From the NCBI GenBank assembly GCA_021807595.1, contig JAKBCS010000017.1, forward strand, positions 1 to 44,358: a DNA stretch of 44,358 nt, read 5' to 3'. Source of the stretch: Planctomycetota bacterium. GTDB taxonomy: Bacteria; Planctomycetota; Planctomycetia; Gemmatales; Gemmataceae. Below, one piece after another: positions 1-44,358 of the stretch. Every line of letters starts with the position of its first letter. Position 1 is the stretch's first letter. The notes under the pieces were generated by a model. The model made no database searches. It worked only from the letters and a program-made list of their open reading frames with translations, and had not been told where the DNA came from. Made by a program: the position numbers and the translations under genes.

Positions 1-345
1 ATGGGCAAAATCGCGCCTTCGCTCATCGCGCGCGACATCGCACACGGCGAAAAGATCGCTTGCCGCGTGCCGACGGACTATCTCATCGTCGCCGGCGTCA
101 GCAATTGGGGAGCCTATGCCTTGGCCGCCGGCGTCGCCTATCTGCGCCGCTGCCCCTTGCCCGCCGCGCTGTTCGATACTCGGCGCGAGCGCGAATTGCT
201 TCGGCTTATGGTTGAGGAAGGCCCGCTCGTGGACGGTGTTAGCGGAGTTCAAACGGTGAGCGTGGATGGCTTATCGTTCGACGAATACATCGAACCACTC
301 GACCGCATCGGCGAATTATTGAGGAACGAAGGACTGTTGCGATGA
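1..345 (+). CDS. D-glutamate cyclase-like (DUF4392) protein, C-terminal part
   Basis: Only the last 114 codons are in the window; the frame is open at base 1 and the family is roughly 290 residues, so the ATG at base 1 is probably internal. The stretch VAGVSNWGAYALAAG and the tail resemble the C-terminal part of the DUF4392 family, which includes mitochondrial D-glutamate cyclase (D-glutamate to 5-oxoproline). The family call comes from memory of the motif. The gene converges on the epimerase gene with 13 bases between stop codons. The bacterial substrate cannot be inferred here. Confidence 0.7.
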   Translation: MGKIAPSLIARDIAHGEKIACRVPTDYLIVAGVSNWGAYALAAGVAYLRRCPLPAALFDTRRERELLRLMVEEGPLVDGVSGVQTVSVDGLSFDEYIEPLDRIGELLRNEGLLR

Positions 346-358
346 ATTGCGCGGGACT

Positions 359-1327
359 TTATGGGGCAGGGCGTTTGGAATCCGCCACGGCCCGGAGGAT
401 GTCTTCGAGTCCGTGGCGCGGTTGATAACCGATGGTTTGCCGCACGCGAGCCAGGTCTGGTATGCGACAGCGGATGTCCTCAAATCCAAGGGGAAAGACT
501 TTCTCGTAGGCGATGTGTTCGACGACCGCTTGGGGATTCACGGCGCGAACGACGGCGTCGGCCAACTCGCGGATCGTGATCGGCGCGTCGCTGCCGAGAT
601 TGAAAACACGTCCGTAGGCGGAGGGATTGGCCATCAATTGGAGAATGGCGTCCACCACATCGGCGACATGGGCGAAGCAGCGCACCTGTCGACCGTCGCC
701 GTGAACGAGCAGCGGCCGTCCCTCCAGGGCGCAATCGACGAAGCGCGGCAGCACCATGCCGTACTCGCCCACCTGGCGGGGACCGACCACGTTGAAGAAT
801 CGACCGATGACCGCGGGCAAGCCGGTTCGCTGATGTTGGGCCAAGGCGAGGTATTCGTCGATGGCTTTGCTGCACGCATAGACCCATCGGCCGCGCGTGG
901 TGGGGCCGAAGACGAGGTCGTCGTCCTCGGCCAAAGGCGATTTGGGGTTCTTGCCGTACACTTCGCTGGTACTGGCCAGAAAGAGCGGCTTGGGATAGCG
1001 TTCTAGATAGCGCAGAATCGCTTCGACTGGCTCGATGTTGGTGGCCACGGTGCGTTGCGGCTCGTTGAGAACGCGGCGCACACCCACCACGGCGGCGAGA
1101 TGGAAGATCTCGTCGGCTTCGTCGAGGAGTTCGTCCAGATGTTTCTCGTTGGCGATGGTGTCACGAACGAAGCGCAGTCGCGGATGGTTGTGTACCGCGG
1201 CAAGATTGGCGAGCGAGCCGGTGGACAAATCGTCGAGAACGACGACGCTCCGCCCGCGCGCCAACAGCGCCTCGACGAGATGACTGCCGATGAAGCCCGC
1301 TCCGCCCGTGACTAACGAATGCGGCAA
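359..1327 (-). CDS. NAD-dependent sugar-nucleotide epimerase/dehydratase (extended SDR)
   Basis: A 322-residue extended short-chain dehydrogenase/reductase. The N-terminal Rossmann motif TGGAGFIGSH binds NAD; STSEVYG and the catalytic pair YACSK follow in the usual order, then a C-terminal substrate-binding region. Such enzymes interconvert or dehydrate UDP- or dTDP-sugars for surface polysaccharides (UDP-glucuronate decarboxylase, UDP-glucose 4-epimerase, dTDP-glucose 4,6-dehydratase); the sequence does not settle which. The start chosen is TTG at 1327, because GAGGA lies just upstream and the Rossmann strand begins a few residues later. A longer frame to 1468 would add about 47 residues unlike the family. 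It diverges from the DUF4198 gene across 175 bases. Confidence 0.85.
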   Translation of the reverse strand: MPHSLVTGGAGFIGSHLVEALLARGRSVVVLDDLSTGSLANLAAVHNHPRLRFVRDTIANEKHLDELLDEADEIFHLAAVVGVRRVLNEPQRTVATNIEPVEAILRYLERYPKPLFLASTSEVYGKNPKSPLAEDDDLVFGPTTRGRWVYACSKAIDEYLALAQHQRTGLPAVIGRFFNVVGPRQVGEYGMVLPRFVDCALEGRPLLVHGDGRQVRCFAHVADVVDAILQLMANPSAYGRVFNLGSDAPITIRELADAVVRAVNPQAVVEHIAYEKVFPLGFEDIRCRIPDLARVRQTIGYQPRHGLEDILRAVADSKRPAP

Positions 1328-1502
1328 ATCGTCCTCGCAAATTAGAGCCCGACGAGAAGAACGATATTCCCTACAGATGTAACATACCGGAGCGAGGTTC
1401 GAGAAGGGAGAGGCATCATCGCGGGAATTGCTAAAACAATTCACCTCCGCCTGGTTCCGCGAGGCCACTTACGGTCGATTCCGTTTCAAAAGGAGAGCGA
1501 AC

Positions 1503-2861
1503 GTGAAACCATTGCTGTGTCTGATCGCGTTGACGTTAGGAACGCTTGCGACTCGGCCAACCATGGCTCATTTCATCTGGCTGCTGCCTCCGCAAGCCGT
1601 GGAGAAGACGCCGGCGGCGCGGATGATTTTCAGCGAGAACACTAGACCGGATCGACCGGAGCTACTGAAAAAGATCGCCTCGACCCAGGTTATCCTCCGC
1701 CGCAGCGATGAGAAAACGACGCCGCTGAAGACGGAACTCGACAAAGCGACTTGGCGAGCAACATTGCCGAGCGACGGCTTTCAGGAAATCGCCGCAGTTT
1801 GTCGCTATGGGGTGGTACAACATATCGAGTCGGAGCCGTTTTTGCTCAATTACTATGCCAAGACGTTTGTAGGCATCGAAGACTGGGCGCATCCGCCAGC
1901 GCTGTTCGGCAAAGCGTGGGACAAGCTCCCGCTGGAACTCGTGCCGGTGCTGCCCAAGCAGGGCGAACCGCAGCTGCGCGTACTGTGGCAAGGCAAACCG
2001 TTGGCCGACGCCAAGGTCGTTCTCCAGGTTCCCGGCGAGAGCGAGTCCGTGGAAGTGAAAAGCGACAGAGACGGCGTCTTCTCCTTGCCCGAACCGAAGA
2101 GGGGAGGACTGTACGGCCTTCGCGTCGGGCATATCGAAGATCGGAAGGGCGAATTCGAGGGCAAGAAGTACAAAGAAGTTCGCCACTATTCCACGTTGGT
2201 GCTGGAGGCTCCCAAAGGCTCCGAGCCGAGAGCGGCAGGTAATCCGGAGGCGACGAAGTTATTGACCGAGGCGCGTGCTGCGCGCGCGCTCTACCACAAG
2301 TTCCCTGGCTTCAAGGCCGATCTCGAAGTCAACGTGGAGGGCAATCCCATGCGCGGCCAAGTCGAAGTCAGCGATACGGGCACGGTGACGCTGAAACTGG
2401 ACGATGCCGATGCCGAGAAATGGGCCAAAAGTACCCTCGGCTCCATCGTGGGCCATCGTTTGAGCGGCGGGCCGGACGAGGAAACGCCCTGCGCTTTCGC
2501 CGACGAGGACGAAGCCCATCCCTTGGGGCGCGCCATCCGCGTTCTCAACGATGAGTTTCATTCCAGCTATCGCATCCGCGATCGCCAGGTTATCGTCGTC
2601 AATCGCCAGGTGCCGGGCGCGCACTTCACCATCACGGTGATGGAAAACGTGCTGACCAAAGACAAGAAGTATTTGCCGGCCTGCTACGTCGTCAATACCT
2701 GGAACGCCAAGACGGAGGCGCTGATGAGTTCCGAAACGCACCATCAAACGTGGCAGCGGGTCGGCGCGTTCGATCTGCCGAACGCGACACTGATCGTCAA
2801 GGCGACGAACGGCAAATTGGAGTCTCGAAGTATCAAATTGTCGAAGATTCAGTTGAAGTGA
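1503..2861 (+). CDS. Secreted DUF4198-DUF3386 fusion protein
   Basis: A 452-residue exported protein. The GTG start at 1503 follows AGGAG at 1491-1495 and opens a signal peptide of about 22 residues ending near TMAHF. Residues about 20-240 look like DUF4198, a periplasmic beta-rich family related to the NikM/CbiN-type metal-uptake proteins and typically starting AHFIWLLP. Residues about 255-450 (from TEARAARALYHKFPGFKADL) resemble DUF3386, best known from cyanobacteria. Both assignments are by eye. A role in divalent-metal handling or envelope binding is inference. Its stop is 2 bases from that of the convergent HD-GYP gene, so the two 3' ends must overlap in transcription. Confidence 0.72.
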   Translation: MKPLLCLIALTLGTLATRPTMAHFIWLLPPQAVEKTPAARMIFSENTRPDRPELLKKIASTQVILRRSDEKTTPLKTELDKATWRATLPSDGFQEIAAVCRYGVVQHIESEPFLLNYYAKTFVGIEDWAHPPALFGKAWDKLPLELVPVLPKQGEPQLRVLWQGKPLADAKVVLQVPGESESVEVKSDRDGVFSLPEPKRGGLYGLRVGHIEDRKGEFEGKKYKEVRHYSTLVLEAPKGSEPRAAGNPEATKLLTEARAARALYHKFPGFKADLEVNVEGNPMRGQVEVSDTGTVTLKLDDADAEKWAKSTLGSIVGHRLSGGPDEETPCAFADEDEAHPLGRAIRVLNDEFHSSYRIRDRQVIVVNRQVPGAHFTITVMENVLTKDKKYLPACYVVNTWNAKTEALMSSETHHQTWQRVGAFDLPNATLIVKATNGKLESRSIKLSKIQLK

Positions 2862-2863
2862 CG

Positions 2864-4441
2864 CTATCCGTCTGTCGAGAGAACGCGGACGTGCTTGGAG
2901 GGGGTCAACACGGTCGCTTGCGCGTTCATCTCTCTGAGAATGGTTTGCTGCATGCCGAGGAAGGCGACGGCGAAGGCGGGGTCGAACTGTCGTCCGACCT
3001 GCTTTTCGATCTCGGTGAAGGCGACGGCCGGGGCCATGCCTTTGCGATAGGGGCGGTCGGAAGTCATGGCGTCGAAGGCGTCGGCCAAGGCCACCACGCG
3101 CGCCAACGGCGAAATGGCTTCGCCGCCCAGACCGTCGGGGTAGCCCTTGCCGTCCCAGCGTTCGTGGTGCGAACGAACGATGGGGAGAATCGGTTTGAGG
3201 TCGGGTACCGTGGAGACGATGTCGGCCCCCTTGACGGTGTGCGATTTCATGACCTCGAACTCTTCCGGAGTTAGGCGATCCGGTTTGCGCAGAATAGCGT
3301 CGTCGATGCCGATTTTGCCGATGTCGTGCAGGGGGGTGCCGATGCGAATCAATTGGATGTCTTGCGGGGACATATTCAATTCTTGAGCCAACAGAATCGA
3401 ATAAGTGCTGACGCGCAAGGTGTGTCCGCCGGTGTACTCGTCGCGCATTTCGACGGCTTGGGCGAGAATGGTGATGGTGTCGAGGAAGAGATCGCGTTGT
3501 TTTTTGACCAGCTGAGCGCACTCGATGCCCGCCGAAACGTTGGCGGCCAAGGCGTCGGCCAGGTGTAGATCGTCCATGCTGAACGGTTTTTGCCAGGGGC
3601 CGCGGTCAAGGTGCAGCACGCCAAGTCGTTTGCGCGGCGTGCGCAGCAACACGCATAGCACCGAGGCCATCGACCCCTCGGCGATGCTCTTGGCCATGGC
3701 CAATTCCGGATCGTCATCGACCTTGTGGCAGAGGATCGATTCGCCGCGCGAGACGCAGCGCTGAGCCAGGCTTTGACTGAATTGGAATCGCCCGCCGACT
3801 CCTTCGCGTCCGGCGGCGAGCGCGCGCGGTTGACCTCGCCCCGTCACGAGCGCTCGGAGTTTCAATTTGCTTTCGACACCCTCGGCCAAGACGATTGCTC
3901 CGCGCTGGGCATCGAGGACGGCCACCGCATCGTTGAGGATCGAGTGGAGCAGGTCTTCTTCTTTTTCGATGTGGACGAGATGGTGTCCGGCACGGAGCAA
4001 AGCCAACAGCTGCTCGCCGGCGCGCGGGCTGCGTTGACTATCGAACGCCAAGCCCTCCAACGCCTCGTCCCACGACGATTTGGCCGTGGCCTCGACGCGC
4101 ATCTCCTCGTTTCCAGAACCGCTGGAGTCGGGTTCGCAATCGCTCAGCGCCTCGACGATCAGGGCGATTTCACCGAATTGGAGGAGGTCGCGGACGCGCA
4201 ACGGCCATTGACCGGCGCTCAGCGGCACGCCGTTGAGCCTCGTACCGTTGGTGCTGCCCAGATCCCGCAAGCGCCAACCGCGTTCGGTGTGGCGAATTTC
4301 GGCATGATTGCGGCTGACGGACGCATCGTCGAGGATTACTTCGAGGGGACCGAGTCGTCCGACCCGCACGCACTCGGTAGACTCCCACGATTGCCCTTTG
4401 AACGAGCCGTTCAAGCCGCGCAAGCGAATGCTCCTTTTCAC
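2864..4441 (-). CDS. FHA-GAF-HD-GYP domain protein (cyclic-di-GMP phosphodiesterase-like)
   Basis: A 525-residue cytoplasmic signalling protein with a GTG start after GGGAG. Residues 1-98 form an FHA phosphothreonine-binding domain (VGRLGP, SRNHAEI, DLGSTNGTRLNG). Residues about 150-300 are a GAF-like sensory domain. The C-terminal third is an HD-GYP domain with the metal-binding HDIGKIG and the signature HHERWDGKGYPDGL intact, followed by ALADAFDAMTSDRPYR. HD-GYP domains hydrolyse cyclic-di-GMP; with every signature residue present, activity is likely. The FHA domain suggests control by a Ser/Thr kinase, which is not encoded in this window. Two other FHA genes lie at 24642 and 40107. Confidence 0.9.
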   Translation of the reverse strand: MKRSIRLRGLNGSFKGQSWESTECVRVGRLGPLEVILDDASVSRNHAEIRHTERGWRLRDLGSTNGTRLNGVPLSAGQWPLRVRDLLQFGEIALIVEALSDCEPDSSGSGNEEMRVEATAKSSWDEALEGLAFDSQRSPRAGEQLLALLRAGHHLVHIEKEEDLLHSILNDAVAVLDAQRGAIVLAEGVESKLKLRALVTGRGQPRALAAGREGVGGRFQFSQSLAQRCVSRGESILCHKVDDDPELAMAKSIAEGSMASVLCVLLRTPRKRLGVLHLDRGPWQKPFSMDDLHLADALAANVSAGIECAQLVKKQRDLFLDTITILAQAVEMRDEYTGGHTLRVSTYSILLAQELNMSPQDIQLIRIGTPLHDIGKIGIDDAILRKPDRLTPEEFEVMKSHTVKGADIVSTVPDLKPILPIVRSHHERWDGKGYPDGLGGEAISPLARVVALADAFDAMTSDRPYRKGMAPAVAFTEIEKQVGRQFDPAFAVAFLGMQQTILREMNAQATVLTPSKHVRVLSTDG

Positions 4442-4761
4442 CGCCTATCTCCCAGAATGCGCCATTTCCCGCTGGAGCGAGTGACCGGGAATTGTCACCA
4501 CGGACGAGTCGAATGAACTATAGCTCGTACAAGGCGGGAGAGGCCAACGAGGAAAATAAATCGGGCCGTGCCATTACGGTCGAAAGCGACGATTATAACG
4601 GAGGCCGCGTGGCTGCGAATCGCCTGAGACGAGGAGGACCTCGCCGAATCGAGGCAGCGAAAAATCGAAGGCGGGGGCGGCTCTTGCTTGACCCATTCTC
4701 GCCAACACTTTAAGATCAACTTTGATTGGGGTGGGGTTCACGTCTTTCTGGAGGGTTCGTT
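4442..4761. other. Divergent intergenic region, about 320 bases
   Basis: No credible gene: the open frames on both strands are short and without family features. It must hold the promoters of the HD-GYP gene (minus) and the secreted hydrolase-like gene (plus). A TATAAT on the minus strand at 4597-4592 is a possible -10 box for the HD-GYP gene, about 150 bases from its start, but there is no good -35 match. GGAGGG just before 4762 is the ribosome binding site of the plus-strand gene. Confidence 0.5.
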
Positions 4762-5940
4762 ATGCGACTCTTGGCCCGTTGCTTCCCGGTGGGGCTGGCG
4801 TTCTTGATACTTTCCTCGGTACAGTCCGCTCGCTCCTTGGCGGCCGACGACGCGAAACCCGAAAGGAAGCCGGTACGCTTCAATACCTTCGACGAGGTCG
4901 AATTGGGTGGTTCCTTCTATCGGTCCTCGCCCGCCGCCGGCAATAAAGATAAAGACACGGTCGTACTGTTGCTGCACGATTTCAACCATCTCAAGGGCGG
5001 AGGCAGCCATCAAGACGGCTGGAACAACTTGGCCGGCGAACTCCAGAAGGCCGGTTACAGCGTCCTCAGCTTCGACTTTCGCGGCTTCGGCGACAGCAAG
5101 AGCGTCGGCGAGAAGTTCTGGACGTATCCGTTTAATCGTGGGGCCGGGCGGGGGCGCGGCGTGAAACCGCCGAGTTCGATCGATCAGAAGAATTTCTCGC
5201 AGACATATTATTTGTCGTTGGTGAACGACATTGCCGCCGCTCGCAGCTATTTGAACGTGCTTAACGACGCCGGCGATGTCAACTCCTCGAACATCGTCGT
5301 CGTCGGAGCCGGCCAGGGTGCGACGCTCGGTGCGTTGTGGATGCTGTCCGAGTGCCGCCGACAGCGCGACAATACCTCCGATCGGCTGTTGCCGGGCATG
5401 AATCCCCCTTTCCGCACCCTCGACGACCCCGAAGGGAACGATTTGGCCGCATCCATCTGGCTGACCATTACCCCCGAAGTGGAACGGCGATTACTCGGCA
5501 ACGCTCTCAAATCCGCGCTGGTGGACATCGGCAAAACCGCCCGCATCCCCACTTGCTTCTTGTACGGCAAAAGCGACGACCCCGCCGCCACGTTGGCGAC
5601 GAACTACTTCAACGCCATCACCGCGGAGCCGGGCAAGCCGAAACTGGAAACGAAAACCGACACGAAAGCCTGCAAGGCCAAGGCTGTTCCCGGATCGGGC
5701 ACTCTCTCCGGTTCCAACCTCTTGAAACAGAGAAGCACGACGAAAGAGATCATCGATTTTATCAATCGAGTCATCGAGGATCGCGGCACGCGCGTGCGGA
5801 AGGAGCGTCAGGACGTGAAGTACGCTTTCTGTTGGTCGCTGCCCTGGCCGACGAAAACCGTTCGGGCGCGCCCCGTGGCCAAAATGCCCGGCGAACCCGT
5901 CACGCGCATCATCCCGCTCGAGGCCCTCGGCCTTCGCTGA
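4762..5940 (+). CDS. Secreted alpha/beta-hydrolase-fold protein lacking the nucleophile
   Basis: A 392-residue protein with a signal peptide (about residues 1-30, ending near SLAADD). The start at 4762 has GGAGGG about 7 bases upstream; a start 36 bases earlier would spoil the signal peptide. The alpha/beta-hydrolase core is visible: VVLLLHDFNH (oxyanion-loop strand), SFDFRGFGDS, and the nucleophile elbow VVVGAGQGATLG. In active enzymes the elbow reads G-x-S-x-G; here Gly184 sits where Ser should be, so ordinary serine hydrolysis is unlikely. The C-terminal part is rich in Lys and Thr and does not resemble a lid. Probably a binding or structural envelope protein; substrate unknown. Confidence 0.75.
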   Translation: MRLLARCFPVGLAFLILSSVQSARSLAADDAKPERKPVRFNTFDEVELGGSFYRSSPAAGNKDKDTVVLLLHDFNHLKGGGSHQDGWNNLAGELQKAGYSVLSFDFRGFGDSKSVGEKFWTYPFNRGAGRGRGVKPPSSIDQKNFSQTYYLSLVNDIAAARSYLNVLNDAGDVNSSNIVVVGAGQGATLGALWMLSECRRQRDNTSDRLLPGMNPPFRTLDDPEGNDLAASIWLTITPEVERRLLGNALKSALVDIGKTARIPTCFLYGKSDDPAATLATNYFNAITAEPGKPKLETKTDTKACKAKAVPGSGTLSGSNLLKQRSTTKEIIDFINRVIEDRGTRVRKERQDVKYAFCWSLPWPTKTVRARPVAKMPGEPVTRIIPLEALGLR

Positions 5941-5972
5941 GGGCGAAGCGATCCGAGAGGGGAAACACCCAT

Positions 5973-6917
5973 TTACCCTGCCTTCTCCTCGTCGTGGCCG
6001 CGCGGATGGAACTGGCGGTGAATGGCCCGCAGTCGGTCCCGATCGACGTGTGTGTAATGCTGCGTGGTGCGGATGTTGGCGTGGCCGAGCAACTCTTGCA
6101 CGGTGCGCAAGTCCGCGCCACCGGCCAACAAGTGGGTGGCAAAGCTGTGGCGCAGGGTGTGCGGGCTGATTTTGCCCGTCAGTCCGGAGCGGCGCGCGTA
6201 TTTCTTTACCAGAACCCACAACATGACACGCGTTAATCCCTTGCCACCGCGACTAACGAATACCCACGGCGCATCCGTTACCGCGCGGGTTAGGCGCGGT
6301 CTTTGTTCGTCGAGATACGACCGCAGCGCCGCGACGGCATGACGACCCAGCGGCACAATCCGTTGCTTATTTCCCTTGCCGAAGCATTTGCAAAAGCCCG
6401 ATTCGAGATGCAAATCTTCCATTTTCAATCCCACGGTCTCGGAGGCGCGGCTGCCGGTGGCGTACAGCGTCTCCAAGATGGCCCGATCGCGCAAAAAAAA
6501 GCGGTCCAACGGACGCGGTTCCTCGAGTAGTTTCGTCACACTTTCGGGACTCAGGACGTGTGGGATGCGCTCCCACAAGGCCGGGGAGCTGAGCAACTCG
6601 ACGGTGTTTTCGTTCGTGCGTTCTTCCAAGCGCAGAAAGCGATAGAACATTTTCAGGGCGACGAGGTGGCGCGCCACGCTGGGGGGGGCCAACCCTTCGG
6701 CGCGGAGAAATTCGAGGTAATAGCTAAACTCTCGCAACGTGGGATGCAGATAATCCGGCAACCCATCGCCAGCGATCCACTGAGCGAAGCGGTCGAGATC
6801 TCGCCCGTAGGCCAAAAGGGTGTTATCGGCCAAACCGCGCTCGGCGCGGATATAGTTGCGAAACGCTTGGATGTCTTCGAGCAGAGCGCTGTAGTGGCTG
6901 AGACGTTCGGACGGCAT
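5973..6917 (-). CDS. xerD: XerC/XerD-type tyrosine recombinase
   Basis: A 314-residue tyrosine recombinase of normal length for XerC/XerD, which resolve chromosome dimers at dif sites near the terminus. The N-terminal SAM-like core-binding domain (about 1-105) begins FRNYIRAERGLADNTLLAY. The catalytic domain keeps Arg in YATGSRASE, the HTLRHSFATHLL box and the LGHANIRTTQHYTHV box with the nucleophilic Tyr. GGGAGG 5 bases before the ATG sets the start. It closely matches housekeeping Xer proteins and has no integrase-like extras or att-like repeats nearby, so it is probably not a phage or island integrase. XerD versus XerC cannot be decided by eye. Confidence 0.88.
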   Translation of the reverse strand: MPSERLSHYSALLEDIQAFRNYIRAERGLADNTLLAYGRDLDRFAQWIAGDGLPDYLHPTLREFSYYLEFLRAEGLAPPSVARHLVALKMFYRFLRLEERTNENTVELLSSPALWERIPHVLSPESVTKLLEEPRPLDRFFLRDRAILETLYATGSRASETVGLKMEDLHLESGFCKCFGKGNKQRIVPLGRHAVAALRSYLDEQRPRLTRAVTDAPWVFVSRGGKGLTRVMLWVLVKKYARRSGLTGKISPHTLRHSFATHLLAGGADLRTVQELLGHANIRTTQHYTHVDRDRLRAIHRQFHPRGHDEEKAG

Positions 6918-7080
6918 GACGGCCTCCCTGCGAATCGTGTCGTCCTCGTTGGCGATCCGGAGTGAGACGAGCTTCGCTCCAAGGCGTAAACGACGCGACC
7001 ATTAGCCCAAACATATACTATACCATGCTTTTTCCGCTTTGGTGTTGTTCGTGCTTTAGCGCGTCATTTGGAGTCGAAGA

Positions 7081-8070
7081 ATGAAGGCAATTGTCTGCGA
7101 CCAGTGGGGCGAACCGGAAGAGGTACTCCAGCTGCGCGAGGTTCCGGATCGCGCAGCGGGGCGCGGGGAAGTGCGCGTGCGCATGATCGCAAGTCCCATC
7201 AATCCGGCCGATCTTCTCATGGTTCGCGGTCAATATGGGCGTCAGCCCCCCTTACCCGCGACGCCGGGCTTTGAGGGGGTCGGCGTGGTCGAGTCCGGCT
7301 CCGGTCTGTTGGCGCGGCGCGTGATGGGACGACGGGTCGCCGTTCTCAATAGCGGCGACGGCAACTGGAAAGAATACGTTGTCCTACCGGCACGGCAGGC
7401 CGTGCCGGTTCCCAACGAGCTAACCGACGAACAAGCCGCTACCTTTTTCGTGAACCCTGCCAGTGCCTTGACGATGACCCGCACCGTCTTGCAAGTGCCG
7501 CCCGGCGCGTGGCTGTTGCAGACGGCGGCGGGCAGCACCCTGGGACGCATGATTATTCGTTTAGGAACGTACTACGGTTTCCGTACTCTCAATGTGGTTC
7601 GACGGCGCGAACAAGCCGACGAGTTGCTGCGTCTGGGGGGTACGGCGGTCGTTGCCACCAACGAGGAATCGTTGCTCGAGCGCGTGCGGGAGTTGACCGG
7701 AGGCGAAGGCGTGCCGTTCGCGCTCGACGCGGTGGGGGGCGACATGGGATCGCAAGCGGTCGGCGCTTTGGGGCGTGGAGGGAGGATGCTCGTCTACGGC
7801 ACGCTGTCGGGCGAACCGCTGCGCGTCGATCCGCGCACGCTCATGGTCGGACAAAAGCGCATCGAAGGGTTTTGGCTTTCCGAATGGGTGCGGGCGCAAA
7901 AGCCGTGGACGATGTTGCTGTTGTTTCGGCGCATCGCTAAGCTGATGCGAGGTGGTGTCTTGGTCTCCGACATGGGTAAAAGTTTCCCTCTCAGCGACAT
8001 TCACGCCGCCGTCCGTCAGGCGGCTCTACCGGGAAGACAGGGCAAGGTACTGTTGCGGATGGGCGGATGA
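7081..8070 (+). CDS. Zinc-independent medium-chain dehydrogenase/reductase (enoyl reductase- or quinone oxidoreductase-like)
   Basis: A 329-residue MDR-superfamily protein. The N-terminal GroES-like domain (about 1-125) contains SPINPADLLMVRGQYG and PATPGFEGVGVV; the Rossmann domain has LLQTAAGSTLGRMIIRLG as its nucleotide-binding turn. The Cys/His zinc ligands of classical alcohol dehydrogenases are absent, placing it with NADPH quinone oxidoreductases and the mitochondrial-type trans-2-enoyl-CoA/ACP reductases (MECR/Etr1), which it most resembles by the INPAD and AAGSTLGRM motifs. Substrate not determinable. It stands alone, diverging from xerD. Confidence 0.83.
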   Translation: MKAIVCDQWGEPEEVLQLREVPDRAAGRGEVRVRMIASPINPADLLMVRGQYGRQPPLPATPGFEGVGVVESGSGLLARRVMGRRVAVLNSGDGNWKEYVVLPARQAVPVPNELTDEQAATFFVNPASALTMTRTVLQVPPGAWLLQTAAGSTLGRMIIRLGTYYGFRTLNVVRRREQADELLRLGGTAVVATNEESLLERVRELTGGEGVPFALDAVGGDMGSQAVGALGRGGRMLVYGTLSGEPLRVDPRTLMVGQKRIEGFWLSEWVRAQKPWTMLLLFRRIAKLMRGGVLVSDMGKSFPLSDIHAAVRQAALPGRQGKVLLRMGG

Positions 8071-8138
8071 TGACGCATATTTCCCGGCGACTTGGGTTCC
8101 GAAGCAATTGAGCATCTCAAATGTAGGAGAACTTGGTC

Positions 8139-9062
8139 ATGCTGCGAACGATCGGTCTGCTTGCCCTCTTCGCGTCGTTGTCCGTAGCCGCCCCGGTACG
8201 GGTGCAGGATGTCTACGACATTAAGCTTAAGAAGAGCGGTAAGGGCGAGGCGTTCACGCAATTGAGGCACGAAACCGAGGCTTCGACTTTCAAGCTCGAA
8301 GATTCGGCCGGCAAGCCGCTGATCGAGAAAAAAACCACAAAAACGGTTGAGGAAGAGTTTAAGGAGACCGTCCTCGAAAAGGAAAAGGGCAAGCGAGCCA
8401 GTAAGTTGCGCCGCGAATACCGCAAAGCCATCTCGAAATCCGACGGGAAGGATGCGCAGCTCGCCTACGACGGCAAGACCGTTCTAATCGAGAAAAAAGC
8501 TAATAATTATCATTTTACCATCGAGGGAGGCGAGGAACTGAAGGGCGGGGATGCCGCCTCGCTCGACAACTCGTTCAACAATCCGGGCTTGACCGACAGC
8601 GAGCGAGACGTATTAGAGAAGGCGTTTTTGCCCAAAAAACCAGTCAGGCTCAATGAGACGTGGAAGTTCGATCCGAGTGAAATCGTGAAGTCGCTCGAAA
8701 AGAGTTTTATAGGGTCACTCCCCGTAGACAAGAGCAAGATGAAAGGGGAATGCAAGTTGTTGCGCGTCTACAAAAAGGACGGTCGGCAGTTCGGAGCGTT
8801 CGACATCGATCTCGACCTGCCGCTGAAAGGCCGGCTTGCCGTGGCCAAGGAGATAGACGCGACCGTTCAAGAAGGCTCGAAAATGCACTTTTTGGCCAAG
8901 TATGACGGTTGTATCGATGGCACCTCTTCGGACGGCGTCATGGAAGGCACGATGGAGATCGATCTCGTTGCGACCTACCAATCGTCGGGCCAAGAACTCA
9001 AGATGACCCTGCGCGGAAGTCACAAAGAAAAACAGAGCGAGACGGATCTGTCCAAGAAATGA
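8139..9062 (+). CDS. Secreted protein of unknown function
   Basis: A 307-residue protein not recognised as a named family. It starts at the ATG at 8139, with AGGAGA 8 bases upstream; a TTG six bases earlier is too close to that site. The signal peptide is residues 1-20 (LLALFASLSVAAP). The mature part is very rich in Lys and Glu, with alternating beta-like segments such as AQLAYDGKTVLIEKKANNY and no cysteines. Its general look is like planctomycete secreted proteins of unknown role. It converges on the HtrA gene across an 80-base gap that holds a strong hairpin. Confidence 0.75.
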   Translation: MLRTIGLLALFASLSVAAPVRVQDVYDIKLKKSGKGEAFTQLRHETEASTFKLEDSAGKPLIEKKTTKTVEEEFKETVLEKEKGKRASKLRREYRKAISKSDGKDAQLAYDGKTVLIEKKANNYHFTIEGGEELKGGDAASLDNSFNNPGLTDSERDVLEKAFLPKKPVRLNETWKFDPSEIVKSLEKSFIGSLPVDKSKMKGECKLLRVYKKDGRQFGAFDIDLDLPLKGRLAVAKEIDATVQEGSKMHFLAKYDGCIDGTSSDGVMEGTMEIDLVATYQSSGQELKMTLRGSHKEKQSETDLSKK

Positions 9063-9084
9063 GACGAGGTGAGCGAAAATCGCT

Positions 9085-9113
9085 CGGCGAGCGGGGGCCG
9101 TCCGTCAGCCCCC
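9085..9113. terminator. GC hairpin between convergent genes; shares a 14-base motif with 12554-12567
   Basis: GGGGGC at 9093-9098 pairs with GCCCCC at 9108-9113 over a 9-base loop. It lies between the convergent stops at 9062 and 9143, where a bidirectional terminator is expected, though there is no T-run. The left flank CGGCGAGCGGGGGC (9085-9098) recurs exactly at 12554-12567, so it may belong to a dispersed extragenic repeat family. Confidence 0.55.
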
Positions 9114-9142
9114 TGCTACGCAAAAGAGCAAGGGGTGAAGCG

Positions 9143-10351
9143 TCAATCGGCGGAACCGAGCGTTACTTGTAGTTTCACCTCCCCATCGGCTCGAAGCACC
9201 GTCACAGATACCGTATCTCCAACTTTGTATTTTTCCAAAACATCGAAGAGATCGTTGGCTTTTTCAATCGGCTGGTCGTCGATGGCCGAGATGATGTCGC
9301 CGCGGAGAATGTCGCCGGTCGGCGTCCGCTGGGTCGGTCGCAAACCGGCCCGCTCCGCCGCGCTTCCGGGCAACACCTGATATACCAACGTCCCTTTGTT
9401 CGCGCCGAGATTGCGCGCGATTTGATCGTTGAAAACCTGAATGCCCAACCCAGGTCGCTCCAGCTTGCCCTTCTTGATGAGCTGCGGCACCACGCGGTTG
9501 ACTTCATCGACGGGGATGGCGAAACCGATGCCGGCACTGCTGCCGGAGGGACTGTAAATCGCCGTGTTGACGCCGATGAGTCTGCCCGCGCTGTCGAGCA
9601 ACGGCCCGCCGGAGTTGCCGGGATTGATGGCCGCGTCGGTCTGAATCACATTCTTGATCGTCCGCTTCGTCACCGACTGAATCTCGCGTCCGAGCGCGCT
9701 GATAACCCCGGTGGTCAACGTCAGATCGAGACCGAACGGATTGCCGATGGCATAGGCCATCTGACCGACTTGCAAATCTTCCGACTTGCCGACGCGAATG
9801 GGTGTGAGTTTGCCCTTGGGCGCGTCGATGCGTAGCACCGCGAGATCCTTGTCGGGGGCCACGCCGATCCGGGTCGCTCGGTAGGTCGAGTGATCCGCCA
9901 ACGTCACCAAAGCCGTGGGACCGCTTTTGATCACATGATAATTTGTGACGATGTGTCCACCCTCGTCCCAGATGAACCCGGAGCCGGTCCCTTCGGGCAC
10001 TTCTTGGATATTGAGAGTCCATTCATCGCGTTGGACGCTCATCGAGGTGATGTGGACGACAGCCGGCTTGCTCCGTTTGTAAATGGCGATGTTGGTCTTC
10101 TCGACTTCGGACAGATCGCCGCGCGGTTCGATCTCGCGCGGCGTGCCGTAGATGTTGCGCGCGTCGGCCTCCCGAAGCGCCTTGTACTCGCGCCACAGGG
10201 AAGTGCCGAGGACGAGCAGGCTGCACAGTACCAGAACCGTCAGCAGCGACACGAGCCAGGGCGAAGCCATCCGCTGCCGCGGTCCCTGCGGCGAAGGAAT
10301 CGAAGCGGGATGCTGCGAACGCGGCCAGCTATACTTCTCGTCGAACGACAT
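9143..10351 (-). CDS. Membrane-anchored HtrA/DegP-family serine protease with PDZ domain
   Basis: A 402-residue trypsin-like protease. An N-terminal membrane segment (about 28-50, WLVSLLTVLVLCSLLVLG) anchors the rest outside the cytoplasm. The triad is intact: His in VTNYHVI, Asp in DKDLAVLRI, Ser in INPGNSGGPLL. One C-terminal PDZ domain (about 295-400) contains PGSAAERAGL and GDIISAIDD. HtrA proteins degrade or refold damaged envelope proteins. The start at 10351 follows GAGGTG; a TTG 12 bases upstream is less likely. With a single PDZ it resembles DegS/HtrA in layout rather than DegP (two PDZ). It diverges from the SIS-domain gene. Confidence 0.92.
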   Translation of the reverse strand: MSFDEKYSWPRSQHPASIPSPQGPRQRMASPWLVSLLTVLVLCSLLVLGTSLWREYKALREADARNIYGTPREIEPRGDLSEVEKTNIAIYKRSKPAVVHITSMSVQRDEWTLNIQEVPEGTGSGFIWDEGGHIVTNYHVIKSGPTALVTLADHSTYRATRIGVAPDKDLAVLRIDAPKGKLTPIRVGKSEDLQVGQMAYAIGNPFGLDLTLTTGVISALGREIQSVTKRTIKNVIQTDAAINPGNSGGPLLDSAGRLIGVNTAIYSPSGSSAGIGFAIPVDEVNRVVPQLIKKGKLERPGLGIQVFNDQIARNLGANKGTLVYQVLPGSAAERAGLRPTQRTPTGDILRGDIISAIDDQPIEKANDLFDVLEKYKVGDTVSVTVLRADGEVKLQVTLGSAD

Positions 10352-10652
10352 GGGACACCTCAACGAACGGACCTCGGGACGATGCCGTACTCCTATCTAA
10401 CAGTATTCGGGCGCGCCGCAGCCGTTGGCAAGTAGCACTTGAGCCGATGGGCGCGCTGGCGCGCGTGGAGTTCGTGAATCGCGGCGACAGAGGCACGTCC
10501 CCAAGAACTCGTCTTCCGTCCGAGGTAGGAGTTGTGCTATAGGCAGCGAGGGCCGGGCGGCGGACGACTCGGATTGGAACAGAGGCGGTGCGCAGCGGCG
10601 GAGAGAGACAGGTGAATCTCCGTTCATGGCCGCGCATGCGGAGGCTCAACCT
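10352..10652. other. Divergent intergenic region of about 300 bases
   Basis: Between the HtrA gene (minus) and the SIS-domain gene (plus). No gene seen. It contains a GCGCGC-rich short palindrome near 10449-10466 and, at 10640-10644, the GGAGG that serves the SIS gene. The two promoters should lie here, but no clear -35/-10 pair was found. Confidence 0.45.
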
Positions 10653-11264
10653 ATGTCGCATACCACCGATTTCCTTCACGACACCGCCCAGATCCTCACT
10701 CAATTGGACGTGCAGACGCTCGATCGAACGGTCGGCATGCTCGTCAAACTGCGCGAACGAGCCGGACGGTTGTTCGTTCTCGGTATCGGCGGTTGCGCTG
10801 CTAATGCCGGGCACATGGTAGCCGATTTCCGCAAGATGGCACAAATCGAGGCGTACGCGCCGACCGACAACCTTGCGGAGTTTACGGCCCGCGCCGACGA
10901 CGACGGCTGGGAGTCGACTTTTGTGCCGTGGCTTGCCATCAGCCGATTGTCGGATCGCGACATGGTGTTCGTTCTCTCGGTCGGCGGCGGCGACATCGAG
11001 CGGAACGTCAGCTCGACTTTGGTGCGCGCGCTGCAATACGCTCAAGAAATCGGGGCCACGATTTGCGGGATCGTCGGACGCAACGGCGGCTACACGGCCC
11101 GCGTCGCCGATGCCTGCATCGTCGTGCCCACCGTGAACACGACCACCGTGACGCCGCATACCGAGGCATTTCAAGCGCTGCTGTGGCATCTGATCGTTTC
11201 GCATCCGGCCTTGCATGCGGTCCATCGACAATGGGATTCGGCGTGTCCGCGCCGTGCCGCGTGA
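10653..11264 (+). CDS. SIS-domain protein (GmhA-like phosphosugar isomerase family)
   Basis: A 203-residue single-SIS-domain protein, the size of GmhA (sedoheptulose-7-phosphate isomerase). The ATG at 10653 has GGAGG 8 bases before it and beats the ATG at 10626, which has none. The phosphosugar loop reads GIGGCAANAGHMVADF, where GmhA normally has GNGGSAADA: Cys48 replaces the Ser that usually contacts phosphate. Later motifs are SVGGGDIERN and VPTVNTTTVTPHTEAFQ. The two following GT4 genes, on the same strand with gaps of 51 and 134 bases, suggest heptose or another sugar for surface polysaccharide. A related role on a different phosphosugar, given the loop change, is possible. Confidence 0.8.
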   Translation: MSHTTDFLHDTAQILTQLDVQTLDRTVGMLVKLRERAGRLFVLGIGGCAANAGHMVADFRKMAQIEAYAPTDNLAEFTARADDDGWESTFVPWLAISRLSDRDMVFVLSVGGGDIERNVSSTLVRALQYAQEIGATICGIVGRNGGYTARVADACIVVPTVNTTTVTPHTEAFQALLWHLIVSHPALHAVHRQWDSACPRRAA

Positions 11265-11315
11265 CCGCGCGCGACGATAGAGAGATCGAGCAACCCAACG
11301 GAGTACGGGAGCTTC

Positions 11316-12545
11316 ATGCGCGTGTTGGTGAATGCGGTGGCGGCGGTCGGCCCCATGACGGGGATCGGCCATTATACGACGCAATTGCTGCGCTGTTTGC
11401 GCCAGCAGGCGGCTGGGGAGGAGATTCATGCCTTTCCCGGTCGTTGGCTGAGTCAGGCGCGGGCGTTGTGGTCGTCGCTGCGCTCGCGGTTGGATCGCGG
11501 CAACGACCCCGCGTCGTCATCGGCCGGCGACGAGTCACCGCCGTCGCTTCCTTGGCACGGGCGGATGCTGCGCGGAATGCGTTCTTCGGGCCAATGGCTG
11601 CTGACCCGCAACTTTCGCTTGGTGTCGCAGCGCGGATTCGACGTATACCACGAGCCGAACTACATCCCCCTGCCGTGCGATTTGCCGACCGTGGCCACCG
11701 TTCACGATCTGTCGGTGCTGCTGCATCCCGAATGGCATCCCGCCGACCGCGTCGCCCATTTCGAGCGCCGCTTTCGTCGCGGGCTGCGACAGTGCGAACA
11801 TTTTTTGGCAATTTCAGAGTTTGCACGTCAAGAGATCATCGATAGGCTTCATTTACGACCCGAACGAGTGACGCGCACCTACATGGGCATTCGTCCCGGT
11901 TTGCGGCCTCTACCGGAGGCGGACGTGCGGCAAGCGCTGGATCGATTGAAGCTGCCCCGGCGCTATCTGCTTTACGTTGGCACCATTGAGCCGCGGAAAA
12001 ACTTGCTGACTCTGCTGCGCGCTTACGGCGCGCTCGACGATCGAATTCGCCGCGACTATCCGCTCGTACTCGTTGGGCATTGGGGCTGGAACGCGGGAGA
12101 GGTCGCCTCGTACCTTCGCGGCAAAGATGCGGCGTCGGAGATTATCCACCTCGGCTATGTGCCCGAAAGCGATTTGGCGGCGCTGTACAACGGTGCGCGG
12201 GCATTGGTGTTTCCATCGTTGTACGAGGGGTTCGGCCTGCCGCCCGTGGAAATGTTGGCGTGCGGCGGCGCGGTGTTGGCTTCGACTGCCGGCGCGGTGG
12301 TCGAGACGGTTGGCCATCAGGCGCATTGCCTCGAGCCGATGGATCTCGACGGTTGGCGTCGAGCCATGCAGCGCGTGATTCTCGACGACGACTGGCGGTG
12401 TTTGCTGCGGCGCGGAGCCGTTGAAGCCGCCGTGCCGTTCACATGGGAACAATGCGCCGCCGACACATTGCGCGTCTATCGACAATTAGCCGGAGCGAAA
12501 CCGGCGATAAAACCAATCTCGATTCAGCACAATATCGCGGGTTAA
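11316..12545 (+). CDS. GT4-family glycosyltransferase, first of a tandem pair
   Basis: A 409-residue GT-B-fold glycosyltransferase. The N-terminal domain has GIGHYTTQLLRCL and YHEPNYIPLPCDLPTVATVHDLS; the C-terminal domain begins at YLLYVGTIEPRKNL and carries the GT4 E-x7-E region in FPSLYEGFGLPPVEMLACG, which binds the nucleotide-sugar donor. Enzymes of this group add mannose, glucose or rhamnose to lipopolysaccharide or exopolysaccharide from GDP-, UDP- or dTDP-sugars; the donor is not clear. It has no membrane segment. GGGAG before the ATG supports the start. The next gene is a close paralog. Confidence 0.9.
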   Translation: MRVLVNAVAAVGPMTGIGHYTTQLLRCLRQQAAGEEIHAFPGRWLSQARALWSSLRSRLDRGNDPASSSAGDESPPSLPWHGRMLRGMRSSGQWLLTRNFRLVSQRGFDVYHEPNYIPLPCDLPTVATVHDLSVLLHPEWHPADRVAHFERRFRRGLRQCEHFLAISEFARQEIIDRLHLRPERVTRTYMGIRPGLRPLPEADVRQALDRLKLPRRYLLYVGTIEPRKNLLTLLRAYGALDDRIRRDYPLVLVGHWGWNAGEVASYLRGKDAASEIIHLGYVPESDLAALYNGARALVFPSLYEGFGLPPVEMLACGGAVLASTAGAVVETVGHQAHCLEPMDLDGWRRAMQRVILDDDWRCLLRRGAVEAAVPFTWEQCAADTLRVYRQLAGAKPAIKPISIQHNIAG

Positions 12546-12553
12546 ACGTCCGA

Positions 12554-12615
12554 CGGCGAGCGGGGGCGTAAGCCCTTCGATTGATCGCGATAGGGGAAAT
12601 TGCCCCCACTCGCCG
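12554..12615. repeat. Imperfect inverted repeat between the two glycosyltransferase genes
   Basis: A 14-base arm, CGGCGAGCGGGGGC (12554-12567), pairs with GCCCCCACTCGCCG (12602-12615) with a single G-T wobble over a 34-base loop. Inside lies a second small stem, GGGGGCGTAAGCCC. The left arm is identical to 9085-9098. The position between co-directional genes fits either an attenuating hairpin or an extragenic palindromic element. Confidence 0.6.
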
Positions 12616-12679
12616 GGGGATTTTGGCAAAACGCTATCGGGGGATGGCGTTCGTTCCTTGCCAGGGGAAGGGGGATCCC

Positions 12680-13894
12680 ATGCGCATGGTGTTGAACTAT
12701 TTGGCTGCGGCGGGAGCGGCCAAAACGGGGATCGGCCACTACACGGCCGAGTTGTATCGCAGCCTGTGTCAGCAGGCGGACGACGATGTCATCGAATCGT
12801 TTCCAGGACCGTGGGGCCAACGCGCGCAGGCCGTCTGGATGCGCTTTCGCCGAGCGCGCATGCCCAAGCCGGGCGCAACGCTGGGAGCCTCGTCCGGCCC
12901 GCCGTGCGCGACTCTGGGCCATCGATTATTTCAAAGCGTGCGCGCCTGCGGTCGATTGTCGCGGCGCGCTCTTTTTCGTCAACTTTGTCGCTGGAAAAAA
13001 TATCAATTGTATCACGAGCCTAATTTTCTACCCTTGCCGTGCGATTGTCCGACGGTGGCCACGCTGCACGATCTATCGCCGTTGCTGCATCCCGAATGGC
13101 ATCCTGCCGAGCGCGTGGCTCAGTTCGAGAGGCACTTTCGCCGCAGTCTTTCGCAGTGCATTCACTTTTTCACCGTCTCCGAGTTTGTGCGCCGCGAAGT
13201 GATCGAGACTCTGGGAATACCGGCCAGCCGAGTCACGCGCACCTACAACGGAGTGCGACCGCATTTCGCGCCGCTGCCTTCGGAGTACGTCGCGGAGTTG
13301 CTGCGCGCACTCGATCTGCCCTCGTCCTACCTCCTCTACGTCGGCACCATCGAACCCCGTAAGAATCTGATGGTGTTGCTGCGCGCCTATTGCTCTCTTC
13401 CCGACTCCATTCGATCGCGGTGTCCGTTGTTGCTAGTCGGTGCGTGGGGTTGGAATGCGGGCGATGTGGCCGACTTCCTGGAAAGTGGAGCGCGGCAGCG
13501 CGGCGTGTTGTACCGTCCTTATGTTCCCGAAGATAGTTTGGCGGCTTTGTACAACGGCGCGCGGGCTTTGGTGTTTCCATCGTTGTACGAGGGGTTCGGT
13601 CTTCCGCCGGTGGAGATGCTGGCGTGCGGCGGTGCCGTGTTGGCATCGACGGCCGGAGCGGTGGCCGAAGTTGTCGGCTCTCAAGCGCATACTATCGACC
13701 CGCACGATGTCGAAGGTTGGCGTTTGGCCATGCAACGAATCATTCTCGAAGACGACTGGCGCGAGCGACTGCGTTGCGGCGCGACCGAGGCGGCCAAGCC
13801 GTTCACTTGGGCACAATGCGCCGCCGACACCTTGCGCGTGTATCGAAAACTTTGCGGAGAGGAAGAAAGAATAATACAACCGCTCGCCGCCTAG
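12680..13894 (+). CDS. GT4-family glycosyltransferase, second of a tandem pair
   Basis: A 404-residue GT4 paralog of the preceding gene, matching it along nearly the whole length: GIGHYTAELYRSL, YHEPNFLPLPCDCPTVATLHDLS, YLLYVGTIEPRKNL, FPSLYEGFGLPPVEMLACG. The stretch from LAALYNGARALVFP to STAGAV is identical in both proteins. I chose the ATG at 12680, which follows a GGGGGA-rich site and aligns with the paralog's start; the frame opens at 12581 but those residues have no counterpart. Divergence is greatest in the acceptor-binding N-terminal half (about residues 50-110), as expected if the two enzymes share a donor and add successive sugars. Confidence 0.9.
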   Translation: MRMVLNYLAAAGAAKTGIGHYTAELYRSLCQQADDDVIESFPGPWGQRAQAVWMRFRRARMPKPGATLGASSGPPCATLGHRLFQSVRACGRLSRRALFRQLCRWKKYQLYHEPNFLPLPCDCPTVATLHDLSPLLHPEWHPAERVAQFERHFRRSLSQCIHFFTVSEFVRREVIETLGIPASRVTRTYNGVRPHFAPLPSEYVAELLRALDLPSSYLLYVGTIEPRKNLMVLLRAYCSLPDSIRSRCPLLLVGAWGWNAGDVADFLESGARQRGVLYRPYVPEDSLAALYNGARALVFPSLYEGFGLPPVEMLACGGAVLASTAGAVAEVVGSQAHTIDPHDVEGWRLAMQRIILEDDWRERLRCGATEAAKPFTWAQCAADTLRVYRKLCGEEERIIQPLAA

Positions 13895-13994
13895 TTGAAA
13901 GCGGGTGTGCCGGCCTTTGTCGTTGCCGATCGCCAAGAGGTGGTTGAAGTTGTGGTGCTGGATTCCACTTCGGACACGCGGTCTAGCTTAAGCA

Positions 13995-14357
13995 TCATGG
14001 TGGACCCGCGAGGAGAGCCGTCATGGGGCGGCGACCTGAACTTCGGCTACGAAATTGTCCGTTTGTGGGAGTCTTGTAATCGTCGGACAATTCGTGGGGT
14101 TGTTGGACGATCTGCTTCCGCAGCTTCATCAACGGATCATGGGCATCGTTTAGGACAAAATATCGTGCGCGACGAAGATGGGCCGTGGCCAGAGTGACCG
14201 CTGCCGAGCCGGCAAATGGCTCGACGAGACGTTTCGTCTCTGGGGGCAGGCAAGCAAAAATCTTCTTCGCAAGTTGTCGCTTACTTCCCTGATAGGGAAA
14301 CGGATGGGGAACACCTCGTACAGCAGTCAAATCAACCTCTTGTGTATGCGTGTACAC
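13995..14357 (-). pseudogene. DNA adenine methylase (D12/Dam class), truncated remnant
   Basis: The first ~90 residues read like an intact start of a D12-class N6-adenine methyltransferase: PFPYQGSKRQLAKKI is motif X, and VEPFAGSAAVTLATA is the AdoMet-binding FxGxG motif I, followed by YFVLNDAHDPLM. After about KQIVQQPHELSDDYK the similarity stops; the frame runs on for some 30 unrelated residues to a stop. The catalytic DPPY motif and target-recognition part are missing, and no continuation was seen in the other frames between 13895 and 14100. A full enzyme would be about 270 residues. Probably a relic of a lost modification gene. Confidence 0.72.
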
Positions 14358-14426
14358 AAAATGTCCTGAATCGAGGGGAAAAGGTCAAGCAGGGAAATTC
14401 AGGGCTTGGCCGATCGACGAGGGCCG

Positions 14427-16223
14427 TCAGGCAGCGCGGCGCGGGCGGCTTTCGATATCGAACAAGCCGTACACATCCTGTTCCGTCAATCCCAGCGACG
14501 GCGGCGGACCATTCTGCTCGATCAGTTCGTTGAACAGTTGGCGTTTCTTTTCCAGCACTTCGTGTATCCGCCCTTCGATGGTTCCTTGGCTGATGAAGCG
14601 CGTCACGAACACCGACGATTTCTGGCCGAGGCGATGGGCGCGATTGATGGCTTGATCCTCAATGGCCGGGTTCCACCAGCGGTCGAACAGGAAGACGTAG
14701 TTGGTGAATTGCAGATTGAGTCCGACACTTCCCGTGCCGTAGCTCATCAGAATGACGTGCTTCGTCGGGTCGGTTTTGAAGCGGTCGAGAATTCCCTGCC
14801 TGTCTTTGTTGGGGATTTTGCCGTGGTATTGTAACGGACCAAACTCGCGCAGCGCCGCCGCGAGATATTCCAACGGTTCGACCCACTGCGAGAAGATGAT
14901 GGCCTTGCGTCCGCTCTCGGCCACCTCGGCCATGTCGGCGAGCAATCGTTCGAGTTTGGCGCTCTGTTTGGTGCGCGGATCGAAGTTGCAAATCTGTTTG
15001 AGGCGCATCACCAGTTCAAAAACGTGTTGCACCGTCAGCGTATCGCCCAGCGCATTGAGGTGAATCACCCCTTCCTTCTCGGCGAGATCGTAGGCGGCGC
15101 GTTGGGCGGGCGTCAACTCCACTTCGGTATCGCGGAGGATGCGCGGCGGCATGTCGGGAGCGACCTCTTCCTTGGTGCGGCGAAGGATGCAGTCGCTCGT
15201 CAGGGCGGCGAGCTGATTGGCCGGCGTCTCGGGAGGGATACGATTCGCATCGACGAAGGAGAAAATGTTGACGAGATCGTCGGTGCGATTTTCGACCGGA
15301 GTTCCCGTCATGGCCCAACTGCGGTTTCGATGCAGACCCCGCACCGCTTGCGCCGTCTTCGATTCTTTGTTCTTGATGCGCTGCGCTTCGTCGAGAACGA
15401 CCACGTCGAAGCGCACCTTCTCGTCGGCGATCTCCGCCGCGTCGCGGGTCAACAGCTCGTAGTTGACCAATTTCAGGGGACAGTTGGAAACGTGCCAGAC
15501 GGCGCGGCGCGTCTCGGTGTCGCCGTTGATAATCTCGAACGGCACGTCCGGTGCCCACATGCCCAGTTCGCGCGTCCAGTTGATGACGAGCGGTTTGGGG
15601 CAGACAACGAGGGCGTTGTGGATCAATCCGGCGTGAAAGAGCAGACGCAGAGCGACGATGGTTTGCATCGTTTTGCCAAGCCCCATCTCGTCGGCGATGA
15701 GGGCGGCATCGCGCGGCATCAAGAACGCGATGCCGCGCAACTGATACGGAAACGGCTTGAACGGCAGCGTAATCTGCTTGTTGGCAAAGATGTCTTCGAG
15801 TGGCGGCTGCAACAAATACAGGAGCCGATCCTTAAACTGCACCGTCTCGCGCGGCGGGCGCAGCTTGGTGCGGGAAGCAATTTTCTCTTGCCAACTTCCC
15901 GCAATCGAGAGTGGCGACTCCTCTTGCTCCGGCTCGGCGAGCTTGCAAGTCGGTTTCGTGACGGCGATCCCATCGGGCGGGGTGGGAAAACGCCACCCTT
16001 GTGTCGTTACGTCGAGGCCGATCTTGCCCAGCGAACGAACCCACGGAGCGCTCGTCAGAAGCGTCGCTTGCCGCACGCCCACTTCCAAGGAACGGTCGAA
16101 GCGGGGAAGCGAGCGAACCTCTACCGACAAAGTCAAGTTAATCTGGTCGATCTGGCAAAGCGGCGCAGCTTCATCCGGCGGCGGAGTTTCGAGCGTTGCG
16201 CCGGGCGGCGTCGGCTCACTCAC
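14427..16223 (-). CDS. SNF2-family DEAD/DEAH-box helicase
   Basis: A 598-residue SF2 ATPase of the SNF2/RapA type. The Walker A motif is ADEMGLGKTMQ, motif II is DEAQ, motif III lies near MTGTPVENR, and the C-terminal lobe has IIFSQWVEPLEYL, LMSYGTGSVGLNL and the arginine-finger motif AINRAHRLGQ. The start is GTG at 16223 with GGGAG 7 bases before it; longer frames reach into the neighbouring gene and begin with unlikely sequence. The N-terminal ~180 residues have no recognised domain. Such proteins remodel DNA-protein or RNA polymerase complexes; this one may act in DNA repair, but its partner is unknown. Confidence 0.9.
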   Translation of the reverse strand: MSEPTPPGATLETPPPDEAAPLCQIDQINLTLSVEVRSLPRFDRSLEVGVRQATLLTSAPWVRSLGKIGLDVTTQGWRFPTPPDGIAVTKPTCKLAEPEQEESPLSIAGSWQEKIASRTKLRPPRETVQFKDRLLYLLQPPLEDIFANKQITLPFKPFPYQLRGIAFLMPRDAALIADEMGLGKTMQTIVALRLLFHAGLIHNALVVCPKPLVINWTRELGMWAPDVPFEIINGDTETRRAVWHVSNCPLKLVNYELLTRDAAEIADEKVRFDVVVLDEAQRIKNKESKTAQAVRGLHRNRSWAMTGTPVENRTDDLVNIFSFVDANRIPPETPANQLAALTSDCILRRTKEEVAPDMPPRILRDTEVELTPAQRAAYDLAEKEGVIHLNALGDTLTVQHVFELVMRLKQICNFDPRTKQSAKLERLLADMAEVAESGRKAIIFSQWVEPLEYLAAALREFGPLQYHGKIPNKDRQGILDRFKTDPTKHVILMSYGTGSVGLNLQFTNYVFLFDRWWNPAIEDQAINRAHRLGQKSSVFVTRFISQGTIEGRIHEVLEKKRQLFNELIEQNGPPPSLGLTEQDVYGLFDIESRPRRAA

Positions 16224-16366
16224 GGTGTCTCTCCCTGAATCCAATCCCTGGCACGTCCGAGAAAGCCGGCTGTAAGGGAAGATCGGGCGCTTTGGCAAAG
16301 CGCCGGGCTTTCGTGTCGCCTTATAGATTCGGGTCGAAGCGAGAGAGAACTTTACACGGAGGAGAA

Positions 16367-16397
16367 TCACCCCGACGACCGGGAACCGCCGGGGTGA
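16367..16397 (-). terminator. Hairpin downstream of the 16415-17293 gene
   Basis: TCACCCCG (16367-16374) pairs with CGGGGTGA (16390-16397) over a 15-base loop, 18 bases past the stop of the minus-strand secreted-protein gene. A pyrimidine-rich stretch follows on the minus strand. It separates that gene from the helicase gene. Confidence 0.55.
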
Positions 16398-16414
16398 CTG
16401 CAAGAGACAACGTC

Positions 16415-17293
16415 TTACTTCTTCTCGGACTCGTAAACGATACGTTTGATAACGTACTTCTCGGCGTTTTCCTTGCACCATTCCTTGGCCTTGGCCGGAA
16501 ACTCTTTGTAGTCCTTCGGTACCTTCCAGCCGTCCTTCTCCGTCAGCTGCAATTGTCCGAAGATCATTTGCGGATTCATCTGGAACGGTCCCGGACGGGC
16601 GGGGCGGGCTTGCCAATCGGCCTCGGCCAGAGTCAAAAGGATTTTCTTGCTCAGGTCGGCGTCGATGGGCTTCTGCACCGGCTTGCCGGGTTTGTACTGG
16701 CGGAACTTCGACATCAACATGCCGGCGGTTAAGACGCGATCGCCCATTTCTTTCGATTCCAAGCCAGACTTGGGATCGGCGAGCAGCTTCACGCAGCGCT
16801 TGGTTTCATCGACATCTTTCTCGAAATTCGTATTGCCCCCTTTACTGACCACGCTGAAGTACATCGGTGCGACGTAGAAATCGCCGTCGTGATGCTTGGT
16901 CAAAAACATCAGCGCTTCCATATCGAGGGTGAAGTTGACGCCCATCGGACGGCGAATGCCGGGGCGAATGGGGCCTCCAGGAGCGGCACCACCCGCGGGC
17001 GGCGGGATAAAGCCGACTTTGATTTCCTTGGTTCCCTTGGTGCCCGCGATGGTGCTTTCCACTTTGACGATGGCGATCTGATACTCGACCTTGTCTTTGG
17101 CCCCGGGAGCGGGAGTCGCCGACACGGTTCGATCGCCGAACCCCGTTACTTTGCCGACCACAATGACTTCGGCGTTGGCCACGCGCTGCGAAATTGGTTG
17201 CGGCGCGATCATCATCGCCTTGGCGGAACCGAGCGAGGTCGCCATGGCCAGGCACAGCAAACCAATCAATCCCGTCCACATCGTTCGTTTCAT
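16415..17293 (-). CDS. Secreted protein of unknown function
   Basis: A 292-residue protein with a signal peptide (residues 1-25, GLIGLLCLAMATSLGSAKA) and GAGGAG before the ATG. Not recognised as a named family. Residues 40-130 look like a compact beta domain: VANAEVIVVGKVTGFGD and VEYQIAIVKVESTIAGTKG are typical of secreted proteins that treat a rate or flux term, and a Gly/Pro-rich loop (about 100-115) interrupts it. The C-terminal half is mostly helical and Lys-rich. Similar secreted proteins are frequent in planctomycetes; function unknown. Confidence 0.75.
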   Translation of the reverse strand: MKRTMWTGLIGLLCLAMATSLGSAKAMMIAPQPISQRVANAEVIVVGKVTGFGDRTVSATPAPGAKDKVEYQIAIVKVESTIAGTKGTKEIKVGFIPPPAGGAAPGGPIRPGIRRPMGVNFTLDMEALMFLTKHHDGDFYVAPMYFSVVSKGGNTNFEKDVDETKRCVKLLADPKSGLESKEMGDRVLTAGMLMSKFRQYKPGKPVQKPIDADLSKKILLTLAEADWQARPARPGPFQMNPQMIFGQLQLTEKDGWKVPKDYKEFPAKAKEWCKENAEKYVIKRIVYESEKK

Positions 17294-17521
17294 GTAAAGT
17301 TGCTCCTCGTGAAAAGATGGCTACGGGATGTACTCTCACCGAACATCGGCGGCGAAAACGGCACGTCCCGTATCGAGATCCGACGAACGAGGGGGAGGTT
17401 TGGATTGGAGGCTCTTCATTTTTGACAAACGATTGTCCCCATCGACAAACGCTGCCGCGCGGTCCAATCGGCGATATTGTGACAAGGGGGTTCCCTACAT
17501 TCTCAATCGGATCGAACTTCA

Positions 17522-18697
17522 ATGACGGATATTGTATCTCTGCCTGTCGTGCGTTTGAAAATCGCTCGCCGCTCCTCCCATCCCTGGATCTTTCAAAAGA
17601 TGATCGAGAAGCCGTCGGAGCGTCTACCGCCGGGGACCGTCGTGGACATTTTGGACCGCGAGGGGCAATGGGTGGGCCGTGGCTTCTACAATGGACATTC
17701 GCGCATTTCCTTGCGCGTGCTGACGACGGATGCCCAGGAGGCCATCGACGAGGCTTTTTTTGCTCGGAAGATCGCTCGAGCGGTTGCTCTGCGCCGTGAG
17801 TGGTTGAACTTGGATGCTGTCGGCGACGCCTATCGACTGGTTCATTCCGAGGGCGACGGGCTGAGCGGATTGGTCGTCGATCGGTTTGGGGCTTCGATGG
17901 TGATGGAGTTTTTCGCCGCCGGGATGTATCGTTTCCGCTCGGCCATCGAATCGGCCTTAGCGACGGACTTTCCCGACAGCCGTTTCTACTGGTTCGCCGA
18001 GGAACACGTTCAGAAGCAAGAATCGTTCGATTGCCGCGCTCCGGAACCGCCTCCACCAAGTGTCATTACCGAACATGGCGTGAAGTTCCGCGTCGCTCCG
18101 GGGAGCAAACACAAAACGGGGTTCTTTCTGGATCAGCGCGACAATCGCCGCCGCCTCGCCTCCTTTTGTAAAGGAAAGCGAGTTCTCGACCTCTGTTGCA
18201 ACACCGGCGGGTTTGCCGTCCATGCCAAGGTTCTCGGTGAAGCCGACGAAGTAGTCGGCGTCGATCTCGACGAGCAAGCGTTGGCGCTGGCCCGACAGAA
18301 TGCCGGACTGAATCAAACGCGCATCCGCTTCGTGCAGGCCGATCTGTTCGCTTGGCTGCGCGACATTATCGGCACGGGACAGCGGTTCGACGTGGTCGTT
18401 CTCGATCCGGCCAAACAGACGCGAGATCGAGAGGAAGTCGAGTATGCGTTGAAGCGCTATCTCGACATGAACCGACTAGCGATGCAGGCGGTCTCTCCCG
18501 GAGGCATCTTCTTGACGTGTTCCTGTACCGGGTTGGTGAACGAGTACGATTTCCTCGACACGATCCGCCGCGCCGCTTGGCAGGCGGGTCGCACCGCGCA
18601 AGTTCTGGCCGTCGCCGGAGCTGGCAGCGATCATCCCTTTTTCTTGCATGCGCCTGAGGGACGGTATTTGAAGGCGGTGTTCTGCCGAGTGGAGTAA
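17522..18697 (+). CDS. RlmI-type class I rRNA (cytosine-C5) methyltransferase
   Basis: A 391-residue protein with the RlmI/RlmK layout: an N-terminal PUA domain (about 1-75, RSSHPWIFQKMIEK and REGQWVGRGFYN), a central strand-rich region (SEGDGLSGLVVDRFG) and a C-terminal AdoMet-binding Rossmann domain. The domain holds FLDQRDNR, LDLCCNTGGFAVHA (motif I), VVLDPAK and the catalytic-site Cys pair in TCSCTG. E. coli RlmI methylates C1962 of 23S rRNA; the same target is likely but not certain. It stands alone, with a weak ribosome binding site and a 22-base hairpin after its stop. Confidence 0.88.
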   Translation: MTDIVSLPVVRLKIARRSSHPWIFQKMIEKPSERLPPGTVVDILDREGQWVGRGFYNGHSRISLRVLTTDAQEAIDEAFFARKIARAVALRREWLNLDAVGDAYRLVHSEGDGLSGLVVDRFGASMVMEFFAAGMYRFRSAIESALATDFPDSRFYWFAEEHVQKQESFDCRAPEPPPPSVITEHGVKFRVAPGSKHKTGFFLDQRDNRRRLASFCKGKRVLDLCCNTGGFAVHAKVLGEADEVVGVDLDEQALALARQNAGLNQTRIRFVQADLFAWLRDIIGTGQRFDVVVLDPAKQTRDREEVEYALKRYLDMNRLAMQAVSPGGIFLTCSCTGLVNEYDFLDTIRRAAWQAGRTAQVLAVAGAGSDHPFFLHAPEGRYLKAVFCRVE

Positions 18698-18709
18698 TTG
18701 AAATCGTCG

Positions 18710-18761
18710 GAGCCGGAAGCGCGAGCGACGGCGTGTTTACCGTCGCTCGCGCTTCCGGCTC
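18710..18761. terminator. Perfect 22-bp inverted repeat after the rlmI-like gene
   Basis: Bases 18710-18731 and 18740-18761 are perfect reverse complements, with an 8-base loop. The stem is GC-rich and begins GAGCCGGAAGCG. It sits 12 bases past the stop at 18697 and 14 bases before the end of the convergent small gene at 18775, an ideal place for a bidirectional terminator. The stem is longer than a terminator needs, so it may also be a dispersed palindromic repeat. Confidence 0.75.
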
Positions 18762-18774
18762 GGAATGAAGGCGA

Positions 18775-19014
18775 TCAACCTTCTTGCAAAAGGCGATCCA
18801 CGTCGGCTTGAACGATCAATCGCGACGGTTTGTCGAGCGCCATGCTGAGCCAACTCATCACGGTTGGAGTGAAGGGCAATTTTCCCTTCTTGAGAAACTC
18901 CATCATGCGATGGTGGCGACGGATGCGCTCTTTCATCTTCAGCATACCATTGGTACGCCGAGATTCGGCCATGTCATAGCGCCGCTGCTCGCGGCGAATA
19001 CGTCTTGCACCCAT
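18775..19014 (-). CDS. Small basic conserved-looking protein, unknown function
   Basis: A 79-residue, strongly basic protein (rich in Arg and Lys in residues 1-45: GARRIRREQRRYDMAESRR, KMKERIRRHHRMMEFLKKGK) with a more neutral end (WLSMALDKPSRLIVQADVDRLLQEG). AAGGAG 6 bases before the ATG is a near-perfect ribosome binding site and argues that this is a real gene. It follows sucD by 86 bases on the same strand. Nucleic-acid binding is a guess from charge only. No family was recognised. Confidence 0.7.
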   Translation of the reverse strand: MGARRIRREQRRYDMAESRRTNGMLKMKERIRRHHRMMEFLKKGKLPFTPTVMSWLSMALDKPSRLIVQADVDRLLQEG

Positions 19015-19100
19015 GACGAACTCCTTCGAGACGATCTGGCAAAGAGAGTAGCATAGCGAACGCGGCGGTCATCGAACAGGCTGCACGGCAAGAAAGTCGC

Positions 19101-19979
19101 TTATCCGGCTTTGCTCTTCATCGCGCGCTGCAGGGTGACACCGAGGTCGGCGGGGCTGTCGGCCACGGCGATGCCGGCGGCGCGAAGCGCGGAGATTTTG
19201 TCTGTCGCCAGACCGCTGCCGCCACTGATGATCGCGCCGGCGTGCCCCATCCGCTTGCCTTCGGGAGCGGTTTGGCCGGCGATAAAGGCGGCTACAGGCT
19301 TGGTAACGTATTGTTTCACATACTCCGCCGCCCGCTCTTCTGCTGTGCCACCGATCTCGCCGATGAGTAAGATCGACTCGGTCTGCGGATCGTCCTGAAA
19401 CATCTTCAACAAGTCGATCTGGTTGGTACCGATGATCGGATCGCCGCCGATGCCTACACACGTCGATTGTCCGAGTCCGAGATGGGACAGCTGCCAGACG
19501 GCCTCATAGGTCAGTGTGCCGCTGCGGCTGATGACGCCGACCGGACCCGGCTTGTGGATATAACCGGGCATGATGCCGATCTTGCACTGTCCCGGCGTGA
19601 TGACGCCCGGACAGTTCGGGCCGATCAAACGACAACTCATCCCTTTCAGGAAACGCACAACGCGCGCCATATCGAGAATGGGAATGCCCTCGGTGATGGC
19701 GACGATCAACTCGATGCCAGCATCGGCAGCTTCGAGAATCGCATCGCCCGCCCCAGCCGGAGGCACGAAGATCATACTGGCGTTGGCCCCGGTTTTCTCG
19801 ACCGCCTCGGCGACGGTGTTGAACAGGTGGAAACCTTCTTTGGTCGTTCCCCCTTTACCCGGTACCACGCCGCCGACGACTTGCGTCCCATACTCGCGGC
19901 AGAGCTTGGCGTGATTCGTCCCCGCCTTGCCCATCCCCTGACAGAGAACTTTGGTATTCTTATTGACAAGAATGCTCAT
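19101..19979 (-). CDS. sucD: Succinate-CoA ligase, alpha subunit
   Basis: A 292-residue protein of normal length for SucD. It binds CoA ([18 protein letters not shown]) and carries the phosphorylated active-site His in [21 protein letters not shown] and [10 protein letters not shown] are also typical. With SucC it forms succinyl-CoA synthetase, which makes ATP or GTP in the TCA cycle. GAGG 9 bases upstream picks the ATG at 19979 over one 15 bases earlier. The beta-subunit gene sucC, normally adjacent and upstream, is absent here; upstream lie two efp genes. Confidence 0.95.
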
Positions 19980-19993
19980 TCGTCGCTTCCTCA

Positions 19994-20072
19994 ATCGGCT
20001 ATCGGCTATCGGCTATCGTCATTGGGCCTTGGATCTTTTTGTATTGAGCAGATTGCCGAAAGCCGATAGCCG
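19994..20072. repeat. Short tandem heptamer with inverted partner, upstream of sucD
   Basis: Three direct copies of ATCGGCT fill 19994-20014 with a partial fourth to 20018. Twelve bases at 20061-20072 (AGCCGATAGCCG) are the reverse complement of two adjacent units, so a 12-bp hairpin can form in more than one register over a loop of about 50 bases. On the minus strand the tandem end abuts the GAGG of sucD and the other arm begins right after the efp stop. It may end efp transcription or shield the sucD start. Confidence 0.6.
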
Positions 20073-20075
20073 TTC

Positions 20076-20642
20076 TCACTTGGCTCGTCCGAGATACTCG
20101 CCGGTGCGGGTGTCGATGGATAGTACGTCGCCGATGCCCACGAACGGCGGCACACTAATTTTGAGTCCAGTTTCGAGGGTGGCCGGTTTGTATTGCGCCG
20201 CGGCCGTCGCGCCCTTCAGCGCGGGATCGGTTTCCGTCACGATCAACTCGACGGTGTTCGGCAATTCCAAGCTCAAAGGCTTGCCTTCGTGAAATACCAC
20301 CTTGGCGTCGTCGTTCTCTTTTAAGTACAACATTTGCTCGCCGATCCATTCTTTGCTCAGATGGGTCTGATCGAACGTCTCCTTGTCCATGAAGACGAAC
20401 TCGTCCCCTTCTCGATAGAGATACTGCATGGGCCGCGTTTCGAGGAACGCCTGTTCGACCTTGTCTTCCGGATGAACGCGCTTGTCGTTGACGAACCCTG
20501 TCTTGACGTTTTTCAGTTTGAGGCGCAGCTTGGACGGCAAGTTGCCGGGCGTCTTCAGATCGCGGTCCATAACTTGGAAGAGTTGCCCTTCTTCGACGAT
20601 AATCATGCCGCGACGAACTTCACTGTACGCAATCGATGCCAC
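20076..20642 (-). CDS. efp: Elongation factor P, copy 1
   Basis: A 188-residue EF-P with three beta-barrel domains: KOW-like (about 1-65), middle (about 68-128) and C-terminal (about 130-188, ending SVPPFVGIGDVLSIDTRTGEYLGRAK). EF-P relieves ribosome stalling at consecutive prolines. The tip loop reads LKTPGNLPSK, with Asn34 where E. coli EF-P has the beta-lysylated Lys34. The start is GTG at 20642 after GAGGG. A second efp lies directly upstream, 83 bases away, on the same strand. Confidence 0.95.
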   Translation of the reverse strand: MASIAYSEVRRGMIIVEEGQLFQVMDRDLKTPGNLPSKLRLKLKNVKTGFVNDKRVHPEDKVEQAFLETRPMQYLYREGDEFVFMDKETFDQTHLSKEWIGEQMLYLKENDDAKVVFHEGKPLSLELPNTVELIVTETDPALKGATAAAQYKPATLETGLKISVPPFVGIGDVLSIDTRTGEYLGRAK

Positions 20643-20725
20643 GTTCTTTGTCCCTCAATGTGTTAAGTAGTTCTATGACGTGCTGAACTCCGAGTGCCGC
20701 CTTTCTCAGCACTCAGAACTCACGA

Positions 20726-21298
20726 CTAATTCTTGGCCCTACTAAGGTATTCGCCGGTGCGCGTATCGACTTGCACGATTTCGCCAATGCTAATAAAGGG
20801 CGGCACCGTGATTTTGAGACCCGTCTCAAGGGTGGCCGGCTTGTACTGCGCGGCGGCCGTCGCGCCTTTGACCGACGGTTCGGTCTCCATCACTTTTAGT
20901 TCCACCGTGGCCGGCAACTCCAGGCTGATCGGCTTGCCGTCGTAAAAAGTCACTTGGGCGTCCTCGTTCTCTTTCAGATAGAGGATCATCTCACCGGCCA
21001 ACTCTTCGCTCAGCGTTACCTGATCGAACGATTCCTTGTCCATGAAAACGAACCCGTCGCTCTCTTTGTAGAGATACTGCATCGGTCGTTTGTCGAGATA
21101 CGCCAATTCGACTTTATCTTCGGGACGAAAGCGCTTCGGAGTAACGGCTCCCGTCTTCAGATTCTTGAGCTTGAGGTTGAGAATGGCGCGCCAGTTCCCC
21201 GGCGTGTTCAAATCGCGGTCGATGACCGAATAAAGCTGTCCATCGTCACCGACGATGACCATGCCCTTGCGAGCCTGGCTATAGTTGATCGTGGCCAC
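20726..21298 (-). CDS. efp: Elongation factor P, copy 2 (tandem paralog)
   Basis: A 190-residue EF-P, full length, clearly related to the neighbouring copy (shared PEDKVE, RPMQYLY, GATAAAQYKPATLETGLKI). Its tip loop is LNTPGNWRAI, again with Asn (residue 35) at the usual Lys position, and Trp-Arg instead of Leu-Pro after it. The start is GTG at 21298 behind AAGGAGAAG; the frame continues further upstream without similarity. The region between the two genes contains a low-complexity stretch. The two copies may recognise different stalling contexts; this is inference. Confidence 0.93.
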   Translation of the reverse strand: MATINYSQARKGMVIVGDDGQLYSVIDRDLNTPGNWRAILNLKLKNLKTGAVTPKRFRPEDKVELAYLDKRPMQYLYKESDGFVFMDKESFDQVTLSEELAGEMILYLKENEDAQVTFYDGKPISLELPATVELKVMETEPSVKGATAAAQYKPATLETGLKITVPPFISIGEIVQVDTRTGEYLSRAKN

Positions 21299-21666
21299 AT
21301 CTTCTCCTTGTTCGGATCGGTATCTATCCGGGTGGAGCCTCATCGTAAACCGTCAATGTAGCAAGTAAAGTCCGTCGTGAGAAGAGCGCTCAACTACGAG
21401 AGAATGGGGCCGCGTCTCGGCGACTGTAACGATTGTGCCGAATATACGCGGGCTGCCGTGGGCGGAGGTTGGGATTCGCCCCATCCACCCGGCGATCCGT
21501 TATTGTCGTTGCGAGCTACACGCCGAAAAAAGAGTCATGTTTCCGCGAGGTATGGCAGGCGGCGCGACCGATTCCCAAGAAGTGTGCCTTTCTCATGGAT
21601 GAGAGAGGGGCGGGATCGAATGCGACAAGTCCGTCGCCGTTCGCGACAGATAAGGAACGGATTCCC
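21299..21666. other. Divergent intergenic region, about 370 bases
   Basis: Lies between efp copy 2 (minus) and the secreted thioredoxin-fold gene (plus). Frames here are short and show no protein-like composition; the longest merely runs into the gene at 21667. AGGAACGG just before 21667 is the probable ribosome binding site. No promoter was clear enough to mark. Confidence 0.45.
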
Positions 21667-22827
21667 ATGAAATCGACTTGGAACTGGTTGACCGGCTCGG
21701 TCGTCGGCCTCGCCATTGCCTCGACCTCTTACGCCGGCTCTCCCTATGCGCCTCACACGGCGGCGCGCTCTATCCCGAAGGCACCCGAGACGGCGACCGA
21801 AGAAGTTGCCGATGAGGCGAAGTTGCGGCCCTTGTTGGACAAATTGAGCGAACTGAGCCAGGTCATCGACCGGAACGCTCAGTCGCCGCAGGTCTGGCAA
21901 TATCATTTGGAACAAGCCGAGGTCTTGCTTCGTCTCGCGGCCCAATCGCGGCAAAAAGAGCGCGAGGATATTCTGCACATGGCGGTGGATGCCTATTCGA
22001 GCGCCGCCCTTCTCTGTCCGCGCGAACAGCCCGTTGGCTTGCAACGTCTGCGGGAATTGCCTGCGCGGCTGGCTCAGTATTTCCCCGGCAGCCCCGCGAT
22101 CTTGTATTCTGTGCTTCAAGGAATAGAAGCCGATTGCACGTTGGAGTTGGAGAAGACGGGCGGCGACAAGGTTAAGGCGGAAGAGTATCACTGCAAGCTT
22201 CTAATGCAATTCGCTCGGCAGAACGCCGATTTTCCCGAAGCGGCCAAGGCGGTGTTGCAGGCGGCTCACATCCGCGAGTCGCTCGGCCAGAACGAAGAAG
22301 CCTGTCGTTGTTATCGCCTTTTGATCGACCGCTTTCCCGACAATCCGGCCGCGCGCAAGGCGGGCGGCGCGCTGTGGCGTTTGGGAGACAAACATCAACC
22401 GATGTCGCTCGAACTGCCGCTGTTGTACGGAGCCGCCGGTTCCGGCAGTACCGCGCTGCATCTCGACGAATTGCGCGGACGATTGGTGGTCGTCTATTTT
22501 TGGACGAGTAGCAGCGAACACGTCGAGGACGATTTTCGACAGTTGAGGCAGATCACGGATCGATATGCGGGACGAGGATTGGAGGTCGTCTATGTCAACG
22601 TGGATAACGATGCAGCTCAGGCGCGCGCCTTCCTGTCCGGTCGGCTCACGGCCGGCGTCCACGTTCATCAGCCGGGCGGTATCGAGGGTTCCGTCGCCGA
22701 ACGGTACGGGATACAGTCTTTGCCGCAGGCGTTCCTCGTCGGCAGAGATGGATCGCTGTTGAAACACTCGCTCAGCATCGAGCGATTAGAAGCGGAAATA
22801 GCCCTCCAATTGCCCCGCCGTCGATAG
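21667..22827 (+). CDS. Secreted helical-repeat protein with a thioredoxin-like domain lacking CxxC
   Basis: A 386-residue exported protein (signal peptide about 1-23, VVGLAIASTSYAG). Residues about 45-250 are helical, TPR-like pairs (LRPLLDKLSELSQVI, LEQAEVLLRLAAQS, ILHMAVDAYSSAALL). Residues about 255-386 form a TlpA/AhpC-like thioredoxin fold: LHLDELRGRLVVVYFWTSSSEHVEDDF and QSLPQAFLVGRDGSLLKH (the cis-Pro loop). TlpA proteins have WCxxC here; this protein has Ser283 and Val286 in the Cys positions, so it cannot reduce or form disulfides by the usual route. The ATG at 21667 is chosen because it opens the signal peptide. Confidence 0.78.
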   Translation: MKSTWNWLTGSVVGLAIASTSYAGSPYAPHTAARSIPKAPETATEEVADEAKLRPLLDKLSELSQVIDRNAQSPQVWQYHLEQAEVLLRLAAQSRQKEREDILHMAVDAYSSAALLCPREQPVGLQRLRELPARLAQYFPGSPAILYSVLQGIEADCTLELEKTGGDKVKAEEYHCKLLMQFARQNADFPEAAKAVLQAAHIRESLGQNEEACRCYRLLIDRFPDNPAARKAGGALWRLGDKHQPMSLELPLLYGAAGSGSTALHLDELRGRLVVVYFWTSSSEHVEDDFRQLRQITDRYAGRGLEVVYVNVDNDAAQARAFLSGRLTAGVHVHQPGGIEGSVAERYGIQSLPQAFLVGRDGSLLKHSLSIERLEAEIALQLPRRR

Positions 22828-22837
22828 GAGCCTCGTG

Positions 22838-22866
22838 CCTCTCTCTCTCCAAAGGGGAGAGAGAGG
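22838..22866 (+). terminator. CT/GA hairpin after the thioredoxin-fold gene
   Basis: Thirteen bases at 22838-22850 pair with 22854-22866 (one G-T wobble) over the loop AAA, 10 bases past the stop at 22827. There is no T-run, so intrinsic termination is less certain. A similar CCCTCTCCC/GGGAGAGGG core occurs at 31031-31060. Confidence 0.55.
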
Positions 22867-22988
22867 ATTGGGATGAGGAGGAATGTTGCCGATTACTCCC
22901 GATCCAAACCGTATAAAGTATCTCCAGTTGCACGGAGAGTTGCTTTCGCCGCGACGGTTTGGCCCTTCATTTTGGGAGATCGGTCATC

Positions 22989-24491
22989 GTGAAACCTCGT
23001 ACCCCGCTTCGGCAAATGGTCTACTCGATCGTCTTTATCTCGCTGATTCTGCCTCCTTCGTTTGTCGGCGCGGCGGAGTCGAAGGCGATAGTGTACGTTA
23101 TTCTCTGGTTCGATACCGAGGATTACCTGCTACCGGCAAGCGATGATGCCGCGCTGCATCTGGCCAAGTTTCTGAGCCGCGAAAACATCCGCGCAACCTT
23201 TAAGGTGGTCGGCGAGAAGGCGCGAACCTTGGAGAGACGCAAACGCGCCGATGTCGTTGAGGCGTTGAAAAAGCATGAGATTGGCTTTCATTCCAACTAT
23301 CACAGCACACAGCCGAGTCCGGCCATGTATCTGTCTCCACTCGGGTGGGATGAGGGCGTTGCCGAGTTCGACCGCCGAGAAGGTCCGGGGCGCGCCGATG
23401 TCGAACGAATTTTCGGCCAAGCGCCGACGTGCTACGGTCAACCCGGCAGCTCGTGGGGACCGCAGAGCTACGGTGCGATGAACCGTTGGGGAATGAAGGT
23501 TTACCTCGACGCCGGCAATCACGTTAATTTGGACGACAAACCCTGTTACTATTGCAACACATTAAATCTCTATAAACTCGCACATACACTGCGAGCCGAC
23601 TTGAACAATCCCGGTGAGTTGCCCCGCGCCGAGGAGCGATTCGCGCAAGCGCGTAAGGAGTTGTTGGCCGAGGGGGGCGGTGTCGTCAGCATTTTCTATC
23701 ATCCGTGCGAATTCGTTCACAAGAAGTTTTGGGATGGCGTCAACTTCGACCGGGGCGAGAATCCGCCGCGCGAACAATGGAAGCAGCCTCCGGCCAAGTC
23801 GGCGGAAGAGACGCGCGTCGCCTACCGAGTGTTCGAGGACTATATTCGCTTCGTCAAGCGATTTCCCGAAGTGCGCTTCATCTCGGCTTCGGAGGCGGCG
23901 AAGCTGTACCGCGATCGAGCGCGCGAACATCGTTTTACGAGTGACGAGATGGGGGCCATCGCCAAATCGGTCGGCGACGAACCGTCCTTTCAAACATTCA
24001 ACGGATATTCTTTGTCCGCGAGCGAAGTGTTCGCCTTGCTGAACGCCTATGTGGCCGAGTTGCCGGTGGAACGCCTGACACTGGCAAAGACGCCGCTGGG
24101 GCCGACGGGCCGCCCTCCCGCGTTGACGGAAACGATAACCACCGACGCCAATCAATTTCGACGAACGAACCGCGATGTCGCCGATTACCTCGACAAGCAC
24201 GGACGCATTCCCAGCGCCGTTTGGTTGGGTAGTCGATCCGTGCCGCCCGAAGCGTACTTGTCCGCCTTGGCCCGCATGGCGCGGCTGCGCATTGCGAGCA
24301 AGGCGTGGCCGGAGCGCATCGACATCAAACCGGCGAAGCTGGCGGCCGCACGCTACGTTTCGGAGGACGATCCCAAGAAGCTGTGGGGCTGGGTGATTTT
24401 CCCGCCTGGATTCCGCGCGCCTGCCCTCATGGAATTGGCCAAGCGTCAGGCATGGACCTTGAAACCGGCGCTTCTCAATGGGGGAGAATAG
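22989..24491 (+). CDS. Secreted polysaccharide deacetylase-like (NodB-fold) protein
   Basis: A 500-residue protein with a signal peptide (about residues 1-30, YSIVFISLILPPSFVGAAES). The NodB-like metal-binding pair is visible: Asp in WFDTEDYLLP and the HxxxH in GFHSNYHST. Later SIFYHPCEF and FISASEAAKL complete the fold at about residue 300, and a further helical region of about 170 residues follows without a known domain. Such enzymes remove N-acetyl groups from peptidoglycan or polysaccharides; the insertions and variant motif could mean another amide or ester. I chose the GTG at 22989 (GGGAG upstream); the TTG at 22959 and ATG at 23016 are alternatives. Confidence 0.75.
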   Translation: MKPRTPLRQMVYSIVFISLILPPSFVGAAESKAIVYVILWFDTEDYLLPASDDAALHLAKFLSRENIRATFKVVGEKARTLERRKRADVVEALKKHEIGFHSNYHSTQPSPAMYLSPLGWDEGVAEFDRREGPGRADVERIFGQAPTCYGQPGSSWGPQSYGAMNRWGMKVYLDAGNHVNLDDKPCYYCNTLNLYKLAHTLRADLNNPGELPRAEERFAQARKELLAEGGGVVSIFYHPCEFVHKKFWDGVNFDRGENPPREQWKQPPAKSAEETRVAYRVFEDYIRFVKRFPEVRFISASEAAKLYRDRAREHRFTSDEMGAIAKSVGDEPSFQTFNGYSLSASEVFALLNAYVAELPVERLTLAKTPLGPTGRPPALTETITTDANQFRRTNRDVADYLDKHGRIPSAVWLGSRSVPPEAYLSALARMARLRIASKAWPERIDIKPAKLAAARYVSEDDPKKLWGWVIFPPGFRAPALMELAKRQAWTLKPALLNGGE

Positions 24492-24641
24492 CGGTTGGGA
24501 ATCTGGGCACACCGAGGAAATCAGACAAGTTTGCTGCGCGCGTCGCCCTCGTTTATTCCTCTTTTCCGCCACCTCTTCTTTCTGGTATAAGCCGCACGTC
24601 GGAGACGACTTCGCCCTCCTGCCAACGGAACAGGGAAGGAA

Positions 24642-25130
24642 ATGGAAACATCGCATCCGGCTCCAGAGGCCGACGGCTCCCCCGTTCTCGGCGTGCCCCG
24701 ACGCCCCGTTGCGTCGTTGCCGGTACCCGTGGACTTCGTGTCGTTACGGCTCGTGCTTCAGCCGTCCGGCGCGGCCGTGGAGTTGACGCAGCCGGACGTA
24801 CTCATCGGTCGGCACAGCCTCGCCGATGTGCGCTTGCCTCTGCCGGACGTGAGCCGACGCCATTGCCGATTGATGTTTTCGCAGGGTTATTGGCAAATTA
24901 TCGATCTCAATAGTCTGAATGGCGTCTTTCTCAATGGCGAGCCGATTCACCAGGCCACCGTTCGCAGCGGCGATCTCATTCGCATCGGCGGGTTCACCTT
25001 TTTGGCGGAACTGAGCGAGGCCTTCATCGATGCGACCGAGACCGCCGCGCCCGCCGGATTGATCCGCGTATTGTTCGACGGTAATCGCTTGCCTTCAATC
25101 GGATTGCCTCCGCAACGCCGCGCATCTTGA
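24642..25130 (+). CDS. FHA-domain protein, small
   Basis: A 162-residue protein whose centre (about residues 38-125) is a forkhead-associated domain: IGRHSLADVRLPLPDVSRRHC and DLNSLNGVFLNGEPI carry the Arg, Ser, His and Asn that bind phosphothreonine. The flanks are short and Pro-rich, with no other domain. It probably acts as an adaptor in Ser/Thr kinase signalling. The next gene on the strand starts 31 bases later but has its own promoter. AGGGAAGGAA precedes the ATG. Confidence 0.88.
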   Translation: METSHPAPEADGSPVLGVPRRPVASLPVPVDFVSLRLVLQPSGAAVELTQPDVLIGRHSLADVRLPLPDVSRRHCRLMFSQGYWQIIDLNSLNGVFLNGEPIHQATVRSGDLIRIGGFTFLAELSEAFIDATETAAPAGLIRVLFDGNRLPSIGLPPQRRAS

Positions 25131-25155
25131 GGCGAGTCCCTCGTTCGGCTAGAAT
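25127..25155 (+). promoter_or_regulatory. Sigma-70-type promoter placing the start of mRNA at the start codon
   Basis: TTGAGG (25127-25132), a 17-base spacer and TAGAAT (25150-25155), with ATG at 25162 only 6 bases later. A start of transcription about 7 bases after the -10 box would fall on the ATG itself. The -35 box overlaps the stop codon of the FHA gene. Confidence 0.55.
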
Positions 25156-25161
25156 AGGGGT

Positions 25162-26028
25162 ATGAACAAGGGCACGATTCTCGAACGGGAAGAATACATC
25201 GAACAGGCTTACCTGTTCCGCGTGCTGCGCGAGCGCATGGTCGGGGAAAACATGTCTTTGCAAGACGTGTTGGACCATGTCGGCCAAGAGATTCTAGCCA
25301 CGACGCGGCTCCCTTTTGCCGTGCAATTCTTGTGTGCCGAGGTGAAACACACGGGCTTGCTGTCCACGGGTTTCAGCCGCTTGCCGCATTACTTCGCTCC
25401 CTTTCAAGCCTATGTCGTCCGCTGCACCGAAGAGGAGAAGCTCCGCTTCGCCGCCGAGTCCGCCTTGTTGGTCTTGCAACGCGAGGCGGAGTATCGCAGC
25501 GGCACGCCTTCCCCTTCGGGTTTGTTTGTCTATCAATTCGAGGTGATTTGCCGCAATCGCCTCGGCTACGATAGCGGTCTGGCGAGCATGGCCGACGACC
25601 CGTTCTATCCGCCGGACTGGCGCGCGTTTCTGGAGACATTGCGTCAACAAGTTGGATTGGTGGACTTTGCGGAAATGGTATATCTGCGTTCGATGCAATA
25701 TGTAGGCGAACGGCGGCGACAAGAACCGGAGTACGAACCGCCTTTGCCCCCCGTCTTCGATTTGAAGGAGGGGAAAATTGCCGGCGCGCATCGGGGCAAA
25801 GATCCGTTGTTTCTCTTCTCCGCCTTGCAGCGACAACTCAATTATCCAGAAGTGCCGCGCCCCAGACCGCGCGACGACCTGTCCTCGAAGCTCGAGGTTC
25901 TTCAGGCTCGTCTGCGCGAACTGGAGGCGAGGCTGAAACTGGTGGAGGGCGAGCAGCGCGGCCACGTCGATCTCAGTCAACTCGGCAAACCCGAACTCTT
26001 GTCCGACCTGCCCGGAGACGAGACCTAA
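25162..26028 (+). CDS. Conserved-looking cytoplasmic protein with C-terminal coiled coil
   Basis: A 288-residue protein of unrecognised family, with no signal peptide or membrane segment. Residues about 1-190 are mixed helix and strand (YIEQAYLFRVLRERM, SLQDVLDHVGQEILATTRL, FAVQFLCAEVKHTGL). Residues about 235-275 (LSSKLEVLQARLRELEARLK) are a clear coiled coil. The first half resembles planctomycete proteins of unknown role. It may be read from a leaderless mRNA, as its promoter ends 6 bases before the ATG. It follows an FHA gene; a shared pathway is possible but not shown. Confidence 0.75.
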   Translation: MNKGTILEREEYIEQAYLFRVLRERMVGENMSLQDVLDHVGQEILATTRLPFAVQFLCAEVKHTGLLSTGFSRLPHYFAPFQAYVVRCTEEEKLRFAAESALLVLQREAEYRSGTPSPSGLFVYQFEVICRNRLGYDSGLASMADDPFYPPDWRAFLETLRQQVGLVDFAEMVYLRSMQYVGERRRQEPEYEPPLPPVFDLKEGKIAGAHRGKDPLFLFSALQRQLNYPEVPRPRPRDDLSSKLEVLQARLRELEARLKLVEGEQRGHVDLSQLGKPELLSDLPGDET

Positions 26029-26052
26029 ACTCGCTTCAAGCGCGAAGGTACT

Positions 26053-26277
26053 CTAGGCGGAAGGGCGTCGACAGCGAAAGGCGCGAAGGACTTCGTATAA
26101 ATCGGAGGTGATGACCACCTCGTCTTCGAGGAAATCCTGTAGCCAGCGATAGTTGTGCCGGTGAGCCAAGGCGACGAGGGGCAACAAATCGCCCAAACCG
26201 ACGCGAACAGTTGGTTCCTGAACCGGAACGTCGCATTCGTCTTTAGACACCGGGTAAACGCGAAGATGCGCGGCCAT
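26053..26277 (-). CDS. Small conserved-looking protein, unknown function
   Basis: A 74-residue protein starting at the ATG at 26277, with GGAGG 7 bases upstream; a longer frame to 26298 lacks such a site. The sequence AHLRVYPVSKDECDVP and RHNYRWLQDFLEDEVVITS looks globular, with short strands and a helix. No family was recognised. It is convergent with the coiled-coil gene, 24 bases between stops. Confidence 0.65.
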   Translation of the reverse strand: MAAHLRVYPVSKDECDVPVQEPTVRVGLGDLLPLVALAHRHNYRWLQDFLEDEVVITSDLYEVLRAFRCRRPSA

Positions 26278-26617
26278 CGTTGATCCTCCAGGCCACAAAC
26301 GTCCTTCGGGCCGCGGTTGCTTTGCCGTACCGCCTCTTGGCCCGCCCAGCCGTCGGAGCTTCGTGCCGCTTGCGGATTGGCTGGGACAAATGGTTTCCGC
26401 AACGCGGCAAGGATTCGTTCTCCCCCTTCATCGTCCGCGCGCGGTTGAGGACTTGCGGATTTCTGTCACAAAAAGCGCGGCGAGACGTCGTTTCCTTCGC
26501 TGACGTCGGAAATATCATGTACGCTGGGTTCCCTTCGGCGATCCGAAGGCGCGAGCATGGGGCGCGACGCAATCGCCCGGCTTACAACGCAATCGATGTC
26601 CCGTCGGGAATTTCAAT
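26278..26617. other. Intergenic region, about 340 bases
   Basis: Lies between the small gene at 26053 (minus) and gpsA (plus). A 175-codon open frame crosses it but has no protein-like features and overlaps gpsA in another frame. TATCAT near 26513-26518 is a possible -10 box for gpsA without a good -35. Nothing else was seen. Confidence 0.4.
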
Positions 26618-27625
26618 ATGCCAACCTCGATGGTCGTTCTTGGCGATGGTGCCTGGGGCACGGTTATCGCGCTTCTTTTGGCAAGGAATCCCGAACATCG
26701 GATCGTCCTGTGGAGCGCGCGTGAAGAGAACGGTCGGCTCATGCGCGAACGGCGGGAGAATGTCCGCCTGCTTCCCGGTGTTGTCATTCCTTCGACCGTT
26801 CACTTGACGACCGACATTCGCCAAGCCGTCGAAGGCGCGGCGCTGTGGGTGGCTGCGATCCCGACCGTGTATCTTCGGTCGACCCTGACGCGCATCGCGG
26901 AGGCAACGTCCACTCGAGCGCCGGTACTGAGTCTCGTGAAGGGACTCGAGATAGCCACGTTTTCGCGTCCAACGGAGATCGTGACGCAGGTACTCGGCGT
27001 GGGAGAGACGGCGGTTCTCAGCGGCCCTAGCCACGCCGAGGAAGTCGCGCGCGGGCTGCCTGCTTCCGTCGTTGCCGCAAGTTTCGATCCAGTCTTGGCC
27101 GAGTGGATACAGCGCTCGTTCGCGTCCGATCGCTTTCGCGTCTACACGAATCCCGATCCGCTGGGCGTCGAGTTGGCGGGAGCGCTGAAGAACATTCTCG
27201 GCATCGCTGCCGGCATCAACGATGGCCTGGGTTTGGGCGATAATGCCAAGGCGGCGTTGCTGACGCGCGGCTTGGTCGAGATGACGCGATTCGGCGTGGC
27301 GCTCGGCGCGCGCGAGCGAACCTTTACGGGATTGGCGGGATTGGGCGATCTCATTACGACTTGCATCAGCCCGCACGGACGCAATCATCGCGTCGGTCAG
27401 CGTCTCGCGCGCGGCGAGTGCTGGAGCGCGATCGAGGCCAGCACCAACATGGTAGCCGAAGGAGCATACACGGCGCGTAGCGTCCACGAGCGCGCCTCAC
27501 AAATGGGCATCGTTATGCCGATCGCCACCGAAGTCTATCGCGTGCTTTACGAGAAGAAGTCGCCGCGAGACGCCGTCAACGACCTCATGTTGCGCGAACC
27601 AAAAAGTGAAGGAGAATCTCCATGA
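26618..27625 (+). CDS. gpsA: NAD(P)H-dependent glycerol-3-phosphate dehydrogenase
   Basis: A 335-residue protein of normal GpsA length. It makes sn-glycerol-3-phosphate from dihydroxyacetone phosphate for phospholipid synthesis. The N-terminal NAD(P)-binding motif is GDGAWGTVIA, where GxGxWG is usual. The SLVKGLE strand, LSGPSHAEEVARG, the catalytic Lys in GALKNILGIAAGI and TGLAGLGDLITTC follow in order. The ribosome binding site GGGAA before the ATG is weak; an in-frame ATG 12 bases later is possible. It overlaps the DUF1802 gene by 4 bases (ATGA), so translation is probably coupled. Confidence 0.95.
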   Translation: MPTSMVVLGDGAWGTVIALLLARNPEHRIVLWSAREENGRLMRERRENVRLLPGVVIPSTVHLTTDIRQAVEGAALWVAAIPTVYLRSTLTRIAEATSTRAPVLSLVKGLEIATFSRPTEIVTQVLGVGETAVLSGPSHAEEVARGLPASVVAASFDPVLAEWIQRSFASDRFRVYTNPDPLGVELAGALKNILGIAAGINDGLGLGDNAKAALLTRGLVEMTRFGVALGARERTFTGLAGLGDLITTCISPHGRNHRVGQRLARGECWSAIEASTNMVAEGAYTARSVHERASQMGIVMPIATEVYRVLYEKKSPRDAVNDLMLREPKSEGESP

Positions 27626-28200
27626 GTCCACTCCAACACGCCTTGAAAGAATGGGCGGTCGTTTGCCGCGCTCTCGCCGACGGTCGGCAGGCGCTGCTTC
27701 TTCGCAAGGGCGGGATCGCCGAGAAAACGGGGCGATTTCAGGTCGAACACGAACGATTCTGGTTGTTCCCGACTTATGCGCACCAACAAAAGGAAGGTAT
27801 CGTCGCGGAGGAGGCGGCACGACTGGAACAGATCGAGGCGGAACGGCCTCCAGAGGGTGTGGCGCGGCTGACCCACTTCGCGGAAATCAAGGCCGCCTAT
27901 CAGGTGGAGGAACTCTACGACGTCGAGAAGTTAGCCGGTCTGCATGTATGGTCGGCGAAAACGGTGGAGACGAGATTCTCGTATCGCGGGTCGGGTTTGT
28001 GTGTATTGGCCGCGCGCGTTTATCGGTCGGTGGAGACGTTCGACCTGCCGGACAAAAAGGAGTACGCCGGATGTCGGAGCTGGGTGGAACTCGATCGAGC
28101 GCTGCCAACGGAGGGGGCGAAGCCGGTGATTACGGACGAGGCATTCGCCAACTTGCTGCGCACTTTGGATCTGTTGCTGGCACCGACGGCGTTCGCGTGA
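27622..28200 (+). CDS. DUF1802 family protein
   Basis: A 192-residue cytoplasmic protein. The N-terminus LKEWAVVCRALADGRQALLLRKGGI and WLFPTYAHQ are typical of DUF1802, a family common in cyanobacteria and planctomycetes and without known function. GAAGGAG lies 7 bases before the ATG, inside gpsA, and the start overlaps the gpsA stop. The pairing suggests co-expression; the link to glycerolipid synthesis is only contextual. Its 3' end converges on the large lipoprotein gene across a hairpin. Confidence 0.85.
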   Translation: MSPLQHALKEWAVVCRALADGRQALLLRKGGIAEKTGRFQVEHERFWLFPTYAHQQKEGIVAEEAARLEQIEAERPPEGVARLTHFAEIKAAYQVEELYDVEKLAGLHVWSAKTVETRFSYRGSGLCVLAARVYRSVETFDLPDKKEYAGCRSWVELDRALPTEGAKPVITDEAFANLLRTLDLLLAPTAFA

Positions 28201-28207
28201 GAAGTGT

Positions 28208-28238
28208 TGCCGCCGCGAGGCAGTCCCACGCGGCGGCA
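28208..28238. terminator. Hairpin between DUF1802 and the lipoprotein gene
   Basis: TGCCGCCGCG (28208-28217) pairs perfectly with CGCGGCGGCA (28229-28238) over an 11-base loop, in the 55-base gap between convergent stops. It probably ends transcription in both directions. Confidence 0.65.
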
Positions 28239-28255
28239 CGCACGACGGATACGGA

Positions 28256-30910
28256 TCATTTGGAGGCCACGATTTTCGCCGCGATCGGCCATTCGCGCCA
28301 TTCGGTGAACAGGCGAATGCCCTCCGCCGTTTCCTGAGCAAAGAGGCGGACGCGCGTCACGTCGTCGTGATAGCTGTAGGCTTTCAACACGGGGCCTGCC
28401 GCGTCGTCTTGACGGCGAAGGAAACCGAGGCGATCGAGATCCGCTCCCCACGCTTGTTGCAGAGCGGCGGCAACGTCGGCGGTCTTCAACGCCTTCGGCT
28501 CGCGGTGTCGAGCAATCACTTTCGACACCTTTCCATTTTCATACCATACGAGTAGCACATCGTAGCGGCTCTTGCTCGGCGGAACCAGCAATTCCGCGCC
28601 GTTGGAGGCGTACAACGGCGAACGAATCTGCCAGCTTTTGCGGACATCGCTCTGCTTTTCGCCGAGCTGGCACCCCTCCATGCCGCGCCCGCAGAACGTC
28701 AGTGGCGGCAGTAACAAATCGTCCGAATTCTCGACGGGGCAATCGCGCAAGACCACCTCGATGCCGCCCGAATCGCGCTGATAGGTCAAACAGGTGCGGT
28801 CGTCCACCCAGCGATAAAAGACGGGGGCCTTCCGCGTCGGCAAATCGGTCCACAATCCGGCCCACGGCGCGGCGAGGGCTTGCGGGGCTCCATTCGGCTT
28901 CGCCTTGAGAGTGTCCAAGAGCGACGGCGATTTCGGTCCCGGCGCGTGCGGTCCTTCCTGATAGCGCGTGCGAATCTCGCTCACGCGATCCGATGCGTTG
29001 AAGCGAACGAACAACTGGCGCGGCCAATGAGTCGCCGTGGCCTGCGGTTCGTTCAGGAAGAGAATGTTCCATCCATCGGACAGCTTCTGAACGCGGATGG
29101 AGCGCGAGTCGGGAAGCGCAGCCCGCACGCGATCGCGGGTTGCGCCCAACGACAAGTTATCGATGCCTTGAGAGGACAACGGCAGACTTCGCGCCAGACG
29201 TTCGCGCGTTTTTCCCGCGGCGATACGCTCCTGCCGTTCGCGTCGATCCAACGACTGAGCCGCTTCGAGCCGCGAAGCGAGAGCGGACGGACCTCTTTTA
29301 TCTTCGACTGTCATTTGAGGTGCTTTGTCCTCAAACGGCAGCGTCAATTGGAGCCGCGTTTTCTCGTCTTGCCAGGTGAGGACGAACCGGCCGCCGTCGG
29401 CACTTTCGTCGCTATCCAGCCGGGCGGAGCCATAGGCTGCCCAGAGCGGCAGTGCCAGCTGACGGAGCGCATCCCCATTGCGATCGACCGGCCAACCCAA
29501 CGTCAGTTTGGCGAGCAGGTCGGTGTTCGGCTCACATGCGAGTACGGCAGAAGCGAGAGGGCATAGCGATGCCGGTTGAGCGATGCAAGCCAATCGGTCG
29601 GCTTCCTTCACTTCCAAAGCCGCACCGGAGCGATCCGGTGCGAAGCCCAGCCGATTCTGCTCGAACGAGCGATCCAGATGCACGATGCCAAAGTCGCGCC
29701 CCGGCGCAGTCCGTCTCGTCGGATCCAAGTTGTTTCCGATGCGCACCGCCGCGCCACCGACACTGCCGCGCGTCAGCACGGCAACCTCGTAGGTGAGTCC
29801 TCCGCCGGTCCAACTCTGCCGGTTCAAACCGGGACACGTCACCGCTTCGTCGCTCTTGTACTTGTGTTCGACAAGCGGTAGAGCCAGCTGGCGCGCTTCG
29901 GGGAACCACGCATTCAGTTTCGGTCGATAGAGGATGAGCCATTGGGCAAGGCATTGATTCTCGTCGAGGAAGGCGACGACGCCTTCGGCTCCCTCGCCGG
30001 GCAGGGGCAAGGCGAGCAGGTCGAGCGTTCGTTCCACGGAGGTTTGGGATTTCGCCACCACGGCTCGGCTTGCCGCTTCGCCGTTCATCAGCGAAGCGAT
30101 TTCGCTTTTCTTCGCGCCGATGCCAAGTGCGGGAACGACATCGGGAACCGTTCCCCAGGATGCGAGCGCCGTATCGAGATCGTCTGCAAGGGCCGTCTTG
30201 TTGCGGCGTGGATCGCGCCAGGCAACGGCGGCTTGCGTTAACGCTTCTCGACCGCGTGCAAGCAAACTCGCCCCCAGCGCGCCCGCAGCCGATTTCGCAT
30301 CGAGAAGAGTACGCAGCTGTTGATGTAATAATACCAGGTCGGTCTCGCCGTCGGCCTCGCCGCTCGCCAGCCTCAACTCGGCATTTTGCAGCACCAAGGC
30401 AGTTAATCGCGTCCATTCGACCGGATAGTCGCGTTCGCACCGATAGGCGTCGATCGCAGTCAGCAGGGCTTTGTCGCTGGGATCGGCGAGTTTGAGCGCG
30501 GCCTCGCGGTCGCCGAAGCGCGCGAGATGAAGCGCGACGGCGGCGTCTTTCTGCCCCGCTTTTAGATACGGCGGGAGGCTGAACCCGGCTTCGGGCGAGT
30601 AGGCGGCTGCGGCAAAGACGATCGGCGCGATGGGCGGATGCAGTCCCGGCAACAAACGCACCGATTCGACGTTGCTCCTCGCAAATTGTAGTTGTTTCTC
30701 AACCGTCGAGGACCATTCCTGAGCGAGCTTGGCCTGCTCGGCACGCGGCAATTGAAGCCAATTGGCCAAGTCGATATCGGTCTTGTCGCTCAAATGCGTC
30801 GAGGTGTCTTCGGGAACAGTTTCTTCCACGGTAGTCTCGACCCGCGAACGACAGCTGGACAAGACCAGCAACGGCAAGAGGAAAAAGACTCCAAGCCGAC
30901 GTATCCCCAT
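28256..30910 (-). CDS. Large lipoprotein of unknown function
   Basis: An 884-residue exported lipoprotein. The ATG at 30910 follows GAGG and starts a lipoprotein signal: RRLGVFFLLPLLVLSSC, with the modified Cys at about residue 20. The frame extends to 30982 but those residues would bury the signal. No domain is recognised. The mature protein begins with helical segments (about 40-300), then has beta-rich stretches repeating a theme of Trp and Asp turns. DKRGPSALASRLEAAQSLDRRERQERI is a charged helix in the middle. The size and single-gene setting suggest an envelope protein; nothing shows its partner. Confidence 0.75.
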   Translation of the reverse strand: MGIRRLGVFFLLPLLVLSSCRSRVETTVEETVPEDTSTHLSDKTDIDLANWLQLPRAEQAKLAQEWSSTVEKQLQFARSNVESVRLLPGLHPPIAPIVFAAAAYSPEAGFSLPPYLKAGQKDAAVALHLARFGDREAALKLADPSDKALLTAIDAYRCERDYPVEWTRLTALVLQNAELRLASGEADGETDLVLLHQQLRTLLDAKSAAGALGASLLARGREALTQAAVAWRDPRRNKTALADDLDTALASWGTVPDVVPALGIGAKKSEIASLMNGEAASRAVVAKSQTSVERTLDLLALPLPGEGAEGVVAFLDENQCLAQWLILYRPKLNAWFPEARQLALPLVEHKYKSDEAVTCPGLNRQSWTGGGLTYEVAVLTRGSVGGAAVRIGNNLDPTRRTAPGRDFGIVHLDRSFEQNRLGFAPDRSGAALEVKEADRLACIAQPASLCPLASAVLACEPNTDLLAKLTLGWPVDRNGDALRQLALPLWAAYGSARLDSDESADGGRFVLTWQDEKTRLQLTLPFEDKAPQMTVEDKRGPSALASRLEAAQSLDRRERQERIAAGKTRERLARSLPLSSQGIDNLSLGATRDRVRAALPDSRSIRVQKLSDGWNILFLNEPQATATHWPRQLFVRFNASDRVSEIRTRYQEGPHAPGPKSPSLLDTLKAKPNGAPQALAAPWAGLWTDLPTRKAPVFYRWVDDRTCLTYQRDSGGIEVVLRDCPVENSDDLLLPPLTFCGRGMEGCQLGEKQSDVRKSWQIRSPLYASNGAELLVPPSKSRYDVLLVWYENGKVSKVIARHREPKALKTADVAAALQQAWGADLDRLGFLRRQDDAAGPVLKAYSYHDDVTRVRLFAQETAEGIRLFTEWREWPIAAKIVASK

Positions 30911-31012
30911 AGTTAGCCTCGCATAAAAGATCATCCGGCGATGCCGGCGCACCAATTCTGCCCCTGTTGGAGTGTAGGTCACAAATCGCCTCGAAGTCGT
31001 CGCTGGGCTATC

Positions 31013-31077
31013 AGCGTCTGTTTCAGAAGTCCCTCTCCCACCGAGTACAGGGGGAGAGGGCTTCTGAAACAGACGCT
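31013..31077. repeat. Long imperfect inverted repeat between divergent genes
   Basis: The arms 31013-31039 and 31052-31077 pair over 26 bases with one unpaired T at 31030, around a 12-base loop. It lies between divergent genes, so it is not a normal terminator. The CCCTCTCCC/GGGAGAGGG core resembles the hairpin at 22838-22866. A small non-autonomous element or dispersed palindrome is more likely. Confidence 0.7.
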
Positions 31078-31107
31078 CGACCTCTCACGCGGTTCGAGTG
31101 CGGCGCA

Positions 31108-31113
31108 TATAAT
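31108..31113 (+). promoter_or_regulatory. Candidate -10 box for the two-domain kinase-like gene
   Basis: A consensus TATAAT 78 bases before the ATG at 31192. No clear -35 box lies 16-18 bases upstream; the long hairpin ends 30 bases earlier and could influence expression. Confidence 0.4.
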
Positions 31114-31191
31114 GAGGTTGAAAACCACTCAATCGATCCTTCGCGCGGAAAGTCGTTCGAGTCTCGTTCCTCGATTTGAGGGAGAATCGCC

Positions 31192-32382
31192 ATGAACGTC
31201 CTCACAATATCGCGTCAATACGGGGCGGGAGGCGGAGAGGTAGCGCGGCGCTTGGCGGAAGCGCTGGGCTGGGAACTGCTCGATCGCGAATTACTGCATC
31301 GCGCCGCCGCCCTCGAAGAGGTTCCTGACGCCGAACTCGAACGTCTCGACGAGAAGGCCCTGTCGATGACGGATCGCTTGCGCCTCCATCCTCCCCACCA
31401 ACGCTACATGCACGGCTTGACCGAGGCGGCTCGACAAGCGGCGGCGCGAGGCAATGTCGTTCTGGTAGGAAGGGGAACGCGACAATTGCTCGGAGACATG
31501 CCGAATGTATGCCATCTGCGGCTCGTCGCTCCGCTCGATTGGCGCGTGCAGCGCATGGCCTTACTCGAAGGCTGGTCGATGGAACAGGCGCGGAAACGCT
31601 GTTTGGAAGTAGATCGCGCGCGCGATCGCTTCTCGCGCTATTTCTTCGGAGCGGAGACGCTCCAATCGGAACAGTACGACCTGACGGCGAACGCGGATCG
31701 CGTGCCGCTCGATGACGTGGTCGGCCTCGTGGTGCAATGGGTGCGTCCGGAAGCAGAGAGAGAGAAACCGAACGAGACCCGTTCTCGCGTTCTGACGCTG
31801 TCGCGGCAATTCGGAGCAGGCGACATCGGCTTCGCGCTGACACTTGGACTCCGGTTGAGTTTGCGCGTCATCGACCGCGAATTGCTGGAATACGAAGCGA
31901 CGCGCTTGGGCGTCGGCGAAGCGGAATTGGAACGGGTGGATGAACAACCGCCGACTATGTGGCAACGACTTCGCCCCGGCAGTTTGCACCATCGCTATTT
32001 CGAGACGATGGGGCACTTGATGCACGAAATGGCAGAGCGCGGTAAGGTTCTATTGGTCGGGCGCGGCGGCAACTGCTTTCTGCGCCAGCGAGCCGAAGCC
32101 TTTCACGTCCGCTTGGTATCCGAAATGGAGGTGCGCGTCCGGCGCGTCATGGAGCATCGTTGGCTGCACGAGGAGCCGGCGCGGCGGCTGATCGCGGAGA
32201 ACGATGCGAGACGGCAGAGCTTCCTCGCCAGCTGTTTCGGCGTCGATTGGTCCGACCCGTTGGAGTATCACTTGACGGTTAACAGCGGTCGATTGGGAGC
32301 CGAAGCCGTCGATCTCGTCGCCGCTGCGGCGACGAGACATTGGCAGCGAACCGAGGTAGTTCCCGTCGTCCCAGAGGCATAA
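31192..32382 (+). CDS. Two-domain cytidylate-kinase-like protein
   Basis: A 396-residue protein made of two related P-loop kinase units of the Cytidylate_kin2 family. Unit 1 (about 1-190) has ISRQYGAGGGEVARRLAEAL, LLDRELL and VVLVGRGTRQLL. Unit 2 (about 200-390) has LSRQFGAGDIGFALTLG, VIDRELL and VLLVGRGGNCFL. Family members normally have one unit of about 200 residues. The first P-loop is like the family; in the second, GAGD-I-G replaces the GSGGRE-type turn, so its nucleotide binding is doubtful. Members phosphorylate CMP or are of unknown substrate. GGGAGAA before the ATG sets the start. Confidence 0.82.
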   Translation: MNVLTISRQYGAGGGEVARRLAEALGWELLDRELLHRAAALEEVPDAELERLDEKALSMTDRLRLHPPHQRYMHGLTEAARQAAARGNVVLVGRGTRQLLGDMPNVCHLRLVAPLDWRVQRMALLEGWSMEQARKRCLEVDRARDRFSRYFFGAETLQSEQYDLTANADRVPLDDVVGLVVQWVRPEAEREKPNETRSRVLTLSRQFGAGDIGFALTLGLRLSLRVIDRELLEYEATRLGVGEAELERVDEQPPTMWQRLRPGSLHHRYFETMGHLMHEMAERGKVLLVGRGGNCFLRQRAEAFHVRLVSEMEVRVRRVMEHRWLHEEPARRLIAENDARRQSFLASCFGVDWSDPLEYHLTVNSGRLGAEAVDLVAAAATRHWQRTEVVPVVPEA

Positions 32383-32400
32383 ACTCGACGGCCTCTGGGA
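32369..32400. terminator. Hairpin overlapping the kinase-like stop codon
   Basis: TCCCAGAGGC (32369-32378) pairs perfectly with GCCTCTGGGA (32391-32400) over a 12-base loop containing the TAA stop at 32380-32382. It lies between convergent genes, the other ending at 32420, and probably stops both transcripts. Confidence 0.65.
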
Positions 32401-32419
32401 AGACGGAAAAGCAGGGCCG

Positions 32420-34141
32420 TTACTCCTTCGGCGCGTTGTGGATAACCTTACCCTTGATCCACTTCTCGACGAATGGATCTTTCTTGTTGTTGGCACCGTG
32501 AATCCAGGTAACATCGTTGTCGATGTCGTGGCATGAGATGCAGAAATTCTCGATGGCGCGGTTCTTGGCGAGGTTGTCGCCTTTCTTGCGCGCTTCGAGC
32601 CAGGGACGATTCATGCGATCGCGCCATTCTTGATTCTCCGGATTCTTGGCGTGAAGACTGCCTGGCCCGTGGCAGCTCTCGCAGCCGACATTGCGTAGCT
32701 TCGGTGTATCTTTATCGTTGGTGAAGCCGGTTTTGTAGCCGAAGCCGACGGTGTGGCAAACGATGCACTCGCCGTCGAATTGGCTGAGCGACGGATGCTT
32801 TTCTTCGACGAGCGTTTGATAGGCATGACTGTGCTTGCTAGCTTCCCAGACGGCCAAGGCGGCCTCGTGACATTTGCCGCACGCCTGAGTGCCGATGTAT
32901 TTGGGCGTGCCGTCGTCCGGATTGCGCAGGTCCGGCACGGGGTCCATCGCCTGGAGAATGTGTTTGCTCTGCCCGTAGTCCTTGAGGATGTCTTTCTGTT
33001 TCAGTTCGACCCGGTAATCCTCGATCATCTTCATAATGGGATGGTGGTCTTTTTGGTCTTTGGGCGTGTCGTAATCGACGCTCATTTCGACCAGTTGATA
33101 CTTGAACGAGAAGCTCTCGCCATTGCGATAGACGCCGAGTACCCCGATGTATTTCCCCTTATGGCCGAGGCGGAAGACATAGTTTCGATTGCCGTTATCT
33201 TGTTTCACTTCATCGGGATGGCCCGGCGGCTCATCTTCCTCACTGAGGCACATCACGATCGGGAATTGTGGAAATGCCTTGGCGCAGGCCAAGGCTTCCT
33301 TCCGTCCCGTGGCGTATCCGTGATAGAGAAGGATCGGTAGTTCGACCTTCTCGGCCTGCATTTTCTTCAGCTGTTCGCGGATGCTGTCGGCGGAGGGAAG
33401 AAATGCGACGGACGGATCCTTGATGGTCTCGCTAACGCTTTGGCCAACGATGCTGGTGACGCCGATCTTGATGCCCGTCTTGGGTACGGTTTGGATTTCG
33501 GCGGTCTTGAAGAAGGGGTACTTGGAGTCGGCGTCCTTCAAGTTGCCGACGATGACGGGTGGTTGCGGGAAGTTGGCCGACCATTCGTCATCGATCCGCC
33601 CCAGCGATAAGGCTCCCTCGTATTCACCGATACCAACGGCCATGTAGCCCATCTCTTTGAGGGCCATCATCGAATAGCGGTATTTGAGCCATCCCTGGAC
33701 GTTGGGTAGTTTGGCGGGGCCGCTTTTCTGAGGCAAATCGCCTAGATCGACGGCGACGACATTCCACCCGCGCGCCTTGAGCATCTGCATGAAGTTGTAG
33801 CGTCGCTCCAATCCGCCGACTTGGGGATACGAACACCCGCAAGGCATCATGTAGCCGTGTTCTTGAGCCGTCAGGACGACGACGAAATCCGGTTTGCCCC
33901 AGCCCTGAAACAGCCGCGCAGGGATGTCTTTGCCCGCCGTCGATGTCTGGGTTTTGTCGTTCGGCGTCTCCGGTGCTTTCAGCCAATAAGCCAGACCCGT
34001 GCCGCCCAAGGCGCTGACCAGGGTGAGACCCAACGCCGCCAATTTGAACGTCAAACCGCGTTTGCCCACGGAAACATCCTTCGCAGCGCTCGACTCTGGG
34101 GCAGTCGGCTGGTTCAACCCGTCGTCGTTCGGCCTATTCAT
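32420..34141 (-). CDS. Membrane-anchored tetraheme cytochrome c with N-terminal phosphoesterase-like domain
   Basis: A 573-residue protein. A single N-terminal membrane anchor (about 32-52, FKLAALGLTLVSALGGTGLAYW) places the rest outside the cytoplasm. Residues about 80-345 resemble metallophosphoesterase/5'-nucleotidase folds seen in cytochrome-linked proteins: MPCGCSYPQVGGLERRYNF and VAVDLGDLPQ. The C-terminal ~170 residues hold four CxxCH haem motifs (CGKCH, CIVCH, CESCH, CISCH), as in cytochrome c554-like domains. It probably moves electrons in the periplasm. GGAGGAAGG before the ATG supports the start. A DUF1573-like gene lies 57 bases upstream on the same strand. Confidence 0.85.
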   Translation of the reverse strand: MNRPNDDGLNQPTAPESSAAKDVSVGKRGLTFKLAALGLTLVSALGGTGLAYWLKAPETPNDKTQTSTAGKDIPARLFQGWGKPDFVVVLTAQEHGYMMPCGCSYPQVGGLERRYNFMQMLKARGWNVVAVDLGDLPQKSGPAKLPNVQGWLKYRYSMMALKEMGYMAVGIGEYEGALSLGRIDDEWSANFPQPPVIVGNLKDADSKYPFFKTAEIQTVPKTGIKIGVTSIVGQSVSETIKDPSVAFLPSADSIREQLKKMQAEKVELPILLYHGYATGRKEALACAKAFPQFPIVMCLSEEDEPPGHPDEVKQDNGNRNYVFRLGHKGKYIGVLGVYRNGESFSFKYQLVEMSVDYDTPKDQKDHHPIMKMIEDYRVELKQKDILKDYGQSKHILQAMDPVPDLRNPDDGTPKYIGTQACGKCHEAALAVWEASKHSHAYQTLVEEKHPSLSQFDGECIVCHTVGFGYKTGFTNDKDTPKLRNVGCESCHGPGSLHAKNPENQEWRDRMNRPWLEARKKGDNLAKNRAIENFCISCHDIDNDVTWIHGANNKKDPFVEKWIKGKVIHNAPKE

Positions 34142-34198
34142 AAGCGGCCTTCCTCCGTATCGAGATCGTTAACGCGAGGAGCGCGAGCGGCGCGGTCC

Positions 34199-35593
34199 TC
34201 ATCCTTCGTTCGCCACGCCCCGCACTGGAATGCGGATCGCGCGCAGCGGCTTGCCCGATTTCACGTCTACTGTTTTGACATAAATCGCGCTGTCGCGGTA
34301 GACCGGATTATCGGCGCGGGGAAAGTCGCCGCTGGCCGCACCCGGTGGAACCACGATTCGCAATACCCATAACCGCGAGCCGGACGGCGTGACGCGCGGC
34401 GCGTCCAAGCTGGCGGTCAGGTAATCCTTTTTCCGCGACGAGTCCAATTGCAGATCGATCTTGCGGTCGTCCGTCTGCAAAACGATCTCGCCGTGCGTCC
34501 CGCGCTTCCGATAGAAAGAACCCAGATTCACTCCGCCCGTCTCCTTGCCCGATCCCACCGTCACATCACCCATGATTTCGCCCGTTACCGAAACCTGTTC
34601 CGGATCGAACAGCGAGTCGGAACTGCTCACTTTAATGATACGATGAAATCGTCCCCACTCGATGGGCGTCCCATCCTTGGCTTTGGCCTGCACAATCACC
34701 GGAATCTTGTACCACGATAGCACGGGCATGAATCGCATCGATCCCAGACTCTCTTCGCTCACGATTTGGGACGGTTCCATGGCGATGGGCTTGCCCAGCC
34801 GAACGGCATCCCCATCCTTGGAAATGCGTTCGTGGAGCATCTCCGCCTTGAGGTCGATCCGAGATCGAGTGAGCGACCAACAGATGATGTACGAAGAAAG
34901 CCCTTCCTCTCGTTTTTCCAATTCGCGTTCGTCGATGGGCGCTAGAGTCAGTTCTTTGTTGTACAACTCCAACGGTTGCGTAATGCGAACCCCCGCTTGC
35001 AAGCGCGCACTCAACCCGGCTCGATCTCCCATCCACAAATTGGCAAAGGTAATGAGCGGCTTGGACACCGTTTGCCGCCAGCTCAGCCGCGCTCGACCGA
35101 TGGCTCCAACAGGAACGGTCAGCGAATTCTCTTTCGTTAGCACCTTCGATTCCGTCTTCTCCCCCTCCGCTAGCGCGCGCTCCAGACGATCCAGATCCAC
35201 CACCGCCGCCGTCGCGGTCAATGCCGACCACCCGCGCGGCGTCAGCTGAAGCGTCGCCGCGTCGAGATAGAAACGCATTCTCCAAGATTGGGGGGCTACC
35301 GTAAGTTCCACCTCCGAACAGGTACACCCTTTCTCGTTCAGTCCGACGGCTACCTCTTGCCCGCTTTCGTTGCTGAACCAGTAGTCCTGATGTCCGGTCT
35401 GTCCGACTTCGGTGATCAACGGCATCTCACCGTCTGGAGGCACGGTTTTGACCGGAAAGCTAAGGGACGGCGCAGTCTTCTCCTGCTTCTCGACATCGGG
35501 CGAGCGGCGATCCGGCAGATATACCGAAACAAAGGTAATGCCGCCCACCATGAGAGTTAGAGCGAAGAGAGCCGTCCATTGTGCGGATTTCAT
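34199..35593 (-). CDS. Membrane-anchored protein with a DUF1573-like N-terminal region
   Basis: A 464-residue exported protein anchored by residues about 5-25 (WTALFALTLMVGGITFVSVYL). The start is the ATG at 35593, with GGGAAG upstream; the frame continues to 35755 but that part is unlike protein. Residues about 55-120 (DYWFSNESGQEVAVGLNEKGCTCSEVEL) resemble the DUF1573/Ig-like domain, where Gly-Cys-x-Cys follows the strand. The rest is beta-rich, with about three more immunoglobulin-like segments. It precedes the tetraheme cytochrome gene in the same direction with 57 bases between, so the two may form an operon and act together at the envelope. Confidence 0.75.
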   Translation of the reverse strand: MKSAQWTALFALTLMVGGITFVSVYLPDRRSPDVEKQEKTAPSLSFPVKTVPPDGEMPLITEVGQTGHQDYWFSNESGQEVAVGLNEKGCTCSEVELTVAPQSWRMRFYLDAATLQLTPRGWSALTATAAVVDLDRLERALAEGEKTESKVLTKENSLTVPVGAIGRARLSWRQTVSKPLITFANLWMGDRAGLSARLQAGVRITQPLELYNKELTLAPIDERELEKREEGLSSYIICWSLTRSRIDLKAEMLHERISKDGDAVRLGKPIAMEPSQIVSEESLGSMRFMPVLSWYKIPVIVQAKAKDGTPIEWGRFHRIIKVSSSDSLFDPEQVSVTGEIMGDVTVGSGKETGGVNLGSFYRKRGTHGEIVLQTDDRKIDLQLDSSRKKDYLTASLDAPRVTPSGSRLWVLRIVVPPGAASGDFPRADNPVYRDSAIYVKTVDVKSGKPLRAIRIPVRGVANEG

Positions 35594-35922
35594 GACCAAC
35601 TTCCCAGACGAGGAGTATAACAAAGAAGGGGGAGCGCTGTCCCAGGCGAGAACCTTCGCGCGGTAGACAACGGAATCCATTGTAATGGCACTGCGGAGGC
35701 GGTCAAGCCCGTTGCTCGTCCGCGGGCTGCCCGCGCTAGAGAAAAAGATTCCCAAAGGAAACGAATAAAGGGTTAAGAATCCGTGTGGGCAAAATATTTT
35801 TCGACTTCCGACTACCCCCGTCGCGGCGAGAGCGGTAAAATGAATAGTTAAAGGGGTTGAGTGCGGAAGCTATTCACGCATCCAATTTGGGGAAGCGCCC
35901 TTTACCACCAGAGGAATCGCAT
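35594..35922. other. Divergent intergenic region, about 330 bases
   Basis: Between the DUF1573-like gene (minus) and the sigma factor gene (plus). A TAAAAT at about 35836-35841 is a possible -10 box for the sigma gene. A TTG at 35857 opens a longer frame for that gene but lies too near a GGGG run. GAGGAA at about 35909-35914 is the likely ribosome binding site for the GTG at 35923. Confidence 0.45.
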
Positions 35923-36555
35923 GTGGCCCTGACAAATTTGGACCGCGATCTGCTGAAGCGGTGCCTCGCTCATCAGCCCGGCGCGTGGAACGATTTCGTC
36001 GATCGTTACCTCGGCATGGTCTACCACGTTATTCACCACACCGCTCACCTGCGCAGTTCGCCGCTGCGTCCCGAAGATATCGAGGACTTGGCTGCGGAGG
36101 TGTTATTGCAAATCGTGGCCAACGATTACGCCGTTTTGAAACAGTTTCGCGGCAACAGCAGCTTGGCCACCTACCTCACGGTCATCGCACGCCGTATCTG
36201 CGTTCACGAACTAGCGCGGCGCTTCGCGCTGCGCGACGTGCAACCCGCGGCGGGTAATGCCAATCTCAACGAAATCGAAGACCACGAGCCGCCCCGAGGC
36301 GCGGAACTCGAGAGCCTGGAGGAAGTGGAAAAGCTGTTGAACAAGCTGCCGCATCGAGAACGCGAAGTCGTCCGCATGCACTATGTCGAAGGCCGGTCTT
36401 ACGAAGAGATCAGCACCGAACTGAAAACGCCCATCAACAGCATCGGCCCCATCCTCTCGCGCGCCCGCAAAAAACTGCGCAGAGACATTAAGAAACCGAC
36501 CGCGCCAGCTGCCCCGAACGCTCCCGACTCGAAACCGAAGGCGCAGCACGAGTGA
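35923..36555 (+). CDS. ECF-like RNA polymerase sigma factor
   Basis: A 210-residue sigma-70-family protein. Region 2 (about 18-95) contains DFVDRYLGMVYHVIHHTAH, EDIEDLAAEVLLQIV and FRGNSSLATYLTVIARRICVHEL; region 4 (about 125-185) contains LNKLPHREREVVRMHYVEGRSYEEIS and SRARKKLRRDI, a helix-turn-helix for the -35 element. Regions 1 and 3 are absent, as in ECF factors. The GTG at 35923 has GAGGAA 8 bases upstream, and the VALTNLDRDLL start matches what I recall of planctomycete sigma factors. No anti-sigma gene is adjacent; the C-terminal tail is Pro/Ala/Lys-rich and probably disordered. Confidence 0.88.
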   Translation: MALTNLDRDLLKRCLAHQPGAWNDFVDRYLGMVYHVIHHTAHLRSSPLRPEDIEDLAAEVLLQIVANDYAVLKQFRGNSSLATYLTVIARRICVHELARRFALRDVQPAAGNANLNEIEDHEPPRGAELESLEEVEKLLNKLPHREREVVRMHYVEGRSYEEISTELKTPINSIGPILSRARKKLRRDIKKPTAPAAPNAPDSKPKAQHE

Positions 36556-36584
36556 CCCGCCCCGGTCCACTTCGATGGGCGAGG

Positions 36585-37007
36585 TCACTCTTCATCGTGC
36601 GAGAATGCGGACGGATCGGGCCATTCCTCCGGCTCCGGATCGAGGCGAAGGGTCGGAATCAAGTCGGGGATCGGACGCAAGCTCCGATCCGGCGTTGGCT
36701 CGTTCAGTAGACGACCGAAGCAGCGCTCCATCCGACGCCAAAAATCGGCCACGTCCAGTCCGAGAAACGGCGAGCCACACGTTTTCATGTAATCGTAGCT
36801 GGAGCGATAGAGCTTCACCGCTCCGCCGAGGTTGCCGCCCTCGAAGTGAAAGAGGCCCACTGCCGCCTGAATCATCCCTTGATAGAACCGCCGTTCGTCG
36901 CCGTGGCTCTCGGACCACAGATCCTCCCAGACCTCGTGGGCCTCGAAGAAATCTCGTTCGTTGAAAAAGAGGATGCCGGCCAGGTATCTTGGATCGTAAG
37001 TGTCCAT
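36585..37007 (-). CDS. DUF309 family protein
   Basis: A 140-residue helical protein. FFNERDFFEAHEVWEDLWSE is the DUF309 signature, with RRFYQGMIQAAVGLFHFEGGN following; family function is unknown. The ATG at 37007 begins the signature. It has almost no ribosome binding site and a TATAAT 7 bases upstream, so a leaderless mRNA is plausible. The gene diverges from the GspF-like gene with 44 bases between start codons. Confidence 0.85.
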   Translation of the reverse strand: MDTYDPRYLAGILFFNERDFFEAHEVWEDLWSESHGDERRFYQGMIQAAVGLFHFEGGNLGGAVKLYRSSYDYMKTCGSPFLGLDVADFWRRMERCFGRLLNEPTPDRSLRPIPDLIPTLRLDPEPEEWPDPSAFSHDEE

Positions 37008-37014
37008 CCCGTTT

Positions 37015-37020
37015 ATTATA
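37015..37020 (-). promoter_or_regulatory. -10 box directly before the DUF309 start codon
   Basis: TATAAT reads on the minus strand at 37020-37015, 7 bases before the ATG at 37007. The expected first base of the mRNA is at or next to the start codon. The -35 element is weak. Confidence 0.5.
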
Positions 37021-37051
37021 CAATGATTTATGCCATTGCCGGAGGCGAACG

Positions 37052-38077
37052 ATGCTCCCGTCCGCGCGACCATCGCTATCGGATCTGATCGAGTTGTGCC
37101 GTTCGTTGCGGCATTATCTCGGCGCTGGTCTGCCGCTCGTCGATGCGTTTCGCCAGCAGGCCAAGCGCGGCACGGCCAAGGTGCGACCGCCTGCGGGTCG
37201 TATCGCGGCCGCGCTGGAGCGCGGCGACAGTCTCGACGACGCATTGGAGCGAGAAGAAGCCTCGTTTCCACCTCTGTTTGTTGCCCTGGCGCGCGTCGGC
37301 GAACAGAGCGGCATGTTGGCGGAAGTCTTCGCCGATCTGGAGAAATACTACGTCCGTGAGCGCGCCCTGTGGCGTCAGTTTTTCGCGCGCATCGCTTGGC
37401 CGATCGTTCAATTCGTGCTGGCTATCTTCGTCTTGGCTGGGTTGATCCTCATCCTGGGTCTGATTGCCGACTCGCGCGGCGGTCCTCCCCTCGACCCGCT
37501 CGATCTGGGTTTGGCCGGGCCATCGGGCGCGACCATTTTTCTCGGTGTCGTCTTCGCGGTTCTCCTCGGATTGGCGGGAACCTACTGGTTGCTGACGCGC
37601 CGACTCGGCGGCGCGCGCATACAAACCTTTCTCCTGAGCCTTTCGGTCATCGGTCCTTGTCTTCGCGCCTTGGCATTGGCGCGGTTCTGCATGGCTTTAC
37701 GGCTGACGACCGAAACAGGGATGTCAATTGTGAAGGCGATGCGTTTAAGTTTGTCGGCCACGGGCAATGCGGCCTACACGGCGCAGAGCGAACGCATCCA
37801 GGGAGATCTGCGCCGCGGCGAGGAGTTGAACTTGGCGTTAACTCGAAGCGAGCTGTTTCCAGAAGAGTTTCAGCACATTCTCGCCGTGGCCGAGGAGTCG
37901 GGGACGCTGGATCGGGTTCTCGCCCATCAGGCGGAACACTATCACGAGGAATCGGGCCGGCGTCTGGCCATTCTAACCGGCATGGCTGGCTACGCGGTGT
38001 ACGGTTTCGTCGGCCTGATTATTATCGTGGCCATATTTCGGATCGCCAATTGGTACGTTGGACTGCTGGGGGCCTGA
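37052..38077 (+). CDS. GspF-like type II secretion/type IV pilus inner-membrane protein
   Basis: A 341-residue inner-membrane protein with two T2SSF domains. The first (about 8-108) has SLRHYLGAGLPLVDAF and LFVALARVGEQSGMLAEV; the second (about 210-320) has FCMALRLTTETGMSIVKAM and ILAVAEESGTLDRVL. Membrane helices lie at about 110-135, 155-180 and 315-338. GspF/PilC platforms join the secretion ATPase to the pseudopilus. GGAGG before the ATG at 37052 sets the start. No other secretion gene is adjacent, so its partners must lie elsewhere. Confidence 0.88.
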   Translation: MLPSARPSLSDLIELCRSLRHYLGAGLPLVDAFRQQAKRGTAKVRPPAGRIAAALERGDSLDDALEREEASFPPLFVALARVGEQSGMLAEVFADLEKYYVRERALWRQFFARIAWPIVQFVLAIFVLAGLILILGLIADSRGGPPLDPLDLGLAGPSGATIFLGVVFAVLLGLAGTYWLLTRRLGGARIQTFLLSLSVIGPCLRALALARFCMALRLTTETGMSIVKAMRLSLSATGNAAYTAQSERIQGDLRRGEELNLALTRSELFPEEFQHILAVAEESGTLDRVLAHQAEHYHEESGRRLAILTGMAGYAVYGFVGLIIIVAIFRIANWYVGLLGA

Positions 38078-38192
38078 ACGCTGTCCTCCGAGTTTCCCGC
38101 CGATCTCGCTTTCACTTTTTTTCAGACATAATTACAATGCGTAAGGATGAAAGAGTGGGCGCATCGTCCCCGCGAGTTGGGGGCGAATGGCG

Positions 38193-38220
38193 TTGATGCG
38201 CCGCACTTCTCGGCTATATT
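38193..38220 (+). promoter_or_regulatory. Sigma-70-type promoter of the M42 peptidase gene
   Basis: TTGATG (38193-38198), a 16-base spacer and TATATT (38215-38220). Transcription would start near 38227, giving a leader of about 18 bases that contains the ACGAGG ribosome binding site before the ATG at 38245. Confidence 0.55.
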
Positions 38221-38244
38221 ATCGAACTGGAACGAGGCTTCGGC

Positions 38245-39315
38245 ATGCACGAATCGTCTCACGCTTTCCTCAAACAACTCCTCGAAACTCCCAGTCCTTC
38301 CGGCTACGAGCGCCCCGTCCAGGATGTGGTACGCGCCTGGGCGCGAGACTACGCCGACGAGGTCCGCACGGATCGCCACGGCAACGTCCTGGCCGTTCGC
38401 CACGCCAACCACGAACAGGCTGGTACGCCGCGTATCATGCTGGCCGGCCATTGCGATCAAATCGGACTGATGGTGCAGTACATCGACGATAACGGGTTTC
38501 TGCACATTCAGCCCATCGGCGGCTGGGACATGCAGATTCTGCTCGGCCAAAACTTGACCGTATGGACGCGACAAGGGGGCATTCCCGGAGTAGTCGCTCG
38601 CCGCGCGCCCCATTTGATGACCGGCGACGAACGCAGCAAAGTTCCGACCTGGACCGACGTATGGATCGACATCGGTGTCAAAGACCGCAAAGAGGCCGAG
38701 GAATTGGTGATGCCGGGCGATGCCGTAACGTTCGCCTTGGGTTATCGCCCACTGCGCAACGGATTGGCGGTCTCGCCGGGCATGGACGACAAGGTTGGCT
38801 TGTGGACCGTGATGGAGGCTCTGCGCTTGATGCACGGCAAACCGTTGCAGGCCGCCGTCTTCTGCGTGTCCACGGTGCAGGAAGAAATCGGGTTGCGCGG
38901 TGCGACGACGAGCAGCTACGGCATTCACCCCACGATAGGAATTGCCGTCGATGTCACCCATGCCAGCGATACGCCGGGCAACGATAAGAAGCAGCTGGGC
39001 GACGTGCGCTTGGGCAACGGCCCGGTCTTGTTTCGTGGACCGAACATCAACCCGCGGGTGTTGGAACACCTGGAAGCGACGGCAAAGGCGCGCGACATTC
39101 CGGTGCAAGTGCGCGGCGCGCCGCGTGCCACCGGCACGGACGCCAACGCCATTCAACTTGCCCGCGAGGGCGTGGCGACGGCGCTGGTCAGCATCCCCAA
39201 CCGCTACATGCACAGCCCGGTCGAAGTCGTTCAACTCGAAGATGTGGACCGTGCCGCCCGGCTGCTCGCCGATTTTTGTTTGAGTGTCACGCCGCAAATG
39301 GATTGGACGCCGTGA
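38245..39315 (+). CDS. M42-family metallo-aminopeptidase
   Basis: A 356-residue M42 peptidase (glutamyl/deblocking aminopeptidase, FrvX-like), a cytoplasmic dinuclear metal enzyme that usually forms a dodecameric shell. Metal ligands and base are visible: His in AGHCDQIG, Asp in SPGMDDKVGLW, the Glu-Glu in VQEEIGLRG, Asp in VDVTHASD and His in RYMHSPVE. The insert from about residue 80 to 165 forms the second domain. The gene is single, with its own promoter. Substrates are N-terminal residues of peptides; specificity is not clear. Confidence 0.92.
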   Translation: MHESSHAFLKQLLETPSPSGYERPVQDVVRAWARDYADEVRTDRHGNVLAVRHANHEQAGTPRIMLAGHCDQIGLMVQYIDDNGFLHIQPIGGWDMQILLGQNLTVWTRQGGIPGVVARRAPHLMTGDERSKVPTWTDVWIDIGVKDRKEAEELVMPGDAVTFALGYRPLRNGLAVSPGMDDKVGLWTVMEALRLMHGKPLQAAVFCVSTVQEEIGLRGATTSSYGIHPTIGIAVDVTHASDTPGNDKKQLGDVRLGNGPVLFRGPNINPRVLEHLEATAKARDIPVQVRGAPRATGTDANAIQLAREGVATALVSIPNRYMHSPVEVVQLEDVDRAARLLADFCLSVTPQMDWTP

Positions 39316-39418
39316 CGCCTCGAAGAGCATTCGGGCTTTACAAGGCGATGTCGGACGGTCAAGATAATTAGTCGCCTTCGCCTCAGCTTTATGACGATTT
39401 GAACAGGAACGAACGGCC

Positions 39419-39901
39419 ATGACGAACGACCGCGTACCCATGACGAGAGAAGGTTACGACAAGCTCAAGTCCGATCTGGAGCGCATGCAGGGCCCGGAGA
39501 TGATCGAGATCACCAAGCGCATTGCCACGGCCCGCGAGATGGGCGATCTCAGCGAGAACGCCGAATATCACGCGGCGCGCGAAGATCAAGGGATGCTGCA
39601 AGCCCGCATCGACGCTCTCAAGGACAAACTCGCGCGCGCTTACCTCGTCGATCGCAGCAGCCTTCCTTCGGACACAGTGGTTTTCGGCACGCGCGTTCGC
39701 ATCAAGGATCTGGACACGGGCGAGGAAGAAGTGTACGAGTTGGTTGGCCCCGGCGATGAGGATTACGACAACAACAAGATTCTCACCACCAGTCCGCGCG
39801 GCCAAGGGCTGCTCGGCAAAAAGTGCGGCGACATTGCCGTCATTAAAGTACCCCGTGGCGACCTGCGCTACGAAGTCGTCGATATTGCTTTTCCCTCCTG
39901 A
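39419..39901 (+). CDS. greA: Transcription elongation factor GreA
   Basis: A 160-residue protein, normal GreA length. The N-terminal coiled coil (about 8-80) contains MTREGYDKLKSDLERM and the tip motif MGDLSENAEYHAAREDQG, whose acidic residues (Asp-Leu-Ser-Glu) reach the polymerase active site and stimulate RNA cleavage in backtracked complexes. The C-terminal FKBP-like domain (about 82-160) has GTRVRIKDLDTGEEEVYELVG. AGGAACG before the ATG is the ribosome binding site. It stands alone and is followed by a hairpin. Confidence 0.96.
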   Translation: MTNDRVPMTREGYDKLKSDLERMQGPEMIEITKRIATAREMGDLSENAEYHAAREDQGMLQARIDALKDKLARAYLVDRSSLPSDTVVFGTRVRIKDLDTGEEEVYELVGPGDEDYDNNKILTTSPRGQGLLGKKCGDIAVIKVPRGDLRYEVVDIAFPS

Positions 39902-39920
39902 TCGCCCTTGGCGTCGGCTG

Positions 39921-39949
39921 ATTCGGCTCGCCCTCGTTTCGAGCCGAGT
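39921..39949 (+). terminator. Hairpin after greA
   Basis: ATTCGGCTCG (39921-39930) pairs with CGAGCCGAGT (39940-39949), with one G-T wobble, over a 9-base loop. It begins 20 bases after the greA stop. No T-run follows. Confidence 0.55.
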
Positions 39950-40020
39950 GTCGCCGAAGGCTTGCCTTGGAGTCGAGATGCGACAAGTACCCGCCCACTG
40001 CTAATTTCCTCGGTTCTTTG

Positions 40021-40048
40021 TTGACAACGGAGTTGGATCGTCTATAAA
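40021..40048 (+). promoter_or_regulatory. Near-consensus sigma-70 promoter of the FHA gene at 40107
   Basis: A perfect TTGACA (40021-40026), a 16-base spacer and TATAAA (40043-40048). The ATG at 40107 is about 50 bases past the expected start of transcription. The leader contains a short GGAG/CTCC stem, and the region before the ATG has no strong ribosome binding site. This is the best promoter in the window. Confidence 0.7.
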
Positions 40049-40106
40049 TAAAAGATGAGAGGAGAACGTCCCCTCCCTCTTATCTTTCTCGTCCAGGCAC
40101 CCAGTC

Positions 40107-40616
40107 ATGGCCGACCCTCGCCTCAATAGCCTGCACCTTGACAACAACCGTCGAGCCGAGTATCGCCGTGCGCGCGAAGTTCTTCTGAACGCCCACGGAA
40201 GTCATACGCTTCATGCCTTCGGCGTGAGCGATGCTTCCGGTACGGCTCCGACAATCATTCCCAAGAACAACGGTTCGGCCGCACGACCCTTAACTTGTTG
40301 GCTTTCCGACGGCGAGTTTCTTTATCCTCTGCAAATCGGTCTCAACACACTCGGACGGGCCAACGATAACAATGTCGTCGTCGAAGACGCCTACGTCTCG
40401 CGGCGACACTGCGCCGTTCTCATTCACTCCACCGAGATCGCCGAGTTGCACGACACCGCCTCGAAGAACGGAACCTATCTGAACGGTCAGCGCCTGACCG
40501 CTCCTGTCGTTCTAAGGAGCGGCGACGAGATCCGCATCTCGGAGCATCAATACACCTATTTCAATCGCGAAGGAAACGTTCTGGCAGGATCCCTCGACGG
40601 GACGATCCTTCTTTGA
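40107..40616 (+). CDS. FHA-domain protein, small
   Basis: A 169-residue protein with a C-terminal forkhead-associated domain (about 68-155). LGRANDNNVVVEDAYVSRRHC and DTASKNGTYLNGQRL carry the Arg, Ser, His and Asn of the phosphothreonine site. The first ~65 residues are polar and without a domain. It is preceded by a near-consensus promoter and weak translation signals. It is one of three FHA genes in the window, the others being at 2864 (with HD-GYP) and 24642. Confidence 0.88.
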   Translation: MADPRLNSLHLDNNRRAEYRRAREVLLNAHGSHTLHAFGVSDASGTAPTIIPKNNGSAARPLTCWLSDGEFLYPLQIGLNTLGRANDNNVVVEDAYVSRRHCAVLIHSTEIAELHDTASKNGTYLNGQRLTAPVVLRSGDEIRISEHQYTYFNREGNVLAGSLDGTILL

Positions 40617-40739
40617 CCCCTCAGATCGCATCGATCCGGGAGGGAAGGACCGATTTGTGGGGAACCTTCTTCATGCCCAAGCGTCCAAGATTGCAGAGAC
40701 ACCTCGCCGCTCCTTCCATGAATTGAGAGAAGCCGACTC

Positions 40740-43202
40740 ATGCTCGCTTTCTCATCCCTACGCACCAACCGCATCGTCTTGTTCGCGTTTGCACTCGCAA
40801 CAGCTGGTTCTGGTGCCGAGGCGGTGGAGACGCGCACCGAGGCGCTGCCGCCGCATGCAGTGGCTCGCATCGGCACGGCTCGCCTACGCCACGGCGATAC
40901 GGTGACGGTAGCGGTCTTCGCGCCGGATGGTAAAACGGCGGCCACGGGTGAACGCGAGGGCGTATTGAGCTTATGGGATGCCGAGAGCGGGCAAGAGCGA
41001 GTGCGCTATAGAGGACACCGTGGAGCTGTTTTGTCGGCGTCATTCCCAGTCGGCGGCGAACGCTTGATCTCCGGCGGCAGCGATGGCACGGCGCGCATCT
41101 GGCGCGTACCCCGCGAAGAGCCAGTTGGCAAAGTCGCCATCGGGCAAGAGGTGCGTTGTATCCGCGTCCTCCGCGAAGAAGTACAGGCGTTTGCGTTGTC
41201 GGCGGATGGTTCGACGGCCGCGGCCGGGACGGCGAACGGCCTCGTCGTCGTTTACGATCTCAAAAGGGGACGGGAACGCCAACGCCTCGATGCCGAAGGG
41301 CCGATCTTCTGCTTGGCCCTGTCCGTAGACGGCAAACTGGCGGCCGTCAATCGCGGTGCGTCGGGGCTGCAACTCTGGGAGGTCGGCCAGCGCGCGGCGC
41401 GCTGGCATTCGGACCACGGCGTTGTCGCGTCGTTGGCATTTGCTCCCGATGGCCTCACGCTCGCCGCCGGCTATCAGAACAATCGCCTCGTTTTATGGGA
41501 CGCGCGTCGAGGCACCGAGGTCCGCGCCTTGGAAGGACACGAGCGCGCACTCCCGGGGCAGCCGCAGGGCGTTGTCAGTCTTTGCTTTTCCGCCGATGGC
41601 CGCCGGTTGCTCTCGGGTGGCGCGGATGGCTCGGCACGCATTTGGGACGTGGAGACGGGAGGTCGGAAGCATACGCTCGAAGGCCATCGCGCGTGCGTGA
41701 CGGCGACGGCGTTTGCTCCAGACGGCAAGCACGCGCTTTCCGGTTCCTCCGACAACACCGCCCGATTATGGGACACCGCGACGGGTCGTTCCTCGCACAC
41801 AGAAATCGAGCCGGCTTCCCCCTCCATCGGCCTCGCCCTCGCCCCCGACGGGCGCACCTTAGTAACCTTGCACGCTCCCGATTGTCTTAAATTGTGGGAC
41901 GCATCCAACGGGCGCGAACGGCCGATTCCGGCCGGGGTGGGCAATCGCGCCTCGGCGGCGGCTTTCCGTCCTCTCGGCCACACGCTCGCCGTCGCCGGTA
42001 CCGACGAACGACTGCGCTTTTGGGATCTCGCCGCGCGAACGGTTCGCGTCGTCGAAAGCGAAACTCCGCGCCGCCTGCAACGCCTCGTTTGGAGCCACGA
42101 CGGCAAGCGTTTGCTTTCCACGGGGCCGGACCATCATCTCGATCTGTGGGACGCAGACAAACGCGAATTGATCCGCCGCATGGGATTGCAAGACGAAGCC
42201 TACCTCGCCTTGGCGTTCGATCGGCGGGATCAGGGGGTGGCGGCGGCGAGCGAAGCGGATGCGATCCGGTCTTGGGAAATCGGCTCCGGTTCGGAAAGGG
42301 CGACGATTCACGAACGCTTTGCCGGCGCGCTGGCCTTGGTGTACTCGCCCGATGGGCGTTCGCTGTACGCCGCGGGCTGCGATGGCCGAGTTCGTCTGTG
42401 GGAGTTGGCCACGCGCAGCTCGCGGTGGAGCTTCGCCTCGACGACCGAAATCACCGCCGCCGCCTTCACATTGGACGGCCTGTTTCTCGCCACGGGAGAG
42501 AGCGATGGCACGGTCCATCTATGGGATGTGGCGACGGGGACGGAACGTCGGGTGTTCCGGGGGCATCGCGGAGCGATCGTCGCTCTGGATTTCGCGGTGC
42601 GAACGCCGTTGCTGGCCAGTGCCAGCCGCGACACCACGGCATTCGTTTGGGATTTCGCCGATGTTTTGCCGCAACAGCCGCCTTCGCCCCTGATGCTCAC
42701 CGAACGCGAACTTGAAACGATCTGGTCCGACTTGGCCGCCGCTCCGACCGCGGCTTATGACGCACTGCAGAAGTTGCGGCGAGCTCCGGGGCAAGCGATG
42801 CCCTATCTGCGAGGCCGTCTTCAGCCGGTAAAACTCGACTCCGAGCGCCTCATCGCGGATCTCGACAGCGAAGTGTTTGCCAAGCGCCAGAAAGCCTCCG
42901 AAGATTTGGCCGGCTTTGGCCGGGTCGTCGAAAAGTCGCTCCGTCACACGCTTACCATGTGCCCCACGCTCGAAGTGCGCAAGCGCATCCTCGATTTGCT
43001 GGATCGAATGCGAGACGCCCCCGATTCGATCCCCGCCCAACCGCGTCAGATTCGATGCGTGGAACTGCTGGAGAGTATCGGCGACGCCGAGGCGAGGCGT
43101 TTGCTGCGCGTTCTCGCCGGGGGTATCGACGAAGCCGAACTAACGCACCAAGCCAAGGCTTCTCTGGAGCGCCTCGCCCGCCGACCGCTGCCGCGTCCAT
43201 GA
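40740..43202 (+). CDS. Secreted WD40-repeat protein with helical C-terminal domain
   Basis: An 820-residue protein with a probable signal peptide (about residues 1-28, VLFAFALATAGSGAEA). Residues about 45-650 contain some 14 WD40 repeats, recognisable by endings such as GVLSLWD, GTARIWR, GLQLWE, SARIWD, TARLWD, LKLWD, RVRLWE and TVHLWD; that would fit two seven-bladed propellers. The last ~150 residues (from ETIWSDLAAAPTAAYDALQ) are helical and HEAT-like: RQKASEDLAGFGRVVEKSLR and AEARRLLRVLAGG. Planctomycetes carry many such proteins. It is probably a protein-binding scaffold outside the cytoplasm; partner unknown. Confidence 0.9.
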   Translation: MLAFSSLRTNRIVLFAFALATAGSGAEAVETRTEALPPHAVARIGTARLRHGDTVTVAVFAPDGKTAATGEREGVLSLWDAESGQERVRYRGHRGAVLSASFPVGGERLISGGSDGTARIWRVPREEPVGKVAIGQEVRCIRVLREEVQAFALSADGSTAAAGTANGLVVVYDLKRGRERQRLDAEGPIFCLALSVDGKLAAVNRGASGLQLWEVGQRAARWHSDHGVVASLAFAPDGLTLAAGYQNNRLVLWDARRGTEVRALEGHERALPGQPQGVVSLCFSADGRRLLSGGADGSARIWDVETGGRKHTLEGHRACVTATAFAPDGKHALSGSSDNTARLWDTATGRSSHTEIEPASPSIGLALAPDGRTLVTLHAPDCLKLWDASNGRERPIPAGVGNRASAAAFRPLGHTLAVAGTDERLRFWDLAARTVRVVESETPRRLQRLVWSHDGKRLLSTGPDHHLDLWDADKRELIRRMGLQDEAYLALAFDRRDQGVAAASEADAIRSWEIGSGSERATIHERFAGALALVYSPDGRSLYAAGCDGRVRLWELATRSSRWSFASTTEITAAAFTLDGLFLATGESDGTVHLWDVATGTERRVFRGHRGAIVALDFAVRTPLLASASRDTTAFVWDFADVLPQQPPSPLMLTERELETIWSDLAAAPTAAYDALQKLRRAPGQAMPYLRGRLQPVKLDSERLIADLDSEVFAKRQKASEDLAGFGRVVEKSLRHTLTMCPTLEVRKRILDLLDRMRDAPDSIPAQPRQIRCVELLESIGDAEARRLLRVLAGGIDEAELTHQAKASLERLARRPLPRP

Positions 43203-43233
43203 TGCGAATGCGACGAGATGTTCCGCTAGAGCA

Positions 43234-44358
43234 TCATTGCCCGCTGAAATAGATGGGCTTTTCCTTGGCCTTTTCGAAAAGGTCTTTGCGAACCGTGAAA
43301 ATATCGCCGTTCAGTCGATTGCTCACCGCCAGGTAGGCATCGCCGTCGAGTTTGCCAATTGTCAGCGTGAACTTGCTTGGTTCCTTGTCTCCGGCCACCG
43401 TCAGTTCAATCTGCAATCCTCCGTTGGTGGTGTCCAGCTCCCAATCGGGTTTCGGAGTGGCTTTGTGGGCGACGAACTTGAGCGCCTTGAGATCGGCTAG
43501 ATTTTTCAGAAACTCATCGAGCCGCGCTGGGTCAACCTTGAACGAATCCTTCGGTTCGGACTCCCATGCGGAACTGTCTTTCGCGCGCTTAAACACTTTG
43601 GTCAACGGCGCGTTGACTCCGACTTGTTTTTGCAAGGCGATCCACCCCGTCAGTTTCACTTCTTGAACTTTGCTGACATCGAAATGGAACACCGTGAGAT
43701 CCAACAGTTCGCGCTGCAACGCGGCGGCGACGGTGTTTCCAGCAACGACGATCCAGTCCGGCACGAGGGTATGGAGGTAGATGCCGCTCTTATCGGTCAT
43801 TTCGTTGCCGAACTCGAACTCGAACGTCTTGGTTTTGCCGTCTTGGGTTTGTGCGACGACGGCCTTGAGGCGAGGCGACTTCAAGCCCCAATCGGCGAGC
43901 TTGGCGGCCTCCGGTTTGTCGGCCACGATGCGTACGGCGCGAAGATTGTTCAACTCGCGCAAGATGTCCTCGACGGCGGTGCGGTCCGCGGTACGCCCCG
44001 CAAACTCGGCGGGTTTGTCGATCTTCCACGGCGCATCGGGTTTGTTTTCGCGGCTCATCTCGTAGATTGTGCCGTCGCGCGTCAGCGTCAATTTCGTGAT
44101 ATTCTTCACGGGGTCGAAGCGATCGCCGCTAAACGGCGGCAATTGCTTGTCGAGATAGGCCAACGGTCCTTCCGCGACGCGATCGCGAACCATCGAGTCG
44201 ATGAGGACGATGACGCCGGTTTGTTCGTCGCCGCGCTTGCGCTCGACGGCCACTAATTTACCTTCCAATCGCCCGAACGACAGGGTGTAATCCGGTTTGT
44301 CCTTCACCTTGGGCTGCGGCTTTTTCTCCTTTTTGTCATCCTTCTTTTCGTCCTTCTT
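43234..44358 (-). CDS. DUF4340 family protein, C-terminal part
   Basis: The frame is open at the right window edge; the N-terminus lies beyond it. The visible 374 codons begin with a Lys/Glu/Asp-rich linker (44308-44358) and then a repeated beta-rich unit: KPDAPWKIDKPAEFAGRTAD, WGLKSPRLKAVV, DSSAWESEPKDSFKVDPARLD and WELDTTNGGLQIELTV are typical of DUF4340. This family often accompanies gliding/ABC-2 transporter auxiliary proteins in bacteria, a role I only recall. The GTG at 44307 is internal. It is convergent with the WD40 gene, 31 bases between stops. Confidence 0.78.
   Translation of the reverse strand, partial: KKDEKKDDKKEKKPQPKVKDKPDYTLSFGRLEGKLVAVERKRGDEQTGVIVLIDSMVRDRVAEGPLAYLDKQLPPFSGDRFDPVKNITKLTLTRDGTIYEMSRENKPDAPWKIDKPAEFAGRTADRTAVEDILRELNNLRAVRIVADKPEAAKLADWGLKSPRLKAVVAQTQDGKTKTFEFEFGNEMTDKSGIYLHTLVPDWIVVAGNTVAAALQRELLDLTVFHFDVSKVQEVKLTGWIALQKQVGVNAPLTKVFKRAKDSSAWESEPKDSFKVDPARLDEFLKNLADLKALKFVAHKATPKPDWELDTTNGGLQIELTVAGDKEPSKFTLTIGKLDGDAYLAVSNRLNGDIFTVRKDLFEKAKEKPIYFSGQ

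Follow-up and report, generated by a model that had tools for sequence, protein, structure and literature searches.

Two adjacent asparagine-tipped EF-P genes in a planctomycete differ in the loop residues that follow the tip

Elongation factor P (EF-P) binds beside the P-site tRNA of proline-stalled ribosomes, and in Escherichia coli its beta3-beta4 loop is directed toward the CCA end. The window analyzed here, a 44,358-nucleotide contig of a planctomycete (JAKBCS010000017.1, assembly GCA_021807595.1), carries two EF-P genes whose loops both hold an asparagine at the position of Lys34, the residue that EpmA beta-lysylates in E. coli. This raises two questions: whether an EF-P with such a tip can work, and why one genome should keep two of them side by side.

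The upstream gene, copy 2 (c2), occupies positions 20726 to 21298 of the minus strand and encodes 190 aa; the downstream gene, copy 1 (c1), lies at 20076 to 20642 on the same strand and encodes 188 aa. Each is an intact open reading frame with a GTG start, and the sequence 5' of each start contains a Shine-Dalgarno-like element on the minus strand (AAGGAG at 21304 to 21309 for c2, GAGGGA at 20651 to 20656 for c1). Against the EF-P equivalog model TIGR00038 they scored 217.8 (c1) and 225.1 bits (c2) over the full length, with a cut-off of 185.8, and all three Pfam EF-P domains (PF08207, PF01132, PF09285) were found in both. Together they make up the entire EF-P complement of the assembly (5.67 Mb, 282 contigs, 95.5% complete). 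An EF-P recorded from an uncultured planctomycete (L033) has identity values to c1 and c2 that equal those of the G037 protein, in matching order, which places the window in the planctomycetes. The two copies are 68% identical to one another, and both retain all 25 columns that are invariant across a set of 24 K34 and N34 EF-Ps. In comparison with the relative G003, dN/dS was 0.012/0.406 for c1 and 0.011/0.247 for c2, so strong purifying selection acts on both; the intact frames and low dN/dS rule out that either is a pseudogene. Two full-length EF-P genes had been predicted side by side, and this is what we find, arranged head to tail on one strand. By family membership both are bona fide EF-Ps, predicted to relieve stalling at polyproline.

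We aligned the E. coli loop KPGKGQAF to TPGNLPSK of c1 (residues T31 to K38; codons at 20529 to 20552, minus strand, counted from the c1 start at 20642) and to TPGNWRAI of c2 (c2 residues 32-39; codons at 21182 to 21205, minus strand, counted from the c2 start at 21298). The alignment is ungapped and places asparagine on Lys34 in both copies; the residue is numbered N34 in c1 and N35 in c2 because c2 has one extra residue upstream, and E. coli numbering is used below. In the AlphaFold model of c1, whose mean pLDDT is 85, residues 31-37 form a loop of seven residues that joins two strands and has N34 at its center; the solved structures nearest to this model are EF-Ps, by TM-score including that of Corynebacterium glutamicum (6s8z, TM 0.88). 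As the loops are equal in length and no gap is necessary, a shift that would bring a lysine or arginine to the tip is ruled out. The assignment of asparagine to the modified-lysine position in both copies, on which the original prediction turned, is therefore upheld by the very alignment that might have overturned it.

How unusual is an asparagine tip in this lineage? We surveyed 102 genomes of the same order, 59 relatives, and 119 genomes spread over the phylum. An EF-P match was present in 94/102 genomes of the order, and the EF-Ps that we read there were N34 except for certain second copies, namely TPGTLPSK (G080), TCGRWQS (G066), and KTAQRKPV (G040 and G041). At the class level, Isosphaeraceae-like genomes were also N34, four other families had KPGKG, and a fifth (G048) had TPGKG. 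Across the phylum, 47/119 genomes from 30 families encode an N34 EF-P, which bears out the earlier surmise that TPGN tips are known in the PVC group as far as Planctomycetota are concerned. The asparagine tip is thus a lineage trait, the rule across much of the phylum and ordinary there, and because it is so widespread it is not the unusual part of c1 and c2. Such tips are also in the literature already, without a mechanism: they account for 2.2% of EF-Ps in organisms lacking the YjeA/YjeK (EpmA/EpmB) pair (PMC2821294), they were reported to carry Pro32 in every case (PMC6544042), and they are listed again in PMC11611912. A scan of genome contigs returned mainly Clostridia (K34) and few planctomycetes.

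It had further been claimed that, with neither lysine nor arginine at the tip, the known modifications cannot act on these proteins. For the lysine route this holds up well. The genome's own matches to EpmA all fell below the TIGR00462 cut-off, the best of them having the length of a full lysyl-tRNA synthetase, and no EpmA above the cut-off was found in any N34 relative searched. Among the 59 relatives, 10 had EpmA above the cut-off, and these were exactly the ones with KPGKG tips. The phylum sample gave the same picture: the best EF-P copy was K34 in all 21 of the 119 genomes with EpmA, none of their copies that we read was N34 (second matches of G142, G166, and G185 were left out), and EpmA was found in 0/47 N34 genomes. 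Even within a single family (f34), EpmA is present in three K34 genomes and missing from the N34 one. Moreover, the K34N substitution inactivates E. coli EF-P (PMC6544042), so asparagine cannot simply take the place of lysine in that route. The part of the claim that concerns EarP stays where it was, as the search gave 0 matches in the 59 genomes and was a weak one in which the control genomes were silent too. YmfI is a generic short-chain dehydrogenase, not distinguishable by a family search.

What accompanies the asparagine proved more telling. In the phylum sample, Arg36 was present in 42/43 of the best N34 copies versus 2/60 K34 copies, and Gly35 accompanied K34 in 60/60. The Asn-type loop can be written [T/A]PGN[W/L/K]R, where the first bracket is position 31 (Thr or Ala) and the second is position 35 (Trp, Leu, or Lys). 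Counted by family, N34 occurs with R36 in 29/30 and K34 with R36 in 2/36 (Fisher p = 3e-15, a value that serves only as a guide because families are only partly independent of one another). In a rough tree of the N-domain, made with the loop excluded and low in signal, the state at position 34 changed at least 13 times, which suggests that the phylum has repeatedly switched between asparagine and lysine. We found no description of the Asn34-Arg36 coupling in PMC2821294, PMC6544042, or PMC11611912. We read it as a sign that Arg36 probably compensates for the absent modified lysine.

Set against this motif, the two copies part ways. With N34, Thr31, Pro32, and Arg36, c2 is the standard Asn-type protein of its order. 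The unusual member is c1, which shares N34, Thr31, and Pro32 and lacks the arginine that is almost always paired with Asn34, having Pro36 and Lys38 in common with its clade. That clade comprises c1, its counterparts in G003, G102, G014, G030, and G020 (all TPGNLPSK), and the diverged second copies of G080 and G066; its support is 100/98, and 98/95 when residues 34-38 are removed (a tree from which G066 was left out), which rules out an artifact of the loop letters. A recent duplication within the genus is likewise ruled out, as c1 clusters with c1-type genes of other genera. When the six LPSK proteins were set against the order's remaining 81 Asn-type EF-Ps, the groups were separated, by the criterion used, at positions 35, 36, 37, and 38 and nowhere else; at position 36 the residue is Arg in 81/81 standard proteins and Pro in 6/6 LPSK proteins. 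The loop difference noticed originally (LPSK versus WRAI) is thus real, and it is old and consistent within the c1 clade. By sequence comparison, what is fixed in the c1 type appears confined to the part of the protein that enters the active region of the ribosome.

Members of this clade are rare and patchy, present in 8/102 genomes of the order. G020 has both a c1-type and a standard gene on separate contigs, with no tandem; in G030 and G014 the c1 type is the only EF-P detected, but both assemblies are drafts and may have missed a second gene. The copies of G066 (L174, TCGRWQS) and G080 (L205, TPGTLPSK) are fast-evolving second copies that fall with the c1 clade on long branches, and both genomes have a standard EF-P elsewhere.

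The tandem itself recurs in G003 (gap 18 nt) and G102 (gap 20 nt), which together with the window genome represent two genera, g1 and g57. The pairing therefore appears to be older than the split between them and ancestrally tight, with a gap of 18-20 nt. Co-transcription of c2 and c1 is likely in G003 and G102 because of this short gap, and the pair in the window is probably co-transcribed as well. Its spacer is longer (83 nt) because of a palindromic insert of about 65-70 nt at 20657 to 20725, delimited by an alignment of the three junctions and a break in blastn matches; it is missing from the G003 and G102 junctions, forms a strong predicted hairpin at roughly 20684-20722 (fold z = -2.25), and its arm word occurs once in the window. 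On the far side of c1, between sucD and c1 at 19989-20072, CGGCTATCGG repeats with an inverted copy form another strong predicted hairpin (z = -5.77), which could serve as a terminator or represent a mobile palindrome. A scan for promoters and terminators gave no informative signal. The neighborhood gives little support as a functional clue: sucD lies near the pair in the window, G003, and G102, but G001 and G002, of the same genus as the window genome, have c2 only, with different neighbors.

Where did c1 come from? It appears to go back to an old duplication in this bacterial family, or to a transfer inside it, and a few lineages have retained it. One can envisage that an LPSK gene moved horizontally among members of the family and became the neighbor of c2 in the forebear of g1 and g57, with no need for a duplication followed by many losses; the patchy distribution (8 genomes of the order) and the presence of both types on different contigs of G020 are what such a history would leave. 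However, for c1 and c2 alike the closest relative from another genus is in G102 (two long-branched copies aside), and this matching kinship, with a tandem common to g1 and g57, makes inheritance look vertical since then. A horizontal arrival is a credible origin, though we lean against it, and it concerns where c1 came from rather than what it does.

As to function, we favor the reading that c1 and c2 are two functional Asn-type EF-Ps that work without the known tip modifications, c2 being the standard form and c1 a loop-specialized one, and we put its probability at about one half. The Asn34 loop would then act without beta-lysine or its equivalents. In the standard form (TPGNWRA), Arg36 would supply a positive charge two residues after the tip; in c1, LPSK replaces WRAI, so that Arg36 is lost and a lysine is placed at 38. 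Because the fixed differences lie only in the loop, c1 would most likely bind the same ribosomal site and differ in the spectrum of stall motifs it relieves, or in strength. That K34N kills the E. coli protein implies that either Arg36 or some undescribed modification compensates in natural Asn-type proteins, a choice that sequence cannot make. If Arg36 were essential, c1 should be impaired, yet c1 is conserved, and the c1 type is the sole detected EF-P in G030 and G014.

A rival account is dosage or redundancy. The copies would then be interchangeable, their loops having drifted apart neutrally since the old duplication, and whether a lineage retains c1 would depend on chance or on a benefit from more EF-P. 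G001 and G002 manage without c1, and G030 and G014, with only the c1 type detected, make it seem that either type suffices; some lactobacilli also have two efp copies, for which differential expression was suggested (PMC11611912), although these belong to another phylum and no loop-specific Asn-type paralogue is described there. Drift, however, would scatter changes along the protein, whereas the fixed ones are four adjacent loop residues, the same in all six LPSK proteins across genera, and c1 is under strong purifying selection. We regard plain redundancy as unlikely, though not negligible.

Less probable still is that Asn34 or Arg36 carries a modification from an enzyme not yet described, with c1 as the unmodified or differently modified partner. 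Arg36 is near-invariant with N34, as a modified residue would be, and an uncompensated K34N is dead in E. coli; in addition, it has been speculated that DHS-like proteins might modify EF-P in certain bacteria whose tip residue is Lys or Asn (PMC6544042), and the window genome has a DHS-family gene. That protein, however, fits a homospermidine biosynthesis model (501.5 against a cut-off of 450) and falls below the cut-off of every deoxyhypusine synthase model listed, and DHS-family genes occur in 53/59 genomes with K34 and N34 alike, which disfavors a deoxyhypusine synthase as the modifier. Nor did a comparison of neighborhoods among relatives find a candidate modification enzyme conserved beside the pair, and neither loop contains an N-glycosylation sequon.

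Two functional Asn-type copies, the reading we favor, fit among known EF-P systems as follows. The fold in three domains, the loop length, and Pro32-Gly33 are shared with E. coli EF-P (37-38% identity), from which c1 and c2 differ at position 34 (Asn, not Lys), at position 31 (Thr, not Lys), at position 35 (Leu or Trp, not Gly), and in the lack of EpmA, so that neither has the Lys-type KPGKG loop. The Arg type, rhamnosylated by EarP, has Arg34 and a replaced Pro32, unlike both copies here. Like c1 beside c2, EfpL (YeiP) is a second EF-P-like protein in one genome, and it is described as working without tip modification (PMC11611912); c1 and c2, however, score below the EfpL/YeiP cut-offs (147-156 bits versus 216 for NF003392, 139-146 versus 264 for TIGR02178) and lack its two-residue loop extension. 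True EfpL-like copies, with tips resembling PSARGAATL, do occur in other planctomycetes. Among the Asn-type proteins already reported (PMC2821294, PMC6544042, PMC11611912), with an Asn tip, Pro32, and no EpmA in common, c2 is an ordinary member and c1 departs by having Asn34 without Arg36.

Two findings stand out: Asn34 is coupled to Arg36, and beside the standard copy sits an old paralogue that departs from this coupling and whose fixed differences are confined to the loop. Many bacteria have none of the known enzymes for modifying EF-P, and some EF-Ps are functional without modification (PMC11611912). The coupling points to Arg36 as a candidate residue, and c1 and c2 form a natural pair in one genome, without and with it. 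Should Arg36 prove responsible, much of the phylum would translate polyproline with no need for the modification on which most of the bacteria studied rely. Tentatively, much of Planctomycetota may use an EF-P that needs no modification, in which Arg36 replaces the modified Lys34, joined here and in a few relatives by a PSK-loop paralogue for other stall motifs; two unmodified EF-Ps would then divide the labor through the loop alone.

Several further variants emerged from the surveys. In four genomes of the order (G012, G025, G074, and G085; completeness 90% or more, contamination 5% or less) the EF-P C-domain had no match, possibly an assembly gap or a real loss. A divergent EF-P with the tip TRGNLRTY is the sole one found in 11 genomes of one family (f1; L141-L145, L203, L204, and L206-L209) and also in G170 of another family (L322); with Asn34, Arg36, and Arg32 in place of Pro32, it breaks the reported rule that Asn34 occurs together with Pro32 in 100% of cases. 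TPGKG loops, which combine Lys34 with Thr31 in the absence of EpmA (L140 in G048, L276 in G186, L252 in G130, and L337 in G145), may stand between the Asn and Lys types as intermediates or revertants. Finally, second EF-P-like N-domains with loops such as WNILKNDRRQFVQMKV and an Asp near the tip were found in G208 (L329), G123 (L330), G173 (L331), G220 (L327), and G168 (L339), and loops of this kind span at least three planctomycete families.
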